Source: Halorussus sp. MSC15.2 | GTDB taxonomy: Archaea; Halobacteriota; Halobacteria; Halobacteriales; Haladaptataceae | Reading direction: 5' to 3' | Length of the DNA: 64,000 bases | Assembly: GCF_010747475.1 (NCBI RefSeq) | Contig: NZ_VSLZ01000009.1 | Coordinates: 1-64,000, forward strand | Shown: positions 1 to 64,000 of the stretch, one piece after another | Position numbering within the stretch: position 1 is the stretch's first letter | Layout of the letters: every line of letters begins with the position of its first letter | Translations under genes and position numbers: made by a program | Notes under the pieces: model-generated | What the model was told of the DNA's origin: nothing | The model's database searches: none | What the model saw: the letters and a program-made list of their open reading frames with translations, nothing else

Positions 1-124
1 TAGGTGATTCGCGCCATCCCCTCGAAGTGGGCGCCCCAGTTCAATAAGAGTGATTGCGGCGCTCGGGCGTCGCCGCGAGACCGCATGCGACACGCGTTTA
101 GGGACCGCGCCCCCAATTCGGACC

Positions 125-595
125 ATGAGCAGTGAACGGGCCAACAGCGAGCGAACGAGACGCCGCCGGTCCCACCACTGGTACTGGGTGGCCGCCATCC
201 CGGCGACGTTCCTCCTGTGGCTGGCGACTCTCGGGTGGCTCGCGCTGGCCTCCTCGTGGGAGGCGTTCGGATTCGGCGGCAACACGGTCGAACTCTCCCT
301 CGTCGTGCTCGGCGTACCGTTCGTGTTCCTGACGGCCTACTTCCCGCTGGCGGTGTATCGGGACGCTGACTACGTGAACCGGACCAGCGGTAAGTGGGCA
401 CCCGAACCGATGCGGATGGCGCTGGCCGCCGGACTCGGTCTCGTCGTGATGATTCTAGTCGGCGTTCCGTCGCTGTTCTTCGGACTCCCGCCGACGTACG
501 GGGTCGTCGCGGGGTTCGTCGTCAGCGTCCCCTTCGCGGCCTACTACCTCTCGAAGCGCCGCGAACACGTCGGCATCCCCGACGTGCCGTGGTGA
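125..595 (+). CDS. Four-helix membrane protein of unknown function
   Basis: A 156-residue protein with a short basic N-terminus (RTRRRRSHH) and four hydrophobic stretches at about residues 18-42, 53-73, 96-117 and 120-141, so an integral membrane protein with both ends probably cytoplasmic. I do not recognise a family. The ATG at 125 is preferred over an upstream ATG at 50, because a TATA-like element (gtttagg, about 96-102) lies about 26 nt before it, giving a leaderless transcript. It converges tail to tail on the helicase gene with a one-base gap. Function not assigned. Confidence 0.75.
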   Translation: MSSERANSERTRRRRSHHWYWVAAIPATFLLWLATLGWLALASSWEAFGFGGNTVELSLVVLGVPFVFLTAYFPLAVYRDADYVNRTSGKWAPEPMRMALAAGLGLVVMILVGVPSLFFGLPPTYGVVAGFVVSVPFAAYYLSKRREHVGIPDVPW

Positions 596-596
596 C

Positions 597-2888
597 TCAC
601 TCCGGGAGGTCCGTCTCCGCCTCGGCGTCGAGGTAGTCGTACAGCGCCCGGTAGAGGCCCGACGACTCGCTACCGTCGGTACCCGACCCGTCTTCTCCGT
701 CGGACTCCCGCAGCGTCTCCCAGTCGCCGACCAGCGCGAGGAATCGCTCGGCGCGGGTCAGCGCGACGTTGAGTCGTCGCGGACCGTCCGGGTCGCGGCC
801 GAGGAACCCCACGTCGCCGCGGTCGTTGCTCCGGACGAACGAAACGACGATAGCCTCGCGCTCGCCGCCCTGGAAGGAGTCGATGGTGTCCACCTCGACC
901 TCCCGGTCGAGTCGCCCCCGAATCTCGTGGACCTGCCCCTCGTAGGGCGTGACGACGCCGACGTTCTCCGGGCGGACGCCGGCGTCGAGCAGTCGCTCGA
1001 CTATCGAGACGACTTCCTCGGCCTCCGCCGGGTTGGCGTACGAGTGGGAGTCGTCGGTCCGCTCTGACCCCGACACGTCCGCGCGGACGACCGCCGGGAG
1101 GCCGTCTATCGGGGTCACGTCCCGGCCGTTCCGGAGCGCGCCGTCGTAGAACCTGTCGGCCGGGAAGCGGGCGATGGTCTCGTGCATTCGGTACTGGGTG
1201 GTTAGCATCGTGCCGAGTCGATGCCCGTACACGCCGCTAGACTGCCGGTCCGACGAGTCTCGCGAACCGGACGTTCGCTCACCCCCGTCCTCGGCGTAGA
1301 GATGCTCGAACAGCGAGTGGTGGCGGTCCTCGTCGGGAGTCGTCCGGGCGTCGAACGGCGGGAGTTGGCGGTGGTCGCCCGCGAGGACCAGACGGTCTCC
1401 CTCGACGGCCGGAACGAGCGTCGAGGGGACGGTCGATTGGGTCGCCTCGTCCACGACCACGAGGTCGAAGTCGGCGTCGAGTTCGGCCGCGCTGTTGTTG
1501 GTCGTCGCCACCACGTCGGCGGTGGCCGGGTCGCCCCCGCCGTGGCGGCCGTAGTTGTCCCGGACGAACGCCTCGTCGGAGTGGTCGGCGCGGTGGCGGG
1601 CGAGGTCGAACTCGTCCTCGACCGCGGCGTAGTAGTGGAGCGACCCCTCGTCGGGGTGGCCCTCGGCGCTGGCCCCGACGAGCAGGTTGTCCACGGCCTG
1701 ATTCGAGTCGGCGCACGCGAGGACGCGCTCGCCGGTCTCGACCGCCCGGCGGACGACCTCGACCAGCGTCCGGGTCTTGCCGGTCCCCGGCGGGCCGTGG
1801 ATGCAGAAGGCGTCGTCGGCGTAGCACGCCCGGGTCGCGGCGAGTTCCTGTCGCTCGTTCAGGTCTGGGTCGGCCGGGCGCGCCCGGCGACCGGTCTCGC
1901 AGGCGAACGTGGCGTCCCGGTTGCCGGTGAGCAGGTCGCGGAGACCGGGGTCCGACCGGGCGGCCTCGACCGCGTCGGCCTCCCGGCCCGTCGGCAGGTC
2001 GTTGAGCAGGAGCGAGAGACCGAGCGAGTCGGCGGATTCGAGGGCGTCTACCGCGGCGTCGGGGGCGTCCGCGTCGTCGGCGCGGAGCACGAGGTCGATA
2101 GTGAAGTCGGCGATTCGGTCCACCGTCGCCTCGACCGGGAGGCGGTCCGGCGCGGCGCTGGGGTCGTTGCTGTGGAGGAGAACGTCGTTTCCCTCGAAGA
2201 TGCGAAAGCGGTCGGTCACGTCGCCGTGGGTGTTCTCGGCGAGGACGTGGAACCGGACGCGGTTCTCGTCGGTGCGGGAGAAGCCGCCGATGTCGGAAAT
2301 CGCGGAGTCGCCGTCGGCGGCCCGCTGGCCGGGCGTGCGGTGGCTCGCCGTCTCGCGGTTTCGCTCACGTTCGCTCTCGCGCTCCGCATCGACGAACGCC
2401 GCGAGGCGGTCGAAGTAGTCGTCGGGGTCCTCGGAGCGCTCCGGCGGTTCGCGGCTCAGCGGGTGGTCGGCGTAGTCGGGGAGGTCGTCGGGTTCGAAGC
2501 CGGGGAGCCAGAACCGGACCCGGCGGGCCAGCGGTGTGTCCGCGAAGTCGTCGGCCGAGAGGGGTTCGGGGTCGCCGTCCGCGTCGAGGGAGACGAACAC
2601 GTCGCCCCGGACCGGGTGGTCCTCGTAGACCACGTACTCGTCGGTGAGCGCGGCCGAGTCCGGTTCGTGGAGGGGGACGCAGAGCCAGTCGTCGCGGTCG
2701 GAATGGGCGAGGAATCGGGCGCGGTTCGGGAGGACGGAGACGAGTTCCTCGATAGGGAGCGAGTCGTCGGCACTCGGCGCGTCGGCGTCCGGTCCGCCGG
2801 GGCGTGCGAGGCCCTCGTCGTCGGGGCGCACGTGACGGGCGTCGCCGGGGTCGAACTGGCGGACGGCGTACTCGAACAAGAGAGTCAC
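597..2888 (-). CDS. Superfamily 1 DNA/RNA helicase (Upf1/Dna2-like AAA domain)
   Basis: A 763-residue ATP-dependent helicase of the SF1B type. The C-terminal half has Walker A GPPGTGKT near residue 364, a DEAT Walker B box near 478, motif III AGDHRQLPPF, motif V DSFQGGEREAIVVSF and motif VI NVALTRAERF. The first 340 residues have no recognised domain and include a charged linker (about 160-200); in relatives this part often binds nucleic acid. The order of motifs is that of the AAA_11/AAA_12 pair of Upf1, Dna2 and Sen1 proteins. Haloarchaea carry such proteins as Dna2 homologues, but without a visible nuclease domain I call only the helicase. It is transcribed alone. Confidence 0.88.
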   Translation of the reverse strand: MTLLFEYAVRQFDPGDARHVRPDDEGLARPGGPDADAPSADDSLPIEELVSVLPNRARFLAHSDRDDWLCVPLHEPDSAALTDEYVVYEDHPVRGDVFVSLDADGDPEPLSADDFADTPLARRVRFWLPGFEPDDLPDYADHPLSREPPERSEDPDDYFDRLAAFVDAERESERERNRETASHRTPGQRAADGDSAISDIGGFSRTDENRVRFHVLAENTHGDVTDRFRIFEGNDVLLHSNDPSAAPDRLPVEATVDRIADFTIDLVLRADDADAPDAAVDALESADSLGLSLLLNDLPTGREADAVEAARSDPGLRDLLTGNRDATFACETGRRARPADPDLNERQELAATRACYADDAFCIHGPPGTGKTRTLVEVVRRAVETGERVLACADSNQAVDNLLVGASAEGHPDEGSLHYYAAVEDEFDLARHRADHSDEAFVRDNYGRHGGGDPATADVVATTNNSAAELDADFDLVVVDEATQSTVPSTLVPAVEGDRLVLAGDHRQLPPFDARTTPDEDRHHSLFEHLYAEDGGERTSGSRDSSDRQSSGVYGHRLGTMLTTQYRMHETIARFPADRFYDGALRNGRDVTPIDGLPAVVRADVSGSERTDDSHSYANPAEAEEVVSIVERLLDAGVRPENVGVVTPYEGQVHEIRGRLDREVEVDTIDSFQGGEREAIVVSFVRSNDRGDVGFLGRDPDGPRRLNVALTRAERFLALVGDWETLRESDGEDGSGTDGSESSGLYRALYDYLDAEAETDLPE

Positions 2889-3007
2889 GGGTGGAACCGT
2901 TAGGAGAGCGAGGCGTAAAGCCTGATTGGGGGTGTCGAGGTGGAAACCGGAATCGCGTCCGCGAGGAGAACGAACAGGGTTTCAACCTCCGGCGCGGACG
3001 CTCACAC

Positions 3008-4168
3008 ATGAGCAAACACGGGACCGAGATACGCCTCGCCACGCGGGGGTCGGACCTCGCGCTCCGGCAGGCGGCCGAGGTGAAGGCCGCGCTGGAGGAC
3101 CGGCGATTCGACGTGGAACTGGTGGAGGTCGAGACGACGGGCGACGAGATTCGGGACGAACTCATCCACCGCCTCGGCAAGACCGGGGCGTTCGTCCGGA
3201 GTCTGGACGAGAAGGTGCTGTCGGGGGAACTCGACGGCGCGATTCACTCGATGAAGGACATGCCGACCGACAGCCCCGAGGAACTGGTGGTCGCCGCCAT
3301 CCCCGAACGCGCCAGCGCGAACGACGTGCTGATAACCCCGGACGGGACGGAACTGGACGAGCTCCCCGAGGGCGCGACTGTCGGCACCTCCAGCCTCCGA
3401 CGGAAGGCCCAGTTGCTGAACTACCGCGACGACCTGAACGTCGAACCCCTCCGCGGGAACGTGGACACCCGCGCCGAGAAACTGCTCGCGCCCGCACTCC
3501 AGCGCGAACACGAGGAGCGAACGCAGGCCGAGAAGGAGAAGCAGTCGGACAAGGCGATGGCCCAGAAGGGCCACAAGAAGGAGTACGAGGGCGAGTTCGA
3601 CCGGACCGTCGAAGAGTGGTTCAACGACCTCGCCGAGGTCGAGCGCCGGGCGTTAGAGCGGGAGGTCGAGACCGAGTACGACGCCATCGTCCTCGCGCAG
3701 GCCGGACTCGAACGGAGCGGTCTGGCCCACCACCTCGACTACGTCGAGTTGCCCAGCAGTCAGTTCGTCCCCGCACCCGGACAGGGTGCGCTCGCGCTGA
3801 CCGCGCTCGACAGCGAACTCGCGGGCGACGTGAACACCGTCCTCGACCACCCCAGAACGCGGGTCGAGACCACCGTCGAGCGAACCATCCTCGCCGAGTT
3901 GGGCGGCGGATGCGTCGCGCCCATCGGTGTTCACGGCCTGATTCAGGGCGAGAACGTCCACGTGGACGTACAGGTGTTCTCGCAGGATGGCACGGAGGTC
4001 ATCGAGGCCAGTCGGGACGTACCGGTCGAGAACCACGTCTCGGCCGCCAAGGAGTTCGCGGCCGACCTCGCCGAGCAGGGTGCCGACGACCTCATCGAGG
4101 CCGCGAAGGCCGACGACGAGGAACGAGAGAGCAAGCGGGGTGAGTCCGTCCATCAGGAGGACGAGTGA
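3008..4168 (+). CDS. hemC: Hydroxymethylbilane synthase (porphobilinogen deaminase)
   Basis: Condenses four porphobilinogens to hydroxymethylbilane in tetrapyrrole synthesis (haem, sirohaem, cobamides); cytoplasmic. The N-terminus has the family start (IRLATRGSDLALRQA), the substrate segment MKDMPTD, and the dipyrromethane-cofactor cysteine in GGGCVAPIG at residue 302. The 386-residue length exceeds the usual 300-320 because of a Lys/Glu-rich insertion at about residues 167-225, just before YDAIVLAQAGL. The ATG at 3008 begins the conserved sequence; upstream in-frame codons do not look coding. It is followed by hemD with a one-base gap, so the two form an operon for consecutive steps. Confidence 0.96.
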   Translation: MSKHGTEIRLATRGSDLALRQAAEVKAALEDRRFDVELVEVETTGDEIRDELIHRLGKTGAFVRSLDEKVLSGELDGAIHSMKDMPTDSPEELVVAAIPERASANDVLITPDGTELDELPEGATVGTSSLRRKAQLLNYRDDLNVEPLRGNVDTRAEKLLAPALQREHEERTQAEKEKQSDKAMAQKGHKKEYEGEFDRTVEEWFNDLAEVERRALEREVETEYDAIVLAQAGLERSGLAHHLDYVELPSSQFVPAPGQGALALTALDSELAGDVNTVLDHPRTRVETTVERTILAELGGGCVAPIGVHGLIQGENVHVDVQVFSQDGTEVIEASRDVPVENHVSAAKEFAADLAEQGADDLIEAAKADDEERESKRGESVHQEDE

Positions 4169-4169
4169 G

Positions 4170-4913
4170 ATGAGTCGAGACGTGCGAGTCGCCGTCTTCC
4201 GACCCGACGACGAACGACTCGCCGAGGCCGAGCAACTGCTGGACTCGCTCGGTGCCGAGACCGTCGCCGACCCGATGCTGGAAGTCCGACCGACGGGCGA
4301 GACGCCGCGAGACGGGGCGTACGTCGTCCTGACGAGCAAGACCGGCGTGGAGTTGGCCGCGGAGGCCGGGTGGGACCCCGACGGCGCGACGGTCTGCGCC
4401 ATCGGCGAGAGTACGGCCGAGGCGCTCCGCGACGCGGGATACGACGTGGACGTCGTGCCCGAGGAGTTCTCCTCGGCCGGACTGGTCGAAGCCCTCGAAG
4501 ACGAGGTCGAGGGCGAACGCGTCGAAGTCGCCCGGAGCGACCACGGGAGCGACGTGCTGACGGACGGCCTCGCCGACGCGGGGGCCGACGTAAACGAAAC
4601 TACGCTATATCAATTGGTGCGTCCCGAGGGGTCCGGCGAGTCGGCCGCCCTCGCGGCGGCGGGGGACCTCGACGCCGCCGTCTTCACCTCGTCGCTGACG
4701 GTGGGCCACTTCTTGGAGGCGGCCGAGGAGCGCGACGTCCGGGAGAAGGCAATCGCGGGTCTGAACGACGCCGTGGTCGGCGCTATCGGCGACCCGACCC
4801 GCGAGATGGCCGAGTCCGAGGGCATCGAGGTGGACGTGGTGCCCGAAGTCGCGGACTTCGAGGCGTTGGCCTGCGAGGTCGTGGAGACGGCCGCGCCGAC
4901 GTATCACGAGTGA
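4170..4913 (+). CDS. hemD: Uroporphyrinogen-III synthase
   Basis: Cyclises hydroxymethylbilane with inversion of ring D to give uroporphyrinogen III, the step after HemC. The 247 residues show the weakly conserved two-lobe HemD fold: VAVFRPDDE at the start, YVVLTSKTGVELAAEA, AIGESTAEALRDAGY, and FTSSLTVGHFLEAA in the second lobe. The ATG at 4170 lies one base after the hemC stop, and a strong Shine-Dalgarno (aggagga, about 4155-4161) inside the end of hemC supports this start, as expected for an internal cistron. Confidence 0.93.
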   Translation: MSRDVRVAVFRPDDERLAEAEQLLDSLGAETVADPMLEVRPTGETPRDGAYVVLTSKTGVELAAEAGWDPDGATVCAIGESTAEALRDAGYDVDVVPEEFSSAGLVEALEDEVEGERVEVARSDHGSDVLTDGLADAGADVNETTLYQLVRPEGSGESAALAAAGDLDAAVFTSSLTVGHFLEAAEERDVREKAIAGLNDAVVGAIGDPTREMAESEGIEVDVVPEVADFEALACEVVETAAPTYHE

Positions 4914-5026
4914 CCGCGACGCCGGTAGCTATCTTCTCGCTCTCGGTCGAATTCCCGGACGGAACGCGGTTTCTGTCCGTCCCGCCGAGCGAATTTTCCG
5001 ACGCGAACCCGAACGGCCCGACGAGC

Positions 5027-5701
5027 GTGACGGACCCGATACGCCGCTGTCCGGACCACGGTTTCGTGACCGCACCTGCCAGCGGTGACCCGGACTGTCC
5101 GGAGTGCGGCGCGGACGTCGAGCGAGTGCTCCCGGGCGAGCGCAGACGCCGCCTCTCGAAGTTCGTCAGCGGCGCGCTCCGCCACTTCCCCGACGAGGCC
5201 GGTCTCGAACTGGACGACAGCGGGTGGGCCGACTACGCCGCCCTCGAAGACGCGGTGGTTAGCAAGTACGAGTGGGCCGACCCGCAACTCCTCGCCGCGG
5301 TGGTCGCCACCGACCCCAAGGGCCGATTCGAGCGCGAAGGGGGTCGGATTCGCGCGGCGTACGGTCACTCGGTGGACGTGACGCTGGGAGCGAGTGAAAA
5401 CGACGCCGAGAACGAGATTCCCGACCGACTCTACCACGGTACCGACCCGGACAATCTGGACTCGATTCACGCGGAGGGGTTACACTCCATGAACCGGCAG
5501 GAGGTTCACCTTTCGGGGACGCCCGCCGAGGCCCGTGAGGTGGGACGTCGGCACACCTCGAGTCCGGTCGTCCTCGAAATCGACGCGTCCGAGATGGTCG
5601 CGGACGGCCACCGAATCTCGAAGCGCGGCGCGGAGACGTACACCGCCGACGAGGTACCGCCGGAGTATTTGGACGTTCGAGAGCAGGAGGAGAGGGACTG
5701 A
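5027..5701 (+). CDS. kptA: RNA 2'-phosphotransferase (Tpt1/KptA)
   Basis: KptA-family enzymes move an internal 2'-phosphate of RNA to NAD+, giving ADP-ribose 1'',2''-cyclic phosphate. The 224-residue protein has an N-terminal zinc-ribbon-like part (CPDHG and CPECG), then the family core RRLSKFVSGALRHFP, ATDPKGRFE, RAAYGHSV, LYHGT and EVHLSGTPAEA. The GTG at 5027 is chosen because conserved sequence begins there (VTDPIRRCPDHG) and an AT-rich element (aatttt, about 4992) lies some 30 nt upstream. Archaeal tRNA splicing leaves no 2'-phosphate, so the physiological substrate in this group is unclear. Confidence 0.9.
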   Translation: MTDPIRRCPDHGFVTAPASGDPDCPECGADVERVLPGERRRRLSKFVSGALRHFPDEAGLELDDSGWADYAALEDAVVSKYEWADPQLLAAVVATDPKGRFEREGGRIRAAYGHSVDVTLGASENDAENEIPDRLYHGTDPDNLDSIHAEGLHSMNRQEVHLSGTPAEAREVGRRHTSSPVVLEIDASEMVADGHRISKRGAETYTADEVPPEYLDVREQEERD

Positions 5702-5738
5702 GACGGACGGGAGGACTCCGAAGCGGGAGACGCAGAAC

Positions 5739-5746
5739 TTTATAAG
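5739..5746 (+). promoter_or_regulatory. TATA box of the DHH exonuclease gene
   Basis: The octamer tttataag stands in GC-rich DNA 28 nt (centre) before the ATG at 5771, the standard haloarchaeal spacing for a transcript that starts at or within a few bases of the start codon. Confidence 0.7.
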
Positions 5747-5770
5747 TAATAACGACTTACCTTGCTCCGA

Positions 5771-7203
5771 ATGGCTTCCGCTGGTCCAGTTCCCGCTCTC
5801 GCAGAGCGCGCCGCCGCGTGCGCCGACCGCTTGCGAGACGCCGACGAGGTGTTGCTCGCGTCCCACATCGACGCCGACGGACTGACGAGTGCGGCGATAG
5901 CGTCGCGGGCGCTCGAACGCGCGGGCGTCCCGTTCGAGACCGTCTTCAGCAAGCAGTTGGACGCCGACGAAATCGCGTCCATCGCGGCGACCGACTACGA
6001 GACGGTGCTGTTCACCGACTTCGGGAGCGGCCAGTTGGACCTCATCGCCGACCACGAGCGGGCGGGCGAGTTCACCCCGGTTATCGCCGACCACCACCAA
6101 CCGGCAGAGGCGGACACCGAGTTCCACCTGAATCCGCTGTTGTTCGACATCGACGGCTCCTCGGAACTCTCAGGCGCGGGTGCGGCGTACGTCCTCGCGC
6201 GCGCGTTGGAACCAAACGGGACCGACAACCGCGACTTGGCGGCGCTCGCGGTGGTCGCGCAGTCGGCGACATGCAGACGACCGACGGTGAACTCGTCGGG
6301 GCGAACCAGTCCATCGTCTCCGAAGGCGTCGAGGCGGGCGTCGTGGAGACGGCGACCGACCTGACGCTGTACGGCAAACAGACGCGGCCACTGCCGAAAC
6401 TGCTCGAATACGCCAGCGACGCGTACATCCCCGGCATCACGAACGACGAGAGCGGCGCGCTCCGGTTTCTCGACGGTCTCGACGTGGACCTGAAAAACGA
6501 GGACGGCGAGTGGCGGTGCTGGGTGGACCTGAACGAGGACGAACGCAGTACGGTCTCGAACGCGCTCCTCCAGCGCGCCGTGTCGAGGGGCGTCAGTTCC
6601 GACCGAATCGAGGGACTCGTCGGGACGAGCTACGTCCTCACCGCCGAACCCGAGGGCACCGAACTCCGGGACGTGAGCGAGTTCTCCACCCTCCTGAACG
6701 CGACGGCGCGCTACGAACGTGCCGACGTGGGGCTGGCGGTCTGCCTCGGCAACCGCGACGGGGCGCTCGACTGCGCGCAGAACCTGCTCGCCAACCACCG
6801 GCGGAACCTCTCGGAGGGTCTCCGGTTCGTCGAGCGCGAGGGCGTCACCCGCGAGGAGCACATCCAGTGGTTCCACGCCGGAGACGAAATCCGCGAGACC
6901 ATCGTCGGTATCGTCGCCGGGATGGCGGTCGGGTCGGACGGCATCGAGCGCGGGACGCCCATCGTCGCCTTCGCCGAGAAGACCGACGACGGAGAGGTGA
7001 CGGAGGTGAAGGTCTCGGCACGCGCCACGCCATCGCTCACGCGCCGCGGTCTCGACCTCTCGGTGGTGATGCGCGAGGCGTCGCAGGCGGTCGGCGGCGA
7101 CGGCGGCGGTCACAACGTCGCCGCGGGCGCGACGGTGCCGAAGGGCACCGAGGAGGAGTTCGTCGAGCGCGCCGACGAACTCGTGGGCGAGCAGTTAGGA
7201 TAG
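5771..7203 (+). pseudogene. DHH-family exonuclease (RecJ-like), reading frame broken by a one-base deletion
   Basis: Encodes a single-stranded-DNA exonuclease-like phosphoesterase. The first part has the DHH domain motifs HIDADG (residues 32-37), FTDFGSG and ADHH (106-109). The last part has the DHHA1 motif GGDGGGH. The frame changes at about 6256: the text gtggtcgcgcag gives ALAVVAQSAT, while restoring one G gives ALAVVGAVGDMQ, after which the second frame is open and conserved to 7203. Repaired, the product would be 477 residues. Both halves keep normal codon use, so either a sequencing error or a very recent mutation is likely. Haloarchaea carry several RecJ-type paralogues. Confidence 0.88.
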
Positions 7204-7741
7204 CCGACGGCGAGACAGAACGGGACACACGTATTTTCGAGCGGTTACGGTCGATAGCACCGCCGTTCCGCGGGCCTGTGAGTTCGAAGTGACGGATTGA
7301 GCGTCTCTGTCCGCCAAATTCGGCGACCGCGTCGAGGTTCCTCTGGCAGCTATCGTCGAGCGAGGGGACAGAATTAATATCGCGGTATTTGATTTATGAG
7401 AGTGGTGGTGCCGATTTACCCCGACTTACCGAATTACGTGACGAGACGGAAGATAGCTAACCGGAACAGCCACCTCACGCTCGGCGAGTCATCCGAGTCA
7501 GTAGGCGCGTACCGAAATTCACTCAGTCGAGTCGGACGGTCAGGCGTACGTCGGGGAAACCATCGGTGCCGGCGGGAAGGAAGGTCCCGAAGCGACGGGA
7601 GTTCTCAGTACTAGATGGGAGAACGTGGACTGGTCCGGAGTTGTATTCTACTGTTGTCCTCGCGCACGCGCGACCGTTACTCACGGGCCACCGCGACGCG
7701 GCATCGCCCGACTTTTATCCGCGCTCGTCCAATTCCGGCAC
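7204..7741. other. Intergenic region without a supported gene
   Basis: It contains an AT-rich patch near 7370-7400 and a 72-codon open frame at 7396-7614 whose product is basic and Ser/Arg-rich, unlike haloarchaeal proteins, so I do not call it. The right end holds the promoter of the DUF5783 gene. Nothing else is seen. Confidence 0.5.
7712..7719 (+). promoter_or_regulatory. TATA box of the DUF5783 gene
   Basis: cttttatc lies about 27 nt before the ATG at 7742, fitting a leaderless transcript. Confidence 0.65.
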
Positions 7742-8074
7742 ATGAGCGACTTCGACCCCGAGAAGTTCGAGGACAAGTACGTCCACTACTTCAACGAACT
7801 CCAGAAGGCGTACAAGAACGCGTTCAACCGACTCAACGAACGGTACGACTCCGAACTCATTCACGCCATCGACCAGCAGATTCTGAACGAGTCCGAACCC
7901 TTCTACGAGGGTGACGGCGAGTTCCGCGTCGAACTCCCGGAGAACCCGACCGAGCGCGTGCAGGCCATCGTAGTGGACGACGAGAAACTCGAAGAGATGC
8001 TCGATATCTACGTCGAAGAAATCGAGACGGAACTTCGTCGCGTGTTCGGTTTCGAGTCCGAGAGCGAGGCGTAG
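7742..8074 (+). CDS. DUF5783 family haloarchaeal protein
   Basis: A 110-residue acidic, mostly helical protein (FDPEKFEDKYVHYFNELQKAYKNAFNRLNERYDS at the start). It resembles the DUF5783 family, which is restricted to haloarchaea and has no known function. It has no signal peptide or membrane segment, so it is cytoplasmic. A well-placed TATA box supports the ATG at 7742. It is monocistronic: the gap upstream is over 500 nt, and a T-rich stretch (ggtttttcag, about 8102) follows the stop. Confidence 0.85.
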   Translation: MSDFDPEKFEDKYVHYFNELQKAYKNAFNRLNERYDSELIHAIDQQILNESEPFYEGDGEFRVELPENPTERVQAIVVDDEKLEEMLDIYVEEIETELRRVFGFESESEA

Positions 8075-8660
8075 TTCAGATTCAGCCAACGCGGATACGG
8101 CGGTTTTTCAGCGGTATTCCGACGTTCCTCTGTGTGGGCCACGTAAGGGGACTGAGCCGGGGTTGGTCGCTATAAATTACCTATCGCTATATTCAATACC
8201 GGCTTGAGTCTCGACTTCGACCGATACGCAGCGAGAATCCGACGAGTGTAGCCGAGTTCGAAGCCATCGAGGCGGCGGGTCGGTTCTCCTCCGTGCGAGG
8301 ATTAGGGACACACGGGCGCGGGGAGACGGTGAACTGTGTATAGAGCGTTTCAGTCGAAGCGTAGCTCTCCAGGACGATTACCACGTGACCCCTCGCTCGG
8401 GAGAAGCGGTTTCAGAGCATCCAATCACGATTCCTATCCGGACAACGAGTTCCGGGGGCGACCGCGGGTGTCCATCGAGTAGAGGCGACCTGAGCAGGTT
8501 CGACGTGAGGCCGGATTCGAGATTCGTTCAGTGAATATCGATTTACGGTTAATATATCCTATTCGTCTTTAGTTATCAATTCCCGACAGTGTTTAAACGA
8601 ATGTGTTTATTAATCTAAGATACAGTTATTACACCACCATCCAATTCACAAGTCGAAGCA
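8075..8660. other. Long AT-rich intergenic region
   Basis: It holds a T-run near 8103-8107 that may terminate the preceding gene and several AT-rich patches (8168-8200, 8530-8640). A 63-codon frame on the minus strand (8193-8384) looks random. The last 100 bases are strongly AT-rich and include the promoter of the Tat-exported protein (gttatta, about 8625). No gene or RNA is seen. Confidence 0.5.
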
Positions 8661-9467
8661 ATGGTTGAAAAAGAAAACCGCGTAAATAGAAGTCGTCGTA
8701 GTGCGATAAAATCTCTCGGTGCTGCAGCGGTCGGTCTCTCTACCGCTCCGATGTTGGGCAGCGCAAAACCGGGCGACGAGGAGATTTACGAGCGAGCGTA
8801 CCGAATCCTCGAAAAGACCGGAAGTCACGAAAAGTTCAATCAGTACATGAAGAAGAAGGGGCTTTTCGTCTCCACCGTCCAGAACACGTACACGGTCCCC
8901 CGCCCGTCTACCTCCGATGGGGAAGTCGGAACGCAGTACTTGGACAAGGCGGACTTGAACACTGGTCTCACCTTGACGGCCTACTCCAGTACGGACACCA
9001 AGTACACCGCGACGATTTCGTGGGATTGGTCCCGACAAGACGCCGACGACTGGGGCGAACCGCCGAAGGACCTTGTCGGATTCTTCTGGCGAGACAACGA
9101 GTGGTACGTACAGGGTTCGGAGTACGACTACATCGACAAACACGTCTCGTTCCACTCCAGCAAGAACGACGGTGACGAAGGAATGGTCTTCGACTTCAAC
9201 GATTCGAAGGGTGACGGTGGCGACCGGCACTGGGCCTCCATCGAAGCGCGGTACGACGCCGAGAACGTCGACTCGGAAAAGAGACAGATATTCGGAAAGT
9301 ACGTTCACACGTACGATTCGTTCTCGTATCCCGAGGTTTCGGTCGGTCTCCCGAAGGGTATCGACATCACGTCTCCGAGTGACGTCGACGGGAAAACGTG
9401 GACGTCCGAGGAGACCGAGGACGACGAGCGTCTCGTCGTTTCACCCGACAATATGGTGGTCACGTAA
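8661..9467 (+). CDS. Tat-exported protein of unknown function
   Basis: A 268-residue protein with a twin-arginine-like leader (NRSRRSAIKSLGAAAVGLSTAP, residues 8-29) and probable cleavage near residue 35 (GSAK). The mature part has many Tyr, Trp and Thr residues in short beta-like segments (YTATISWDW, DLVGFFWRDNEWYV, RHWASIEARYDA), suggesting a secreted beta-rich domain. No lipobox or C-terminal anchor is visible, so release to the medium is possible. I do not recognise a family. Codons are slightly more AT-rich than in neighbours, and it stands alone after a long AT-rich gap. Confidence 0.7.
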   Translation: MVEKENRVNRSRRSAIKSLGAAAVGLSTAPMLGSAKPGDEEIYERAYRILEKTGSHEKFNQYMKKKGLFVSTVQNTYTVPRPSTSDGEVGTQYLDKADLNTGLTLTAYSSTDTKYTATISWDWSRQDADDWGEPPKDLVGFFWRDNEWYVQGSEYDYIDKHVSFHSSKNDGDEGMVFDFNDSKGDGGDRHWASIEARYDAENVDSEKRQIFGKYVHTYDSFSYPEVSVGLPKGIDITSPSDVDGKTWTSEETEDDERLVVSPDNMVVT

Positions 9468-9588
9468 TCAGGTGCTCGGACAGTCGAACGCGGCTAGTCG
9501 AACAGCCATGTAGGTATCCGTTTTCGAGTCGGCGGTCGGGTTGAAGAAGGGAACCGACGACGGCGAACTACCGGAATGCGGAGTCCGA

Positions 9589-10038
9589 CTATCCGCAGTT
9601 CTGAACGCTCGTTTCGACGTCGTCGTTCCGGAGCGTAACTCGCAGGCGATTCGGTTGGTCGCCGGTACAACCGAACGACGTTATCAGTTCCGGGTCTCGC
9701 CCGTGTTCGAACTCGTCTTGACCGGTCCAGACGTGGATACGGTACTCTCGGTCTGCGTTCGAGATTTCGAGCGCGTGGATAGTTTCCGCCTGAGAGGACA
9801 ATTCGTCCGAGGAACGAGGCGGAAGGGTAACGGACTGGACCCACACCTCTTCGTCGTCGTCCACTCGTTCGACCGTGACCGTAGCGAGTTTCTTCTGCTC
9901 CGAGTCGTTCGTAATCGTAACGTTCACCTCACCCACGGTCTGGTTACCGCGCGAAAACGAGGAGCACCCCGCAACCAGCGACAGTGTTCCGAGGCAACCA
10001 GCAGAGAGAAACGACCGGCGGGACCATTTAGGAGACAT
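9589..10038 (-). CDS. Tat lipoprotein of unknown function
   Basis: A 149-residue protein beginning WSRRSFLSAGCLGTLSLVAGCSS: a Tat motif (SRRSFL) followed by a lipobox (VAGC), so it is probably exported folded and lipid-anchored at the outer face of the membrane. The mature domain, about 125 residues, has alternating hydrophobic strands (VNVTITNDSEQKKLATVTVE) like small immunoglobulin-like or DUF-type haloarchaeal surface domains. A TATA-like element (agtattt, about 10064-10070) lies 27 nt before the ATG at 10038. No functional partner is visible. Confidence 0.75.
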   Translation of the reverse strand: MSPKWSRRSFLSAGCLGTLSLVAGCSSFSRGNQTVGEVNVTITNDSEQKKLATVTVERVDDDEEVWVQSVTLPPRSSDELSSQAETIHALEISNADREYRIHVWTGQDEFEHGRDPELITSFGCTGDQPNRLRVTLRNDDVETSVQNCG

Positions 10039-10213
10039 CGACTGAGCCTACAGATGCGAGTGCGAAATACTTTCTCCCTGTCTTTCTGTTGAAATATGCG
10101 GGCGAAGCAGCCCTAGCTGCATCCCGGACGAAAGCGCAGAGCGCCAGTCGAACGACGATGGCCTCGGAGTGTTGAACCAAAGGCCTAAGACTTCCCGAAA
10201 CCAACTTCGCCGT

Positions 10214-10582
10214 ATGAGTACCGAGACTCAGGACGAAGGGGACGACCTCGAGGAGCGCGTCAGCAACTTCCTGCGGCGCAACTTCCCCCAGATTCAGATG
10301 CACGGCGGCAGCGCGGCCATCCAGAACATCGACCGCGAGACAGGAGAAGTTCACATCCAACTGGGCGGCGCGTGCAGTGGCTGTGGCATCTCGCCGATGA
10401 CGATTCAGGCCATCAAGAGCCGCATGGTGAAGGAGATTCCCGAAATCGAGCAGGTTCACGCCGACACCGGTATGGACGGCGGTGGCGGTATGGGCGGCAG
10501 TGGCGGCATGAGTCCGTCGTTCCCCGGCGAGACGACCGACGACGGCGAGGACAGCGACGAAGGTCCGCAGGCTCCCTTCTAA
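10214..10582 (+). CDS. NifU C-terminal domain protein (iron-sulfur cluster carrier)
   Basis: A 122-residue protein with the NifU/Nfu scaffold domain. After an acidic N-terminus comes VSNFLRRNFPQIQMHGG, then GGACSGCGISPMTIQAIK with the CxxC cluster ligands C54 and C57. Such proteins hold a [4Fe-4S] cluster between two subunits and pass it to client enzymes. The C-terminus is a Gly-rich and Asp/Glu-rich tail (residues about 89-122). A TATA-like element (cctaaga, about 10184) precedes the ATG at 10214 by 27 nt. It is monocistronic. Confidence 0.92.
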   Translation: MSTETQDEGDDLEERVSNFLRRNFPQIQMHGGSAAIQNIDRETGEVHIQLGGACSGCGISPMTIQAIKSRMVKEIPEIEQVHADTGMDGGGGMGGSGGMSPSFPGETTDDGEDSDEGPQAPF

Positions 10583-10641
10583 GTCCGGATTGTCGCACGG
10601 AAACGTCCCGATTCTTCGCGTAGAACGCGGCTAACATCAGG

Positions 10642-10649
10642 ATATTTAT
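10642..10649 (+). promoter_or_regulatory. TATA box of the sulfatase-like gene
   Basis: atatttat is centred about 30 nt before the ATG at 10676. It favours this ATG over the in-frame TTG at 10661. Confidence 0.6.
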
Positions 10650-10675
10650 CCCGCAGGGAGTTGGACGGTACTGGT

Positions 10676-12163
10676 ATGACCAACGACGACGCTGCGGGGA
10701 ACGTCGTGTTCGTGGTCATGGACACGGTTCGCAAGAGCCATCTCTCAGTCTATGGCTACGACCGACCGACGACGCCGGGCTTGGAGCGGTTCGCCGACGA
10801 GGCGGCCGTCTTCGAGCAGGCGGTCGCCCCCGCTCCGTGGACCCTCCCGGTCCACGCCTCGCTGTTCACGGGGATGTACCCGAGCGAACACGGTGCGAGC
10901 CAAGAGAATCCGTACCTCGAAGGTGCGACGACGCTCGCCGAGACACTCTCGGGTGCGGGTTACGAGACGGCCTGCTACTCCTCGAACGCGTGGATTACGC
11001 CCTACACGCACCTCACCGACGGCTTCGACAGTCAGGACAACTTCTTCGAGGTGATGCCCGGGGACTTCCTGTCGGGACCGCTGGCGAAGGCTTGGAAGGC
11101 GATGAACGACAACGACTCGCTCAGGAAGGTGGCCGACTACCTCGTCAGCGTCGGCAACAAGATTCACGAGTACACCGCCTCCGGGGAGGGTGCCGACTCG
11201 AAGACGCCGCAGGTCATCGACCGGACGATGGAGTTCATCGACGACGCGGACGACGATTACTTCGCGTTCATCAACTTGATGGACGCCCACCTGCCGTACC
11301 ACCCGCCCGAAGAGTACAAGGAGGAGTTCGCGCCCGGCGTCGATTCCAGCGAGGTCTGCCAGAACTCCAAGGAGTACAACTGCGGTGCCCGCGACATCTC
11401 CGACGACGAGTGGGAGGCCATCGAGGGTCTCTACGACGCCGAAATTCGACACATCGACGCCGAACTCCAGCGCCTGTTTTCGTGGATGCGGGAGAACGAC
11501 GAGTGGGAGGACACGATGGTCGTCGTCTGCGCCGACCACGGCGAACTCCACGGCGAACACGACCTCTACGGCCACGAGTTCTGCATCTACGACCCTCTCG
11601 TCAACGTGCCGCTGCTGGTCAAGCACCCCGAGATGGACCCCGGCACTCGCGAGGACCAGCAGGTCGAACTCGTGGACCTCTACCACACCGTGCTGGACCA
11701 CACCGGCGTCGAGGCCGAACGCTCGACGGTTCCGCTCGACCGGACGCGGTCGCTCCTCGACGCCGATTACCGCGACTTTGCTGAAGGCGACTACGCCTTC
11801 GTGGAGTACTACCGGCCGGTCGTAGAACTGAAGCAGTTAGAGCAGAAGGCCAGCGACGCCGGCATCGAGTTGGACCGCGACTCCCGGTTCTACTCCCGGA
11901 TGCGGGCCGCGCGCCGCCCCGACGCCAAGTACATCCGGAACGAGCGCATCGCCGACGAGTTCTACCACCTCGACGAGGACCCGGAGGAGTCGGACGACGC
12001 CTACGGCGAGGGCAGCGACGAGGAGGGCGAACTCGAAGGCGCGCTCTCGGAGTTCGAGCAGAGCGTGGGCGGCGAGTGGAAGGAAGTCGAGGACGACGAC
12101 GTGCTGGACGACATGAGCGACGACGCTAAGGACCGGCTACAGGACCTCGGATACATCGACTGA
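10676..12163 (+). CDS. Sulfatase-like hydrolase/transferase (alkaline phosphatase superfamily)
   Basis: A 495-residue metal-dependent enzyme of the sulfatase/phosphoglycerol transferase superfamily. Metal ligands are visible as D16 in VVMDTVRKSH, and D287 and H288 in CADHGELHGEH. The nucleophile position in WTLPVHASLFTG is Thr56, where true sulfatases have Cys or Ser in C/S-x-P-x-R. A sulfate-ester activity therefore cannot be assumed; Thr is the nucleophile in phosphoethanolamine-transferase relatives. No signal peptide or membrane segment is seen, so it is cytoplasmic, as for many haloarchaeal members found in sugar or glycan clusters. Here it has no such neighbours except the flippase-like gene that follows convergently. 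Confidence 0.88.
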   Translation: MTNDDAAGNVVFVVMDTVRKSHLSVYGYDRPTTPGLERFADEAAVFEQAVAPAPWTLPVHASLFTGMYPSEHGASQENPYLEGATTLAETLSGAGYETACYSSNAWITPYTHLTDGFDSQDNFFEVMPGDFLSGPLAKAWKAMNDNDSLRKVADYLVSVGNKIHEYTASGEGADSKTPQVIDRTMEFIDDADDDYFAFINLMDAHLPYHPPEEYKEEFAPGVDSSEVCQNSKEYNCGARDISDDEWEAIEGLYDAEIRHIDAELQRLFSWMRENDEWEDTMVVVCADHGELHGEHDLYGHEFCIYDPLVNVPLLVKHPEMDPGTREDQQVELVDLYHTVLDHTGVEAERSTVPLDRTRSLLDADYRDFAEGDYAFVEYYRPVVELKQLEQKASDAGIELDRDSRFYSRMRAARRPDAKYIRNERIADEFYHLDEDPEESDDAYGEGSDEEGELEGALSEFEQSVGGEWKEVEDDDVLDDMSDDAKDRLQDLGYID

Positions 12164-12231
12164 TATCGACCGACGGGGTCGTCCGGCGCGACGCGACTCG
12201 AATCGAGAAGACTGAACGGTCGTCTCCCTTT

Positions 12232-13257
12232 CTACACCGAATCGATGCCGACCACGCTAACGACCGTGCCGCCAATCGCGATGGGTACCCAGTAGACAGC
12301 GCCGCGGAAGATTATCACGGCGGCGAAGGCGGTCTCCCAGCCGACCGCGGCACCGGGGAGGCTGGACAGCAGACCGACGAGTACCGCTTCGATGCCGCCC
12401 GCGCCGCCGGGGAGCGGCGTGACCCCCGCGATAGCGCCCACCGGTACGACGAACAGGAGGACGGAGAACGGAATCGGCGAGCCGATGGCCAAGAACGCCA
12501 GCCAGAGCGCGACCATCTGGCACACCCATCCCACCGTCGAGGCGGTGAGCGCGAGCGTCAGTCCGCGCCGGTTCGTCGCCACGCGCTCTATCGAGTCGAA
12601 GAACTCGCCGACGCGAGATTCGAGGGTGTCCCGTTTGAGCGACACGTCCACGGGAGCGACTCGGGTGACGAATCGAAGTATCGGCGCGAGCACTCGCGCG
12701 ATAACGCGCTGCAGCGCCTGCCGGTTCCGCCAGCCGAAGAACCCGACGAAGGGGACGGCCACCGAGAGGACGACGATGGCCGCCGTGGCGAGTCGGAGGC
12801 GGCGACCGAACGAGGTCTGGGTCGCGTAGAACCCGGCACCGCCCAGCGCGAGGACGATTGACGGGACGAAGTTGAGCGAGTCCACGCTCGCGATGGCCGC
12901 CAGTCCGCGCTCGTACTCCGTGTCCGCCACCTTCGAGATGAGCAGTGCGGTGACGGGTTCACCGCCCGCCTGCCCGAACGGCGTGATGTTGTTCGAGAAC
13001 ATCGCCCCGTTCAGGATGAAGAACGACTTGAGGAACGACACGTCGACGCCGAGTACGTCGAGGACCGTCCGGAGACCGAACCCCCACGCCGCCAGCCAAC
13101 CGAGCGTGACCACCACGAGGAGCGCGACCATCTCGCCGTCGGCCCGCCGGAGTTCTCGGACGAGTCCCTCGACGCCGACGAAGTACGAGAGCAGACCCAG
13201 AATCGCGAACGTACCGAGAAACCCGAGAATGGTAGTTCGCAACTGCGCGTCGTTCAT
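12232..13257 (-). CDS. Flippase-like / lysylphosphatidylglycerol synthase transmembrane domain protein
   Basis: A 341-residue integral membrane protein with about eight hydrophobic segments and the family landmarks NNITPFGQAGGEPVTALL (about residues 88-106) and TPLPGGAGGIEAVLVGLL near the C-terminus. This is the UPF0104/AglD-like family, whose haloarchaeal members include AglD of the N-glycosylation pathway and proteins proposed to move lipid-linked sugars. It lacks a glycosyltransferase domain, so only the membrane part of an AglD-type protein is present. It is convergent with the sulfatase-like gene. Confidence 0.85.
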   Translation of the reverse strand: MNDAQLRTTILGFLGTFAILGLLSYFVGVEGLVRELRRADGEMVALLVVVTLGWLAAWGFGLRTVLDVLGVDVSFLKSFFILNGAMFSNNITPFGQAGGEPVTALLISKVADTEYERGLAAIASVDSLNFVPSIVLALGGAGFYATQTSFGRRLRLATAAIVVLSVAVPFVGFFGWRNRQALQRVIARVLAPILRFVTRVAPVDVSLKRDTLESRVGEFFDSIERVATNRRGLTLALTASTVGWVCQMVALWLAFLAIGSPIPFSVLLFVVPVGAIAGVTPLPGGAGGIEAVLVGLLSSLPGAAVGWETAFAAVIIFRGAVYWVPIAIGGTVVSVVGIDSV

Positions 13258-13408
13258 GGGCTACGCTTGCTTTCTGCATTAATCAGTATGTCGGAATCTC
13301 CACCCGTATCGGACGGAGAAAGGGGAACTTAGAGAGAGTTGCGACGTGCGTAGTCGTCCGTACGGCCGCGTTTCAAACGGTTAGCTATCGGAGTAACGGA
13401 CGACCCGT

Positions 13409-14317
13409 TCACTCTTTCGGGTGCTCCACGGGTCCGTTCTCCCACGCCCGAAGCAGGTTCGTCAGCGTCCGGTTGACCGGGACCGTTCGGTCGGTCTCGC
13501 GCGCGCGGGCGAGAACGTATTCGTTGATGGCCCCGACTTCGGTCCGCCTGCCAGCCAACACGTCTTGGTACATCGAGGACGTGTTTTGGGCGGTGGTCTC
13601 GGCGACGCGCTCGACGGCGTTGACGGCTTCGTCGTCGCCCAGTTCGACGCCCTGTTCGCGTGCGACGCGAGCCGTCTCGCGGGCCGCGTCCGCGGCGACG
13701 TCGCGGGCCGGACCGTCGAGGAGCGCACCGTTCTCCACGCGGGCCAGCGCGGTCGTGGCGTTGATGCCCGCGTTGACCGCCAACTTCTCCCAGAGGCGGC
13801 GAGGCATGTCGTCGGCGACGGTGGTCTCGATTCCCGCGGTACCGAAGGCCCGACCCACCGCGTCGGCTATCTCGGCGGTGCCGCCCGTGCGCGGGCCGAG
13901 GACGACTTCGCCGCGGCCGGTACACTCGACTTCGCCCGGTTCGCGGAGGACCGCGCCGTAGGTCGCGGTTCCGGCGAGGACCGGGCAGTCGAGCGACTCG
14001 GCGAGCGTCTCCTCGTTGCCCATCCCGTTCTGGAGTGAGAGCGCGGCGTCGAACTCGCCGGTCGCGAGGGTCTCTCCCGCCGCCTCGGTGTCGAAGGCCT
14101 TGACGGTCACCACCGCGAGGTCCGCCGCGAGACCGGTCCCGTCGGTGGTCGCGCCGGGGCGAACCGCGAAGTCGAACCGGCCCCCCACGCGGAGACCGGA
14201 CTCGCGCACCGCCGCGACGTGGGGGTCGCGTCCGACGAGCGTGACCGCGTGTTCGCGGGCGAGCAGGCCCCCGACGAGGCTTCCGAGGCTTCCCGCGCCG
14301 AACACGACGATTTCCAT
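13409..14317 (-). CDS. panE: Ketopantoate reductase family protein (2-dehydropantoate 2-reductase)
   Basis: Reduces 2-dehydropantoate to pantoate with NADPH in the pantothenate/CoA pathway. The 302-residue protein has the dinucleotide motif FGAGSLGSLVGG (residues 6-17), ALSLQNGMGNEE, and the catalytic-lysine helix RRLWEKLAVNAGINATTAL in the C-terminal domain. The length is normal. ApbA/PanE relatives with other substrates exist, so the substrate is inferred from family. It lies 77 nt downstream of the rubredoxin-like gene on the same strand, with no evidence of a shared function. Confidence 0.88.
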   Translation of the reverse strand: MEIVVFGAGSLGSLVGGLLAREHAVTLVGRDPHVAAVRESGLRVGGRFDFAVRPGATTDGTGLAADLAVVTVKAFDTEAAGETLATGEFDAALSLQNGMGNEETLAESLDCPVLAGTATYGAVLREPGEVECTGRGEVVLGPRTGGTAEIADAVGRAFGTAGIETTVADDMPRRLWEKLAVNAGINATTALARVENGALLDGPARDVAADAARETARVAREQGVELGDDEAVNAVERVAETTAQNTSSMYQDVLAGRRTEVGAINEYVLARARETDRTVPVNRTLTNLLRAWENGPVEHPKE

Positions 14318-14395
14318 GTCTCCTCGTCGGGGTCGCGGGTAGAAAAATCGGTGTGTCTCGGAGTCGGTCCGGTTCTCGCGACCGGGTAGTTCGTC

Positions 14396-14737
14396 TCAGT
14401 CCTCGGTCCAGTACATCAGCGCTTCCTTCGGTTCGCCGCAGTTCGGACACTCGTCCGGAATCCCGTCGTCTATCTCGCCCATCTCGCCGCACTCGGTACA
14501 CCGCCACATCAGTTCGCCCTCGCCGTACTCGTGACCCGCGCGAGAGTGTTCGACGCTCAGACTCTCGACGCCCTCTCGCGTGGTGACGAAGAACCCGCCG
14601 CGCTCGAAGCCGCGAATCTGGCCGATTTCGTTGCCGTCGTCGTCGTAGACGCTCTGGCCCAAGTCGAGTTGCATGATGGTCTCGGATGCCTGCTCGTCCC
14701 CGTCGTCCTCTAGTGGTTGCTCACCGTGGCCACTCAT
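14396..14737 (-). CDS. Rubredoxin-like zinc-ribbon protein (DUF7130 type)
   Basis: A 113-residue protein. The middle (MQLDLGQSVYDDDGNEIGQIRGFERGGFFVTTREG) resembles a PRC-barrel-like beta strand set. The C-terminus is a rubredoxin-like metal site, WRCTECGEMGEIDDGIPDECPNCGEPKEALMYW, with four cysteines as CxxC pairs and the typical rubredoxin spacing. It could bind iron or zinc; electron transfer is possible but not shown. A clear TATA element (gttttatca, minus strand) lies 28 nt before the ATG at 14737. Confidence 0.82.
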   Translation of the reverse strand: MSGHGEQPLEDDGDEQASETIMQLDLGQSVYDDDGNEIGQIRGFERGGFFVTTREGVESLSVEHSRAGHEYGEGELMWRCTECGEMGEIDDGIPDECPNCGEPKEALMYWTED

Positions 14738-14760
14738 ACGGTGAGGTACGGCGTAGGTAC

Positions 14761-14769
14761 TGATAAAAC
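14761..14769 (-). promoter_or_regulatory. TATA box of the rubredoxin-like gene
   Basis: Read on the minus strand this is gttttatca, centred 28 nt before the ATG at 14737, so the transcript is probably leaderless. Confidence 0.65.
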
Positions 14770-14844
14770 TCGTCGCCGATTCACGTAAGCGGAAAGAAGT
14801 TGTCGATAACTACGGTAGGTTCACAAAACTACAAAATTTGGATA

Positions 14845-15486
14845 TTACTCCGACGGTTTCGCGGAAACCGTTTCGATGTCGGCGTTCCAATCGATGACTG
14901 CGTTTGCTTCAGTCGGTTGGATTCCCCGGTTTGGAACGCGGACGAGGATGAGGTGGAGGGGAGACACGTTGAGTCCACCATTAGTTTCGAGTTCTTCGAA
15001 TCGGAGCTGGAGCGATTGAGTCCCGACACCGCTAACTGACTGGAGAATCAACCGGAAGGATTGCCCGGAGACCCGAGCTTCCAATCCAATAACACTTTCT
15101 GAGCCAAAGTCTGTCTCATCAAGGAATGTACGCATCTCTTTAGAGGCTACTGACTCGTCCACGTATTTCCTCCAGTCGTCCGTCGTGAACAGTCGAAGTA
15201 TCGGTTCAGTTCCACTGCCCAACATACTGTGGTCGAGGTCGCGCTGTCTTGCCACGTCATAGGACGTTCTATTTAGTGCTGGTCCCGTAGTCACGGTCTC
15301 AGAGTATGACGTAGTGGTCGGTCGCTCCCTAGTCGTTCCCGAGGAGGTCGTGTTACTGTCCTCGTTCATCGTTGTCGCGTCGGTCGGTGTTCTCGATGTT
15401 CGTGTCGATTCTGAGGCGGTGAGGCACCCCGAAAGACCGCAAACCGAAAGTATCGCCGAGAGGAGCTGGCGTCGGTTTCTAATCAC
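14845..15486 (-). CDS. Tat lipoprotein encoded with a subtilase-like protein
   Basis: A 213-residue protein with NRRQLLSAILSVCGLSGC at the N-terminus: paired arginines and a lipobox ending in C21. A Thr/Ser-rich spacer (about residues 23-75), typical of haloarchaeal surface lipoproteins, precedes a domain of about 135 residues that I do not recognise. Codon use is more AT-rich than the window average. Its ATG overlaps the stop of the upstream subtilase gene by 4 nt (ATGA), so the two are translationally coupled and probably act at the same place, outside the membrane. Confidence 0.75.
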   Translation of the reverse strand: MIRNRRQLLSAILSVCGLSGCLTASESTRTSRTPTDATTMNEDSNTTSSGTTRERPTTTSYSETVTTGPALNRTSYDVARQRDLDHSMLGSGTEPILRLFTTDDWRKYVDESVASKEMRTFLDETDFGSESVIGLEARVSGQSFRLILQSVSGVGTQSLQLRFEELETNGGLNVSPLHLILVRVPNRGIQPTEANAVIDWNADIETVSAKPSE

Positions 15487-17018
15487 AGGTCAGGGACATG
15501 AAGGACGTTACCAAGCTTTGAGGCGCTACTCGGGCAAACTACTTTGTCGCTCATATTGTTGTACTTCGAGAGATGCCTCTCGTAGCTAATACTTCCGTGT
15601 TCAGCGTAATGGAGGGAAGAACCAGCGGCGACAACTGGGGCCGCAAACGAAGTACCGGATTTTGCAGTTCCATCGTCGGTTTTGAAGTTGTAACAACTGT
15701 AGACGTTCGGTTGGAAGCCAGACGTACCTAAAGCATCGTAACACCAAGAGCAGTACTCGTAGTTGCTATCGGTATCGTCGTAAAGAACAGTTGCATAATT
15801 AGATTCATTCGCTCGGTTGTAGCCACCTGAACAACTCCCGCTGTACCCACCGACACCGATAGTGTAGTAGGAAGTAGCAGGATGACAGACCTCGCTTTCC
15901 ATACTATCGTTTCCAGTTGCACAGGCGACAGCGTATCCAGCACTCGCGTAGGATTGCAATTCCTCGCAAAGGGTACTTGTGCAGTAACCGACGTCGTTAG
16001 TCGTCTCGACCGACATACTACTTACCGGGATATCATTCGTCAGAGCGTACTCAATTGCTTGACGAGCGGCACTAGCATTCGCGTTACCCGTGTCTGGATT
16101 GTAAACTTCTAGCGGGACGATGAAATTAGAATGCGGGTCTTTCTCTTTCAGCATGTAAGCGACCGTGTCCGCACAGTCTGTTCCGTGTGAATGGCCGCTT
16201 TTCCAATCACTGCCAATGAAATCTTTGGCTTTGTCAGTATCGATACCGTTCCATTCAACGTTAGCGTCTCCGATAGATTTTGCCCAGTTTTTCCCCCAAT
16301 CTGTGTCCCCACTATACCCGGTACCAATGATTCCAACTTGATTGATGGTCGAGATAGTGTAGTTTACTGACTCGAAATCACTATGGCTAGCGGTCTTTAA
16401 ATCATCCGCAGAAGGCGTCGAGCCACTAGCACTCACGTTCGAGTTTGCGCTATCTGGTAACTGGAGTTCGGGGTCAAAACCGATTTCGAGCACGAAATCG
16501 AGGGCCGCGATTTTCTCAAGGTCGTCGATAGCTACGTCTGAAAGCCCGACCTTTGTAGAAATTACCTCCGGAATAAATTCAATATCTCCAAAAGCTTTGA
16601 GGCGTTCAATCTCTTGTTCCCTCGGTTGCCATCCGTGTAGCGGACGACCGTACTGACCACGTGAAACTATTTCAGAACGCTCACCACACGTACTTACTGT
16701 AATGTCGATTGTTCCGGTTGAGGACGAACGGAGTTGGCGTTTTAAATCTGCTGTAAAGATGTGATTGCCGTCGCCAGTGCTTTCGTAGGCCTTGAGACGT
16801 TTCCGAAGCGTTCGAAGCTCGGAAACGTGTTTGAGGTAGACGCTACTCCTGACAGAAGTACCTTGCTGGCCGTATTTGTTATACGGTTGTGGAGTTTGCT
16901 TTTCCCTGATGCGCTCCGATGCAGTACCAACTCCGGCGAAACTCAGCGATGTGAAGGCTCCAATTCCCTTGATGTACTGACGCCGACTTGCGTTACTGCT
17001 ATTATCGTTACCAGACAT
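15483..17018 (-). CDS. Tat-exported subtilisin-like (S8) protein lacking the catalytic aspartate
   Basis: A 511-residue protein with a Tat-type leader (SRRQYIKGIGAFTSLSFAG, residues 11-29), an I9-like propeptide region (about 120-180) and an S8 domain (about 225-500). The His motif (HSHGTDCADTVA, H278), the oxyanion Asn (ATGN, N370) and the Ser motif (SGTSFAAPVVAAG, S457) are kept. The Asp motif reads VGIIGTGYSG, with Gly232 where subtilases have Asp; D238 and D240 are nearby. Thirteen cysteines in the protein, twelve of them in the S8 domain, suggest disulfides. Codons are AT-rich, hinting at transfer. It is coupled to a lipoprotein gene. It may be inactive, use another acid residue, or act as a binding protein. 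Confidence 0.8.
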   Translation of the reverse strand: MSGNDNSSNASRRQYIKGIGAFTSLSFAGVGTASERIREKQTPQPYNKYGQQGTSVRSSVYLKHVSELRTLRKRLKAYESTGDGNHIFTADLKRQLRSSSTGTIDITVSTCGERSEIVSRGQYGRPLHGWQPREQEIERLKAFGDIEFIPEVISTKVGLSDVAIDDLEKIAALDFVLEIGFDPELQLPDSANSNVSASGSTPSADDLKTASHSDFESVNYTISTINQVGIIGTGYSGDTDWGKNWAKSIGDANVEWNGIDTDKAKDFIGSDWKSGHSHGTDCADTVAYMLKEKDPHSNFIVPLEVYNPDTGNANASAARQAIEYALTNDIPVSSMSVETTNDVGYCTSTLCEELQSYASAGYAVACATGNDSMESEVCHPATSYYTIGVGGYSGSCSGGYNRANESNYATVLYDDTDSNYEYCSWCYDALGTSGFQPNVYSCYNFKTDDGTAKSGTSFAAPVVAAGSSLHYAEHGSISYERHLSKYNNMSDKVVCPSSASKLGNVLHVPDL

Positions 17019-17156
17019 GCACTCGAATCAATTCACGTTTGGTTGAAATAATTTTCTTCTGGTTAGATATATTATTGTTTTGGATATGGTATTGGCCTAA
17101 TTCTATCGTCGATTAATCGAGAGAAACAGTAGTAGAAACTACGTACGAGAGCAGCG

Positions 17157-20100
17157 CTACATGAAGTCGGCGATGCTGCCCTGCTTGTTCTTGTCGTTCT
17201 CGAAGATGCTCTCCAGTTTCGTGTCCAGCAGTTCGAGTCGCTGCTTGGTGTACTCCCGGCAGTCGTACGTCTCGGCCACCTGAATCGCGGTCTCCATGTA
17301 CTTGTTCACCGACCCCTCGTGGACGGTGAGGTTGACCTTCCCGCCGCACTTGCGGCAGTCGCCCGTGAGCGGCATTCGGCGGTACTTCTCGCCGCAGTCG
17401 AGACACCGGGTCTCCTGTCGAGAGAACGCCCGGAGGTTGCCGATGAGGTCGGGAAGGAAGTGGTACTCGATGACGCGCTCGGCCACGTCGGTCTCGTCCA
17501 CCGACCGGAGCTTTCGGGCCAGTTCCAACTGCGCGTTCATCTTGTCCATCATCGACCCGAGCGTCTTGTACGCCGAGAGGTCCGGCCCGAGCGCGATGTC
17601 TGAGGTGTCGTGGCTGTGGTGGAAGTCGGTGTACTCGCGGTCGGTGCCCAGATTCTCCTCGGCGATGGTCATCACGTCCTCGACCTCGCCGGGGTCGGCC
17701 ATCTCGCGGGTCGCCTCGTAGAACTCGCGGGGGTACTCCCGCACGATGTCCATGTTGTGGGCCTCGTCGTCGATTTCGGAGGGGTCGATGCGCGAGGACA
17801 TCACGAGGGGCGCGTCCATCTGGCCCCCACGCTTGTCGGGTAAAAATTCTTTACTGAAGTTAAGAAGCCCGTCCATGAGAAGCATAACACAGTCCTCGTC
17901 ACCGTCACAATTCCGTCGTTTCGCGGCGTGGAAGTACGGATGTGCGTATCCGACGGCCGCGGACGTGAAGCCGACGATGCGGCCCACGACCGCCGCGGAG
18001 GTGTGGGGTGCCATCCCGAAGACGAGTTCGCCGACGAGTTCGTCCCGTTCGTCCATCTCGTAGAACGGGTCGAGACCGTAGTACTGTTCCAGCAGGTCGT
18101 CCACGAAGTCGGCGGTCTTGAGCAGGTGTTCGGCCGCGCCGTCCGAGAGGACGATGTCCTGCACCTTCAGTTCGACCAGTTGGTCGTCGTGGCGGAGCGG
18201 GTCGCCGTAGATGTCCTCCTCGTAGCCCAGCGACCGGAAGTGGTCGGCCGACACGTCGAGTTCCGAGGGCCGCACGCTCGTCACGGGGAGGTCGGTCATG
18301 TCGTAGCGGACCGTCCCGTCCTTGAACGCCGAGACGCCGTGCTTCGCCCTGAGGATGCCCTTCTCGATGGGTTCGGGCGTCTTGTACGACGACGACAGCC
18401 CTTTGACGCCTTTGAGCGTGTCGAAGGCGTTCTCGCGCTCGCCCACAGATTCGAGCGCCGACCGGAACTCGTCGTTGATGTCGATGGTTCGGCGCTCGAC
18501 CGGCGTGGCTTCCACCTCGCAGCGGTCACAGACCGCGCGTCCGGACTCGTCGAGTTCGACCACCGACCCGCAGGAGGGGCACTCGAAGTGCGCGAAGGTG
18601 TTGCCCCCGCACTCCGGACACTTGGCCTTGAACGTGTGCTCGCCGCAGTCCTCGCACTCCCGGCGGCCGACCTGCGCCTCTACCAGACCGGGCGTACTCT
18701 CCATGTCCGGCGCGTGCTTGGCGGCGGCGGCCACGTCGCGCTGACTGCCGCCCGCCTCGCCGATGGGGAACAGCGTGTGGACCGCGGGCGAGAGTTCCCG
18801 ACTCTCGGACTTCTCCGGGCGACCCATCCGGTTGCCGACGCGCGTGGGCGCGCGCTCTCGAACTTCGAAGGGCGCGACCTCGTTGACCGCCCGAACAGCG
18901 TTGTCGCCGTCCTCGTCCTCGCCCCAGTTCCGGGCCTCCGGCGAGAGGTCGTCCCACGTCTTTTCGAGACCGTCGTCGATTCCGAGCGACCGGGCGAGCG
19001 GTCGCCACTCGGGGATTCGGATGGTCTCCTCGTCTTGCTCGTGGGGAACGAGGATGCATTCGAGCGCGGTGCGAACCGCTTCCTCGGTGAACTCGATGAC
19101 CAAGTCGCCGTCGCCGCCTTCACCGTCCACGATGTCTCCCGCCGCGACCGTCTCGGCGAGGGCCTCGAACTGCTCGACGGTGGCGTCGTGCCAGAGGTAC
19201 GTGTACTTCGGATGGAGCGGACAGTCGTACTCGGTCGCCCACTCCAGCGCCTCGTCGGGACTCGGGGCCGAGAGGTCGACGCTGGGCGAGTCGCGCAGCG
19301 CCTGCACGTCCGCACCGGCGGCTTCGAAGTCCTGCACCCACCACTCGAAGGTGTAGGAGGCGGGCGCGAGGGGATGGTTGTTCTCCACGAACTCGCCGTA
19401 GTTGACCAGATACTCACCGAGGTCCAGAATCTTCTCGACGCCGTTCCGGAGTTCCAGCGCCTCGTCTGGGTCGTCGATGCGTCGCACGTCGCCGTTCGCG
19501 AGGCGGACGGTCGGCCCTTCGATGGAGTCCACGGGGACCACGCCCGCGGCCTTGCCCGGACGCTCGGTCTTTATCTGGGTCCCGGTTGCGAGGAAGTCGT
19601 CCACGAGGTGCATCGTCGCGGGGTGGACGCCCGCCGTGGCGAAGCCGTGATTCCGCGCCCGACCGTAGCGCAGGCGGAAACCCCCGGACTCGCTGGGGTG
19701 CCCGAAGACGGGGCGGCCGGCGATGAGGTCCCGGAGGAACTTCTTGGCGGGTTCGACTCGCGGCGGGCCGTCGACACCTTCGACCGCCTCGTCGGAGTCC
19801 TCCTCGGCCGCGGCGTCTTCCGCTTCGGCGGCCTCGTCTTCGTCGTCTTCCCCGTCGGCGTCGTCCTCGCCGATGGTTCCGTCGATGAGGTCCTGTAGCC
19901 ACGGCCAGTCGATTTCGTCCAGATTGCGGGTATACCGCTGAATCTTGGGGGCTTTGAGCGCGATACCCTCCGCGAGGACGAGACACATGCCGCCGCGGGC
20001 GTTGTTGGTATCGACCCGTTCGAGGTCCCGGAAGCCCGAGACCTCCTCGTCGCCGGTCGATTCCCCGTCGAGCATGATGGGGATGTGTTCGGCGATGAAC

Positions 20101-20708
20101 TTCGTCTCCTTGTCCTTGGGCGAGTACTGGAGTCCGGTCTCCTTGTCGTAGAGGGTTATCTCCTCGGCGTAGCGCTCGACCTCCTCGTCGCGGGCCTCGT
20201 ACTCGGCCATCCCGACGAGCGCCCGGGTGTAGTCGGCCACGAGGACCGAGAGGGCCTGCGCGGTCCCACCGGCCGACCGAATCGGTCCGGCGTAGTAGAC
20301 GTTGACGAACTCGGTGCCGTCGTCGTTCTCCAGCACCTCGACGCGGTCGATGCCCTCGATAGGGGCGGCGACCACGCCCTCGGTGAGGAGGGCGACTGCG
20401 GTCCGAACTGCACCTTCGACCTTCCCGGCCTTGCTCTCGTAGTCGCCGACTCGCCCCTCCGCGAAGTCCTCGGCGAGTTCGAGGGCGGCCTCCTCGCGGG
20501 ACATCTCGCCTTCCAGTTCACGGACGCGTTCGGCCACGCCGTCGATACCGAGGATGTTCTCGACCCTGTCGGCCATGTCCTTCGCGACCGGAATCTCGAC
20601 TTCGGGCTTGGGGTCGCCGCTGTTCTCGCGGGCGTCGCGGGCCACCTCGAAGGCGTCGTCTAAGTCGTCTTCGAGGTCCTCGAAGTAGTCCTCGTCCTCC
20701 TCGCGCAT
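17157..20708 (-). CDS. polC: DNA polymerase D large subunit DP2
   Basis: Catalytic subunit of the archaeal replicative polymerase PolD. It is 1183 residues with no intein. Landmarks: VNVYYAGPIRSAGGTAQALSVLVADY (about residues 145), a central zinc region (CEDCGEHTFKAKCPECGG... CDRC), the catalytic acidic loop NCDGDEDC (N933, D935, D937) followed by LPDKRGGQMDAPLV, and a C-terminal zinc ribbon (CLDCGEKYRRMPLTGDCRKCGG) that in other archaea contacts PCNA or DP1. An Asp/Glu-rich insertion at about 275-310 is haloarchaeal. The stretch coding for residues about 930-960 has unusual AT-rich codons. The ATG at 20708 directly follows the stop of the PPC-domain gene. Confidence 0.97.
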   Translation of the reverse strand: MREEDEDYFEDLEDDLDDAFEVARDARENSGDPKPEVEIPVAKDMADRVENILGIDGVAERVRELEGEMSREEAALELAEDFAEGRVGDYESKAGKVEGAVRTAVALLTEGVVAAPIEGIDRVEVLENDDGTEFVNVYYAGPIRSAGGTAQALSVLVADYTRALVGMAEYEARDEEVERYAEEITLYDKETGLQYSPKDKETKFIAEHIPIMLDGESTGDEEVSGFRDLERVDTNNARGGMCLVLAEGIALKAPKIQRYTRNLDEIDWPWLQDLIDGTIGEDDADGEDDEDEAAEAEDAAAEEDSDEAVEGVDGPPRVEPAKKFLRDLIAGRPVFGHPSESGGFRLRYGRARNHGFATAGVHPATMHLVDDFLATGTQIKTERPGKAAGVVPVDSIEGPTVRLANGDVRRIDDPDEALELRNGVEKILDLGEYLVNYGEFVENNHPLAPASYTFEWWVQDFEAAGADVQALRDSPSVDLSAPSPDEALEWATEYDCPLHPKYTYLWHDATVEQFEALAETVAAGDIVDGEGGDGDLVIEFTEEAVRTALECILVPHEQDEETIRIPEWRPLARSLGIDDGLEKTWDDLSPEARNWGEDEDGDNAVRAVNEVAPFEVRERAPTRVGNRMGRPEKSESRELSPAVHTLFPIGEAGGSQRDVAAAAKHAPDMESTPGLVEAQVGRRECEDCGEHTFKAKCPECGGNTFAHFECPSCGSVVELDESGRAVCDRCEVEATPVERRTIDINDEFRSALESVGERENAFDTLKGVKGLSSSYKTPEPIEKGILRAKHGVSAFKDGTVRYDMTDLPVTSVRPSELDVSADHFRSLGYEEDIYGDPLRHDDQLVELKVQDIVLSDGAAEHLLKTADFVDDLLEQYYGLDPFYEMDERDELVGELVFGMAPHTSAAVVGRIVGFTSAAVGYAHPYFHAAKRRNCDGDEDCVMLLMDGLLNFSKEFLPDKRGGQMDAPLVMSSRIDPSEIDDEAHNMDIVREYPREFYEATREMADPGEVEDVMTIAEENLGTDREYTDFHHSHDTSDIALGPDLSAYKTLGSMMDKMNAQLELARKLRSVDETDVAERVIEYHFLPDLIGNLRAFSRQETRCLDCGEKYRRMPLTGDCRKCGGKVNLTVHEGSVNKYMETAIQVAETYDCREYTKQRLELLDTKLESIFENDKNKQGSIADFM

Positions 20709-21128
20709 CTATAGCCAGAGGTCGAGGTCGGTGGGTTCGTCGCGTTCGCGCTCCAACTCGTCCTCGAAGGTCCGCATGTAGAGTTCGCCGGCGAAGACGG
20801 TGGCCGAGTCGAGATGGCCCGCGAGCGTCTGGCCGCTCTTTCGCGAGAGGACGGCGTGGGTGTGAGCGAATCGGTCGCCGTCCAACCACGAGACGTTACC
20901 GACGCAGGAGGCGACTTCGAGCGGTTCGTCGAACGTCACCTCTCGGTACTGGAGTTCCGACTGGTCGTAGTACCAGATGGTGGCGTCCTGCACCGCTCCC
21001 ATCGCGACGAACCACGCCGCGTCCACGCCTTCGTCGGCGGCGAGAGACTCTATCTCCTCGCGCCAGTCCTCGCCGTGGCCGAGTCTCGCTACGAACTCGC
21101 GGTCCCCTGAGACCTCCCGGTAGTTCAT
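20709..21128 (-). CDS. PPC (DUF296) domain DNA-binding-like protein
   Basis: A 139-residue protein of the plants-and-prokaryotes conserved (PPC/DUF296) family: LGHGEDWREEIESLAADEGVDAAWFVAMGAVQDATIWYY, then FAHTHAVLSRKSGQTLAGHLDSATVFAGELYMRTF. In other organisms this trimeric fold occurs in AT-hook proteins; the stand-alone archaeal form has unknown function. The conserved His residues in HTH and GHL are kept. Its stop codon abuts the polC ATG with no gap, so both are on one transcript, and this neighbourhood with polC is common in haloarchaea. Confidence 0.9.
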   Translation of the reverse strand: MNYREVSGDREFVARLGHGEDWREEIESLAADEGVDAAWFVAMGAVQDATIWYYDQSELQYREVTFDEPLEVASCVGNVSWLDGDRFAHTHAVLSRKSGQTLAGHLDSATVFAGELYMRTFEDELERERDEPTDLDLWL

Positions 21129-21228
21129 GTTCCGTGGAACGTGGACCGTCGGGAAAAAGGTTCAGTATTAGCTCGTTACCCGAGTTGCGCGGAACCGTGA
21201 CGCAGAGAAAAACGCCGTTTAGGCGGCG

Positions 21229-21399
21229 CTACTTCCAGTCTTGGAGGGTGACGCTTCCGGATACGGGGACCGAAAGCCACGCGTCGTCGGCCGTCGTATC
21301 TGCGATGATGAGTCGCTCCGTGCGACCATCATCGTCTAGCGAGGCCATAACCTCGCGCTGTGCGACCGACTGCGCCGGAGTGGCCGTGTTCGGGGCCAT
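21229..21399 (-). CDS. Small haloarchaeal protein (DUF7556 type)
   Basis: A 56-residue acidic protein beginning MAPNTATPAQSVAQREVMAS and ending SVPVSGSVTLQDWK. It contains the core LIIADTTADDAWLSVP that I associate with the haloarchaeal DUF7556 family of unknown function. The ATG at 21399 lies about 27 nt after a TATA element (gtttatcaac, minus strand), consistent with a leaderless transcript. A 17-bp inverted repeat sits between TATA and start codon, so expression is likely repressible. It ends 100 nt before the PPC gene starts and may be transcribed separately. Confidence 0.72.
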   Translation of the reverse strand: MAPNTATPAQSVAQREVMASLDDDGRTERLIIADTTADDAWLSVPVSGSVTLQDWK

Positions 21400-21401
21400 A
21401 T

Positions 21402-21418
21402 ATGATACATGGTATCAT
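21402..21418. promoter_or_regulatory. Inverted repeat between TATA box and start of the small DUF7556-type gene
   Basis: ATGATACatgGTATCAT: perfect 7-bp arms around a 3-nt centre, placed exactly between the TATA element (21421-21429) and the ATG (21399), overlapping the expected transcription start. This is a classic position for a repressor operator. Confidence 0.6.
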
Positions 21419-21420
21419 GG

Positions 21421-21429
21421 GTTGATAAA
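21421..21429 (-). promoter_or_regulatory. TATA box of the small DUF7556-type gene
   Basis: Minus-strand gtttatcaa is centred about 26 nt before the ATG at 21399. Confidence 0.6.
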
Positions 21430-21660
21430 CGCTCCGAAACTGTAGACGGGTGGTCGAAATCGAAGTACTCAAATAGTGAGAATAGGTACCATGCCCCGAT
21501 AGTAACAGCGGACCGTCACGAGTGCGTAACTGGAGCCGAGAGTCGAGACAGACCACATCTCGCCCGAGATTAGACGTAAAACCAAAAGAACAACAGAAAT
21601 ACCTCTAGAGAAAAGCGATACAGGCGTTAAGGCGGTCTTTCTCTAAGTAACAAACGGTAA

Positions 21661-21668
21661 GTTTATCC
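21661..21668 (+). promoter_or_regulatory. TATA box of the ABC transporter binding-protein gene
   Basis: gtttatcc is centred about 29 nt before the ATG at 21694, and thus supports 21694 over the in-frame TTG at 21676. Confidence 0.6.
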
Positions 21669-21693
21669 GGTCTGGTTGACAACGGACCGTTGG

Positions 21694-23529
21694 ATGACAG
21701 ATACTGACAACGTTAGCCGTCGTCGCTTCCTGCAAGCGACCGGCGGTGCGGCATCGGCCGTCGCGCTGGCTGGCTGTACCGGTTCCAACGACGATGGCGG
21801 TAAAGAGACGACGACGAACGGGACGACCACGGGCGGAGACGTGGACAAGCCGGGCGACGATGCCAACGTGCTTCGTCTGATTAACTCGACGATGACCACG
21901 CTGGACCCGGTCAAATCGACCGACAGCGCCTCCGGGACGGTTATCCAGCAGGTCTTCGACGGCCTGATGAACTACCCGAACGGCCAAATCGACGTCAAAG
22001 GCCAACTCGCGAAGGGTCACGAGGTCTCCGACGACTACAAGACGTACACGTTCAAGCTCAAGGAAGGCGCCAAGTTCCACGACGGAACCGAAGTCACCGC
22101 CGACGACTTCGTCTACTCGTTCGAGCGTCTCGCGGCCTCGGACAACTCTCGACGGGCCTACTTCATCCTCGACTCTATCGGTGTCACACACGAGACCGAC
22201 AGTGACGGGAACTACAAGCCCGGTACGATGGGCGTCAGCGCCGAGGGAGACTACACCCTCAAGCTGGAACTCTCTCAGCCGTTCCACGCCACGCTGGAGA
22301 TGCTGGCGTACACGTCGTTCGCCGCCGTGCCGAAAGGCATCGTGGGCGACATCGACGGCTACGACGGGAAGATGAGCCACAAGAAGTTCGCGACCAAGAA
22401 CCCCGTCGGTGCCGGTCCGTTCTCGTTCGACAACTGGGAGAGCAACACCGAGGCCAAGGTCTCGAAGTTCGAGGATTACCACGGTAGTACGGCCGACGTG
22501 GACGGTATCCACTGGAACATCATGTCGGACTCCGAGGCGATGTACACCTACGGAACCGTCAACCAGAACGCCGACATGATACACGGCGACCAGTTGCCGA
22601 CTAGCCACTACAACGCGGACAAAGTCTCGGTCAAGAAGACCGACGACCAAGGCCGCAAAGTCGGTACCTACGGGAAGACGACGAGCGGTGCGACGATGAA
22701 GTACACCGGCGTCTCGACCATCAACGAGTTCTACATCGGGTTCAACGCCGACGCGGTCCCGAAGCCGGTTCGTAAGGCCGCCGCCTACGCCCTGAACCAG
22801 AAGGAAGCGGTGGAGAAGGTGTTCAAGGGCCGCGGTCAGGAGTCCTACCACTTCACCCCGCCGTCCATCTACCCCGGCGGACCGGACGCCTACAACAAGC
22901 ACGCCAAGGAGAACTACCCGTACGGCTACAACGAGACGCAACTGAAGAAGGCCAAGAAGGTCATGGAAGACGCCGGCTACGGCCCGGACAACAAGGCCAG
23001 TTTCACCTTCACGGTCTACCAGTCGTCGAGTACGTGGCCCGAACTGGGCAAACTGCTGCGTGACAAACTCGCCAGCGCCCACATCGACATGAGCATCCAG
23101 AAGACGCCCTTCTCGACGCTGACCAAGCGCGGTCGGCAGGGCAACCTCGAAGCGTACTCGCTCGGGTGGATTATGGACTACCCGGCCCCGGACAACTTCC
23201 TCGAACTGCTCTACCCGCCGCGGACCGACACGTCGAAGGACGCTCCGCTCTCGTACTTCAACTGGTCGGGGACCAGCGCCTCGAAGAAGGCCAAGCAGGC
23301 GTGGGAGAAGGTCCAGAACAACCCCAAGCCGACCGAGTCTGCCAAGAAGAAGCGCAACGAGGCCTACGTCGCCATGGAGGAGGCCAACTGGCAGGACGTC
23401 GTCCTCCTACCCGCGTACCACGAGATTAGCGAGCGCTTCACGTACGACTGGGTCGACGTGCCCCGCTTCGGTGCGGCCGACTTCAGTCGTCAGATGTACA
23501 ACAACGTCAAACTCAGCAGTCGCAAGTAA
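21694..23529 (+). CDS. Peptide/nickel-type ABC transporter substrate-binding lipoprotein (SBP family 5)
   Basis: A 611-residue extracytoplasmic solute-binding protein. The leader VSRRRFLQATGGAASAVALAGC has a Tat motif and a lipobox, followed by a Thr/Gly linker (about residues 30-55). The SBP_bac_5 domain follows, with LDPVKSTDSASGTVIQQVFDGLM, LKEGAKFHDGTEVTADDFVYSFERL and ATKNPVGAGPFSFDNWE. It would capture peptides or a similar ligand at the outer membrane face and deliver it to the DppBC-type permeases encoded next. A T-rich terminator and an 18-bp palindrome separate it from those genes, so it is probably made in excess of the permeases. Confidence 0.93.
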   Translation: MTDTDNVSRRRFLQATGGAASAVALAGCTGSNDDGGKETTTNGTTTGGDVDKPGDDANVLRLINSTMTTLDPVKSTDSASGTVIQQVFDGLMNYPNGQIDVKGQLAKGHEVSDDYKTYTFKLKEGAKFHDGTEVTADDFVYSFERLAASDNSRRAYFILDSIGVTHETDSDGNYKPGTMGVSAEGDYTLKLELSQPFHATLEMLAYTSFAAVPKGIVGDIDGYDGKMSHKKFATKNPVGAGPFSFDNWESNTEAKVSKFEDYHGSTADVDGIHWNIMSDSEAMYTYGTVNQNADMIHGDQLPTSHYNADKVSVKKTDDQGRKVGTYGKTTSGATMKYTGVSTINEFYIGFNADAVPKPVRKAAAYALNQKEAVEKVFKGRGQESYHFTPPSIYPGGPDAYNKHAKENYPYGYNETQLKKAKKVMEDAGYGPDNKASFTFTVYQSSSTWPELGKLLRDKLASAHIDMSIQKTPFSTLTKRGRQGNLEAYSLGWIMDYPAPDNFLELLYPPRTDTSKDAPLSYFNWSGTSASKKAKQAWEKVQNNPKPTESAKKKRNEAYVAMEEANWQDVVLLPAYHEISERFTYDWVDVPRFGAADFSRQMYNNVKLSSRK

Positions 23530-23539
23530 CGAGACGCCG

Positions 23540-23551
23540 TTTTTCTTTTTT
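23540..23551 (+). terminator. T-rich terminator after the binding-protein gene
   Basis: tttttctttttt begins 11 nt after the stop codon, the usual oligo-T archaeal terminator, in otherwise GC-rich DNA. Confidence 0.6.
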
Positions 23552-23571
23552 GTGCGCGCCGCGCCGAAGGC

Positions 23572-23589
23572 ATATCCCGCGCGGGATAT
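23572..23589. promoter_or_regulatory. Perfect 18-bp palindrome between binding-protein and permease genes
   Basis: ATATCCCGCGCGGGATAT is fully self-complementary. As RNA it can form a 7-bp stem with a GCGC loop just after the T-rich terminator; as DNA it could be an operator for the downstream permease operon. Confidence 0.5.
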
Positions 23590-23676
23590 ACCGATGTTCG
23601 AGGGCTTATCCGTCCGTCTACGGGGTGGTACACGAAAGCGCAAGACATAATGAGAGGTCCCCCAAATTTATCACCC

Positions 23677-23748
23677 ATGTGCGCGGTCCAGTTTGGGTAC
23701 GAACAATTCGAACGAGGTAGTCACAGCCGCGGCGGTGGTTCGCCGTGA
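23677..23748 (+). CDS. Possible 23-codon leader ORF overlapping the dppB-type start
   Basis: ATG at 23677 opens a 23-residue frame (starting MCAVQFGYEQFERGSHSRGG) whose TGA overlaps the GTG start of the permease gene as GTGA. If transcribed it would couple translation to the permease. However, the best TATA-like element (aatttatc, about 23665-23672) would start the RNA downstream of this ATG, so it may not be in the transcript. Treat as a candidate only. Confidence 0.3.
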   Translation: MCAVQFGYEQFERGSHSRGGGSP

Positions 23749-24761
23749 GCCGGTGGCAATACTTCGCAAAACGGGTTCTGCTTTCGGTTCCTGTGTTACT
23801 GTTCGGTGCTTCCATCACGTTTCTCGTGATTCGCGCCGGACCACTCGACCCAGTATCGGCGATTCTGGGACCACAGGGGGACCCGCAGGCATACAACGCG
23901 ATTAAACAACAACTCGGGCTGAATCAGCCGCTCTGGCAGCAGTACATCGATTACATGGTGAACCTGTTCACCTTCGACTTGGGCGAGTCGTGGGTGCTGC
24001 AACCTGACACCAGCGTCTACTCGCTGGTGGCCAGTTACGCGCCTCGGACGCTCTGGCTCGGGTTCTGGTCGGTCCTCATCGCCGTGTTCATCGGCATCCC
24101 GCTGGGCTTCTACGCGGGACTGAACCCGAACACGTTCAGCGACTACGTGGCGTCGTTCGGCGGTATCGTCTGGCGCGCCATGCCGAACTTCTGGCTGGCG
24201 GTCATCCTGATGAGCGTCCTCTCGCAGTCCGAGCAGTTCCTGTTCGGGTTCGACTGGGAGACGTGGCTCTCCCCGACGAACGTCACGGGACCGCCGCCGC
24301 TGGGCAACCTCACGTCGGTCGCAGGGTTCACGGCGGCGCTGAAGAAGATAGCGCCGGCCGCCATCGTTCTCGGTTCGGCGTCGATGGGCAACGAGATGCG
24401 CATCGGGCGGACCGCCGTGCTGGAGACGGTGAACTCCAACTTCATCGAGACCGCGAAGGCGAAGGGCGTCCCGCCGCGCTCGCTCGTCTGGAAGCACATC
24501 TTCCGGAACGCGCTCATCCCGCTCGTTCCCATCATCACGGGCGAGGCGTTCATCCTCATCGGCGGGTCGGTACTGGTCGAGACGGTGTTCGACATCAGCG
24601 GTATCGGCTACCTGTTCTTCCAGGCGGTCAAGAACGGCGACATGCCGTTGGTCGGGTCGCTGATGTTCATCTTCATCCTGTTGGTGGTCCTGCTCAACAT
24701 CGTCCAAGACTTCCTGTACACGATAATCGACCCGCGAGTCGGCTACGACGGAGGTGCCTGA
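23745..24761 (+). CDS. Peptide/nickel-type ABC transporter permease (DppB-like)
   Basis: A 338-residue inner-membrane permease with six hydrophobic helices. It begins RWQYFAKRVLLSVPVLLFGASITFLVIRAGPLDPV, and has the BPD_transp_1 coupling (EAA-like) loop ETAKAKGVPPRSLVWKHIFRNALIPLVPIITG at about residues 232-262, with IFDISGIGYL-type sequence (VFDISGIGYLFFQAV) after it. It pairs with the next gene to form the channel. The GTG start at 23745 begins the conserved N-terminus. The stop (24761) is followed after one base by the second permease gene, so they share a transcript. Confidence 0.94.
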   Translation: MSRWQYFAKRVLLSVPVLLFGASITFLVIRAGPLDPVSAILGPQGDPQAYNAIKQQLGLNQPLWQQYIDYMVNLFTFDLGESWVLQPDTSVYSLVASYAPRTLWLGFWSVLIAVFIGIPLGFYAGLNPNTFSDYVASFGGIVWRAMPNFWLAVILMSVLSQSEQFLFGFDWETWLSPTNVTGPPPLGNLTSVAGFTAALKKIAPAAIVLGSASMGNEMRIGRTAVLETVNSNFIETAKAKGVPPRSLVWKHIFRNALIPLVPIITGEAFILIGGSVLVETVFDISGIGYLFFQAVKNGDMPLVGSLMFIFILLVVLLNIVQDFLYTIIDPRVGYDGGA

Positions 24762-24762
24762 T

Positions 24763-26160
24763 ATGAGCGCAGAGAGAGACCAAGACGACGTTTCGATTGC
24801 GGCACGTATCAAGGAGAACCCGGGTCCCGCAGTGGGGTGGATGGTCGGCGCACTGCTCCTGTTCGCCCTCGAAGCCGGGGCAGTCGTCCACTTCGTGACC
24901 AGCCTGCTGGGTAACCCGGTCGAGCTACCGACGCTGCTCTCGCGGGAACTCATCCCGAACAACGGCTACGTGACGCCGAAGGGCGTGTGGAAGGACACGT
25001 TCCTCGGTCTGCCCGCGGCCTACGCGTGGGCACTCCGGGTCGTCCTCATCTACGCCTACGCGTTCCTGTGGATGGTGTGGCTCTGGCGAGGGTATCTCGT
25101 CTTCCGCGAGAACTACCGGTACGCCGACTGGACGCCGCGCGACGACATGATGGACCGACTCCGCGGCCACCGCTGGGGACAGTTCGGCGCGGTAATCGTG
25201 TTCGCGTTCGTCGTGATGGCGATGTTCGCGCCGGCGCTCGGACCGACCACCGTCGAGCGAACCATCTCGAATCCGTACTCGCACTACATCGAGTACTACA
25301 ACGACGACGGCGAACTCGAAAACATCACCGTCGGGTCGGCCAACCTCGGGTCGCGCTCGCAGGGGACGCCCGACCGGAACGTCGGACCGATGGAGTACGA
25401 CGACTACGGGCGGTGGCACCCCTTCGGGACGTTACCGACGGGGAAAGACATGTTCACCTTCATGGCGGCCGGGGCGAGGATATCGCTGTTCATCGGTCTC
25501 ACGTCCATCCTCGTCAGCGGGTTCATCGCCGTCGCGTTCGCGCTGGTGACCGCCTACTACAAGGGGCTGGTAGACCTCTTGGTGGTCATCTTAGGTGACT
25601 CCATAATGTCGTTACCCAGCCTCTTGTTCGTGATGCTGTTATCAGTGGTCCTCGGGGACACGTGGTTGGCCAACATCTACAGCGGCGGCTTCCTCCTCGC
25701 GGTCATCTTCGCGGGGACCGGGTGGCCGTTCCTGTGGCGGTCGGTCCGTGGGCCGGCGATGCAAATCGCCGAACAGGAGTGGATAGACGCCGCGAAGAGC
25801 TTCGGCCAGCGACCGAGCGTGACGATGCGCAAGCACATGGCACCGTACATCCTCGGCTACCTGCTGGTGTACGCCTCGATGCGCCTCGGCGGCATCATCA
25901 TCGCCGTCGCGGGCCTCTCGTTCCTCGGACTGGGCGTCAGTCCGCCCACGCCCGAGTGGGGCCGCGCGGTCAACATCGGTCAGTCGTACGTCACCACGTC
26001 GTCGTGGCACATCTCGTTCATCCCCGGCGTGCTCATCGTGCTGGTCGTGACCGCGTTCAACGCGCTTGGTGACGGCATCCGCGACGCTATCGACCCGCAG
26101 AGCGAGAGCGGCGAAGGCGAAGGTGCTGAAGTCGCCGCGGCCGGTGGAGGTGGTGCCTGA
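24763..26160 (+). CDS. Peptide/nickel-type ABC transporter permease (DppC-like) with N-terminal extension
   Basis: The second channel subunit, 465 residues, which is about 150 longer than bacterial DppC. Two extra hydrophobic helices (about residues 25-45 and 86-110) precede the standard first helix (AVIVFAFVVMAMFAPALGPT). Then come the periplasmic-type loop with HPFGTLPTGKDMFTFMAAGARISLFIGL and the coupling loop DAAKSFGQRPSVTMRKHMAPYILGYLLVY, and SFLGLGVSPPTPEWGRAVNIGQSY near the C-terminus. Such extended DppC proteins are known in haloarchaea. The start ATG at 24763 lies one base after the dppB stop; its own stop overlaps the next ATG (TGATG). Confidence 0.93.
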   Translation: MSAERDQDDVSIAARIKENPGPAVGWMVGALLLFALEAGAVVHFVTSLLGNPVELPTLLSRELIPNNGYVTPKGVWKDTFLGLPAAYAWALRVVLIYAYAFLWMVWLWRGYLVFRENYRYADWTPRDDMMDRLRGHRWGQFGAVIVFAFVVMAMFAPALGPTTVERTISNPYSHYIEYYNDDGELENITVGSANLGSRSQGTPDRNVGPMEYDDYGRWHPFGTLPTGKDMFTFMAAGARISLFIGLTSILVSGFIAVAFALVTAYYKGLVDLLVVILGDSIMSLPSLLFVMLLSVVLGDTWLANIYSGGFLLAVIFAGTGWPFLWRSVRGPAMQIAEQEWIDAAKSFGQRPSVTMRKHMAPYILGYLLVYASMRLGGIIIAVAGLSFLGLGVSPPTPEWGRAVNIGQSYVTTSSWHISFIPGVLIVLVVTAFNALGDGIRDAIDPQSESGEGEGAEVAAAGGGGA

Positions 26161-27242
26161 TGGCACAGCGAGAGACCACCGAACTCCACGGCGAGGAGGA
26201 CCCCCTACTGTCCGTACAGAACCTCCAGACCGCCTTCTTCACGGATAAGGAGACGATTCGCGCCGTGGACGGCGTGAGCTTCGACATCCGGCGGGGCGAG
26301 ACCGTCGGCATCGTCGGCGAGTCCGGGTCGGGCAAGAGCGTCACCGCCCGGTCGATTATGGGACTCGTGGACTCGCCCGGTCGCGTGCTGGAGGGGAGTC
26401 GCATCGACTTCCGGGGCGAGGACCTCACGCAGAAGAGCGAACGCGAGTACCGGAGCCTCCGCGGGAGCGACATCGCGATGGTGTTTCAGGACCCGCTAAC
26501 CTCGCTCAACCCCGTCTACACGGTCGGCAACCAAATCAAGGAGTCGCTGCGACTCCATCAGGACATGCGAGGTGCGGCGGCCACCGAAGAGGCCATCAAC
26601 CTGCTCGAAGCGGTCGGCATTCCGGACGCCTCGCGGCGGGTCAAAGAGTACCCCCACGAGTTCTCCGGCGGGATGCGCCAGCGTGCCGTCATCGCCATGG
26701 CGCTCGCCTGCGACCCGGAACTGCTCATCTGCGACGAGCCGACGACCGCGCTCGACGTGACGATTCAGGCCCAGATTCTCGAACTCCTGCAGGACCTGCA
26801 GGAGGAGCGGGACCTCGCCATCATGTTCATCACCCACGACATGGGCGTCATCGCCGAGATTTCGGACCGCGTGAACGTGATGTACGCGGGCGAAATCGTC
26901 GAGAGCGCGCCGGTCGAGGAACTGTTCGAGAACCCGCGACACCCCTACACGCAGGGGCTTCTCAAGTCGATTCCGGGCAATCAGCCCGGTGCCGAGCGGC
27001 TCGAGACCATCGAGGGCGACGTGCCCACGCCGAACGAACCCGCGGGTTACTGCCGGTTCGAACCGCGATGTCCGAAGGCGTTCGAGGACTGCACGCAGGT
27101 CCACCCGGCGTCGGTTGAGGTCGATTCCGAAACCGACGACCACACTGCGGCGTGTCTGCTGTATCCTGAGGACGTCTCGCAGGAGGAGGCCGTCGAGTTA
27201 CACGAGCAGCGTGAGAGCCAGCGGGAGGTGAGCCAGCGATGA
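26160..27242 (+). CDS. Peptide/nickel-type ABC transporter ATP-binding protein (DppD-like)
   Basis: A 360-residue cytoplasmic ATPase. Walker A is GESGSGKS (about residues 56-63), the Q-loop [13 protein letters not shown], the signature EFSGGMRQR (about 165-173), Walker [13 protein letters not shown] and the switch His in FITHDMG. The C-terminal oligopeptide domain carries the four-cysteine site ([14 protein letters not shown], with a further Cys in AACLLY) that binds an iron-sulfur cluster in some homologues. The ATG overlaps the preceding stop and its own stop overlaps the next start, so translation of the subunits is coupled. Confidence 0.94.
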
Positions 27243-28570
27243 GCGAACAAGTTCAACAGGAGTCCGTCAGCGTCGCCACGGGCGAGACGCTCGTGGAGAT
27301 AAACGACCTGAAGACGTACTACGACGAGGGAGGCATCATCGAATCGAACCCGGTGAAAGCAGTGGACGGCGTCGATTTCGAGATTAAGCGCGGCGAGACG
27401 TTGGGTCTAGTCGGTGAGTCCGGGTGTGGAAAGACGACGCTCGGCCGGACGCTCATCCAACTCGAAGACGCGACCGACGGCGAGGTGCTGTTCGACGGCA
27501 CCGACGTGACCGAACTGTCGGGGTCGGACCTGAAAGACTGGCGGCGCAACAGCCAGATGGTGTTTCAGGACCCCGAGTCCAGCCTCAACGACCGGATGAC
27601 CGTCGGCGAAATCATCCGCGAACCGCTGGACGTTCACGACTGGAACACGGCTCAAGAGCGCCGCGAGCGCGTGCGCGAACTCCTCGACGTCGTGGGGCTA
27701 CAACCCGAACACTACTACCGCTACCCTCACCAGTTCTCGGGCGGGCAGCGCCAGCGTATCGGCATCGCCCGCGCGCTGGCGCTCGAACCCGAGTTCGTCG
27801 TGCTCGACGAACCGGTGTCGGCGCTGGACGTGTCGGTGCAGGCCCAGATTCTCAACCTGCTGGAGGACCTGCAGGACGAGTTCGGCCTGACGTACCTGTT
27901 CATCGCTCACGACCTGAGCGTCGTCCGCCACATCTGTGACCGGGTGGCCGTGATGTACCTCGGTAACATCATGGAACTCGGCGACACCGGGGAACTGTTC
28001 GAGAACCCGAAGAACCCCTACACCCACTCGCTGCTGTCGGCGATTCCGGAACCCGACCCGACGTCAGACAAGGAGCGCATCACGCTGCGGGGGACGCCGC
28101 CGAGTCCGCGCGACCCCCCGAAGGGATGTCCGTTCACGACGCGGTGTCCGATGAAGATTCGGCCCGACAAGTATCAGGACATGGACGCCGACACGTGGGT
28201 CGCCATCGAGGTGTTCCGCGAGGTGCTTCGGGAACGCTCCCGGGCGGACAAGTCGCTGACAGAGCAGGCCAAGGAGTTGCTCGGAATGGAGACGCGGTTC
28301 TCCGACATCGGCGAAATCAAACGCGAACTGTTCGGCGACATCGACCTCGCGAGCGAGGTCGAACGCTACATCGACGAGGCGGCCAGTTACGTCGAGGACA
28401 ACGAGGAGGGCGAGGCGCGGCGACTCCTCCGCGAAGAGTTCGGGAGCATCTGTGACACCGAGAAGCCCGACGACTACGTGGTCAGCGACAGCGGGCGAGT
28501 CAGCCACTGTCACCGCCACAAGTCGGAGTACGCGGAACCGGACGACTTCGTGCCGTACACCGAACGGTAG
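27239..28570 (+). CDS. Peptide/nickel-type ABC transporter ATP-binding protein (DppF-like) with long C-terminal insertion
   Basis: The partner ATPase of the preceding subunit, 443 residues. Walker A is GESGCGKT, the Q-loop [13 protein letters not shown], the signature QFSGGQRQR, Walker [13 protein letters not shown] and the switch FIAHDLS. The oligopeptide C-terminal domain has CPFTTRCP, but then about 95 extra acidic helical residues (about 303-415) separate the first cysteine pair from the last ones (SICDTE... SHCHRH). Haloarchaeal members often have this insertion; its role is unknown. The start overlaps the upstream stop (ATGA). Confidence 0.94.
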
Positions 28571-29044
28571 ATGTCGCCCACGCCCTCGGAGACGTCCGCC
28601 ACGTCGTCGGCCGCCCGGCGCGCGCGTCAGGTCGTCGATGCGCTCGTCTACGCGCTCGCGGTCGCCGGAGTGGTGTTCGTCGTCGGTGCGCTACTCGGAC
28701 TCGCAGTCGGCGGCGGTCTCGTGACCGCGAAGTACGTGATGTTCGTCGTCGGCCTCCTCGCGTTCGGGTACGCCACGTTCCAGATGCGGCCGGACCCGCC
28801 GTGGGACACCGAGCAGACCGACGACGGCAAGGTCAAGGTGACGAGAAACGACCCGTCGGGCACCGTCCTCGGCGGCCGAGACGAGACCAAGTTTCAGGCG
28901 GCGGTCCAGCGGATTCCGCCGCTCCCGTGGTACTCGCTCCCGCCGGACGAGCGGTTCCCGGTCCCGTTCAAGATGTTCCTCGCCAGTCTGGCGACGCTCG
29001 CGTGGTCGTTCGTGATGGAGACGGTGTTCGGCGTCGCGGCGTGA
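28571..29044 (+). CDS. Small membrane protein at the end of the ABC transporter operon
   Basis: A 157-residue protein whose ATG follows the DppF-like stop with no gap, so it is the last cistron of the operon. It has two adjacent hydrophobic helices (about residues 22-46 and 50-67), a soluble acidic middle, and a C-terminal helix (FKMFLASLATLAWSFVMETVFGV, about 132-154). I do not recognise a family with certainty; similar small proteins accompany transporter genes in haloarchaea. It might assemble with the transporter, which is inferred only from position. Confidence 0.75.
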   Translation: MSPTPSETSATSSAARRARQVVDALVYALAVAGVVFVVGALLGLAVGGGLVTAKYVMFVVGLLAFGYATFQMRPDPPWDTEQTDDGKVKVTRNDPSGTVLGGRDETKFQAAVQRIPPLPWYSLPPDERFPVPFKMFLASLATLAWSFVMETVFGVAA

Positions 29045-29189
29045 CTGTCGGCGCGGGTCGCAGAGATTGGGAGGAGAGACCGACGGTTTTCAGACTCGCG
29101 CTCGTCGAAGAGTCGCGGTTCCTGCCGGAACGCGCTCGGTTGGCACCCAAACAACAGGTTTTACCATAAGAAGACCGTCAGACGTACAC

Positions 29190-29777
29190 ATGCCAAAGAC
29201 TGGGGACGGGGACGACGAACCCGACTACGCCGAGCAGATTGCTGCGAGCGCAGACGTTCACAAGGGCGCGTGGCAGCGCACCATCGAGGACATGAAGGCG
29301 ATGGCAGCGGAGTTAGAGGAAGACGGCTGGGACGTCGTCACCATCGGGTCGGGTCACACCGCGCCCACGAACCCCGACGCGGGCGAGACCGACCGCTGGG
29401 GCTTCGTCCACGTCGTTCCCGACAACAAGGCCGAACCGTTCACCGAGGCGGTCGAGACGGGAGATTTCCCGCAGTACCGCGTGTTCCGCAACGAGATGCA
29501 GGGGCGCATCTTCATGGTGACTCAACTGCTCGACCCCGACTCGGAGACGGCCATCCTCATCGCGGGCAACTTCGAGGTCCGGCACGCGCCCGGACTGGTC
29601 AAGACCGCGCTGAAGGAAGACGAGATGTACACCCACGTCCAGAAACTCGACCAGACTCACCTCGGGTCGTTCCGCCACGAGGACGTGGAGAAGTTCTTCC
29701 CGGACCCCCACAAGTACACGGGCTACGACGTGCCGTTCGACGGGGTGCTGGACGACGAAGCGGCCGAATCGGAGTAA
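29190..29777 (+). CDS. Conserved haloarchaeal protein of unknown function (possibly DUF7529)
   Basis: A 195-residue acidic cytoplasmic protein. It begins with a helical region (WQRTIEDMKAMAAELEEDGWDVVTIGSGHTAP), followed by an alpha/beta part (GFVHVVPDN, RIFMVTQLLDPDSETAILIAGNFEVRHAPGLVKTA). I associate it loosely with DUF7529, which has no known role. The ATG at 29190 is supported by a TATA-like element (gttttacc, about 29158-29165) some 28 nt upstream. It is a single gene, followed by a T-run at about 29830-29834. Confidence 0.75.
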   Translation: MPKTGDGDDEPDYAEQIAASADVHKGAWQRTIEDMKAMAAELEEDGWDVVTIGSGHTAPTNPDAGETDRWGFVHVVPDNKAEPFTEAVETGDFPQYRVFRNEMQGRIFMVTQLLDPDSETAILIAGNFEVRHAPGLVKTALKEDEMYTHVQKLDQTHLGSFRHEDVEKFFPDPHKYTGYDVPFDGVLDDEAAESE

Positions 29778-29837
29778 GTCGGTCGCGTCGGCGGAAGAGA
29801 GCAGTATCGGTTCGGCCATCTCACAGCGCTTTTTGTC

Positions 29838-29850
29838 AGTCAACTTGACT
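29838..29850. promoter_or_regulatory. Short inverted repeat in front of the GrpB-like gene
   Basis: AGTCAAcTTGACT, 6-bp perfect arms around one base, centred 14 nt before the ATG at 29858, where a repressor would block the start of transcription. Confidence 0.4.
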
Positions 29851-29857
29851 TTTCTCT

Positions 29858-30391
29858 ATGGACGAAACGCCGATTACGATTCACGACTACGACCCGGAGT
29901 GGCCGGAGACGTTCGAGGCGGAACGACGCCGAATTGGGTCGTTGCTCGCGGAGTACACGGCCCGCATCGAACACATCGGAAGTACGGCAGTGCCGGGACT
30001 CGGCGCGAAACCGGTTATCGACGTTCTGGCCGTCGTGACCGACCTTCCGGGGGTCTGGGGGAACCTCGACAAACTCAGTGTAGGCTTCGGGTACGAACTG
30101 AGCCACATCCCCGCCGACTGGCTGTTCGTGCAACGAACCGACGATTCGGGTCAGCAATACAACCTCCACCTCGTCCGCGAATCGAACGACCAGTGGAAGG
30201 ACGACCTGCTGTTCCGGGAGTATCTGCGGACTTACCCGGTCGTGCGTGACGAGTACGAGACCGTAAAGCGAGATGCGGCCGAATCTCACCCGAACGACAT
30301 CACCGCATACAACGCGGCGAAGGACGATTTCTGTCAGTCCGTACTTTCGCGGGCCAGAGCTGACGACGCTATCGCGGTGCCTGACGGTTGA
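29858..30391 (+). CDS. GrpB family protein (nucleotidyltransferase-like)
   Basis: A 177-residue protein of the GrpB/UPF0157 family: ITIHDYDPEWPETFEAERRRIGSLL, then IEHIGSTAVPGLGAKPVIDVLAVV, with the GSTAVPGL and PxxD motifs of a nucleotidyltransferase fold, and FREYLRTYPVVRDEYETVKRDAA at the C-terminus. Family members are found alone or fused to CoaE; the biochemical activity is not established, and the similarity to nucleotidyltransferases suggests transfer of a nucleotide. The length is normal. It lies alone, with a candidate operator overlapping its promoter. Confidence 0.88.
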   Translation: MDETPITIHDYDPEWPETFEAERRRIGSLLAEYTARIEHIGSTAVPGLGAKPVIDVLAVVTDLPGVWGNLDKLSVGFGYELSHIPADWLFVQRTDDSGQQYNLHLVRESNDQWKDDLLFREYLRTYPVVRDEYETVKRDAAESHPNDITAYNAAKDDFCQSVLSRARADDAIAVPDG

Positions 30392-30664
30392 AGTTTCCGC
30401 TTCGAGAGGTTCCGCCACGTGAGCGCGGTACCGAACGGAACCGGATTTCCGAGTTACCGACGAGTCGGACAGTTCGTCAGAACTAGCGACAGGTTCGAGC
30501 AAAGCGAGACCGTACGATGGGCCGCACTCGCACGCGCCGGAGACGCAAATCAGCGGGCGCGTCCGATACATTTTCGCCGAGACCTTCGAAAACGGGGAGA
30601 TTCGAACGGAGAGCGAGCGTTCGGTTCGTAGACTACAAGACGCCCCGACACGTATCGCGCGAAC

Positions 30665-31513
30665 ATGAAAGTCGGCGAAGCCATGACGCCCCGCTCGGAG
30701 GTCGTTACCGTCGAGCTTCCGGGCACCCGCGACGACGTGCTAGAATATCTCCAAGAGCGGTCGTTCTCGTCCGTTCCCGTGGTCAAGACCACCGACGGAG
30801 TCGAGGAGTTCCGCGGACTCATCTCGCGCGACGACCTCATCGAGAACCCCGACGAGGACCAACTCGCCATGCTGATGCGCGACGTTCCGACCACCACGCA
30901 GGACACTACCCTCGAAGCGGTGGCGGGTCTGATGATAGACGAGGGCGCGCGCCGCGTCCCCGTCGTGGACGGCGAACTGGAAGGCATCGTCACGGTCACC
31001 GACGTGGTACGGGCCATCGCCGACGGAGACGCCGACGGCGACGAGACGGTCGGCGACATCGCTTCGCGCGACGTGAACACCACCTACGTCGAGGTCCCCC
31101 TGACGGTCGCCGAACGCGAACTCTACTACGCAAATCTCCCCTACGCCGTCGTCCTCGACGAGGAAGGCGAGATGGACGGCGTGCTGACCGAGGTTGACAT
31201 CATCGAAGTCGCCCGCGTGGTCGAGGGCGAGGACGACACCGGCGACTCGCTGGCCGACGAGGACGACGACTGGAAGTGGGAGTCCATCAAGGCGGTCGGG
31301 AAGCGCTACCTCCCGACCCGAAACGTCGAGATTCCGGCCGCGCCGGTCCGCGAGTTCATGACCGACGACGTGGTGACGGTCTCGGGCGAGAAGACCGCCA
31401 AACAGGCGGCCCAGACGATGCTCACCAACGACATCGAGCAGATTCCGCTGGTCAGAGGCGACGAACTCACGGGCATCGTTCGGGACGTGAACCTCGTGGA
31501 GGCGATACGATGA
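30665..31513 (+). CDS. Four-CBS-domain protein encoded with glycyl-tRNA synthetase
   Basis: A 282-residue protein made of two pairs of CBS domains (about residues 1-60, 65-118, 122-185 and 224-282), each with the xxPVVxxxGxLxGIVTxxD-type ending (RRVPVVDGELEGIVTVTDVV; EQIPLVRGDELTGIVRDVNLV). CBS pairs bind adenine nucleotides such as AMP, ATP or SAM as sensors. There is no effector domain. Its last codons overlap the glyS ATG (ATGA), so the two are co-translated; a link with nucleotide charge or translation is an inference from that coupling. Confidence 0.9.
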   Translation: MKVGEAMTPRSEVVTVELPGTRDDVLEYLQERSFSSVPVVKTTDGVEEFRGLISRDDLIENPDEDQLAMLMRDVPTTTQDTTLEAVAGLMIDEGARRVPVVDGELEGIVTVTDVVRAIADGDADGDETVGDIASRDVNTTYVEVPLTVAERELYYANLPYAVVLDEEGEMDGVLTEVDIIEVARVVEGEDDTGDSLADEDDDWKWESIKAVGKRYLPTRNVEIPAAPVREFMTDDVVTVSGEKTAKQAAQTMLTNDIEQIPLVRGDELTGIVRDVNLVEAIR

Positions 31514-33255
31514 CTCGAAACGACCTCGTGGAACTCGCCAAGCGCCGCGGGTACTTCTTCCAATCGGCGGGCGCGTACGGCGGCGTCTCCGGGTTCTACA
31601 CCTATGGTCCGCAGGGCGCGACGCTCAAGCAGAACGTCGAGAACTCGTGGCGCGAGCGCTTCCAAGTTCGGGAGGGTCACCGCGAAATCGACGCCCCGAC
31701 CGTGATGCCCGAACCCGTCTTCGAGGCGTCGGGCCACCTCGACACCTTCGACGACATGCTGGTGGAGTGCCCCGAGTGCGGCGAGAGCCACCGTGCAGAC
31801 CACCTCATCGAGGACAACACGGACATCGAGGAGGCCGAGAGCATCGCCATCTCGGAGGTGGAGGACCTCATCGCCGAACACGACCTGCAGTGTCCGAACT
31901 GCGGTACCGAACTCGGCGGCGTTCCGGTCGAGGACTTCAACCTGATGTTCGAGACCAACATCGGTCCCGGTAGCTCCTCGCCGGGCTACCTCCGTCCCGA
32001 GACCGCACAGGGCATCTTCGTGGAGTTCCCGCAACTCGCCGAGTACGCCCGCAACCAGCTTCCGTTCGGCATCACGCAGATTGGCAAGGCCTACCGCAAC
32101 GAGATTAGCCCCCGGAAGTCCATCGTCCGCGTCCGGGAGTTCACGCAGGCCGAACTGGAGCACTTCATCGACCCGACCGAGGACGAACCGCAACTCGACC
32201 GCGTGGCGGACGTGGAACTCAAGCTCTACCCGGCCGAGGAGCAGGAGAAGGAGGACGGCGAGTACGTCTACAAGACCGTGGAGGAGGCCGTCGAAGAGGG
32301 TCTCGTCCACGAGTGGGTCGCCTACTATCTGGGCGTCGGCAAGCAGTGGTACGAGTCCATCGGCGTGGACATGGACCGCTTCCGGTTCCGCCAGCACCTC
32401 TCGGGCGAACTGGCCCACTACGCGGCCGACTGCTGGGACGCCGAGAGCGAGGTGGACGGGGACTGGATAGAGATAACGGGCTTCGCCTACCGGAGCGACT
32501 ACGACCTGAGCAAGCACGACGAGTACTCCGACGACGACTTCACCGTCTTCAAGCAGTACGACGAACCGAAGGTGGTCGAACGGGCGACCGTGGACCCCGA
32601 CATGAGCTACCTCGGTCCGGAGTTCGGCGGGGCGGCGGGCGACGTGGCCGCCGAACTCGAACTGCTGGCCGAGCGCGACCGCGCCGCCTTCGACGGCGAG
32701 ACGGTCGCGGTCGAAGTCGAGGGCGACGAACACGAGATTCCGGTCGAGAAGACCGGGTTCGCCGTCGAGGAGGTCAAGGAGACCGGCGAACACATCATGC
32801 CCCACGTCGTGGAACCCTCCATCGGTATCGACCGCGTCATCTACACCGTCCTCGACCACGCCTACGAGGAGGACGAAATCGAGGGCGAGACGCGGAGCTA
32901 CCTCGCGCTCGAACCCGACGTCGCGCCCACCTTCGTCGGGGTCTTCCCGCTCGTCGATAAGGAAGGCATGGACGACCGCGCCCGCGAAATCGCGGACGAC
33001 CTCCGGGCCGAGGGCTTCGACGTGACCTACGACGACTCGGGGAGTATCGGCCGACGCTACCGCCGACAGGACGAGGTGGGGACGCCGTTCTGTATCACGG
33101 TGGACGACGAGACGGCCGACACCGTGACCCTGCGGGAGCGCGACTCGACCGAGCAGGTCCGGGTCGATACAGACGACCTGCCCGACTTGCTCGCGGACCT
33201 CCGCGAGGGCGAGACCACCTTCGCGGAACTGGACGCGACCGCACCAGAACAGTAA
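31510..33255 (+). CDS. glyS: Glycyl-tRNA synthetase (class II, homodimeric type)
   Basis: Attaches glycine to tRNA-Gly. The 581-residue protein starts LVELAKRRGYFFQSAGAYGGVSGFYTYGPQG. It has zinc-type cysteine pairs (CPECGES, CPNCG), motif 2 AYRNEISPRKSIVRVREFTQAELEHF, motif 3 EPSIGIDRVIYTVLDHAY, and a C-terminal anticodon-binding domain (APTFVGVFPLVDKEGMDDRAREIADDL). This is the archaeal/eukaryotic single-chain type. The ATG at 31510 overlaps the CBS gene stop. Two nucleotides after its stop the polyprenol-kinase-like gene begins. Confidence 0.97.
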   Translation: MTRNDLVELAKRRGYFFQSAGAYGGVSGFYTYGPQGATLKQNVENSWRERFQVREGHREIDAPTVMPEPVFEASGHLDTFDDMLVECPECGESHRADHLIEDNTDIEEAESIAISEVEDLIAEHDLQCPNCGTELGGVPVEDFNLMFETNIGPGSSSPGYLRPETAQGIFVEFPQLAEYARNQLPFGITQIGKAYRNEISPRKSIVRVREFTQAELEHFIDPTEDEPQLDRVADVELKLYPAEEQEKEDGEYVYKTVEEAVEEGLVHEWVAYYLGVGKQWYESIGVDMDRFRFRQHLSGELAHYAADCWDAESEVDGDWIEITGFAYRSDYDLSKHDEYSDDDFTVFKQYDEPKVVERATVDPDMSYLGPEFGGAAGDVAAELELLAERDRAAFDGETVAVEVEGDEHEIPVEKTGFAVEEVKETGEHIMPHVVEPSIGIDRVIYTVLDHAYEEDEIEGETRSYLALEPDVAPTFVGVFPLVDKEGMDDRAREIADDLRAEGFDVTYDDSGSIGRRYRRQDEVGTPFCITVDDETADTVTLRERDSTEQVRVDTDDLPDLLADLREGETTFAELDATAPEQ

Positions 33256-33257
33256 CC

Positions 33258-33842
33258 GTGTCGCTCCACAGCGAGGTCAAGCGCCGACTCGTCCACGTCT
33301 CCGGGACGGGGTTTCCGGCGCTCTACCTGCTCGACCTCGCGTCCTACGACCAGTTGCGACTCCTGCTCGTCGCGAGTTCGGTCGGCGCGCTGATTCTGGA
33401 GGTGGTTCGACTGTTCGTCGGTCTCGACTGGCGTATCTTCGACGAACTCACCCGCGAGTACGAACAGGAGAATCTGGCCGGCTACGCGCTCTACATGTTC
33501 GGAATGACCGCGGCGACGTTGGCGTTCAGTCCCCGAGTGGCGATTCCCGCCATGCTGATGCTCACCATCGCCGACCCCATCAGCGGACTGGCCGGGTCGG
33601 GCGAGTTGGGGGTGAAGGCGACCCACACTCTCCTACTCACGTTCGGAGTCTGTCTGCTCATCACCAGTCTGTCGGGGCTTCCGCTGGTGACCGCCGCGCT
33701 GGGCGCGCTGGCCGCGACGCTGGCCGACGGGATGAAACCCATCGTCGCGGGCTACGTCATCGACGACAACCTCACGATTCCTGTCGGGTCGGCGGTCGTG
33801 ATGTACGTCGCACTACGGTATCTGCCGACGGTCTCGGTCTGA
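33258..33842 (+). CDS. Polyprenol/dolichol kinase-like membrane protein
   Basis: A 194-residue integral membrane protein with about five helices. It begins VKRRLVHVSGTGFPALYLLD and has the motif region MLTIADPISGLAGSGELGVKATHTLLLTFGVCLL and LADGMKPIVAGYVIDDNLTIPVGSAVVMY of the dolichol kinase/phosphatidate cytidylyltransferase family. Haloarchaea build N-glycans on dolichol phosphate, so a dolichol kinase role is plausible but not proven; diacylglycerol-type lipid kinases share the fold. It starts with GTG two bases after the glyS stop and so is probably co-transcribed. Confidence 0.8.
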   Translation: MSLHSEVKRRLVHVSGTGFPALYLLDLASYDQLRLLLVASSVGALILEVVRLFVGLDWRIFDELTREYEQENLAGYALYMFGMTAATLAFSPRVAIPAMLMLTIADPISGLAGSGELGVKATHTLLLTFGVCLLITSLSGLPLVTAALGALAATLADGMKPIVAGYVIDDNLTIPVGSAVVMYVALRYLPTVSV

Positions 33843-33913
33843 GACCGCTTGCCGGGACGACCGGTCGCACACGGCCGAACCCCATTTCCGGACGAGTATC
33901 GGTAGAGTTCGGT

Positions 33914-34969
33914 ATGGACGAGGAGCGGGAAGAGGAGGTGACCGGACCGAGCGTGAGTTCCGACCGACCCGAACCCCGAGAGAAGCTGTCCCAGATACAC
34001 GAACTGGTCTTCCTGACCGGAAACCGACTGTTACTGGCGGCCGTTCTCCTCGGTTCGTTTCTACTCGTCGTCCTCGCCATCGAACTGCGTACCAGCGCGA
34101 CCAGTCAGCAACTGGTACCGCTGTTCTACATGTCGAGCGCCATCGTCGGCGGGAACTTCACCCTGCTCACAATCGTCATCTCCATCAATCAGCTCGTAAT
34201 CTCTCGACAGTTGGCTGCGCCCGGCGAGTTGCGAGAGCAAATCGAGAACACGACCGGCTACCGCGAGGCATCGGCCGAACTGGTCGAGGACCGGGTTCTG
34301 CCGCCGACCCCGGCGATGTTCCTCGACGTGCTTCTCGGCGGCGTGCAGGACTCCGTGCGCGAACTGGACGGGTATCGGTCGGAGGTCGTCAGCAACGCCG
34401 CCGCCGACGCCATCGACGAGGTTCTCGAACCGCTCGACGAGCAGATTGGTCGAGCGAAACTGGAACTCGAAGCGGAGGACACGACCACCTTCGAGGCGCT
34501 GGTCGTCAGCTTGAACACTAACTACTCCGACGACATCTACCACATTCAGCGCTTGAAGACGACGTACGAGGGCGAATTCACGTCGGACATCGACGACTGC
34601 CTCGACGAGCTAGTGGCCGGTCTCAAACAGATAGACGTGGCGCGGCAGTACCTGAAGACGGTCTACATTCAGGAGGAACTCTCCCGTGTGTCCCGCAACC
34701 TCATGTACATCGGCGTCCCCGTAGTCCTCGTCGCGCTAGCGCTGATGGTGCTGTTCGTCAGTACGCGACAATCGGCGCTCACTCCGAGGCTACTGTCCAT
34801 CGTCGCCCCGGTGTTCGCGACAGTCGGCGCGACCCCCCTAGCAGTGCTGTTCGCGTACGTCCTGCGTCTCTCGGTCGTCTCCGAGCGCACGGCGGCCATC
34901 ACGCCGTTCACGACGCCGACGCAGGAAGCGACGCCGTTCGGGGCGATAACCGAGGAGACCGAGGAGTGA
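33914..34969 (+). CDS. Haloarchaeal membrane protein of unknown function
   Basis: A 351-residue protein with two helix hairpins: helices at about residues 37-57 and 66-92, then a soluble helical domain of about 160 residues (LREQIENTTGYREASAELVEDRVLPPTP... FEALVVSLNTNYSDDIYHIQRLKTTYEGEF), then helices at about 255-277 and 291-318. This architecture recurs in haloarchaea, but I know no function for it. It could act as a sensor or channel-like protein. It has its own start (ATG 33914), 71 nt after the previous stop. Confidence 0.78.
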   Translation: MDEEREEEVTGPSVSSDRPEPREKLSQIHELVFLTGNRLLLAAVLLGSFLLVVLAIELRTSATSQQLVPLFYMSSAIVGGNFTLLTIVISINQLVISRQLAAPGELREQIENTTGYREASAELVEDRVLPPTPAMFLDVLLGGVQDSVRELDGYRSEVVSNAAADAIDEVLEPLDEQIGRAKLELEAEDTTTFEALVVSLNTNYSDDIYHIQRLKTTYEGEFTSDIDDCLDELVAGLKQIDVARQYLKTVYIQEELSRVSRNLMYIGVPVVLVALALMVLFVSTRQSALTPRLLSIVAPVFATVGATPLAVLFAYVLRLSVVSERTAAITPFTTPTQEATPFGAITEETEE

Positions 34970-35032
34970 CGGATTTCACTTTCACCCCGATAGCCGAACC
35001 CTTTAATCGGAGCACGACGAACCTGCCTACGA

Positions 35033-37500
35033 ATGGCGACGACCGGGGACCAGCAGTACGTGGACCACGAACTCCTCGTTCCGGAGTTCATCGAGCGCCG
35101 GATGTACCAGTTGCAACTCGCGGGGTCGGCGAAGGACCGCCACACGCTGGTCTGCCTGCCGACCGGACTGGGAAAGACGACGGTGAGTCTGCTGGTCACG
35201 GCCGAGCGACTGTCGAGCGTGGGCGGGAAGTCGCTGCTGCTCGCGCCGACCAAACCGCTCGTCCAGCAGCACGCCGACTTCTACCGGGAGGCCCTCCAGA
35301 TTCCCGACGACGATATCGTGGTGTTCACCGGGGAGGTCCGACCGACGAGCGCACGGAACTCTGGCAGAGCGCGCAGGTGGTCATCGCGACCCCGCAGGTC
35401 GTGGAGAACGACCTCGTCGGAAGCCGAATCGACCTGCGCGACGTGACCCACGTCACCTTCGACGAGTGTCACCGCGCGACCGGCGACTACGCCTACAACT
35501 ACATCGCCGAGCGCTACCATCAGGACGCCGAGAAGCCGCTCGTGACGGGGATGAGCGCCTCGCCCGGCGGCGACGAGGAGGAGATACTGGAGGTCTGCGA
35601 GAACCTCGGCATCGAGAACGTGGAGGTGATGACCGAGGAGGACTCCGACGTGGACGACTACACCCACGACACCGAGGTGGAGTGGGAGCGCGTCGAACTG
35701 CCCGACGAGGTGCTGGAGATTCGGGACGCGCTCAACGACGTCGTGGAGGACCGACTGGAGAAACTGAAGGAACTCGGCATCACCCGCAAGACGAGCGCCG
35801 ACCTCTCGGAGACCGACATCAAGAAGATGCGGGCCGAACTCCAGCAACTCATCGACAACGACCAGTCGGAGGGGTACAAGGGGATGTCGGCGCTCGCCGA
35901 GATTCGAAAGCTGCGGACCGCGGTGACTTACGTCGAGACCCAGAGCGTCGAGGCGCTCCGGCGGTACTTCGAGCGCCAGCGCAACGCCGCCAAGTCCTCG
36001 GGCGCGTCGAAGGCGAGCCAGCGGTTCGTCTCCGAACCCAAAGTGCAGGAGGCGATGCGGAGAGCCGAGGAGTACGACGGTCTCCACCCGAAATACTCCC
36101 GTGCCCGGATGCGAATCGCCGAGACGCTCGGCATCGAGAACGGCGAGCGCGTCATCGTGTTCACGGAGTCCCGCGACACCGCGGAGGCCCTGACCGAGTT
36201 CTTGGGCGAGCACTTCGACACCCAGCGGTTCGTCGGGCAGGGCGACAAGGAGGGCAGCGATGGAATGACCCAGAACGAACAGCAGGAGGTGCTGGACCGG
36301 TTCAAGGCCAACGAGTTCGAGGTGCTGGTCTCGACGTCGGTCGCCGAGGAGGGTCTGGACGTGCCCGAGGTTGACCTCGTGATGTTCTACGAACCGGTCC
36401 CCACCGCGATTCGGTCCATCCAGCGCAAGGGCCGGACCGGACGACAGGCCGAGGGCCGGGTCGCGGTCCTGCTCGCCGAGGACACCCGCGACGAGGCCTA
36501 CTTCTGGATTTCCAAGCGCCGCGAGGACGAGATGGAAGACGAACTCCGGAAACTGAAGGGAGTCGCCGACGAGGTCGAGGAGGAACTGGACGACTCCCAG
36601 CGCCAACTCGCCGACTTCGATAGCGGCGGGTCGGGCAGCGAGGACGGGGACTCCCAGACCGACGTGGAACCCGGTTTGCAGGCGTTCGATGCGAGCGACG
36701 ACGGAGACGACGAGGCAGAGGACGGCGGAGCGAAGGACGACGCGGAGACCGCAGGCTCCGACCGCGACGATTCCGAAGAAACCGCGGACGCGGAAGAAGT
36801 TGCAGACGAAACGGAGGGCGTCGTGGCCACCGCCGAACCCGACGACGAGACGGTCGAAATCGTCGCCGACCAGCGCGAACTCGACTCCACCATCGCACGC
36901 GACCTCTCGACCCGAGAGGGAATCGAGACGCGCCTCGAAACGCTCTCGGTCGGCGACTACGTGCTGAGCGACCGCGTGGTGGTCGAGCGCAAGTCGGTCA
37001 CCGACTTCCTCGACACCCTGACCGGCGGCGACCGGTCGATGTTCGAGCAGTTGGGCGACGCGACGCGCCACTACGCCCGCCCGGTTCTGATTCTGGAGGG
37101 CGAGGGTCTCTACGAGGAGCGGAACGTCCACCCCAACGCGGTCCGCGGGGCGTTGGCGTCGTTGGCGGTCGATTTCGGCACGAGCGTTCTCCGGACGACC
37201 GGGGAGGACGACACCGCCGACCTGCTGGAAGTCATCGCCACCCGCGAACAGGACAAGGACGACCGCGAAGTGTCGGTCCACGGCGAGAAGGCGAGCAAGA
37301 CGCTGGCCGAACAGCAGGAGTACGTCGTCTCCTCCATCGCCGACATCGGTCCCGTGACCGCCCGGTCGCTCTTGGAGGAGTTCAAGACCGTGGAAGCGGT
37401 CATGACTGCTCGGGAGGACGATTTACTGGACGTTCAAGGCGTCGGTGAAGTGACCGCCGAACGCATCCGCGAAGTCGTCGGCAGTGAATACGACCGGTAG
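35033..37500 (+). pseudogene. hef: Hef helicase/nuclease, reading frame broken by a one-base deletion
   Basis: Hef processes stalled forks and branched DNA. The N-terminal SF2 helicase has CLPTGLGKTTVSLL (Walker A) and DECH, and motif VI QRKGRTGRQ. An acidic linker follows, then an XPF-type nuclease domain with VVERKSVTDFLDTL and a helix-hairpin-helix end (IADIGPVTARSLLEEF, LLDVQGVGEVTAERIREV). The frame breaks at about 35338: gaggtccgacc reads into a wrong frame, while one extra C restores EVPTDERTELWQSAQVVIATPQ. Repaired, it would have 822 residues. Both parts are well conserved, so a sequencing error or recent mutation is likely. Confidence 0.92.
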
Positions 37501-37699
37501 TGGTACCACTCGGTCGTAAACAATCACGAACGATGCGGTGAAATCCGCCGCTACCTCCTCGCGTTTCGAGCGTTCCGATGTGAGAAACCGTAGCTTACTC
37601 CCGGGAGAAACGGTGTAATACCGCGTTTTCTGGTAAAACTCGACAGAACAGCCACGGCGACTTAAGCCAGCTAAGAATGTTTGTTCGGGTACCGAGTAA

Positions 37700-38005
37700 A
37701 TGAAATACGAACAGCCTTCCACCGAGGACACGATGGGGAGTGCAGGTTCGCTCTACGGAGAGCCGGAAAGTGACGAAAAGTGCAGCGATGAGCGTGCTCT
37801 CTACGGTGAACCGTGCCACGAGGTCAGTTCCGACGACGACCTCAAGCGGCTGTACGGCGAACCGCAGCACGAGATTCGCGACGAACCCCGCGACTTTCCG
37901 GACGTGGAACTCCTCTTCGTGCGACTGCAGGTCGAGTCCGCCGCCGGACCGACCGTGCTACCGCCCCGCTCAGAATCCTCGACTGCGAGCGCTACGGAAC
38001 GATAG
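37700..38005 (+). CDS. Small acidic protein with three LYGEP repeats, unknown family
   Basis: A 101-residue acidic protein. The pentapeptide LYGEP occurs at residues 18-22, 34-38 and 51-55, giving a repeat unit of 16-17 residues (LYGEPESDE, LYGEPCHEV, LYGEPQHEI). The C-terminal third (DFPDVELLFVRLQVESAAGPTVLPPRSESS) is unlike the repeats. No signal peptide or membrane segment is seen. Codon use is typical of the genome, and the repeats differ at synonymous sites (ctctacggagag, ctctacggtgaa, ctgtacggcgaa), as expected under protein-level selection. It overlaps the uspA end by 14 nt tail to tail. A possible TATA (cttaag, about 37662) lies 35 nt upstream. Confidence 0.6.
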   Translation: MKYEQPSTEDTMGSAGSLYGEPESDEKCSDERALYGEPCHEVSSDDDLKRLYGEPQHEIRDEPRDFPDVELLFVRLQVESAAGPTVLPPRSESSTASATER

Positions 38006-38384
38006 TTACCGGCACCGCTTCTTCTTGGACGACTGTGTGCGCGGCGCTTCCGAGTATGGCCCTGTCGATAGTGCTACCGCCGTGATGACCCATCACGACG
38101 TGGTCGTAACTGCGCTCGTCCACCAGTTCGAGGATGTCTTTGCCGACCCGCTCGGCCGGTCGGAACGACAGGTCCACGTCGGTCGATACCTCCGGTTCGT
38201 CGGTTACGCCTGCTTCGTCGAGGCGTTCGCGCGCACGGTCGAGGATGTCGTCGGTCGCGTCCGTCTCGACGTCGGTGATGTGGACGACGTGTAGCGAGGC
38301 CTCGAATCGGCGGGCGAACTCGATGGCGAAGTCGAGGGCGCGGAAACTACACTCCGAACCGTCGATGGGAACGAGGATGTCCAT
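37992..38384 (-). CDS. Universal stress protein (UspA family)
   Basis: A 130-residue single-domain Usp protein: ILVPIDGSECSFRALDFAIEFARRF at the N-terminus and the ATP-binding motif GHHGGSTIDRAILGSAAHTVV (G-2x-G-9x-G-S) near the C-terminus, ending VPVTIVP. It is of the ATP-binding class. Haloarchaea have many paralogues and the stimulus is unknown. It starts 28 nt downstream of the stop of the SSSCA1-type gene on the same strand, so the two may be co-transcribed. Confidence 0.92.
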   Translation of the reverse strand: MDILVPIDGSECSFRALDFAIEFARRFEASLHVVHITDVETDATDDILDRARERLDEAGVTDEPEVSTDVDLSFRPAERVGKDILELVDERSYDHVVMGHHGGSTIDRAILGSAAHTVVQEEAVPVTIVP

Positions 38385-38411
38385 ACGTCCACAAGAAGGA
38401 GTGGCGGCGTG

Positions 38412-39197
38412 TTAACGGTTCGCCCGGTCGAGCGCGGCGAGGGCTTCGGCGGCCTCACGGGTCGCCGCGAGCAGGTCGCGGGCGCGGGCCACGTCGTCGG
38501 TCGTCTCGGCCTCGCGCGCGAGCGACGAGAGCTTTCGGACGAGCGCTTCGCGGGCGGTTCCGAGGTCGTCGCGGTCGGCCGAGGTCGCGCCGTGAGCGTG
38601 GCGGTGTCCGGAGGCGTTCGCGGGACTGCGGTCGCGGGCGGAGCGTCTCTCGTCGGTCGGACGCTGACTGACTGCGTTCCGGGTCGATGCGTCGCGGGTC
38701 GGCGCGTCGCGATTCGACGCATCTCGGGACTGACCGTCGCGGCGGTCGTCGGTCTGTGACGGCGGGCGGCGCAGGTCCGACCGGTCGGCGTGTTGGTCGG
38801 CGACTCGCACGTCGTTGATTTCGACGTAGGGTTCGTCGTCCGGGTCGTCGGTCGCCGGCCGGTCGGCGGTTTCGGCGGTCTGCTGGTTTCGGTCGGCGTT
38901 CGCCTCGGCCTGCGCGGGCGTCTCGGTGGACTGCTGGGCCTGCTCGCTCTGGTCGCCGTTCTGTCCCTCGGCCTGCGCGCGCGCCTCGTGCTGGCAGGTC
39001 GGGCAGAACTCCTGCCCGTCGTATCGGAAGATGGGGTCGCCGCAGTTGTCGCAGTGCTTGCCCGTCATCGTCGCGCCCTGCAGGAGGAGTTCGCTCATCC
39101 GACGCGTGTTCTCGCGGTCCTGCTCCTCGTCGCCGTACTTCTCTCGAAGTTTCTCGCGCTCGGCCTCCTTGTCGAACTCCGAGTCGTCGCTGCTCAT
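38412..39197 (-). CDS. Sjogren's syndrome/scleroderma autoantigen 1 (UPF0148) family zinc protein
   Basis: A 261-residue protein. The N-terminal part, EKYGDEEQDRENTRRMSELLLQGATMTGKHCDNCGDPIFRYDGQEFCPTCQ, is the UPF0148/SSSCA1 motif with a CxxC...CxxC zinc ribbon (about residues 49-69). A long disordered Gln/Asp/Arg-rich region follows (about 75-205), then a helical C-terminus (ALVRKLSSLAREAETTDDVARARDLLAATREAAEALAALDRANR). The ATG at 39197 is preferred over the in-frame TTG at 39206. The archaeal family has no known function. Confidence 0.85.
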   Translation of the reverse strand: MSSDDSEFDKEAEREKLREKYGDEEQDRENTRRMSELLLQGATMTGKHCDNCGDPIFRYDGQEFCPTCQHEARAQAEGQNGDQSEQAQQSTETPAQAEANADRNQQTAETADRPATDDPDDEPYVEINDVRVADQHADRSDLRRPPSQTDDRRDGQSRDASNRDAPTRDASTRNAVSQRPTDERRSARDRSPANASGHRHAHGATSADRDDLGTAREALVRKLSSLAREAETTDDVARARDLLAATREAAEALAALDRANR

Positions 39198-39290
39198 GTA
39201 CGTCAAGAGGAACGCCAGCGTTTTCCGGTTTTCGCAACCCGCTGGGTCAGTGCCGACCGACGGGTCACGAGGTCATCAGCAGGTCACCGG

Positions 39291-41247
39291 TCACCGACGC
39301 GTTCCCAGACGCAACGCGGTCGCGCCGAGGAGCGCCGCGGCGGCGACGAGCGGGCCGAAGCCCGATATCCCCACGCCCGTCGCGTCGGGGGGTGTGGTGG
39401 AGCCAGCGTCGGCCGTGGTCGGGGTCGTTCCAGTGGACTTAGCGGTTCCGGTGGTTGCAGTGGACCCGATAGTGGAACCGACCGTGTCGGGGTCGGCGGT
39501 CGGTGCTTCCGTCGTCGGCGTCACCGCTCGGTCGGCGTCGAACGTCGCCGACGGTTCGTCCCCGGGCGGTTCGACTCCGTCGACGGTGACGCCGACCCAG
39601 TCGCTCACTACTCGGTCGCCGACCCGGTACGGCGAGTCGGTCGCCGGACCGTCGAACGCTCGGTTCCCGTTGGCGTCTCGGTGTGCGACGACGAGGAGGT
39701 AGCCCGGCTCGGTTCGGGAGTCCACCACGAGGTCGTCGTCGCTCGGGGTCGCCGAGCCGACCGGTCGGAATCGGTCGGTCGAGGAGTCGTATTCGTAGGC
39801 GACGAGGAAACCGCCCTCGGGAAGCGTGAGTTGTCGAATGTTCACGTCGGTGACTCGTTGGCGGTGTCCGTATTCTGACATCCTCCAGTAGACGCCCGGC
39901 GGCTCACCGATTTCTCCGGGGAACTGGTCGGGGCCGACGTGGACCGCGAACAGACCGGGAGCCGAGGCGGTCGAGAGGTCTACCGTCGCGGTGAACGTGC
40001 CGTTGTCCGTGACCGTCGCAGAAGTCCGGCGCTCGAACGTCGGGGCGACCCGCGACTCGACGCGAACGGGGACCCGTGAGCCGGGGAGGAGATTCGTTTC
40101 GCCGGATATCGTCGCTCGGTCGTCGGCGGTCAGTCGAACGGTGTCAGTTCCGGCCGGTCGAATCGCGGTCTGACGGGGAGCGACTCGGAACGAGGTGGTC
40201 AGTTCCCGCCCGGCACCTCCGAGACGGCTCTCCGGAGAGACTTCGACGTAGACGGCCTGTCCTCCGGCGTACGTCCCTTCGAGCTTTGTCGTATCGAGCA
40301 GGACGTACGCCGCGCCAGCGCGGTAGTCGAGTAGGACGCGAGCGCCCCCCTCGGTGACGGTTTCGTGGAACAAGATGCCACCGCACGGACCACTGATTTC
40401 GAACGTCTCGTCGGTCTCCGGTTCCGTTTCGTCGTGAAGCGCGAGGAACCGCTCGGTCGTCGTGTTTCCGGACTGGGCGGCGATTACGCCGAGGAGGCTC
40501 GGCGCGTCGATGCGGACGAGGAGCGTCTCGCCCTCGACGACTTCAGGTTCGTACTCCCCCGACCGGAGCGAGGCGGTCACCTCGTTTCGATTCGCCGCTC
40601 GAACCGCGCTGACGTTCGGCGCGTCGAACAGTCGAGGGACGGCGCGACGGGCGGTGATTGACCTGAACGAAGGCTCGGTCACGGTCAACTCGCGCTCCGC
40701 GACGACGGTTCCCTTTCGAGTGGCCGTCACAGGGTACGTTCCGGATTCTAGCGGTTCGGTCGGGGTTCCGCCGGTGACGGTCACGGCGTCGTCGCCTGCG
40801 GCCCGGTACGTATCGGGTGCGACCGTCGTCCGGTTCCTGGCGAGGTAGGTGTTGACGAGGAGTCGGACTTGCCCGTTACCATCGTCTCGGACGTCGAGTC
40901 TGGCGCTGTACCCGTCGTCGGACCCGGCCCTGACCGTGACGTTCGCGCCCGCTGGAACCGACAGCGGGACGACCGCGATATCGCCGCGGGCGACGGAGAG
41001 GTCCGCGGACTCGTTCGGCGTCGGAGGTGACGTGGCGTTCTCGGGAAGTCTTTTTTTCGCCGGTCGGGTTGAGGAGTTGCGGACATGTCTTTCGGTCGGC
41101 AGTGACGCCGGATGTGGTTGCAGATTCGACATCGGCGGCGGGGTCGGTGACGGCGGCCGCCGGGAACGACGCGGCGAGGACTGCCAAGACTGCGAGGGCG
41201 ACGGCCGCTCTGGAGGTGGAACCGTCTGGTGACGGGGGAGAGGGCAT
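39291..41247 (-). CDS. Cell-surface glycoprotein-like protein, frame shifted near its signal peptide
   Basis: A large exported protein. From 41132 down, one frame gives beta-rich surface domains, a domain with [17 protein letters not shown] typical of haloarchaeal BGTF/DUF7282-like repeats, then a Thr/Pro-rich stalk (about 45 residues) and a C-terminal anchor [23 protein letters not shown], resembling PGF-CTERM sorting signals. That frame has no signal peptide. Just upstream, in the other frame, ATG 41247 opens a perfect one ([22 protein letters not shown]). The frames meet near a run of seven T at 41051-41057; removing one base joins them into 651 residues. It is either a sequencing error or a slippage switch. 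Confidence 0.78.
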
Positions 41248-41405
41248 CAGCAGAACGACGTGTCGCCGGACGTATCAGTTTTCCGGGGGTCGAACCGGTA
41301 ACGGACCGACGAGGAGCTAGCGAGACCGAGCTATCACGTCGTTCGTCGAACCCTGTAAACGTTGTACGACGACCACACGGGCGGTTTTTCGGTGTTTCCG
41401 AAGCG

Positions 41406-41412
41406 CTTAACC
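41406..41412 (+). promoter_or_regulatory. TATA-like element of mdh
   Basis: cttaacc is centred 30 nt before the ATG at 41439. Confidence 0.45.
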
Positions 41413-41438
41413 GAATAGCGGGAGGCGTTTTACGTGGT

Positions 41439-42353
41439 ATGACGAAAATCAGCGTGGTCGGCGCGGCCGGAACCGTCGGGGCCGCGGCGGCGTACAACAT
41501 CGCGCTTCGGGACATCGCGGACGAACTGGTACTCGTAGACATCCCGGACAAGGAGGAGGACACCGTCGGGCAGGCCGCCGACGTGAACCACGGGGCCGCC
41601 TACGACTCGAACACCACGGTCCGTCAGGGCGGTTACGAGGCGACCGAAGGGTCCGACGTGGTCGTCATCACGGCCGGGATTCCGCGCCAACCTGGCCAGA
41701 CCCGAATCGACCTCGCAGGCGACAACGCGCCCATCATGGAGGACATCGGCTCCTCCGTCGCGGAGTACAACGACGACTTCGTGACGATTACGACCTCGAA
41801 CCCAGTGGACCTGCTGAACCGCCACCTCTACGAGACCGGCGAGCGCTCGCGCGAGAAGGTCATCGGGTTCGGCGGCCGACTCGACTCCGCGCGCTTCCGC
41901 TACGTGCTGAGCCAGCGCTTCGACGAACCCGTCCAGAACGTCGAGGCGACGATTCTGGGCGAACACGGCGACGCGCAGGTCCCGGTGTTCTCGAAGGTCC
42001 GCGCAAACGGCAAGGACCCCGAGTTCAGCGACGACGAGAAGGAGGAGATTCTGGAGGAACTCAAGCAGAGCGCGATGAACGTCATCGAGAAGAAGGGCGC
42101 GACCCAGTGGGGTCCCGCCACCGGCGTCGGCCACATGGTCGAAGCCGTGGTCCGAGATACCGGCGAGGTCCTGCCCGGTTCGGTCAAACTCGAAGGCGAG
42201 TACGGCCACGACGACGTGGCGCTCGGCGTCCCCGTCAAACTCGGCGAGGGCGGCGTGCAGGAAGTCGTGGAGTGGGACCTGACCGAGTTCGAGCGCGAGC
42301 AACTCGGCGAGGCCGCGGACAAACTCTCGGAGCAGTACGACGAAATCGCGTAG
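41439..42353 (+). CDS. mdh: Malate dehydrogenase
   Basis: Interconverts malate and oxaloacetate with NAD in the citric acid cycle. The 304-residue protein starts [35 protein letters not shown], with the Rossmann glycines at about 8-14. It has [23 protein letters not shown], with the active-site-loop arginines, [10 protein letters not shown], and the catalytic His in [11 protein letters not shown]. It is of the [LDH-like] MDH type known from Haloarcula. The ATG at 41439 begins the conserved sequence, so the longer frame upstream is not used. A T-rich stretch (atttttcttc, 42381) may terminate it. Confidence 0.96.
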
Positions 42354-42442
42354 TCAGCCGGACCCGCGCCGTCGAATCGGATTTTTCTTCGGAACGTCCA
42401 CCGGGAGACGTCGTCCGGACCGCGCGACGTGACGACCCGACA

Positions 42443-42450
42443 GTTTAAAC
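42443..42450 (+). promoter_or_regulatory. TATA box of the hel308 transcript
   Basis: gtttaaac is centred 30 nt before the ATG at 42476, so the RNA would begin at the mini-ORF, not at hel308. Confidence 0.55.
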
Positions 42451-42475
42451 CAGAAGACGCGCCTAAGACGGAGTA

Positions 42476-42514
42476 ATGGCTACTTTCGTCTCTCCGCGGA
42501 GGTGGACGGCGTGA
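42476..42514 (+). CDS. 12-codon mini-ORF coupled to hel308
   Basis: ATG 42476 opens [12 protein letters not shown] and stops at TGA 42512-42514, overlapping the hel308 GTG (42511-42513) as GTGA. The TATA box at 42443 places the transcript start at about this ATG, so it would be read as a leaderless ORF. A Shine-Dalgarno-like ggaggtg (42499-42505, approximate) inside it would serve hel308. It is probably a translational leader, not a functional peptide. Confidence 0.45.
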
Positions 42515-44757
42515 CCGTCGCCATCTCCGACATCCCGGACCTTCCGGACGGAGTACCGGAACACTTCCGCGAGCAGGGCATCGAGGAGTTGTACCCGCCG
42601 CAGGGCGAGGCCGTCGAGGCAGGCGTCGCCGACGGCGAGAGCGTGGTGGCGAGCGTTCCGACCGCCAGCGGGAAGACGCTCATCGCCGAGTTGGCGATGT
42701 TGACGAGCGTCGCCCGGGGCGGGAAGGCCCTCTACATCGTCCCACTGCGCGCACTGGCGAGCGAGAAGAAGGCGGAGTTCGAGGAGTTCGAGCAGTACGG
42801 CATCGACGTGGGCGTCTCGACCGGCAACTACGACAGCGACGGCGACTGGTTGGCCCAAAAGGACATCATCGTCGCCACCAGCGAGAAGGTGGACTCGCTC
42901 GTCCGGAACGGGGCGCAGTGGGTGGACGACCTGACCTGCGTGGTCGCCGACGAGGTCCACCTCGTGGACTCGAAGAACCGCGGTCCCACGCTCGAAGTCA
43001 CCCTCGCCAAACTCCGGAAACTCAACGAGAACCTCCAGACCGTCGCGCTCTCGGCCACGGTCGGCAACGCCGACGAGATAGCCGACTGGCTCGACGCGAC
43101 CCTCGTGGACTCGTCGTGGCGGCCCATCGACCTCCAGAAAGGCGTTCTCTACGGGCAGGCCCTCCATCTGGACGACGGGTCGAAGAAACAGATTTCGCGA
43201 GGCAACGAGAAGGCCACCGCCGCGCTGGTCGAGGACACGCTCACCGACGAGGGGTCGAGTCTGGTGTTCGTCAACTCCCGGCGGAACGCCGAGGCCGCCG
43301 CGAGGCGACTCGGCGATGTGACCCGGGACTACCTCACGTCGGAGGAGCGGGCCGAACTCCGCGACATCGCCGACGAAATTCGGGACGCCAGCGACACCCA
43401 GACCAGCGACGACCTCGCCGACGCCGTCGAGAAGGGGTCGGCCTTCCACCACGCGGGTCTCTCCAGCGATAGCCGCGAACTCGTCGAAGACGCGTTCCGG
43501 GACCGACTCGTCAAGGTCATCTCGGCGACGCCGACGCTGGCCGCGGGGGTCAACACGCCCTCCCGCCGGGTCATCGTCAGGGACTGGCGGCGCTACGACG
43601 GCGACGTCGGCGGGATGGCCCCGCTCGACGTGCTGGAGGTCCACCAGATGTTCGGCCGGGCCGGACGCCCCGGACTCGACCTCTACGGCGAGGCGGTGCT
43701 CATCGCCAACAGCCACGACGAGTTGGACGAACTGTTCGACCGCTACGTCTGGGCCGACCCCGAACCGGTCCGGTCGAAACTCGCGGCCGAACCCGCGCTC
43801 AGGACTCACGTCCTCGCCACGGTCGCCTCCGGGTTCGCCGACACCGAGGACGAACTCGTCTCGTTCCTCGAACGCACGCTCTACGCGACCCAGACGGAGG
43901 AGACCGGCCGCCTCGAAACCGTGAGCCAGAACGTCCTCGAGTATCTGGAACGCAACGAGTTCCTCGAACGCGAAGACGGCGGCCTGCGCGCGACCGGACT
44001 GGGCCACCGCGTCTCGCAACTCTACATCGACCCGATGAGCGCCGCCGAAATCATCGACGGTCTCCGAGCGGCCGAGGGCCGCCCGACCGCGCTCGGTCTG
44101 TTCCACCTCGTCTCGCGCACCCCCGACATGTACGAACTCTACCTCCGGTCGGGCGACCGCGAGGAGTACACCGAACTGGCCTACGAGCGCGAGTCGGAGT
44201 TCCTCGGGTCGATGCCATCGGAGTTCGAGGACAACGCCTTCGAGGACTGGCTCTCGGCGCTCAAGACCGCTCGCCTGCTCGAAGACTGGGCCTCCGAGTT
44301 GGACGAGGACGACATGGCCGAGCGCTACGGGGTCGGGCCGGGCGACATCCGAGGCAAGGTCGAGACCGCCGAGTGGTTGCTCAACGCGGCCGAGCGACTC
44401 GCGGGCGAACTCGGTCTCGACTCTGGCGCGGCCATTCGCGAGGCCAAGAAGCGCGTCGAGTACGGCGTCCGAGAGGAACTGCTCGACCTCGCTGGCGTCC
44501 GCAACGTCGGCCGCAAGCGCGCCCGGCGACTCTACGACGCGGGCATCGAGTCGCGGGCCGACCTCCGGGAGGCCGACAAGTCGGTCGTCCTCGGCGCGCT
44601 CCGCGGTCGGCGAAAGACCGCCGAGACAATCCTCGAGAACGTCGGGCGCAAGGACCCCGACTTGGAGGGCGTCGAGGCCGACGGCGACGCCGAAACAGAG
44701 GTCGGCGGGACCGGCGACGACGGAAGCGGCCAGCAGAGTCTCGGTGATTTCGAATGA
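42511..44757 (+). CDS. hel308: ATP-dependent DNA helicase Hel308
   Basis: A 3'-5' Ski2-like helicase acting at stalled replication forks. 748 residues. The Q-motif is YPPQGEAV (about 28-35), Walker A PTASGKT (50-56), Walker B DEVH (about 147-150), motif III LSATVGN, motif [13 protein letters not shown] and motif [11 protein letters not shown]. Then come a winged-helix and ratchet domain, a helix-hairpin-helix ([26 protein letters not shown]), and a C-terminal GQQSLGDFE, which resembles a PCNA-interacting peptide (QxxLxxF). The GTG at 42511 is favoured by a Shine-Dalgarno 6-9 nt upstream; GTG 42502 is the alternative. Confidence 0.95.
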
Positions 44758-44786
44758 GCGACGCCGACGGAGCGGACCGACGATGA
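44754..44786 (+). CDS. 10-codon mini-ORF bridging hel308 and cgi121
   Basis: ATG 44754 overlaps the hel308 TGA (ATGA), opens [10 protein letters not shown], and stops at TGA 44784-44786, which overlaps the cgi121 ATG at 44783 (ATGA again). Ribosomes could pass from hel308 to cgi121 by two termination-reinitiation steps. The peptide itself is unlikely to have a function. Confidence 0.4.
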
Positions 44787-45340
44787 GACTCGTCGAAGGA
44801 CGCGCCGACATCGACGACCTCGACGCCTTCCTCGGAGATATCGGGGAAGTCGCCGACGAGTTCGACTGCGCGATTCAGGCGTTCGACGCCGATTACGTCC
44901 TCGGCCGCGACCACCTCCGGACGGCCGTCGAACGCGCCGACAGGGCCTTCGACCGCGGCGAGAACGTCGCCCGGGAGCGCGCCGTCGAGATTCTGCTGTA
45001 CGCCGCGGGACGGAGACAGATAGACCGCGCGTTCGCGATGGGCGTCTCGGAGGGCGAATCCGACGTCGTGGTCGTCGTCCACTCCCCGGACGGCGACGGA
45101 GAGTGCGAACGGGCGGCCGCGGACGCAGTCGCCGACTTGCTCGTGCCCGTGAGCGGAGACGCGGGCGCATCTGGAACTGGGGGCGAGGACGCGAGCGCGG
45201 GCACACTCGCGCCCGACCGTATCGACCGCGACGCCGTCAGGGAGTTCTTCGACGTGACCGAGACCGAACTGGACGCGACCGACGCGGAACTCGCCGACCT
45301 CGTACGCGAGCGGGTGGCCCTGCTGGACGTAGAGAAGTAG
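44783..45340 (+). CDS. cgi121: KEOPS complex subunit Cgi121
   Basis: A 185-residue subunit of the KEOPS complex (Kae1, Bud32, Cgi121, Pcc1), which makes t6A at position 37 of ANN-decoding tRNAs; Cgi121 binds the tRNA 3' end. Sequence marks: CAIQAFDADYVLGRDHLRTAVERADRAF and ARERAVEILLYAAGRRQIDRAFAMGVSEG. A Gly/Ala-rich acidic insertion (about 128-146) is probably a loop. hel308 next to cgi121 is a recurring archaeal arrangement. The ATG at 44783 is the conserved start; upstream in-frame codons from 44744 overlap hel308 and are not used. Confidence 0.92.
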   Translation: MRLVEGRADIDDLDAFLGDIGEVADEFDCAIQAFDADYVLGRDHLRTAVERADRAFDRGENVARERAVEILLYAAGRRQIDRAFAMGVSEGESDVVVVVHSPDGDGECERAAADAVADLLVPVSGDAGASGTGGEDASAGTLAPDRIDRDAVREFFDVTETELDATDAELADLVRERVALLDVEK

Positions 45341-45602
45341 CGTGAAGCGACGTCGTGGACTTTCGTCGCGGTCGGCGTCGGATGCTCGGATGGAGTGGAA
45401 CCGAGACGGTGAAGGATGTCTCTTCGGTGTCTAGTTTCCGAAAAGGCACCGGTGCGTACGGAGACGCAGCGATGCCACGTCTTACCCGTTACCCGTTCCG
45501 GTTACCATCTTGATACTGATACGTCTTGCGCTCGAAGCGAGACGAGAAGACGAACGCCACCCAGCCAGCAGGGTTACGGATATCACGACCCAATTCCCAG
45601 AC

Positions 45603-45980
45603 ATGGCCGACGAACCCGACGCCGAACGCGAACAGCGACACGCCCGCGAGCGCCAGCGCGAACGGACCGAGCGCGTCGAGGACATGCTCGGGGAGGCCGG
45701 GAAGATGCTCGGCGAACACAAGTATCCCGCGACGAGCGAGGAACTCGCCACCGAGTACGGCGACCAACCGCTCGACCTGCAGAACGAGACCGAGAGTCTG
45801 GGGAGCGTCTTCGACCGCCTCGTGGACGAGCGGTTCGAGTCGCCCGAGGAGGCCCGGGAAGCGGTGTACAACGAGATAACGGGAGAGGCCGCCGGTCCGG
45901 AGGAGTACAACGACGAGCGCGAAATCGCCGAACTTGACGAGAACGTCTCCGACGAGACCTCCGACGTGAACTCGAACTGA
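45603..45980 (+). CDS. DUF5789-like small acidic protein
   Basis: A 125-residue highly charged protein. A basic/acidic helix (REQRHARERQRERTERVEDMLGEAGKML) is followed by YPATSEELATEYGDQPLDLQNETESLGSVFDRLVDERFESPEEAREAVYNEI, a pattern I know from haloarchaeal DUF5789 (related to DUF2795) proteins. No function is known. The ATG at 45603 starts the charged helix. It stands alone, with 260 nt upstream and 370 nt downstream free of genes. Confidence 0.8.
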   Translation: MADEPDAEREQRHARERQRERTERVEDMLGEAGKMLGEHKYPATSEELATEYGDQPLDLQNETESLGSVFDRLVDERFESPEEAREAVYNEITGEAAGPEEYNDEREIAELDENVSDETSDVNSN

Positions 45981-46353
45981 GTCTCACGCTACCGGTCGTC
46001 GCTCCAGTCGAAACGAAGGGGTTAAATGGGAGGACGGCGCCGAGGCTGGGCGAGTGATTTAAGTCAGCAGTTACGCCCGAACCGTGTCTTTCCAGATTCA
46101 AGTGGGTGAGACTTTGTTCTTGCGGTCCTGAATCGATTGTCCGGTCGAGTAATCGGTGTATACTGCACGTCGGAGTGTGGCGATTCGTCCTTTCTAGTCG
46201 TTTTGGCGGCGTGGCTACCGACCCGACTTCGGTGACGATAGTCGCGTCGCCCGGACGGTCGCTGTTCGAGACGACGGCCGACCGAACCTGTCGGGAACGA
46301 AACGGTTGCAACAGTGTCGGGGAACTTAACAGACGGAACGCTTCCCCAGACAC
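45981..46353. other. Intergenic region without a supported gene
   Basis: Open frames of 124 and 154 codons cross this region on the two strands, but both are rich in Arg, Ser and Cys and low in acidic residues, unlike genes here. The only signals seen are near its right end, where a TATA element (46324-46330) serves the small zinc-finger gene. Confidence 0.5.
46324..46330 (+). promoter_or_regulatory. TATA box of the small zinc-finger gene
   Basis: acttaac is centred 27 nt before the GTG at 46354. Confidence 0.55.
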
Positions 46354-46500
46354 GTGGTGGTCTACCAGTTGGAATGCGCAGACTGCGGAGAGTTGCGCGT
46401 CGGCAGAGAAACCGACGAGGGTATCCGCCCCGTTCGGGAAGACTGCCCGGAGTGCGGTACCTCCGAGTTCGACGTGTTAGCCCACGACTCCGAGGACTGA
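46354..46500 (+). CDS. CPxCG-type zinc-finger microprotein
   Basis: A 48-residue protein starting VVVYQLECADCGELRVG and containing CPECGTSEFDVLAHDSED at the end. Two CxxC pairs (CADCG and CPECG) about 29 residues apart form a zinc ribbon. Such CPxCG microproteins are numerous in haloarchaea, and some affect growth, motility or biofilm formation; the role of this one is unknown. The GTG at 46354 (or the next codon, GTG 46357) is chosen because of the TATA spacing. It is acidic at the C-terminus, in keeping with the proteome. Confidence 0.7.
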   Translation: MVVYQLECADCGELRVGRETDEGIRPVREDCPECGTSEFDVLAHDSED

Positions 46501-46685
46501 CCTGCGAGAAAACGACACAGTTCACCACGTCTCTCTTTTATAGAGGACGCTCTCCGCTCGGAGGGGGACGAGACTATCGAAGATGGAGAACGGAGTTAGT
46601 GAAAATTCTGCGACGGTAGGTACTACCGCGTGGCATCGTTCGGAACCACACGTCTGTCGGGTGAAACGGCGTGAAAATCGGGAGT

Positions 46686-46757
46686 AGTCCCACCAGGATT
46701 CGAACCTGGGTCGAAGCCCCCAGAAGGCTTCAGGATTGGCCACTACCCCATGGGACT
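46686..46757 (-). tRNA. tRNA-Gln (anticodon CTG)
   Basis: A 72-nt cloverleaf on the minus strand. The acceptor stem AGTCCCA/TGGGACT has 7 pairs. The anticodon stem AAGCC/GGCTT closes the loop TTCTGGG with anticodon CTG. The T arm is CCAGGTTCGAATCCTGG. CCA is not encoded and no intron is present. The CAG codon it reads is the common Gln codon here. This tRNA would be charged through Glu-tRNA-Gln amidation in archaea. Confidence 0.96.
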
Positions 46758-46900
46758 CTACACCCTCCGGTACTCGCCGGGGGAATGTAAGCGTTGCGCG
46801 TTCGCCGCCGAGTGGCAATAGTTCGCATGTGCTACCGAGTTCGTTCGTTAGGAGTGCATAAACCAACACCTACTTGCCGACCAAGTACCCACGTTCGTGT

Positions 46901-47527
46901 ATGTACATCGGACGATTCCTCGTCGTCGGCCCGCAAGTTGCGGCGTATCGCGTCTCGTCGCGGTCGTTCCCGAACCGGAAGATAATCGAGCGCGACGACG
47001 CGTTGACCGTCGCGCCGACCGAGGACGCACCCGAGACGGAGAACCCGTACATCTCGTACAACTGCGTCCGTAGCGTCGAACCTCGCTCGGCGGAGAGCGC
47101 GAACGAGCGACCGGGAACGCCGACCGCTGGCGGTTCGGTGGTCGTCGGGAACGGGTCGCACGTGGACCCCATCGCCGAGAAACTCGAACTCGGCTATCCC
47201 GCACGGGACGCACTCGCCGAGAGTCTGCTCGCACTCGACTACGAGAAGGACGACTACGACACGCCGCGAATCGCGGGGACCGTGGGCGAGGAGTCGGCGT
47301 TCGTCGGCATCGTGCGCGAGGACGCGCTGTTGGTCCGAGAGGTGACGACGCCGACGCTCGTCGCGACCTACGAGAGAGACGCGCCCGAGTCGTTCGACTT
47401 CGCGGCCGATACCGCCGCGGAGGCCGCCGCGGAGGCCTACGAACTCGACTTCGAGCATCCGGTCTGTGCCGCGGGAGTCGCGCGGACGGGCGAGGGGTTC
47501 GAGTTCGCCGTCGAGAACGGAGACTAA
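46901..47527 (+). CDS. purO: IMP cyclohydrolase, archaeal PurO type
   Basis: Closes the purine ring: FAICAR to IMP, the last step of de novo purine synthesis. The 208-residue protein has the family start [28 protein letters not shown] and the later segment [10 protein letters not shown]. PurO replaces the PurH cyclohydrolase domain in many archaea. The ATG at 46901 matches the family N-terminus, so the upstream ATG at 46874 is not used. It is upstream of, but not tightly linked to, the phosphoesterase gene. Confidence 0.9.
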
Positions 47528-47578
47528 ATCGCACCGCCGGAGACTGGAATTAAGTCGCGGGGGTTCGAAGCTCCCGGT

Positions 47579-48238
47579 ATGCGAATCGGTGTTCTCTCTG
47601 ACGTCCACTCGAATCGAGTCGCGCTGGAGTCGGTCTTCGACGACATGCCCGACGTGGACGGACTCGTCTGCGCCGGCGACGTCGTCGGCTACAACCCGTG
47701 GCCGGCGGAGTGCGTCCGGATGATGCGCGAGCGCGAGATTCCGACAGTGATGGGCAATCACGACCGCGCCGTCGCCTCCGGCACCGCGTTCCGGTTCAAC
47801 CAGATGGCGAAGGCCGGCGTCGAACACGCCCGGGAGCGACTCTCGGACGACCAGTTAGACTGGCTTGCCGACCTCCCCGACGAGCGCCACGAGTTCGACG
47901 GCCGAGTCAAAATCGTCCACGGTCACCCCGACGACCCGGACCACTACACGATGCCCGAGGAGTTCTCGGCCGACCTGCTCGACGACGAAGACGTGCTCGT
48001 GATGGGCCACACTCACGTCCAGTACGCCGAAGAGTACGCCGACGGCGTGGTGATGAACCCCGGAAGCGTTGGCCAACCCCGCGACGGCGACCCGAGAGCG
48101 GCGTACGCGGTTCTGGACCTCGACGACCTGTCGGTCGAGCAGCGTCGCGTGGAGTACGACATCGAGACCGTCCGCCGGCAGGTCGAGGCGGTCGGACTGC
48201 CGAGCAAAATCGGGGCGCGACTCGAACGGGGGCAGTGA
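47579..48238 (+). CDS. Metallophosphoesterase family protein (YfcE-like)
   Basis: A 219-residue calcineurin-like phosphoesterase with all metal-site motifs: GVLSDVHSN (residues 4-12), CAGDVVGYNPWP, VMGNHDRAV, KIVHGHPDD and VMGHTHVQYAEEY, ending with NPGSVGQPRDGDPRAAYAVLDL. This is the compact YfcE/MJ0936 type, which acts on small phosphodiesters in vitro; the physiological substrate is unknown. Cytoplasmic. It lies 51 nt after purO and may share its transcript. Confidence 0.92.
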   Translation: MRIGVLSDVHSNRVALESVFDDMPDVDGLVCAGDVVGYNPWPAECVRMMREREIPTVMGNHDRAVASGTAFRFNQMAKAGVEHARERLSDDQLDWLADLPDERHEFDGRVKIVHGHPDDPDHYTMPEEFSADLLDDEDVLVMGHTHVQYAEEYADGVVMNPGSVGQPRDGDPRAAYAVLDLDDLSVEQRRVEYDIETVRRQVEAVGLPSKIGARLERGQ

Positions 48239-48330
48239 GTGACTCTGCGTCGGACGACGGGACCTCGGCAATCGGGGGTCGTTCGCACACCACCTGAAAG
48301 TTTTTACGAGTAGTCGGACACCCCTATTGT

Positions 48331-49089
48331 ATGCCGATTCCCAACTTCGGTGACAAGTACGACGCCGAGGCGCTGTTCTCACCCGCGGAGGCCGTCGGCG
48401 AGCAGGACGACGGTCTTCCGGACGTCCCTCCGGCCGTGATTCTCGGGTTTCAGGACGTGCTCTACGAGGAAGTAGCAGAGCGGACCGACGATACGGTGAA
48501 CGTCGTCAGGGGCCAGACGGTCCACCTCCTGAACGACGATGTCGGATTCATCGGGGATTTCGGTATCGGTGCCCCCGTGACCGCCACCATCACGGAAAAT
48601 CTGCTCGCGGCGGGTGCCGAGGTCGTCTGCATCCTCGGCGGTTGTGGCTGTCTCCAGCGGTCGATTCCGCCCAACGACGCCATCCTGCCGACGCGAGCGA
48701 TTCGCGACGAGGGAGTCTCGTACCACTACCTCCCGCCGGACGAGGAGGTACGGGCGACGCCCGAACTCGTGGACGCGCTGGACGCCTCGCTCTCGGACGC
48801 GGGCGTCGAGACCCACCGAGGCCCGACGTGGACGACGAGCGCCTACTACCGTGAGACGGTGCCCGAAATCGACCGGTACGCGGAGGAAGGCGTCGTCTCG
48901 CTCGGAATGGAGACTGCGGCGATGCTCGCGGTGGCCGAGTACCGCGACGCCGATGCGGCCGTCGTCCACGAAATCGGAGACCACCTGACGCCCGACGAGT
49001 GGGAGTCCGGCGTCGAACGCGAGGAGAACCTCGCCGAGTTCCTCGACCCGACCGTCGAGGCGCTTCGGCGGTACGTGGTCTCGGACTGA
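48331..49089 (+). CDS. Nucleoside phosphorylase (uridine phosphorylase-like)
   Basis: A 252-residue member of the PNP/UDP phosphorylase family: VGFIGDFGIGAPVTATITENLLAAGAEVVCILGGCGCLQRSIPPNDAILPTRAIRDEGVSYHYLPP, and VVSLGMETAAMLAVAEYRDADAAVVHEIGDHL with the conserved METAA ribose-binding glutamate. It splits nucleosides with phosphate in salvage or in the haloarchaeal pentose bisphosphate pathway. Whether the base is purine or pyrimidine cannot be read from the sequence. The ATG at 48331 follows a TATA-like tttttac (about 48301-48307). Confidence 0.88.
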   Translation: MPIPNFGDKYDAEALFSPAEAVGEQDDGLPDVPPAVILGFQDVLYEEVAERTDDTVNVVRGQTVHLLNDDVGFIGDFGIGAPVTATITENLLAAGAEVVCILGGCGCLQRSIPPNDAILPTRAIRDEGVSYHYLPPDEEVRATPELVDALDASLSDAGVETHRGPTWTTSAYYRETVPEIDRYAEEGVVSLGMETAAMLAVAEYRDADAAVVHEIGDHLTPDEWESGVEREENLAEFLDPTVEALRRYVVSD

Positions 49090-49185
49090 GGGGACGAAGC
49101 GCCTACTCTCGGAAACGGAGTCACCTGTTTCCGTGACACCGACGACTTCGGCAGGGATTAGGACGTGCCCGTTCAATGCCGGACC

Positions 49186-49431
49186 ATGCGAGTCGAGTTC
49201 GACCGAGACACCTGCACCGGGATGTTCCAGTGTACCGCCGAGTGGGACGCCTTCGAGGAGAATCGCGACGACGGCAAGGCCGACTTGCGCGACGCCGAGG
49301 AGGACGAGGCGGACCTGTTCGTGCGCGAGATACCCGAAGACGCCGAGTTCGACGCCAAGATGGCCGCCCGGGTCTGTCCGGTGGACGCCATCCGCGTGTA
49401 CGACGACGACGGCGAGCAGATAATCCCCTGA
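49186..49431 (+). CDS. Single-cluster ferredoxin with three cysteines
   Basis: An 81-residue acidic ferredoxin: VEFDRDTCTGMFQCTAEWD and ARVCPVDAIRVYDDDGEQIIP. The only cysteines are C10, C16 and C64; the place where [4Fe-4S] ferredoxins have Cys or Asp between C10 and C16 is Met13. This points to a [3Fe-4S] cluster, as in actinobacterial C-x5-C ferredoxins that serve P450s, but the partner is unknown. An acidic insertion (about 24-44) is haloarchaeal. It is monocistronic, with ATG 49186. Confidence 0.85.
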   Translation: MRVEFDRDTCTGMFQCTAEWDAFEENRDDGKADLRDAEEDEADLFVREIPEDAEFDAKMAARVCPVDAIRVYDDDGEQIIP

Positions 49432-49629
49432 ATCTGTCCGAACAGGGTGCGGTCGGTGAATGTCAGTATCTCCAGACGAAGCGGAGGGGTAGCGTGCCGT
49501 TACGGTGGGTGCTGGCGCACAGGGGTTGTCGGTGCTAAAGCAGTAGTTCAGTCGGTCTACAGCAGTAGCCCTACCGGTGCTACAACAGTCGCACCGATGG
49601 AAAACGAGTCGGACGCGAGCGTCGGTCGC

Positions 49630-49734
49630 TCACTCGGTCGTCGAATCCTCGACGCTCTCTTCCTCGTCGGCGTCGGGGTATAGCTGTTCCTCCCAGCTGT
49701 GTGCGTCACGGCGCACATCCCAGTAGTCGCTCAT
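49630..49734 (-). CDS. Possible 34-residue acidic protein
   Basis: A short frame beginning MSDYWDVRRDAHSWEEQLYP with an Asp/Glu/Thr-rich end. Its acidic composition and codon use fit this genome, unlike the overlapping plus-strand frame. A TATA-like gtttta (minus strand, about 49767-49773) lies about 35 nt upstream. I do not recognise the sequence, and at this size chance cannot be excluded. Confidence 0.4.
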   Translation of the reverse strand: MSDYWDVRRDAHSWEEQLYPDADEEESVEDSTTE

Positions 49735-49887
49735 GGTTCGAGCAATCCAACACTAGCTGTCGATTAGTAAAACCGTTGCGGGAATTCGAAATCCCCCGAG
49801 AAATCCGCTCTCTGGTATTACCTCGGAGCTTGAACGTGTGGAAACCCAACTTGAGCGACCGAAGTCCGATTGGACCGGCTGGAGACC

Positions 49888-50658
49888 TCACTCGAACGTC
49901 TTCTCCGCCCACTTCACCGCGTACTCCGCACCGTGGCTGCGATAGGCTCGCGTGTCGAGCGCTGCGAACGGTGCAGGGAGTTCGAGTCCGTGTTTGACCG
50001 CTGCGCAGGCGAACTCCGCCGCGTCCGCGAAGTCGGTCTCGTCGCGGGCCATCGACGACGGGAGTCCGTCGAGTCGAGGTTCGATACGCTCGCCCGCGTC
50101 CTGCCACGCCGCGAACAGACGGGGGAAGTCGTCGTCCCACTCCGCGAACACCTCGCGGGTGTGGAGTCCGACGTACGCGTCGTACAGCGCGGCCGCGATT
50201 TGGTAGACGCTGCCGCCGTCGAACGGGAGCGCGGCGTCGAGTTCGACGTATCGGTCCTCGAAGAATCCGAGGAAGTGTTCGGGGAGTTCCGTGCCGATTT
50301 CCACCAGCGCCTCCGCGAGCAGGAAGTCCACGAAGTCGTCGGGTGACCCCTGCACGCGGGCCTTCACGAACGCGACCGGCGGGTCGGTCTGGCGCGTCCA
50401 CGCGACGCTGCCGTCGCCGGGCATCCCCACCGTAAAGTCGGTGGAGGCGAACCGGCGGAGGAGTTCGGGCGCGTCCTCGGGAAGCCAGTCGTCCGGGTAC
50501 GCGAGCGGGTCGAGCGCGTCCACGAGCAGGCCGAGGTCTTCGGCGCGCGCGGGGTCGAGCGTCTCGAAGTCCGTCCCCGAGTCCAGCACCAGCGCGTCGG
50601 GCGCGTGGGCGTCCCGAACGTCGGCCACCTCCCTGGACAGCGACCGTTCTTCGAACAT
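49888..50658 (-). CDS. Haloarchaeal protein of unknown function
   Basis: A 256-residue acidic soluble protein, mostly helical (FVDFLLAEALVEIGTELPEHFLGFFEDRYVEL; VYQIAAALYDAYVGLHTREVFAEWDDDFPRLFAAWQDAGERI). Many Trp, Phe and Tyr residues suggest a compact globular fold. I recognise no motif or cofactor site. Its ATG overlaps the stop of a 30-residue membrane microprotein gene (TGATG), so it is translated from a two-cistron RNA. Confidence 0.78.
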   Translation of the reverse strand: MFEERSLSREVADVRDAHAPDALVLDSGTDFETLDPARAEDLGLLVDALDPLAYPDDWLPEDAPELLRRFASTDFTVGMPGDGSVAWTRQTDPPVAFVKARVQGSPDDFVDFLLAEALVEIGTELPEHFLGFFEDRYVELDAALPFDGGSVYQIAAALYDAYVGLHTREVFAEWDDDFPRLFAAWQDAGERIEPRLDGLPSSMARDETDFADAAEFACAAVKHGLELPAPFAALDTRAYRSHGAEYAVKWAEKTFE

Positions 50659-50750
50659 CAGGCGGCGAGCCAGAGGTTCGCGAGAAGTGCGACTGACAGA
50701 ATCGAGGTGATGCCGACCGTTGCGACGACGATTTTGGTTGCCTTGCTCAT
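50658..50750 (-). CDS. 30-residue single-helix membrane microprotein
   Basis: It begins MSKATKIVVATVGITSILSV and is one hydrophobic helix from about residue 7 to 30, with a short basic N-terminus, so it is an N-in membrane peptide. A TATA box (minus-strand gttttaag at 50774-50781) lies 28 nt before the ATG, and the stop overlaps the next ATG (TGATG). Both signals support it as the real first cistron of this transcript. Confidence 0.65.
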   Translation of the reverse strand: MSKATKIVVATVGITSILSVALLANLWLAA

Positions 50751-50773
50751 ACCGATTCGTTCGGACGCGAGCG

Positions 50774-50781
50774 CTTAAAAC
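50774..50781 (-). promoter_or_regulatory. TATA box of the microprotein transcript
   Basis: Minus-strand gttttaag is centred 28 nt before the ATG at 50750. Confidence 0.6.
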
Positions 50782-50829
50782 TGTCAGGTTTAGTCCGCGA
50801 GTCCGGATGCGACGCGCCGCGACTACTCG

Positions 50830-52308
50830 TCAGTCCGCACCGGTTCCGGCCCCGATATCGGACTCGCGGGCGACCTGCTTCCACTTGCCGGTCCAGAACC
50901 GGAAGACGTTGACACCGGCCCGGAGGTACATATCGCCGAGGATGGAGGCGTAGACCGCCACCAAACCCAAGCCGATACCCGGCGCGAACTGCCAGCCTGC
51001 TATCTCGAAGAGGGCGACCCCGGGCGCGACCGCGAGGAAGGCCACCGGAAGCTTGAACAGATAGGTCCCGGCGAACGCGCCGTAGAAGGGCCACCGCGTG
51101 TCGCCCGCGCCGCGCAGGCCCCCGCGCATCGTTCGGGAGACGCTGAACGCCGCGACGCCGAGACCGAACACGCGGACGAAGGTGACCGTGAGGTCGACGT
51201 GGTTGGTGCCGAACGCCACTGCGATTGGCCGGGCCGCCGCGAACAGCACCGCGCCGATGAGCAGTTGCGTCACGAGCGCGATTCGCAGGGTCTGCCAGCC
51301 GTACTCGGTGGCCTCGCCGTCGTTTCCGGCCCCGATGGACTGGCCGACCAGCGTCGAAGAGGCCGTAGAGTACCCCCACGCGGGCATCAGGGCGAGCAGC
51401 ATCACCCGCCGACCGATGGCGTAGGCCGCGACGACCGGCGTCCCGAGCGTGGTGAGGACCAGCAGGAAGGGGAACCGGCCGAGCGTCCGGGAGAGTCGAG
51501 TCCCCGCGAGCGGCAGGCCGACGCGGACGATTTCGGTCGCTATCGACCAGTCCCACTGCTTCCCGCCGAGCGGCAGACGGACCGAATACCGCCCCGAGAG
51601 GAGCGCGCCGGTGAAGATGACCGCCGCGAGGACGTTGGCGAGAGCAGTGCCCCACGCCGCGCCCGCGACGCCCAGTTTCGGGAACGGGCCGAACCCGAAG
51701 ATGAGGACCGCGTTGAGGAAGATGTTCGTCGGGAGTGTGAGCAGGCGGACGTACATCGGGGTTCGGGTGTCACCGACGCCCGCAAGCGCGCGGGCGGCTA
51801 TCATGCTCCAGAACCGGAACGAGACCGAGAGCATGATGATTTTGAGGTAGATAGCGCCGAGTCGGATGGTCTCGGGGTCGTCGGTCAGCACGTCTATCAT
51901 CGGTTCGGCGTACACCCACGTCGCCGCGGTGATGGGCACCGCGAGCAGGAGCGCCAACCAGAGCGACTGCTTGATGGTGAAGTTGGCCTTCTCGTGTTCG
52001 CCCGCGCCCTCGAAGCGCGAGACGACGCTGATAGTCCCGCTGGTCAGCGCCAGCGAGAGACCGAAGGGGATGAAGAAGTACTGGAAGCCGAGTTCGAGCG
52101 CGGCGACCGCCTCGTCGCCCAGCGCACGTCCGACCATGAAGAAGTCCGCGACCCGGAGCAGCGTCCGCATCCCGCCGGTGACCATCACCGGGACCGCGAG
52201 GTCGAACGCCTCCTCGCCCTTCTCGCGGTCGAGGAGACCGAGACGCGCCAGCGCTGCCGGAAAGAGAAACGCGACGCTGCGTGCTCGTCGCTTGGTATCG
52301 TCGAGCAT
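50830..52308 (-). CDS. MATE family efflux transporter
   Basis: A 492-residue membrane protein with 12 helices in two homologous halves, of the MatE/NorM-DinF family, which exports drugs or metabolites using Na+ or H+. Marks: LAVPVMVTGGMRTLLRVADFFMVGRALGDEAVAALELGFQYFFIPFGLSLALTSGTISVVSR in half one, and VRVGLPLAGTRLSRTLGRFPFLLVLTTLGTPVVAAYAIGRRVMLL in half two. The substrate is unknown. The ATG at 52308 is chosen over the in-frame TTG just before it. It lies 218 nt downstream of the aminotransferase stop, separated by a pyrimidine-rich spacer, so it is probably a separate transcript. Confidence 0.92.
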   Translation of the reverse strand: MLDDTKRRARSVAFLFPAALARLGLLDREKGEEAFDLAVPVMVTGGMRTLLRVADFFMVGRALGDEAVAALELGFQYFFIPFGLSLALTSGTISVVSRFEGAGEHEKANFTIKQSLWLALLLAVPITAATWVYAEPMIDVLTDDPETIRLGAIYLKIIMLSVSFRFWSMIAARALAGVGDTRTPMYVRLLTLPTNIFLNAVLIFGFGPFPKLGVAGAAWGTALANVLAAVIFTGALLSGRYSVRLPLGGKQWDWSIATEIVRVGLPLAGTRLSRTLGRFPFLLVLTTLGTPVVAAYAIGRRVMLLALMPAWGYSTASSTLVGQSIGAGNDGEATEYGWQTLRIALVTQLLIGAVLFAAARPIAVAFGTNHVDLTVTFVRVFGLGVAAFSVSRTMRGGLRGAGDTRWPFYGAFAGTYLFKLPVAFLAVAPGVALFEIAGWQFAPGIGLGLVAVYASILGDMYLRAGVNVFRFWTGKWKQVARESDIGAGTGAD

Positions 52309-52526
52309 CAACAGTACGCGTAGGGTGAGTCCGCCGAACCCTTCTTTCTATCGACTCTCCTCGCTCGAACGAACGTGGCGCGGGACGAGAAGAGACCGGA
52401 ACGAGAGGCGAAACGGGAGCGATACCAGAGCGGCAACGACAGCAAAAACAGCAACCACAGCGGCACGCAGAACGAAAGCGAGAGAGTCCGTGGACGGAGT
52501 AGTTCCACGGTCGGAGCAGTGGTGAC

Positions 52527-53792
52527 TCAGTGCCGTTCGAGAACGTCGCGAAGCGTATCGATTGCGGTGTCTATCTGAGAGCGTTTCGCGATGACCGGTG
52601 GTTTGATGACCAGCGAGTTGCCGCCGAAGTCGCCCGAGAGACGGAACATGATGCCCTCGTCGAGGCACGCTTCGAATATCTCCTCGGCGAGTTCGGGCGA
52701 CGGTTCACCGTCGTCCACGATATCGACACCGGCAATCAGCCCGAACCGACGCACGTCGTCCACGATGTCGAACTCGTCTTCGAGTCCCGCGAGACGTTCC
52801 CCGAGGAGTTCACCCTTGTCGGCAACCTCGTCGAGGTACCCCGGTTGGGTGAGGATGTCGATGTTCGTGACGGCGACGGCGCTCGCGATGGGGTTCGCAC
52901 CGTGCGTGAACTCGTGTTCGCCGTAGCCGACGACGTCGTACTCCTCCCGACAGACGATGGCACCGAGCGGATATCCGGCCGAGATACCCTTGGCGAGGGT
53001 CATGATGTCCGGGGTCACGTCGTAGTACTCGGCTGCGAACATCTGACCGAGCCATCCGAATCCGGTCTGGACCTCGTCGAAGATGAGCGCGATGTCGTGT
53101 TCGTCACAGATATTGCGTACGTCTTGGAGGTAGCTCTTCGGGAATTCGACGACGCCAGCGTTCACGTCGATGGGCGTCAAGATGACACCACAGAGGTCCT
53201 CACGCGTCTCGGCTAACTTACGGAACTCGTCCGCCGATTCGGACACTGAATCGCCAGCGTACGGCGGGTCGAAGTGCTCGAAGTCCCCGTCGGTGACGAG
53301 GAAGTCCTTGTCGTAGTACTTGCCCGAGAGTCGCATGACCTCGTTGGTCTCGCCGAAGAAACTACCGTAGGTAGTGGCGATGGTGTTACCGTCGTGTTTC
53401 TTTCGGGCCATCTTGATGGCACCTTCGTTGGCTATGCTTCCCCCGGTGACTTTCGGGTTGACTTTGTCGAGACCCTCGGGTGCGACCTCGGCGATGCGCT
53501 TGGCGAGGCGCATGGTCGGTTCGTCGAGATACCGCGACGAGGTGTATTGGAGTCTGTTGGCCTGTCGTTCGACGACCTCGACGATGTCCGGGTGACACTG
53601 GCCGAGATTCAGATTGAGCGTCTGTGACGCGAAATCGAGGAACTCCCGGCCCTCTACGTTCGTAACACGCATTCCGTCCGCCGTATCGAACGGGGGCCTA
53701 GAGGGTTGGACGTTCTGGCAGAGATACCGTTTGTACTCCGCGTAATTCTCTGCGAACGAGTCGGTCCGGTCGTGTGGAGTTTGTTTGCTCAC
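52527..53792 (-). CDS. Class III pyridoxal-phosphate aminotransferase
   Basis: A 421-residue fold-type I aminotransferase. Marks: GREFLDFASQTLNLNLGQCHPDIVEVVERQ; PKVTGGSIANEGAIKMARKKHDGNTIATTYGSFFGETNEVMRLSG, which binds the cofactor phosphate; ALIFDEVQTGFGWLGQMFA, with the Asp that pairs with the pyridine nitrogen; and the Schiff-base lysine in MTLAKGISAGYPLGAIV. Family members act on 4-aminobutyrate, acetylornithine, amino alcohols or amino sugars; the substrate cannot be told. It starts with GTG at 53792 after an AT-rich promoter and is the last gene of the left arm of the divergent cluster, 98 nt from the HAD gene. Confidence 0.9.
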   Translation of the reverse strand: MSKQTPHDRTDSFAENYAEYKRYLCQNVQPSRPPFDTADGMRVTNVEGREFLDFASQTLNLNLGQCHPDIVEVVERQANRLQYTSSRYLDEPTMRLAKRIAEVAPEGLDKVNPKVTGGSIANEGAIKMARKKHDGNTIATTYGSFFGETNEVMRLSGKYYDKDFLVTDGDFEHFDPPYAGDSVSESADEFRKLAETREDLCGVILTPIDVNAGVVEFPKSYLQDVRNICDEHDIALIFDEVQTGFGWLGQMFAAEYYDVTPDIMTLAKGISAGYPLGAIVCREEYDVVGYGEHEFTHGANPIASAVAVTNIDILTQPGYLDEVADKGELLGERLAGLEDEFDIVDDVRRFGLIAGVDIVDDGEPSPELAEEIFEACLDEGIMFRLSGDFGGNSLVIKPPVIAKRSQIDTAIDTLRDVLERH

Positions 53793-53890
53793 ACTAACAC
53801 AATGATATTAACTTAATATAAGCTTTGCTAGTGCTGATATAAACTGTTATAGATACTGTAATATATTCGCCCGTAACGAGAAGGAGCGAG

Positions 53891-54547
53891 TCAGGCCGGG
53901 GTCGTCAACCCGAGCAACGCGTCCCGCAAAGCGTCAGAACCGGACGCGACTTCGTCGGCCTCTGAGAGGTCTTGGTCCTCGTTAGCGACAGTGCGGTAGC
54001 CGATGCAATGCATATCCGCGGCCTTCGCTGCGTGAGTTCCGTGCGTCGAATCCTCGACGGCGGCGCAAGCCGACGGCGAGACGTCGAGTAGCGACGCCGT
54101 ATGTAGATAGATATCGGGAGCGGGTTTGCTCTCGCTCTCGATTTCGTCGCCACTGACTATCTCCTCGAAGTAGCGTTCGAGGTCGAACCGGTCCATCACG
54201 AACTGAATCCAAGCGGGCGGCGAAGAGGAAGCGAGTGCGAGTCTGGTCCCGCGCTCGTCCAGCGTGTCGAGTAGGTCGGGGAGTCCGTCCATCATCTCCG
54301 CTTTCTCGGTGTACAGTTTCTCGGCAGCGTCCTGATAGAGGTCGAGGAACGTCGATTCGTCCACGGTGACGCCGTACTCGTCGGCGAGGTAGTCGTAGGC
54401 GTCGTGGACGTTCATGCCCGCGATTTCTGCGGCCGTCGCAGCGTCGGAATCGACCGCTTCCGGGAAGATGAATCCCTCTTCGAGTTCACCCCAATGGCGT
54501 TCCGAGTCCACGATGACACCGTCCATGTCGAAGATGACAGCCTCCAT
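53891..54547 (-). CDS. HAD-superfamily phosphatase (beta-phosphoglucomutase/Gph-like)
   Basis: A 218-residue HAD hydrolase: AVIFDMDGVIVDSERHWGE (residues 3-21) with nucleophile D7 and acid/base D9, motif II LALASSSPPAWIQF, motif III K in SESKPAPDIYLHTASLL, and motif IV AVEDSTHGTHAAKAADM. The cap is the helical C1 type. It probably removes phosphate from a sugar phosphate or small metabolite. It starts 6 nt after the deoxyribosyltransferase-like gene stop, so both are in one operon. Confidence 0.9.
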   Translation of the reverse strand: MEAVIFDMDGVIVDSERHWGELEEGFIFPEAVDSDAATAAEIAGMNVHDAYDYLADEYGVTVDESTFLDLYQDAAEKLYTEKAEMMDGLPDLLDTLDERGTRLALASSSPPAWIQFVMDRFDLERYFEEIVSGDEIESESKPAPDIYLHTASLLDVSPSACAAVEDSTHGTHAAKAADMHCIGYRTVANEDQDLSEADEVASGSDALRDALLGLTTPA

Positions 54548-54553
54548 CAGTAA

Positions 54554-55003
54554 TCACCGGCCTTCGTAGTTTTCGATAGCACCGACGAACTCCTCGGGAC
54601 TCGTAGTGAGTTCCGAAAGAGAACCGAACAGCATCGGATTCAGTTCTCCAACGATGTCCTTCGAGACCGAGTTCGGCGCGTGAGTCTTCAGACCGATAAT
54701 CGGGATGTCGTGTTCGTGCGCGAGGCCGAGTTCGGTTCCGATACCCACGTCCGGAATCTGGCCGTCGAGGATTATCATCATTAGGTCTGCTTCGAGGACC
54801 TTCTCCCGATTAAATCGGAACAGTTCGTTCTTCGCGTCCTCGACGGTTTCGATGTGCGGTTCGTCTCCCGGTTGGAGATTCTCGATTCCGTCGCGCTGGG
54901 GCAGGAATACGTCGTGTCCCTCCGCCTCTATCATCTCGAGTATCTTCTCGTTGAACTGTAGCTGTGCTTCGCCGAAAATCGGCCCTGCAAAGTAAATGTG
55001 CAT
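54554..55003 (-). CDS. Nucleoside 2-deoxyribosyltransferase-like protein
   Basis: A 149-residue protein of the NDT family: MHIYFAGPIFGEAQLQFNEKILEMIEAEGHDVFLPQRDG, then ADLMMIILDGQIPDVGIGTELGLAHEHDIPIIGL, with the aspartate and the catalytic glutamate (GTELG) in place. Members exchange or hydrolyse the N-glycosidic bond of (deoxy)nucleosides or nucleotides. The ATG at 55003 is the conserved start and lies 25 nt after a TATA box, so it is leaderless. It is the first gene of the left arm of the divergent cluster. Confidence 0.88.
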   Translation of the reverse strand: MHIYFAGPIFGEAQLQFNEKILEMIEAEGHDVFLPQRDGIENLQPGDEPHIETVEDAKNELFRFNREKVLEADLMMIILDGQIPDVGIGTELGLAHEHDIPIIGLKTHAPNSVSKDIVGELNPMLFGSLSELTTSPEEFVGAIENYEGR

Positions 55004-55023
55004 CGTTGCAAATCGGAAGAACC

Positions 55024-55031
55024 ACTTATAT
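55024..55031 (-). promoter_or_regulatory. TATA box of the leftward cluster operon
   Basis: Minus-strand atataagt is centred 25 nt before the ATG at 55003. Confidence 0.65.
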
Positions 55032-55039
55032 GTATTAAG

Positions 55040-55066
55040 GCTTTCCATTAAATTTAGTTAGAAAGC
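55040..55066. promoter_or_regulatory. Inverted repeat in the divergent promoter region
   Basis: Arms GCTTTC (55040-55045) and GAAAGC (55061-55066) flank an AT-rich centre of 15 nt, in the 93-nt gap between the two divergent operons and just upstream of the leftward TATA box. It could bind a regulator controlling both arms. Confidence 0.45.
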
Positions 55067-55096
55067 ACTAATGCACATAACACGAGTTGTCTACTC

Positions 55097-55873
55097 ATGC
55101 AATGCGACCTCTCAGGTAGGACTGCGCTCGTAACCGGTTCTGGACGCGGAAACGGTCGAGCGACTGCTCTCACCCTCGCCGAGAACGGTGCAGACGTCGT
55201 CGTCAACGACATCGACCCCGACCGCGCGGAAGACACCGCCAGCGAGGTTCGGGAACGTGGCAGCGATGCTCTCGCCGTGCCCGCGGACATCACGGACGAA
55301 GCCGAAGTCGAGGCCATGTTCGAGCGCACCGCCGAAGAAGTCGGAGCAGTCGACGTACTCGTCAACAACGCAGGTGTAGGTGACGCCCAACGGTTCACGG
55401 AGGAGACCGACGACGAGATATGGGAGTTGAATCTTCAGACGCATCTCTGGGGGTCGATATACTGCTGTCGTCACGCGATTCCGGGGATGCGCGAGCAGGG
55501 ATACGGGAAGATAGTCAACGTGAGTTCGATTCACACCAAAGAGGGCATCGGGATGTCTCCCCAGTACGACGTCGGGAAGTACAGTCTCCTCGGACTGACG
55601 AAATCGCTGGCCGGAGAACTCGCGTACGACGGTATCCGCGTGAACGCGGTAGCGCCCGGTTGGGTGAACACTCGGATGACAGAACACATGGTCGAGAAGA
55701 CCCGGGAGAAGATTCTGGACCTGAACCCCCTCGACAGGTTCGCGGAACCCGAGGAGATAGCCGACGCGGTTCTGTTCCTCTCGTCACCCGCGAGCGACTA
55801 CGTGAACGGTCACGAACTTCGCGTTGACGGTGGGCAGAAGCCGATAGAGAGCTGGAAACACGAGGAGTACTGA
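55097..55873 (+). CDS. Short-chain dehydrogenase/reductase (SDR)
   Basis: A 258-residue classical SDR. The NAD(P) motif is VTGSGRGNG (residues 12-20); NNAG is present; the catalytic residues are Ser144 (VSS) and Tyr157/Lys161 (YDVGK). ND at 41-42 (VVVNDIDPD) after the second strand has an acidic residue that favours NAD over NADP. It oxidises or reduces an alcohol/ketone, probably of a sugar or polyol. It is the first gene of the right arm of the cluster. An AT-rich gap and a mini-ORF separate it from the MFS transporter. Confidence 0.92.
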   Translation: MQCDLSGRTALVTGSGRGNGRATALTLAENGADVVVNDIDPDRAEDTASEVRERGSDALAVPADITDEAEVEAMFERTAEEVGAVDVLVNNAGVGDAQRFTEETDDEIWELNLQTHLWGSIYCCRHAIPGMREQGYGKIVNVSSIHTKEGIGMSPQYDVGKYSLLGLTKSLAGELAYDGIRVNAVAPGWVNTRMTEHMVEKTREKILDLNPLDRFAEPEEIADAVLFLSSPASDYVNGHELRVDGGQKPIESWKHEEY

Positions 55874-55888
55874 CGGCTACCAGAATAG

Positions 55889-55896
55889 TTTTTAAT
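55889..55896 (+). promoter_or_regulatory. TATA box before the mini-ORF and MFS gene
   Basis: ttttaatt is centred 25 nt before the ATG at 55917. It places the transcript start at the mini-ORF. Confidence 0.55.
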
Positions 55897-55916
55897 TGTG
55901 GTCTTGACCTGACATC

Positions 55917-55994
55917 ATGTGCGAAATAACACTACTTTCCCACGAAAGTAATCGAGGGGCGTCGCAAATGGAACGAGGAGGCGACAACCGATGA
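55917..55994 (+). CDS. 25-codon leader ORF coupled to the MFS transporter
   Basis: ATG 55917 opens a 25-residue frame (start MCEITLLSHESNRGASQMER); its TGA (55992-55994) overlaps the transporter ATG at 55991 as ATGA. The TATA box at 55889 makes this ATG the first codon of a leaderless RNA. A Shine-Dalgarno (gaggaggcg, about 55975-55983) inside it would serve the transporter. It may be a translational leader. Confidence 0.45.
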   Translation: MCEITLLSHESNRGASQMERGGDNR

Positions 55995-57181
55995 CGGAAG
56001 AACCGCCCGAGAACAGGCGACTCTGGCTAGTCACTATCCTGACCTTCGTCGGACTCGAAGCGGTCGGGTTCCAGATGCGGGGCGCGCTCGTCCCGGAACT
56101 GAAACAGCAGTTCGCGGTGTCGGCCAGCATGCTGGGACTCGTCGCACCAGCCGGAACGGTCGGGTTCGTCCTCTGCGTCGTCGTCATGGGAACGGTCGCA
56201 GGTCGAGTGAACATGAAGCGGTTCCTCCTAGTGGGTTCGCTGATAGTCTCGGCGTGCATGTTCGTGATGGGTCTCGCACCCACCTTCGTCGCGTTCCTCG
56301 GAGCACTGTTCGTCCGAGGAGTCGCGACGGGACTGTTCCGAGGTCTCGACAGGCCGATTCTGAGTCACCTCTACCCCACCTCCCGTGGGCGAATATTCAA
56401 CATGTACGACCTCGCGTGGGCGGTCGGAGCGACCATCGGACCGCTCTTGGTGACCGCGTCGGTAGCCGCCGGAAGCTGGCAGTTCGCCTATCTCGGACTG
56501 GCGGTCACGTTCGTTCCGGTCGCGATACTCGTCTCGAGGACGGACCTCCCGCTCGAACCGGGGACGGAGGAGGAACTCGACCTCGGAGCACTGCGCCACA
56601 TCATTCGAAAGACGGGTATCGTCGGGATGGCCGTCGCGATGTTCATCGGCGGCGGCGTCGAGGGCGGTATCTTCACGTGGCTTCCGTACTACGTCGGAAA
56701 GTCGTTCTCTCAATCCTCCGCTAACTCGGTCCTCTCGCTGTTTCTCGTCTCCTACGTCCCCGGCCGACTCGTCTACACGTACATCTCCGAGCGAGTCCAA
56801 TACATCAACCTCGTCATCACCATCGGCGTTCTCCTCGTGCCGACCGCCTACGTCGTCTTCTCGACGTCCACGTGGGTGGTACTGCTCGCTGGTATCGCAC
56901 TGATGGGCGTGCTTCAGTCGGGTATCTATCCGAACATGGTCGCGTTCGGCGTGGAGACTTCGCCGGAGTTCAGCGGTCCCGTGAACGCTATCGCGACGAG
57001 CGCCTTCTACGCCGGAATGGCGAGTTTCCCGGTCCTCATGGGCTTCATCGCGGATTACCGCGATATCTTCCTCTCGATGAAGTTGATAATCGTACTCGCG
57101 ACGCTGTTCGCTAGCATCGTGGTGGTGACGAAACTGGTCGACCAGCGGACCGGACAGAGTAGCGTCCCGGCACAGGGGTGA
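55991..57181 (+). CDS. MFS transporter
   Basis: A 396-residue major facilitator with about 12 helices: LVTILTFVGLEAVGFQMRGALVPELKQQF, the motif-A-like loop GTVAGRVNMKRFLLVG between helices 2 and 3, FVRGVATGLFRGLDRPILSHLYPTSRGR and WAVGATIGPLLVTASVAAGSWQFAYLGLAVTFVPVAILVSR. It probably imports or exports a small organic molecule handled by the cluster enzymes, which is inferred from position. The ATG at 55991 overlaps a leader ORF and has a strong Shine-Dalgarno. The phosphodiesterase-like gene follows after 92 nt. Confidence 0.9.
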   Translation: MTEEPPENRRLWLVTILTFVGLEAVGFQMRGALVPELKQQFAVSASMLGLVAPAGTVGFVLCVVVMGTVAGRVNMKRFLLVGSLIVSACMFVMGLAPTFVAFLGALFVRGVATGLFRGLDRPILSHLYPTSRGRIFNMYDLAWAVGATIGPLLVTASVAAGSWQFAYLGLAVTFVPVAILVSRTDLPLEPGTEEELDLGALRHIIRKTGIVGMAVAMFIGGGVEGGIFTWLPYYVGKSFSQSSANSVLSLFLVSYVPGRLVYTYISERVQYINLVITIGVLLVPTAYVVFSTSTWVVLLAGIALMGVLQSGIYPNMVAFGVETSPEFSGPVNAIATSAFYAGMASFPVLMGFIADYRDIFLSMKLIIVLATLFASIVVVTKLVDQRTGQSSVPAQG

Positions 57182-57273
57182 CTCGCGCGAGACTCCCTTC
57201 GTGACGACATCGGGGAGACAGTTCCCCGGAACGACTATTTACGAATGGACAGAGAACTAAGGCTACGGCACCC

Positions 57274-58128
57274 ATGTCAGGCAACGCTTCCGAATCCGTC
57301 GATTTCGAGGCCTCGGCTCCGTCGAGAGTGATGTCGTTCAACGTGCGCTACGATACCGACTCCGACGGCGAACACGCGTGGCCCGAGCGGAAGGAGATGG
57401 TCGCCAGCGTGCTTCGATTTCACAAGCCGGACCTCGTCGGACTACAGGAGCCACTGAAGCATCAGTTAGACTATATCGACGGACAGACACCCGGCATCGA
57501 ATGGGTCGGCGTAGGGCGCGCAGACGGTGACACGAAGGGCGAACACGTTCCTATCGGATATCGGCCGAGCAGGTTCGAACTCCTCGATACCTCGACGTTT
57601 TGGCTTTCAGAGTCGCCCACAGTGGCGGGGAGCGTCGGCTGGAACGCCGCACGACCTCGAATCGTGACGTGGGCGAAGCTCCGCGACACCGAATCGCAGA
57701 CGCGATTCTACCTGTTCAACACTCACCTCGACCATCGGGGCGACACCGCGAGGGTAGAAAGCGCGAGGCTTCTCCGAAGACGAGCGTCCGACATCGCGGG
57801 TTCCGACCCCGTCGTCGTGACGGGTGACCTCAACTGCACCAAGTCCGACGGCCCGTACCGAGAACTCACCGCCGAAGAGCAGTCGGGCTGGCAGTTGTTC
57901 GACGCGAAGCGCGAATCCGAGAACGGCCACTACGGTCCCACGGTGACGTTCGACGCCTTCGAGGGGGAACCTGACGCCAAAATCGACTACGTGTTCGCGA
58001 CCGACGACGTTTCGGTGTACCAGCACGGCATCGTCAGAGAACGGTGGGACGACCGACCACCGTCGGACCACTTTCCAGTGCTGGCGGACGTGTGCTTCGA
58101 GGGGTCCCGAGAGAGAAGCGCGTACTGA
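57274..58128 (+). CDS. Endonuclease/exonuclease/phosphatase (EEP) family protein
   Basis: A 284-residue enzyme of the DNase I-like fold: VMSFNVRYDTDSDGEHAWPERKEMV; the metal glutamate in LVGLQEPLKHQLDYI; LFNTHLDHRGDTARVESARLL; VVTGDLNCT; and the final SDHFPVLADV with the catalytic Asp-His. This sub-type, with NVRYD and HAWPERK, is common in bacteria near sugar catabolism genes and probably cleaves a phosphoester of a small molecule, not DNA. There is no signal peptide. A TATA-like actattta (about 57233) lies 38 nt before the ATG at 57274. Confidence 0.88.
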   Translation: MSGNASESVDFEASAPSRVMSFNVRYDTDSDGEHAWPERKEMVASVLRFHKPDLVGLQEPLKHQLDYIDGQTPGIEWVGVGRADGDTKGEHVPIGYRPSRFELLDTSTFWLSESPTVAGSVGWNAARPRIVTWAKLRDTESQTRFYLFNTHLDHRGDTARVESARLLRRRASDIAGSDPVVVTGDLNCTKSDGPYRELTAEEQSGWQLFDAKRESENGHYGPTVTFDAFEGEPDAKIDYVFATDDVSVYQHGIVRERWDDRPPSDHFPVLADVCFEGSRERSAY

Positions 58129-58201
58129 CCGTCCGTCATCCAAAAGTCGAGTCCGCGTCCCTACCGCGAGAAGACGACTACCGGTCGGTCGCGTCCTACG
58201 G

Positions 58202-58933
58202 TTATCGTTCGGTCGCGTCCCACGCGTCCGGTACCTCGATGACGTACTTGCCGTCTTCCTTCAGGGAGATGATGTACTCCTCGCGCTCGTACAGTTCCAT
58301 CAGGTTGAGTTCGTACTGGCCGGGTTCGACGATGCGGATGCTCTCGAACTGGCTGTTGAGTTCCTCTCGGAGTTCTTCGAGGCCCGGATTCTCGTCGTCG
58401 GGGGTATCGACGACGTTCGCCTCCGCGTCCGAGTCGCCCTTCGGCACCGTGTCAGGTGGGGCGTTGGCCGGTTCGTCGGGGAGTTCCGACTCGTTCACGA
58501 CGTCGCGGCGAGCGTTGGCCTGCGCCGAATCCTCGGCGACGGGGGCAGCACTTCCAGTCGCGTCGGCCGAGGTCCGAGGGCTGGGGTTCCCGGTACGGTC
58601 GGGCTGAGTAGTTGCTCGGGTGTTCTGCGTCTCGGTGTCGTCTCCCGTACCGACCCAGTCACGGACCGTGGCCGCCGCCCTGTTGACGGCGTTGGCGTGG
58701 TCGTCGCCCCCGGTTTCGGGTGCATCGTCCCCATCCGACCTGACGTTTTCGGGAGCCTTCTTCGGTTGCGTCGCGGGTGACGCCGTTCTCGACCCGGTCT
58801 CACCAGTGTTGCGCTCTGCGGCTCCGGCGGGCTGGAACTGGAACTTGTTGCCGCCGCAGTCGGGACAGCCCGAGAGCATCTGCTTCGAACCGTCCTGAAA
58901 CGACCGGCCGCAGTTAGTACACTGGTGAGGCAT
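58202..58933 (-). CDS. oapC: Origin-associated protein OapC (zinc-ribbon protein)
   Basis: A 243-residue protein: an N-terminal zinc ribbon (HQCTNCGRSFQDG... LSGCPDCGGNKFQF), a long disordered acidic linker (about 35-180), and a conserved C-terminal domain (LEELREELNSQFESIRIVEPGQYELNLMELYEREEYIISLKEDGKYVIEVP). It is the third gene of the oapA-oapB-oapC operon next to oriC1 in haloarchaea. The ATG overlaps the oapB stop by one base (TAATG). Its molecular role is unknown; the neighbourhood ties it to replication initiation or its control. Confidence 0.88.
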   Translation of the reverse strand: MPHQCTNCGRSFQDGSKQMLSGCPDCGGNKFQFQPAGAAERNTGETGSRTASPATQPKKAPENVRSDGDDAPETGGDDHANAVNRAAATVRDWVGTGDDTETQNTRATTQPDRTGNPSPRTSADATGSAAPVAEDSAQANARRDVVNESELPDEPANAPPDTVPKGDSDAEANVVDTPDDENPGLEELREELNSQFESIRIVEPGQYELNLMELYEREEYIISLKEDGKYVIEVPDAWDATER

Positions 58934-59322
58934 TATTTACGTGAGACGAGGGCGCTGATGAGGTTCTCGTCCTTGTGGAGCGTCTCTATCTGGTTCGCCG
59001 GGCCGATGACGGTGAGCTTCTGCGTGGACTCTTTGCCCATCAATCGGTCGAGGAAGCTCTGGTCGGCGGTCTCCGAACGCGGGTAGGTCTCGATTTCGAT
59101 GCCGTTGAACTCGTCGGGGCTGATTTCGGTCATCGTCACTTCGATGAGTTTGCTCTCCTCGTCGGGGGAGAGACCCGTTTCGAGGATGACGATGTTGCCG
59201 TCACGAACCCCGTCCAGAATCATCCGTATCTTCTCCATCGAGGCCATCTCGGCCATGCGGTCGGCACCGATGAGGTCTATCTGGACGCCGCCGTTCGGGT
59301 CGTCCTCTGTCACTTCCGGCAT
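58933..59322 (-). CDS. oapB: Origin-associated protein OapB (DUF2073)
   Basis: A 129-residue DUF2073 protein: GGVQIDLIGADRMAEMASMEKIRMILDGVRDGNIVILETGLSPDEESKLIEVTMTEISPDEFNGIEIETYPR, ending with IGPANQIETLHKDENLISALVSRK. It is encoded 4 nt after oapA and overlaps oapC by one base, so the three are made from one RNA. Archaeal DUF2073 genes normally accompany the Era-like GTPase gene, which suggests that the products work together. Confidence 0.9.
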   Translation of the reverse strand: MPEVTEDDPNGGVQIDLIGADRMAEMASMEKIRMILDGVRDGNIVILETGLSPDEESKLIEVTMTEISPDEFNGIEIETYPRSETADQSFLDRLMGKESTQKLTVIGPANQIETLHKDENLISALVSRK

Positions 59323-59326
59323 GGTA

Positions 59327-59968
59327 TCACCCGAAGTACTCCGCGATTTTGGCGTACACTTCGTCCATGTTGTCGCCTTCGAGCGCGGAGAGCGGAATCG
59401 TCTCGTGTTGCGGGAAGGCGTTGCGGATGCGCTGGACGCTCGAGTCCTCGAGGTCGGTCTTGTTGGCGAGAATGAGAACCGGGAGGTCCTGACTCTCGAT
59501 GATACCGATGAGCATGGTGTTGACCTGCGTGAAGGGGTCGGTCGTGCTGTCGAGCACGTAGATGACCCCATCGACGTCCTCGCGGAGCCAGTGCATCGCC
59601 TCCGCGACGCCCTCCGTGGCTTCGCGGGAACGACGCACGGCGTCGTCCTTCTCCATGTCGTGGTCGAGGAACTCCTCGTAGTCCACTTTGGTCGTCACGC
59701 CCGGTGTGTCGACGATGTCGATGGACACCGTCTTACCGTCGCGCTCGATTTCGACGTTTTCTTTTCGACGTGCCCGGCGAGTCTCGTGCGGAATGTGACT
59801 CTCGGGACCGACTGCGTCACCGGTCCAGTCGCGCGCGATGCGGTTCGCGAGGGTCGTTTTTCCGGCATTCGGCGGGCCGTAGATACCGATACGCTTCGGC
59901 TCCTGCGCGGAGAAGAGCTTGTCCGTAACGCGGGAAATGCTGTCTTTCAGGTCCGTAAACAATCCCAT
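59327..59968 (-). CDS. oapA: Origin-associated GTPase OapA (Era-like)
   Basis: A 213-residue P-loop GTPase: G1 GIYGPPNAGKTT (about 28-39), G3 DTPGV, and G4 NKTD, with the G5-like PLSALEG near the C-terminus. The N-terminal helix (GLFTDLKDSISRVTDKLFSAQ) precedes the G domain. The ATG at 59968 has a clear Shine-Dalgarno (ggaggaaagg just upstream on the minus strand). A leader of roughly 60 nt follows TATA-like elements at about 60040-60050. OapA is named for its place beside oriC1. Confidence 0.9.
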   Translation of the reverse strand: MGLFTDLKDSISRVTDKLFSAQEPKRIGIYGPPNAGKTTLANRIARDWTGDAVGPESHIPHETRRARRKENVEIERDGKTVSIDIVDTPGVTTKVDYEEFLDHDMEKDDAVRRSREATEGVAEAMHWLREDVDGVIYVLDSTTDPFTQVNTMLIGIIESQDLPVLILANKTDLEDSSVQRIRNAFPQHETIPLSALEGDNMDEVYAKIAEYFG

Positions 59969-60396
59969 CCTTTCCTCCCAGACCCCACTATCGGCGAACG
60001 GAACCGTCACGGGGCTGTTGCGCGAACAACTATATCCCACCTACTTAAACCTATGTCAGACACCACTCCGAAAGGTGTCTATTCGGTAGCATTGGTCGGT
60101 CGAACCGAAACGAGTCGTCGGCGATAGCTCGAGAATCGGTGAGTCACTAATACCGATATCCAACCAATACGAATACATTGTTTGTATTATAGGTAGGAGT
60201 TCAATCTCGCCTGACGGTCGAAACAACGTGACGAAAACGAAATCGAAACGAAACGAAAACGAACAGTAGGAAGACCAACGGAGACGAGAAGCGGGAGAGC
60301 AACGAGGCAAACGGAGAAGCCGTGAACACAGAGCAAACGAGAGGGAGACCAGACGGAAGACCGAAACTCAAGCGAGGGAAACGACGGAGACGCGGC

Positions 60397-60416
60397 TCCA
60401 GTTGAAACGGTGGGGT
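60397..60416 (+). repeat. Origin recognition box (weaker copy A)
   Basis: TCCAGTTGAAACGGTGGGGT matches the TCCAnnnGAAACnnnGGGG pattern of the other boxes here, with a shorter G string. Confidence 0.6.
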
Positions 60417-60450
60417 ATCGAGGACGGAAACCAAACGACGTGGCGGGTGG

Positions 60451-60478
60451 ACCCACCCCTGCCTTCTGGTTTCAGTGA
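60451..60478 (-). repeat. Degenerate origin recognition box
   Basis: On the minus strand, TCACTGAAACC is followed after a few extra bases by AGGGGTGGGT. The two halves match an ORB, but the spacing is enlarged. Confidence 0.35.
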
Positions 60479-60583
60479 CCAAGCTGGTGAAACGGAAGTT
60501 GAAGTAGACGGGAGACGTAGCGTAGCTGAGAGTCGGAAAATCGAAGCGGTTCGACGGATGGACAGTAGCCAGTCGGAGGTTCA

Positions 60584-60612
60584 CCACCCCCACCCCCTCG
60601 TTTCAGGTGGAG
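60584..60612 (-). repeat. Origin recognition box B (left of the unwinding element)
   Basis: On the minus strand, CTCCACCTGAAACGAGGG runs on into a long G string. Its G string points away from the AT-rich element. Confidence 0.8.
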
Positions 60613-60689
60613 TTGTCGAAGGTGGGGCCGTGGGGTTGGCAGCATTCTCGTTCCGCTCGGAGAAAAGGTTGAACTAACGTCCCCACACT

Positions 60690-60765
60690 CCTATTCCTAG
60701 AAAATTGGTTAGTTTGCGGATATTGTTTTATCGCTATTGTAATAAACCTTTCCCCTATTATGCGC
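60690..60765. other. DNA unwinding element of oriC1
   Basis: About 75 bp that is strongly A+T rich (for example gttttatcgctattgtaata), in a genome with GC-rich DNA, lying between two oppositely oriented ORB sites. Confidence 0.7.
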
Positions 60766-60798
60766 GGTCTTCTGCCCACCCCTCCCTCCTCTAAGCCG

Positions 60799-60827
60799 TT
60801 CCACTCGAAACGGAGGGGTGGGGGAGG
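60799..60827 (+). repeat. Origin recognition box C (right of the unwinding element)
   Basis: TTCCACTCGAAACGGAGGGG is followed by TGGGGG; it is the best box in the region and inverted relative to box B. Confidence 0.8.
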
Positions 60828-60983
60828 CCCCCGCTAAACATCCGACTCTCTCACCGACCTCCGCGTATCGCTCAACCCTTCCACGAGTGACTTACGGTAA
60901 CAATCTGCAAGGAAGAGCTGATATCCTGAGGAGATACCCGTTCTCTCGTACTCGATTACCTGCGTTCGAATGCCTTCTCTCTA

Positions 60984-61006
60984 ATCGAAACGTCGCCTGT
61001 TTCGAT
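60984..61006. repeat. Inverted repeat in the right half of oriC1
   Basis: ATCGAAAC and GTTTCGAT form perfect 8-bp arms around a 7-nt centre. The arms share GAAAC with the ORB core but lack the TCCA and G-string parts. Confidence 0.45.
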
Positions 61007-61542
61007 GACGGTACTGACAGCCGTGGATGGTCTCTAGATGAAACGACGGGCGACGGATAGTGATGCAGACGATACGAATCTATTACCAAGCATCCGAAGC
61101 GAAGGTATTTCGACGCGACGGCGGTTCTTTCGTGGTCCTTTAGCTTCTAATTCCTCGTTTAATGTATCCGCAAATCCCGATACTGAGGAACTGCAACCTC
61201 GGATACCAAGATTTCCTCGCACGTACGTCTCGATACTCTTCTTCTCCTTCCTACACCTGCTTCGACTTCCTTCGTCTTCCTTTCTACTTCTGTACTACCG
61301 CTCTCCAATTTCTACTTCCCGCTCTCCGACCTCCACTTCTCCGGGACAGTCCGTGTGAGCGTCCGTCGCTTCCGATACTTCACGTCTGATTTTGTCCGAA
61401 CTGAGCCGAAAGAAGAAAGAGTTTAATACCCTGCTGGACCTTTGGTTCTCCTGCATCAACTGGACGCGTTCGCCACTTCTCGGATTCGGCATCCCGGTTC
61501 CTTCGGTCGGTTTTGCCGAAATCTCACCGCGCGACGCGCGTC

Positions 61543-61565
61543 TTCCACCTGAAACAGAGGGGTCG
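61543..61565 (+). repeat. Origin recognition box D in front of orc1/cdc6
   Basis: TTCCACCTGAAACAGAGGGG ends about 11 nt before the orc1 ATG at 61576. Binding there would cover the start of the gene. Confidence 0.75.
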
Positions 61566-61575
61566 AAACGTACGC

Positions 61576-63069
61576 ATGACAGACGAAAACACGCAACCGA
61601 CGGACGACGCGGTCGACGTGAGTCCCGACCGAAACTTCGACAACGTCGATCTCGACGACGTGGTCTTCGACGACGACGAGGACGACGATCAGGGACTCTT
61701 CGACGACCTGTTGTCCGGCGAACCGATATTCGAGAACAAGGAGGTCCTGCGACCGTCGTACACGCCGCACGAACTTCCCCACCGGAAGGACCAAATCAAC
61801 AACATGGCGACGATTCTCGTCGCCGCGCTTCGCGGAGAGACGCCCTCGAACATCCTCATCTACGGTAAGACGGGGACCGGCAAGACCGCCAGCGCGAAGT
61901 TCGTCAGCAAGGAACTCGAAAGCACGTCCCAGAAGTACGACGTCCCCTGTAACGTCGAGTACATCAACTGCGAGGTGACCGACACGCAGTATCGCGTCCT
62001 CGCACAACTCGCCAACAAGTTCATCGAGAACAACCAAGAGTTCGTGGACGACCGCCTCGAAGAACTCGCGACGCTCCGCGAAGGCGCGAGTTCCGACCCC
62101 TCTCGACTCTCCGACACCGCGTTCGATTCCGCCGAGGCCGTCGACGCGCGCATCGACGAATTAGAAGACGACCGCGAGGAGATGGAATCGGTTCCCATGA
62201 CCGGATGGCCGACCGACCGCGTCTACAACACGTTTTTCGAGGCCGTCGACTACGAGGAGCGAGTAGTCGTCATCATGTTGGACGAAATCGACAAACTGGT
62301 CGAGAAGTCTGGCGACGACACCCTCTACAACCTCTCGCGGATGAACTCCGAACTCGAGAACTCGCGGGTCTCCATTATCGGCATCTCGAACGACCTCAAG
62401 TTCACCGACTTCCTCGACCCCCGCGTCAAATCGAGCCTCGGCGAGGAGGAGATAGTCTTCCCGCCGTACGACGCCAACCAGCTCCGAGACATCCTCCAGC
62501 ACCGCGCGGAGGTCGCGTTCAAGGCCGACGCGCTCTCGGACGACGTAATCCCGCTCTGCGCCGCGTTCGCCGCGCAGGAACACGGTGACGCCCGGCGCGC
62601 GCTCGACCTCCTTCGGACCGCGGGCGAACTCGCCGAACGCGACCAAGCCGAGGGCGTCAACGAGAAGCACGTCCGGAAGGCCCAGGAGAAGATTGAACTC
62701 GACCGCGTGGTCGAAGTCGTCCGCACGCTTCCCACGCAGTCGAAACTCGTCCTCTTCTCCATCATCTCGCTGGAGAAGAACGGTGTCCACAACGTCAACA
62801 CCGGCGAGGTGTACAATATCTACAAGCGCCTCTGCGAGGAGATAGACGCCGACGTCCTCACTCAGCGCCGCGTCACCGACCTCATCAGCGAACTCGACAT
62901 GCTCGGCATCGTCAACGCCGTGGTCGTCAGCAAGGGCCGGTACGGTCGGACCAAGGAGATTAGCCTCTCGGTACCCATCGACGAGACCGAGGCCGTGCTG
63001 ATGTCCGACTCGCGTCTCGGCGACATCGAGAGCGTCCAACCGTTCGTACAGGCTCGGTTCGACAATTGA
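61576..63069 (+). CDS. orc1: Replication initiator Orc1/Cdc6
   Basis: A 497-residue origin-binding AAA+ protein. After an Asp-rich N-terminus (about residues 1-45) come ILIYGKTGTGKTASAKFV (Walker A, about 94-111), VIMLDEIDKLVEKSGDD (Walker B), sensor 1 GISND, sensor 2 GDARRALDLLRTAGELAE, and a C-terminal winged helix (LPTQSKLVLFSIISL... RVTDLISELDMLGIVNAVVVSKGRYGRTKEISLSV). Adjacent oriC1 and oapABC mark it as the oriC1-linked paralogue. The ATG at 61576 starts the acidic N-terminus; an ORB lies immediately upstream, so the protein probably controls its own gene. Confidence 0.95.
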   Translation: MTDENTQPTDDAVDVSPDRNFDNVDLDDVVFDDDEDDDQGLFDDLLSGEPIFENKEVLRPSYTPHELPHRKDQINNMATILVAALRGETPSNILIYGKTGTGKTASAKFVSKELESTSQKYDVPCNVEYINCEVTDTQYRVLAQLANKFIENNQEFVDDRLEELATLREGASSDPSRLSDTAFDSAEAVDARIDELEDDREEMESVPMTGWPTDRVYNTFFEAVDYEERVVVIMLDEIDKLVEKSGDDTLYNLSRMNSELENSRVSIIGISNDLKFTDFLDPRVKSSLGEEEIVFPPYDANQLRDILQHRAEVAFKADALSDDVIPLCAAFAAQEHGDARRALDLLRTAGELAERDQAEGVNEKHVRKAQEKIELDRVVEVVRTLPTQSKLVLFSIISLEKNGVHNVNTGEVYNIYKRLCEEIDADVLTQRRVTDLISELDMLGIVNAVVVSKGRYGRTKEISLSVPIDETEAVLMSDSRLGDIESVQPFVQARFDN

Positions 63070-63187
63070 ATCCCCGTCTTCGGACGGACCTCTTCGTCTT
63101 CGCGAGACGTACTCTGTACGGATGAGATAATCATACATACGCGAACTCCACTAAAATACAATTACATAATTATAGGTAAGAAACATT

Positions 63188-63194
63188 TTTTTAT
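63188..63194 (+). promoter_or_regulatory. TATA box of the small Tat-exported protein gene
   Basis: ttttatc, centred 29 nt before the ATG at 63220, supports that start over nearby in-frame codons. Confidence 0.55.
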
Positions 63195-63219
63195 CGCTCG
63201 GGCATCATTGTATGGATGT

Positions 63220-63618
63220 ATGCCGGAAATGAACCCTGCTACCCGGAGAGCAGTGTTGAAGAAGAGTGCGGCAACCGCCGGCGTTCTGTCGGGAATCAGT
63301 GTCGTCGGCGCTCCCGCCTCCGCGGCGTACGAACACACCCTCCGAGTCGAGGCTGACGGCGGTAGCGGAGCCTTCAGAACCGTCATCTACGCGAGCGACT
63401 ACACGACGGAAAACTGGGAGGGCGACGACCTCGACGCCCGAGCAGGCGGTGACAGCGTCCGAATCGAGAGCTACGTGGACTCGGGCGCGTTCTCACCCGG
63501 CTACGACGTCGTGAAGTACAACGGCAGTCCCGACTCGCCCGACGACTTCACCATCAACGAGTACAGCGACAACGTCGTCGCTACGCTCGACGGTGAGGTC
63601 ATTCCGGACCCCACCTGA
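63220..63618 (+). CDS. Small Tat-exported protein of unknown function
   Basis: A 132-residue protein. The leader NPATRRAVLKKSAATAGVLSG and cleavage at about residue 35 (ASA/AYEH) indicate a Tat signal; no lipobox or anchor is present, so it is secreted. The mature part of about 97 residues is acidic and beta-rich (YEHTLRVEADGGSGAFRTVIYASDYTTENWEGDDLDA) and resembles small haloarchaeal exported domains of unknown role. Monocistronic. Confidence 0.72.
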   Translation: MPEMNPATRRAVLKKSAATAGVLSGISVVGAPASAAYEHTLRVEADGGSGAFRTVIYASDYTTENWEGDDLDARAGGDSVRIESYVDSGAFSPGYDVVKYNGSPDSPDDFTINEYSDNVVATLDGEVIPDPT

Positions 63619-63725
63619 GAGAACGCGGCGAGTTTCGAGACGCCCACATTCGTCCCCGCTTTTCGAGGAACCGAACGTCGACGCTCGGACGGTACGAAAA
63701 CGATTCTCGGACAATCGGCGGTCGT

Positions 63726-64000
63726 CTAAATTTTCCCGGAGAACTTCAGCCTCACGTATCCGAGGTACGGGATTCGGACCTCGGCGGTACCGCGAATCCA
63801 GCCGGGCTTGACGACGTTCGATATTCCGCGGGACTGGTCGTAGAACCCGTTGTGGTCACCCTTCGTGATGAACCCCGCGTGGGACGCCGGGCAGTTCGAC
63901 AGTTCGCGACAGTTGTCGACGCCCTCCGGAAGGTACTGCTTTTTCGCCTCGTCGTACCAGTTCTCCCCGTCTTCGACCCAGAATCTGGCGCGGTGGATTA
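63726..64000 (-). CDS. Signal peptidase I (archaeal/ER type), 3' part
   Basis: The last 90 or so codons of a gene that runs off the right end of the window. The visible part reads HRARFWVEDGENWYDEAKKQ, then FITKGDHNGFYDQSRGISNVVKPGWIRGTAEVRIPYLGYVRLKF before the stop at 63726. TKGDxN...D and KPxWIxGxAxxRIPYLGYVRL are the C-terminal boxes of the S26B family (Sec11-like), which removes signal peptides at the outer membrane face. The catalytic Ser-His region lies outside the window. Confidence 0.85.
   Translation of the reverse strand, partial: IHRARFWVEDGENWYDEAKKQYLPEGVDNCRELSNCPASHAGFITKGDHNGFYDQSRGISNVVKPGWIRGTAEVRIPYLGYVRLKFSGKI

Follow-up and report, generated by a model that had tools for sequence, protein, structure and literature searches.

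A family of haloarchaeal S8 subtilases has lost the catalytic Asp in six of its nine full-length members and retains the catalytic Ser and His, and most of its genes are followed directly by a lipoprotein gene. Four points are established directly: the Asp is lost, this loss is conserved, Ser and His are kept, and the gene pairing is conserved. Tentatively, we read the pair found in the window (the whole 64,000-nucleotide stretch of haloarchaeal DNA that was analysed, from a host genome of 4.4 Mb) as a membrane-paired subtilase whose triad has shrunk to a Ser-His dyad, an enzyme that would be slow or conditional in its action and not a full protease. The Asp of the subtilisin triad is regarded as essential, and taking it out is a classic experiment of the laboratory. 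Here a natural clade lacks only this residue and keeps Ser, His and mostly a lipoprotein partner, which raises the question whether the crippled or anion-rescued state built by engineers has also been put to use by evolution. The family could yield a natural protease that can be switched, or else a new pseudoprotease system of archaea; its Asp-keeping sister proteins with the same partner serve as controls. Table 1 gives the features of the two genes.

Table 1. Features of the protease gene and of the lipoprotein gene that follows it (positions in the window)
Feature	Position	Strand	Basis
S8 subtilase gene, catalytic Asp replaced by Gly	15483..17018	-	intact ORF, 511 aa
Tat (twin-arginine) signal region, residues 11-34 (SRRQYIKGIGAF...)	16917..16988	-	sequence reading
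Propeptide-like domain, residues 60-182, ending in FVLEIGFD	16473..16841	-	family conservation
Catalytic domain, residues 222-475	15594..16355	-	PF00082 match, alignment, fold comparison
Gly232 (codon GGT) at the catalytic-Asp position, end of first core strand	16323..16325	-	alignment and predicted model
Catalytic His278 (HGTD)	16185..16187	-	9/9 family members
Oxyanion Asn370 (ATGN)	15909..15911	-	8/9 family members; Thr in G174
Catalytic Ser457 in GTS (GTSFA)	15648..15650	-	9/9 family members
Cys346-x4-Cys351	15966..15983	-	invariant in 9/9 family members
Cys423-x2-Cys426	15741..15752	-	invariant in 9/9 family members
Tat lipoprotein gene, 213 aa, GTG start	14845..15486	-	intact ORF; overlaps protease stop by 4 nt
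Lipobox LSGC, putatively acylated Cys21	15424..15435	-	sequence reading
C-terminal lipoprotein domain, residues 67-213 (F..ETDF...V.......RL...SV.GVGT...LVRVP)	14848..15288	-	alignments; matches no Pfam family

The Asp motif of the window protease reads VGIIGTGYSG, with Gly at residue 232. We aligned this protein by MAFFT with 39 viral-contig S8 domains and two members of its family. Every one of these 41 other rows has Asp in the column that Gly232 occupies, and the motifs of His278, Asn370 and Ser457 are in register. The first-pass annotation had claimed just this, a Gly for the catalytic Asp with the His, oxyanion Asn and Ser motifs kept, and the alignment bears it out. The closest homologue, G400 (58% identity), reads VGVIGTGYP at the same motif, and since it also has Gly there, Gly232 is not a sequencing slip. 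The other S8 genes of the host genome, which like the halolysins and further haloarchaeal S8 subtilases share the same fold, keep the Asp in 17 of 17 cases.

The gene is otherwise intact, as had also been stated for its Tat signal, propeptide and Cys residues. The Arg pair of the Tat signal is kept in all nine members, and the window protease is probably exported via Tat, judging from this signal. Residues 60-182 are presumably a propeptide; in the predicted model they have an alpha/beta pattern, and 19 of the 126 columns over residues 60-185 are invariant among the six Asp-less members. The motifs C-x4-C and C-x2-C, invariant in the family, mark the window protease off from other haloarchaeal S8 proteins, and their four Cys residues (346, 351, 423 and 426) may be disulfide-paired or may together bind a metal.

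The window protease matches PF00082 (peptidase family S8) with 44.9 bits against a curated cut-off of 21.8, and the complete Asp-His-Ser triad is absent, with Gly232 in the Asp column and His278 and Ser457 present. From its sequence we class it as an S8 homologue without the status of a complete-triad S8 peptidase. It has lost one triad residue, and the loss of at least one is a mark of subtilisin-like pseudoproteases. A sequence search of the PDB found no match for it. Its predicted model (mean pLDDT 60.7) has the subtilisin fold by comparison with subtilisin BPN' (1spb_S; Z 23.9, rmsd 2.9, 238 residues aligned). Strand 193-197 of this model corresponds to residues 228-232, so that the first core strand is predicted, at the same mean pLDDT, to end at residue 232.

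All nine full-length members, and one C-terminal fragment (G446), are haloarchaeal. A protein search of 391 genomes of the class found matches in four, the window's own included. With profile searches, members turned up in 4 of 28 genomes of the window's own taxonomic family. For family f5 the count was 4 of 170, for f11 1 of 4, and for a draw across the order 8 of 392; these draws overlap each other. No member was found in 146, 125 and 26 genomes of families f3, f4 and f2 of the order, with at most 10 (f3) and at most 12 (f4) candidates per genome scored, and such zeros by themselves do not establish absence. No match was found in plasmids by tblastn, and no relative in viral contigs, for either the protease or the lipoprotein, and no defence or phage families were found. 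A search of a limited set of open literature found nothing describing this family or archaeal subtilisin-like pseudoproteases.

The Asp column holds Gly in the window protease, G400, G415 and G438, Asn in G124 and Val in G174. The Asp is kept in G404 (Halorussus ruber) and G406, which belong to the genus group of the window, and in G286. His and Ser are found in all nine proteins and the oxyanion Asn in eight, G174 having Thr; within the Asp-less six this means His and Ser in six and Asn in five, where only 43 of the 254 columns of the catalytic domain are invariant. These six have mutual identities of 29-58%. Five of their genes have intact open frames (36-58% mutual identity), and the sixth, in G438, has an in-frame TAG.

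Our tree groups all nine members together against outgroup S8 domains and places the six Asp-less members on one side of a branch with support 89/90, which becomes 100/99 for the five without G438. A tree with G438 among the Asp-keepers stays unrejected (p-AU 0.174). A single loss of the Asp is thus the simplest reading of the sequences and the one we prefer, with two losses possible.

The protease and the lipoprotein are a conserved pair. The lipoprotein start had been described as overlapping the protease stop, and it does so by four nucleotides, GTGA. In seven of the nine full-length members (the window, G400, G404, G406, G124, G174 and G438) the protease is immediately followed by a related lipoprotein, present in two copies in G174 and G438, at spacings from the 4-nt overlap to a 78-nt gap. 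The Gly-Cys of the lipobox is invariant in all 12 aligned lipoproteins. The proposed coupling is therefore real and conserved across genera; of the six Asp-less members, five have a related lipoprotein downstream. That the pairing goes with the Asp loss, by contrast, finds no support: the Asp-keeping G404 and G406 have the same pairing, with two domains per lipoprotein, so that pairing is independent of the Asp loss. The Asp-keeping protease of G406 has two such two-domain lipoproteins in a row on its 3' side (L057:2698-5383).

The remaining two members differ. No lipoprotein was detected downstream of the protease in G415. In the Asp-keeping G286 two lipoproteins of about 400 aa come after the protease (L062:1240-2463 and the preceding ORF), and they are of another type, which appears from the sequences to be a partner swap. 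The converse is seen in G172, which keeps the lipoprotein and both flanks in common with G400, its protease gene being reduced to the final 34 codons (L064:5100-5853 compared with L055:4616-6905); we read this as a clean deletion. Some related lipoprotein domains have no subtilase within 1.5 kb of them, hence the domain is not exclusive to the subtilase partnership. A wider haloarchaeal lipoprotein domain (F..ETDF....VVVVQ) was seen without a nearby subtilase at L031, L033 and L036-L040.

The arrangement resembles that of the dentilisin operon (PrcB-PrcA-PrtP) of Treponema denticola, where a subtilase gene also stands beside a lipoprotein gene, a likeness of arrangement that does not imply homology. 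The dentilisin report (PMC8167434) describes the lipoprotein PrcB as interacting with the subtilase PrtP, as needed for its presence and as its proposed anchor. PrtP is an active protease, and the haloarchaeal lipoprotein differs from PrcB in lacking a match to Pfam PrcB_C. Scanning 12 of the lipoproteins gave no Pfam name, and by sequence an assignment to PrcB_C (PF14343) was rejected with 0 of 12 matching at E up to 10; likewise, at E up to 1e-3, none of the 59 haloarchaeal genomes sampled contained the PrcB_C family. A fold comparison that included PrcB_C gave no useful match, the lipoprotein model being weak (pLDDT 50.7) and its alignment having 3 rows.

We propose the following for the pair. 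The catalytic Asp would have been lost in the ancestor of the six Asp-less members, with Ser and His retained. The lipoprotein probably holds the subtilase at the membrane; it may also assist in its folding or stability. The Ser-His dyad would still cut slowly and selectively, perhaps its own propeptide only, or one target presented by the partner. In the Gly members (four of the six) a small anion from the salty surroundings could take over from the Asp, in the way known from engineered D32G subtilisin.

Haloarchaea inhabit brines with molar chloride. The engineered anion-triggered subtilisins (D32A and D32G; PDB 3bgo, 3f49 and 6ube) have the same fold as the window protease, have lost the same residue and keep His and Ser; in the D32G variants the replacement is also the same, Gly. 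Engineered subtilisins without Asp32 are among the structural neighbours of the window protease model. They are laboratory derivatives of subtilisin BPN', whereas the haloarchaeal change is natural and common to a clade. According to the engineering work, the activity of D32G subtilisin is anion-dependent and chloride at 10 mM activates it weakly; for a different variant, the same paper describes a modelled chloride ion in another pocket without effect on the kinetics. The precondition for anion rescue, a small residue for the Asp with His and Ser kept, is found in the four Gly members, and since G124 has Asn and G174 has Val there, rescue is not a property of the whole clade.

Several observations count against the explanation proposed for the pair. 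The Asn of G124 and the Val of G174 leave no empty pocket, and G174 also lacks the oxyanion Asn. At least this one member looks dead from its sequence, and the two together argue that part of the clade may have gone further towards a dead domain. The in-frame TAG of G438, the missing lipoprotein 3' of G415 and the modelled chloride ion without kinetic effect weigh on the same side. The retention of His and Ser could partly be chance, as 17% of the columns are invariant anyway.

The pair could also be a membrane-paired pseudoprotease, catalytically dead, which acts by binding: its ligand could be a peptide, another protease or its own propeptide left uncleaved, in the manner of CspC and CspA of Clostridioides difficile. 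This is a serious possibility. A triad residue is gone in six of nine members and never replaced by another acid, G174 is without two functional residues, and the conserved propeptide domain fits a propeptide that is not cleaved. CspC offers a precedent: one report (PMC6636752) describes it as a regulator that does not process its own prodomain. CspC and CspA share with the window protease the subtilase family, an incomplete triad and a retained prodomain, but CspC has lost Ser and His and kept the Asp, and the haloarchaeal family is the reverse, with Ser and His in all six Asp-less members and the Asn in five. The crippled Ser-His enzyme is therefore slightly favoured over a pure pseudoprotease, which on these sequences is nearly as likely, because Ser and His stay and only the Asp goes, opposite to CspC, and in view of the engineered Asp32-less subtilisins and the molar chloride. 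Of the membrane-tethered pseudoprotease suggested in the first-pass annotation, the Asp-less subtilase paired with a lipoprotein stands, and a dead enzyme is left as a real possibility beside the crippled one to which we tentatively lean.

A stronger form of anion help would make the Gly members natural anion-gated subtilases, in which chloride, nitrite or formate fills the pocket and completes the charge relay, giving a membrane-held protease active only in brine or with a particular anion. We consider this unlikely.

Also unlikely is an active protease in which a relocated acid, D238, D240 or another residue, is hydrogen-bonded to His278. Triad members are exchangeable in sedolisins, and D238 and D240 are placed just after the first core strand in the predicted model. 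The specific proposal of D238 or D240 fails on conservation, since G400 reads GYPSTTSW there and has neither acid. Nor does the catalytic domain contain any column in which an acid is common to the six Asp-less members and missing from all three Asp-keepers. The sole such column in the protein is E178, at the end of the propeptide, a position which we take to be that of a Glu common in subtilase propeptides, and for this reason we see no new triad residue in it. Columns acidic in all nine members, e.g. D260 and E353, would be the remaining candidates. An acid supplied by the lipoprotein finds no support either, as the acid of its T-[DE]-F motif is found in lipoproteins without a subtilase within 1.5 kb too and is Thr in both G438 copies.

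That the subtilase is a decaying gene without present function is comparably improbable: the patchy distribution of the family, the in-frame stop in G438, the protease deletion in G172 and the C-terminal fragment left in G446 speak for it, but intact genes are found in five of the six Asp-less members, which conserve the signal, the propeptide, His, Ser and CxxC, and four of these five have a lipoprotein downstream.

A few minor observations concern the surroundings of these genes. The G+C content of the pair (14845-17018) is 49-54%, compared with 65% in the neighbourhood, and the protease gene is below its flanks in all nine members, so that low G+C does not separate composition from transfer. 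The fragment in G446 (L063:4393-4773), which carries C-x2-C and GTS, lies downstream of an intact halolysin-like gene and is probably a remnant. In the host genome, one of the 17 other S8 genes (L005:611-3696; contig C1 near 748390) is split over two frames and has its Asp motif in a different one from its His and Ser, which points to a frameshift or a sequencing error.

Follow-up and report, generated by a model that had tools for sequence, protein, structure and literature searches.

A haloarchaeal family of small acidic proteins with paired YGxPQHE motifs, encoded beside hef

Introduction

Haloarchaea encode small single-gene proteins such as the C(P)xCG zinc-finger micro-proteins of Haloferax volcanii, which are thought to bind other molecules (PMC11241148). 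The protein family described here is likewise small, single-gene and haloarchaeal, but its members lack the C(P)xCG motif, are mostly longer than 70 amino acids and are predicted to be disordered. Small haloarchaeal proteins also make up DUF7835 (PF25205), a putative zinc beta-ribbon family whose genes adjoin or overlap those of the motif protein in some paralogue loci; DUF7835 has paired CxxC motifs and an FSREPYRV block, whereas the motif protein has neither. In layout, the motif protein is like disordered proteins that carry tandem short linear docking motifs: its short motifs are invariant and evenly spaced, and the acidic chain around them varies. We know of no short-linear-motif class that matches YGxPQHE.

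The gene lies next to hef, which encodes a helicase-nuclease of stalled forks. A small partner encoded near hef would share a functional circle with HAN and PCNA, the known Hef partners (PMC7776575), but the motif protein shows no sequence relation to them and its link to Hef is positional only. We present the gene as it occurs in a 64,000-nucleotide stretch (the window) from a 4.4 Mb draft genome of Halorussus sp. MSC15.2, and argue that its product is probably a small docking adaptor.

A protein gene under purifying selection

The gene and its conserved neighbours in the window are as follows.

35033..37500, + strand: hef (Hef/FANCM-type helicase-nuclease; Pfam helicase, ERCC4 and HHH domains), conserved upstream neighbour
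37700..38005, + strand: gene for the small acidic tandem-motif protein P0001 (open frame, homologues, dN/dS)
37992..38384, − strand: uspA, convergent neighbour (Pfam Usp, E 1.9e-24), overlapping the P0001 gene by 14 nt
38412..39197, − strand: gene for an Auto_anti-p27 zinc protein, next conserved neighbour (Pfam PF06677, E 1.7e-16)

The frame at 37700-38005 opens with ATG and encodes 101 amino acids, of which 24 are D or E and 10 are K or R, making the product acidic. An earlier note on this DNA had described a small acidic protein with three LYGEP peptides at 16-17 residue spacing that differ in their synonymous codons, its gene running 14 nt into the convergent uspA. All of this is present: LYGEP occupies residues 18-22, 34-38 and 51-55 (spacings of 16 and 17), its three codon sets all differ (CTCTACGGAGAGCCG, CTCTACGGTGAACCG and CTGTACGGCGAACCG) and the 14-nt overlap spans 37992-38005. 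Of the 11 Halorussus genomes with uspA at the locus, 10 have an overlap of precisely this length. The conserved C-terminal TTE[RQ] was considered as a by-product of this overlap and rejected, because it persists in relatives where no uspA was found there. Any pentapeptide occurred three times in 13 of 200,000 residue shuffles of P0001; the homologues are stronger evidence than this statistic.

Homologues were found in all 18 same-genus (Halorussus) genomes (E ≤ 1.6e-12), that of Halorussus aquaticus being 91% identical to P0001. Across the 18 orthologues the +1 frame alone is open, and dN/dS among the ten nearest (45 pairs) is 0.21-0.56. The motif residues are invariant in the 18 species, and G, P, Q, E and L there are written with 2-4 synonymous codons. 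The earlier note's suggestion of selection on the protein is thus supported by both dN/dS and codon usage, and the frame is a real protein gene under purifying selection.

The conserved unit is longer than LYGEP

The claim that LYGEP is the conserved unit did not survive comparison with relatives, which show a longer YGxPQHE. The conserved unit of the family, YGxP(Q/C)HE, forms part of E[RQ]xLYG[ED]PQH[ED], which usually occurs in two copies followed by a short hydrophobic segment. Only the second and third copies of P0001 belong to the conserved core.

37751..37765, + strand: N-terminal degenerate unit LYGEP (residues 18-22), without the QHE half in P0001
37799..37822, + strand: core unit 1, LYGEPCHE (residues 34-41); Y, G, P and H invariant in 18/18 Halorussus
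37850..37873, + strand: core unit 2, LYGEPQHE (residues 51-58); Y, G, P, Q and H invariant in 18/18
37904..37942, + strand: C-terminal hydrophobic segment VELLFVRLQVESA (residues 69-81); a helix in the AlphaFold2 model, with LLF largely conserved

Core unit 2 is the most conserved stretch of the family, and the Y, G, P and H of core unit 1 are also invariant in all rows of two alignments, A1 and A2. The three copies of the earlier note proved to be a lineage quirk: in most relatives the first unit reads LYGES, LYGGS or LYGDS or is absent, in three it is complete (YGSPLHE, YGTPRHD and YGESNHE) and homologues mostly have two units, sometimes one or three. The N-terminal LYGEP of P0001 is a decayed extra unit.

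Among 70 members, 57 of the 58 intervals between neighbouring units measure 16-19 residues, 46 of them 17 or 18, and the linkers vary; the hydrophobic segment after the motifs differs between paralogue classes. The pattern that found these members fixed Y/F, G and the P and H positions, so that counts there are biased; it did not impose the remaining residues, of which Q occurs in 97 of 120 units, E or D after H in 110 and L before Y in 55. Motifs at conserved spacing under protein-level selection, the mark of a tandem short-linear-motif adaptor, were found.

AlphaFold2 gave P0001 no globular fold (pLDDT 62, pTM 0.19), with a short helix leading into each core unit and another at residues 69-81; a Haladaptatus paralogue scored similarly (pLDDT 57, pTM 0.17). 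The models suggest a chain that is largely disordered and helical only locally; they do no more than suggest it, because the alignments given to AlphaFold2 were shallow (18 rows). The earlier picture of spaced motifs in a disordered acidic chain therefore holds for the spacing and fits the models, but not for LYGEP as the unit.

The invariant residues admit a serious rival to docking, namely a shared site for zinc or another metal, formed by the His and Glu residues of both YGxPxHE units (plus Cys in Halorussus), with a mini-domain that folds on the metal. Consistent with such a site, H is invariant in both Halorussus core units, E or D follows it in most units, most Halorussus sequences place C ahead of the first H, and a zinc-ribbon gene accompanies some paralogues. 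However, one paralogue class has S where an acidic residue would follow H (YGPPQHS), H itself is lost in two members (L176 and L184, YGDPQFE), many members keep only one full unit, and AlphaFold2, which cannot model metal, does not bring the units together. We judge a metal site unlikely.

Distribution of the family

A profile search placed the family in all 28 genomes of the window's taxonomic family and in 25 of 391 genomes of the class. As a DNA pattern, YGxPQHE was found in 34 of 391 haloarchaeal genomes and 11 of 86 genera, with 53 matches against 13 for a reversed control pattern; one match (G409, locus L209), which has no hef close by, was discarded as due to chance. In Haladaptatus the motif gene is present in two to eight copies per genome, many on secondary contigs. 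The earlier note had proposed searching haloarchaea for the repeat, variable repeat number and conserved neighbours; homologues with all three were found, and the objection that related genomes might hold no homologues with the repeat fails because they do. A viral or plasmid origin was rejected: the motif protein had no plasmid match and no relatives in viral contigs, and phage matches were only at chance level and in unrelated phages.

The hef locus

The hef-locus copy sits in a syntenic block of GlyRS, hef, the motif gene, often a convergent uspA, the p27-like zinc protein and mdh; the Auto_anti-p27 gene occurs in 26 of 41 clustered stretches (window counted). Several genomes have two motif genes in a row beside hef, the second being shorter (38-54 amino acids), with one YGPPQHE and in tandem with the main gene.

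L085, 6321-6437: second short motif gene
L086, 6289-6405: second short motif gene
L089, 5736-5900: second short motif gene
L094, 5758-5922: second short motif gene

In the window, hef is frameshifted near 35344, with residues 1-104 in one frame (35033-35344) and 105-817 in another; the gene is intact in H. aquaticus, and the break may be an assembly error in the draft genome.

Aligned upstream regions of the 18 Halorussus genomes contain a conserved promoter-like arrangement. Over 75 nt it comprises GAAACt, GAACGGCC, a TATA-like cTTAAG and then GAGTAA abutting the ATG, and the series GAACGGTC...TTAAA...GAGTAA is common to Halorussus and Haladaptatus hef-locus copies.

37625..37699, + strand: promoter-like region, conserved in the aligned upstream regions of 18 Halorussus
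37625-37630: GTTTTC
37646-37653: GAACAGCC
37661-37666: TATA-like CTTAAG
directly before the ATG: GGTACCGAGTAA

From this conservation we infer that the gene may have its own, nearly leaderless (short-leader) transcript, independent of its neighbours. Copies at a second locus in Haladaptatus (L073, L076, L079, L098 and L186) have a common upstream stretch of their own, TTGCGGGTGCAGGCACGAGTCACCTG-like and possibly regulatory.

Could the motif protein be a dedicated partner or regulator of Hef, kept beside hef since both work together? In most of the fetched 12-kb loci, from several families, the motif gene starts 71-366 nt after hef on the same strand. Outside the window's taxonomic family, a small ORF likewise follows hef in the same orientation at 19 of 20 further loci examined, the remaining one being a chance hit. 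Adjacency is nevertheless no proof of a link to Hef, because the block of GlyRS, hef, p27 and mdh is syntenic as a whole and the position perhaps just inherited. The Halorussus gene also has a conserved promoter-like region of its own, many Haladaptatus paralogues lie away from hef, and close relatives of Hef occur in 194 of 194 genomes, against only 34 of 391 for the motif pattern. Among 30 loci read directly 3′ of hef, those outside the window's taxonomic family mostly have no motif gene, which makes it either an accessory gene there or one too diverged to be recognised. A dedicated Hef partner is as doubtful, in our estimate, as the metal site.

Pairing of paralogues with DUF7835

The earlier note's partner with a LYGEP-binding pocket is still a hypothesis, but paralogues away from hef supply a candidate for the docking reading. 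At nine paralogue loci fetched from Haladaptatus and Halorussus, the next gene 3′ on the same strand encodes a DUF7835 (PF25205) zinc-ribbon protein and in some cases overlaps the stop codon of the motif gene; matching loci occur in named Haladaptatus genomes. In one Haladaptatus pair (L110), the motif gene spans 4959-5270 and the DUF7835 gene 5282-5431. In seven genomes, 6 of about 24 motif copies are so paired, against about 0.02 expected under random placement by our own arithmetic; because the paired cases are related by descent, they count as no more than about three independent arrangements.

Present in 95 of 116 genomes, DUF7835 has a much wider distribution than the motif protein and must therefore have other roles. 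Its main copies are mostly solitary, and a small acidic partner was not seen beside DUF7835 genes generally, some loci being too poorly resolved by the gene caller to read. Neither the hef-locus copies, including P0001, nor the plasmid-type paralogues have DUF7835 nearby, and one motif-bearing genome (G098) showed none; in the window's genome a DUF7835 protein is encoded elsewhere. For the plasmid-type paralogues no conserved neighbour was found with a simple gene caller that misses genes in low-GC stretches. One 7.3 Mb Haladaptatus genome (G026) has 20 DUF7835 matches, compared with 1-6 in others. In two Halorussus genomes (L180 and L182), a P-type ATPase-like gene, identified by eye, follows a motif paralogue at a distance of 35-50 nt, both genes being on one strand.

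Tight pairs, together with extra copies on Haladaptatus secondary replicons (up to 8 per genome), also speak for a toxin-antitoxin-like two-gene module on mobile replicons, with the motif gene and DUF7835 as its halves. We think this very improbable: PADLOC gave no match, the main DUF7835 copies are widespread and mostly solitary, and at the hef locus the motif gene is conserved by vertical descent with no partner gene beside it.

Comparison with known families

Searches of Pfam, NCBIfam, PADLOC and PDB with the motif protein returned no match, which for PADLOC also leaves it outside the anti-phage defence systems covered there. PHROG 24662 was rejected as its family, with an E value of 0.09 in one member of 18 being at chance level. 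A literature search on the LYGEP motif and on DUF7835 gave no relevant result. P0001 has two isolated cysteines that are not conserved in the family, and does not have the two CxxC or C(P)xCG pairs of the DUF7835 and C(P)xCG zinc ribbons. The YGxPQHE family and its motif appear new; small disordered motif-bearing archaeal proteins are, as a kind, already known.

Repeated LYG units with variable linkers resemble multi-core precursors and the XYG splice motif, and could be modified or excised from a RiPP- or spliceotide-like precursor. In 60 fetched loci, however, no called neighbour longer than 180 amino acids has the CxxxCxxC radical-SAM motif; the gene is either solitary or adjoins hef, uspA or DUF7835, and the conserved C-terminal segment and C-terminus are unlike a core peptide, leaving this reading with very little probability. 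Least probable of all, to the point of being negligible, is that the frame is spurious or that what is conserved here is not a protein but DNA or RNA: chance frames are common in GC-rich haloarchaeal DNA and this compact region overlaps uspA, but the dN/dS values, the sole open frame in 18/18 orthologues, the homologues in other families and an Rfam search of the region without a match to a known RNA element all speak against it.

Proposed role and significance

The two conserved motif copies, the usual adjacency to hef and the zinc-ribbon pairs at some loci together make a docking adaptor the probable role, and this reading fits because the spaced motifs are invariant, the linkers are variable and no globular fold is predicted. 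Two tandem E[RQ]xLYG[ED]PQHE units about 17 residues apart, with the hydrophobic helix after them, could form a bivalent surface that would bind one conserved partner. DUF7835 is the leading candidate for that partner because paralogues are encoded directly upstream of a DUF7835 gene; Hef is the second candidate. In Halorussus, P0001 would be expressed between hef and uspA from a promoter of its own, its candidate partner would be the DUF7835 protein encoded elsewhere in the genome, and the two may act as a small regulatory complex. As a whole, this account of P0001 as a small, disordered, acidic, bivalent docking protein in a regulatory pair with DUF7835 is tentative, somewhat short of an even chance. 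More speculative, and in our view unlikely, is its extension to a new haloarchaeal two-part regulatory system, in which YGxPQHE adaptors bind DUF7835 through their paired motifs, the hef-linked copy is ancestral and Haladaptatus has multiplied the pair across its replicons.

The family is uncatalogued, carries an invariant motif in at least 11 haloarchaeal genera, lies beside a central fork-repair gene and has expanded in Haladaptatus. Its YGxPQHE motif has the specificity needed of a bait, and the gene pairing names DUF7835 as a candidate for interaction. If the link to DUF7835 is true, the motif protein would offer a first way into the function of a zinc-ribbon family that is widespread but has none assigned.
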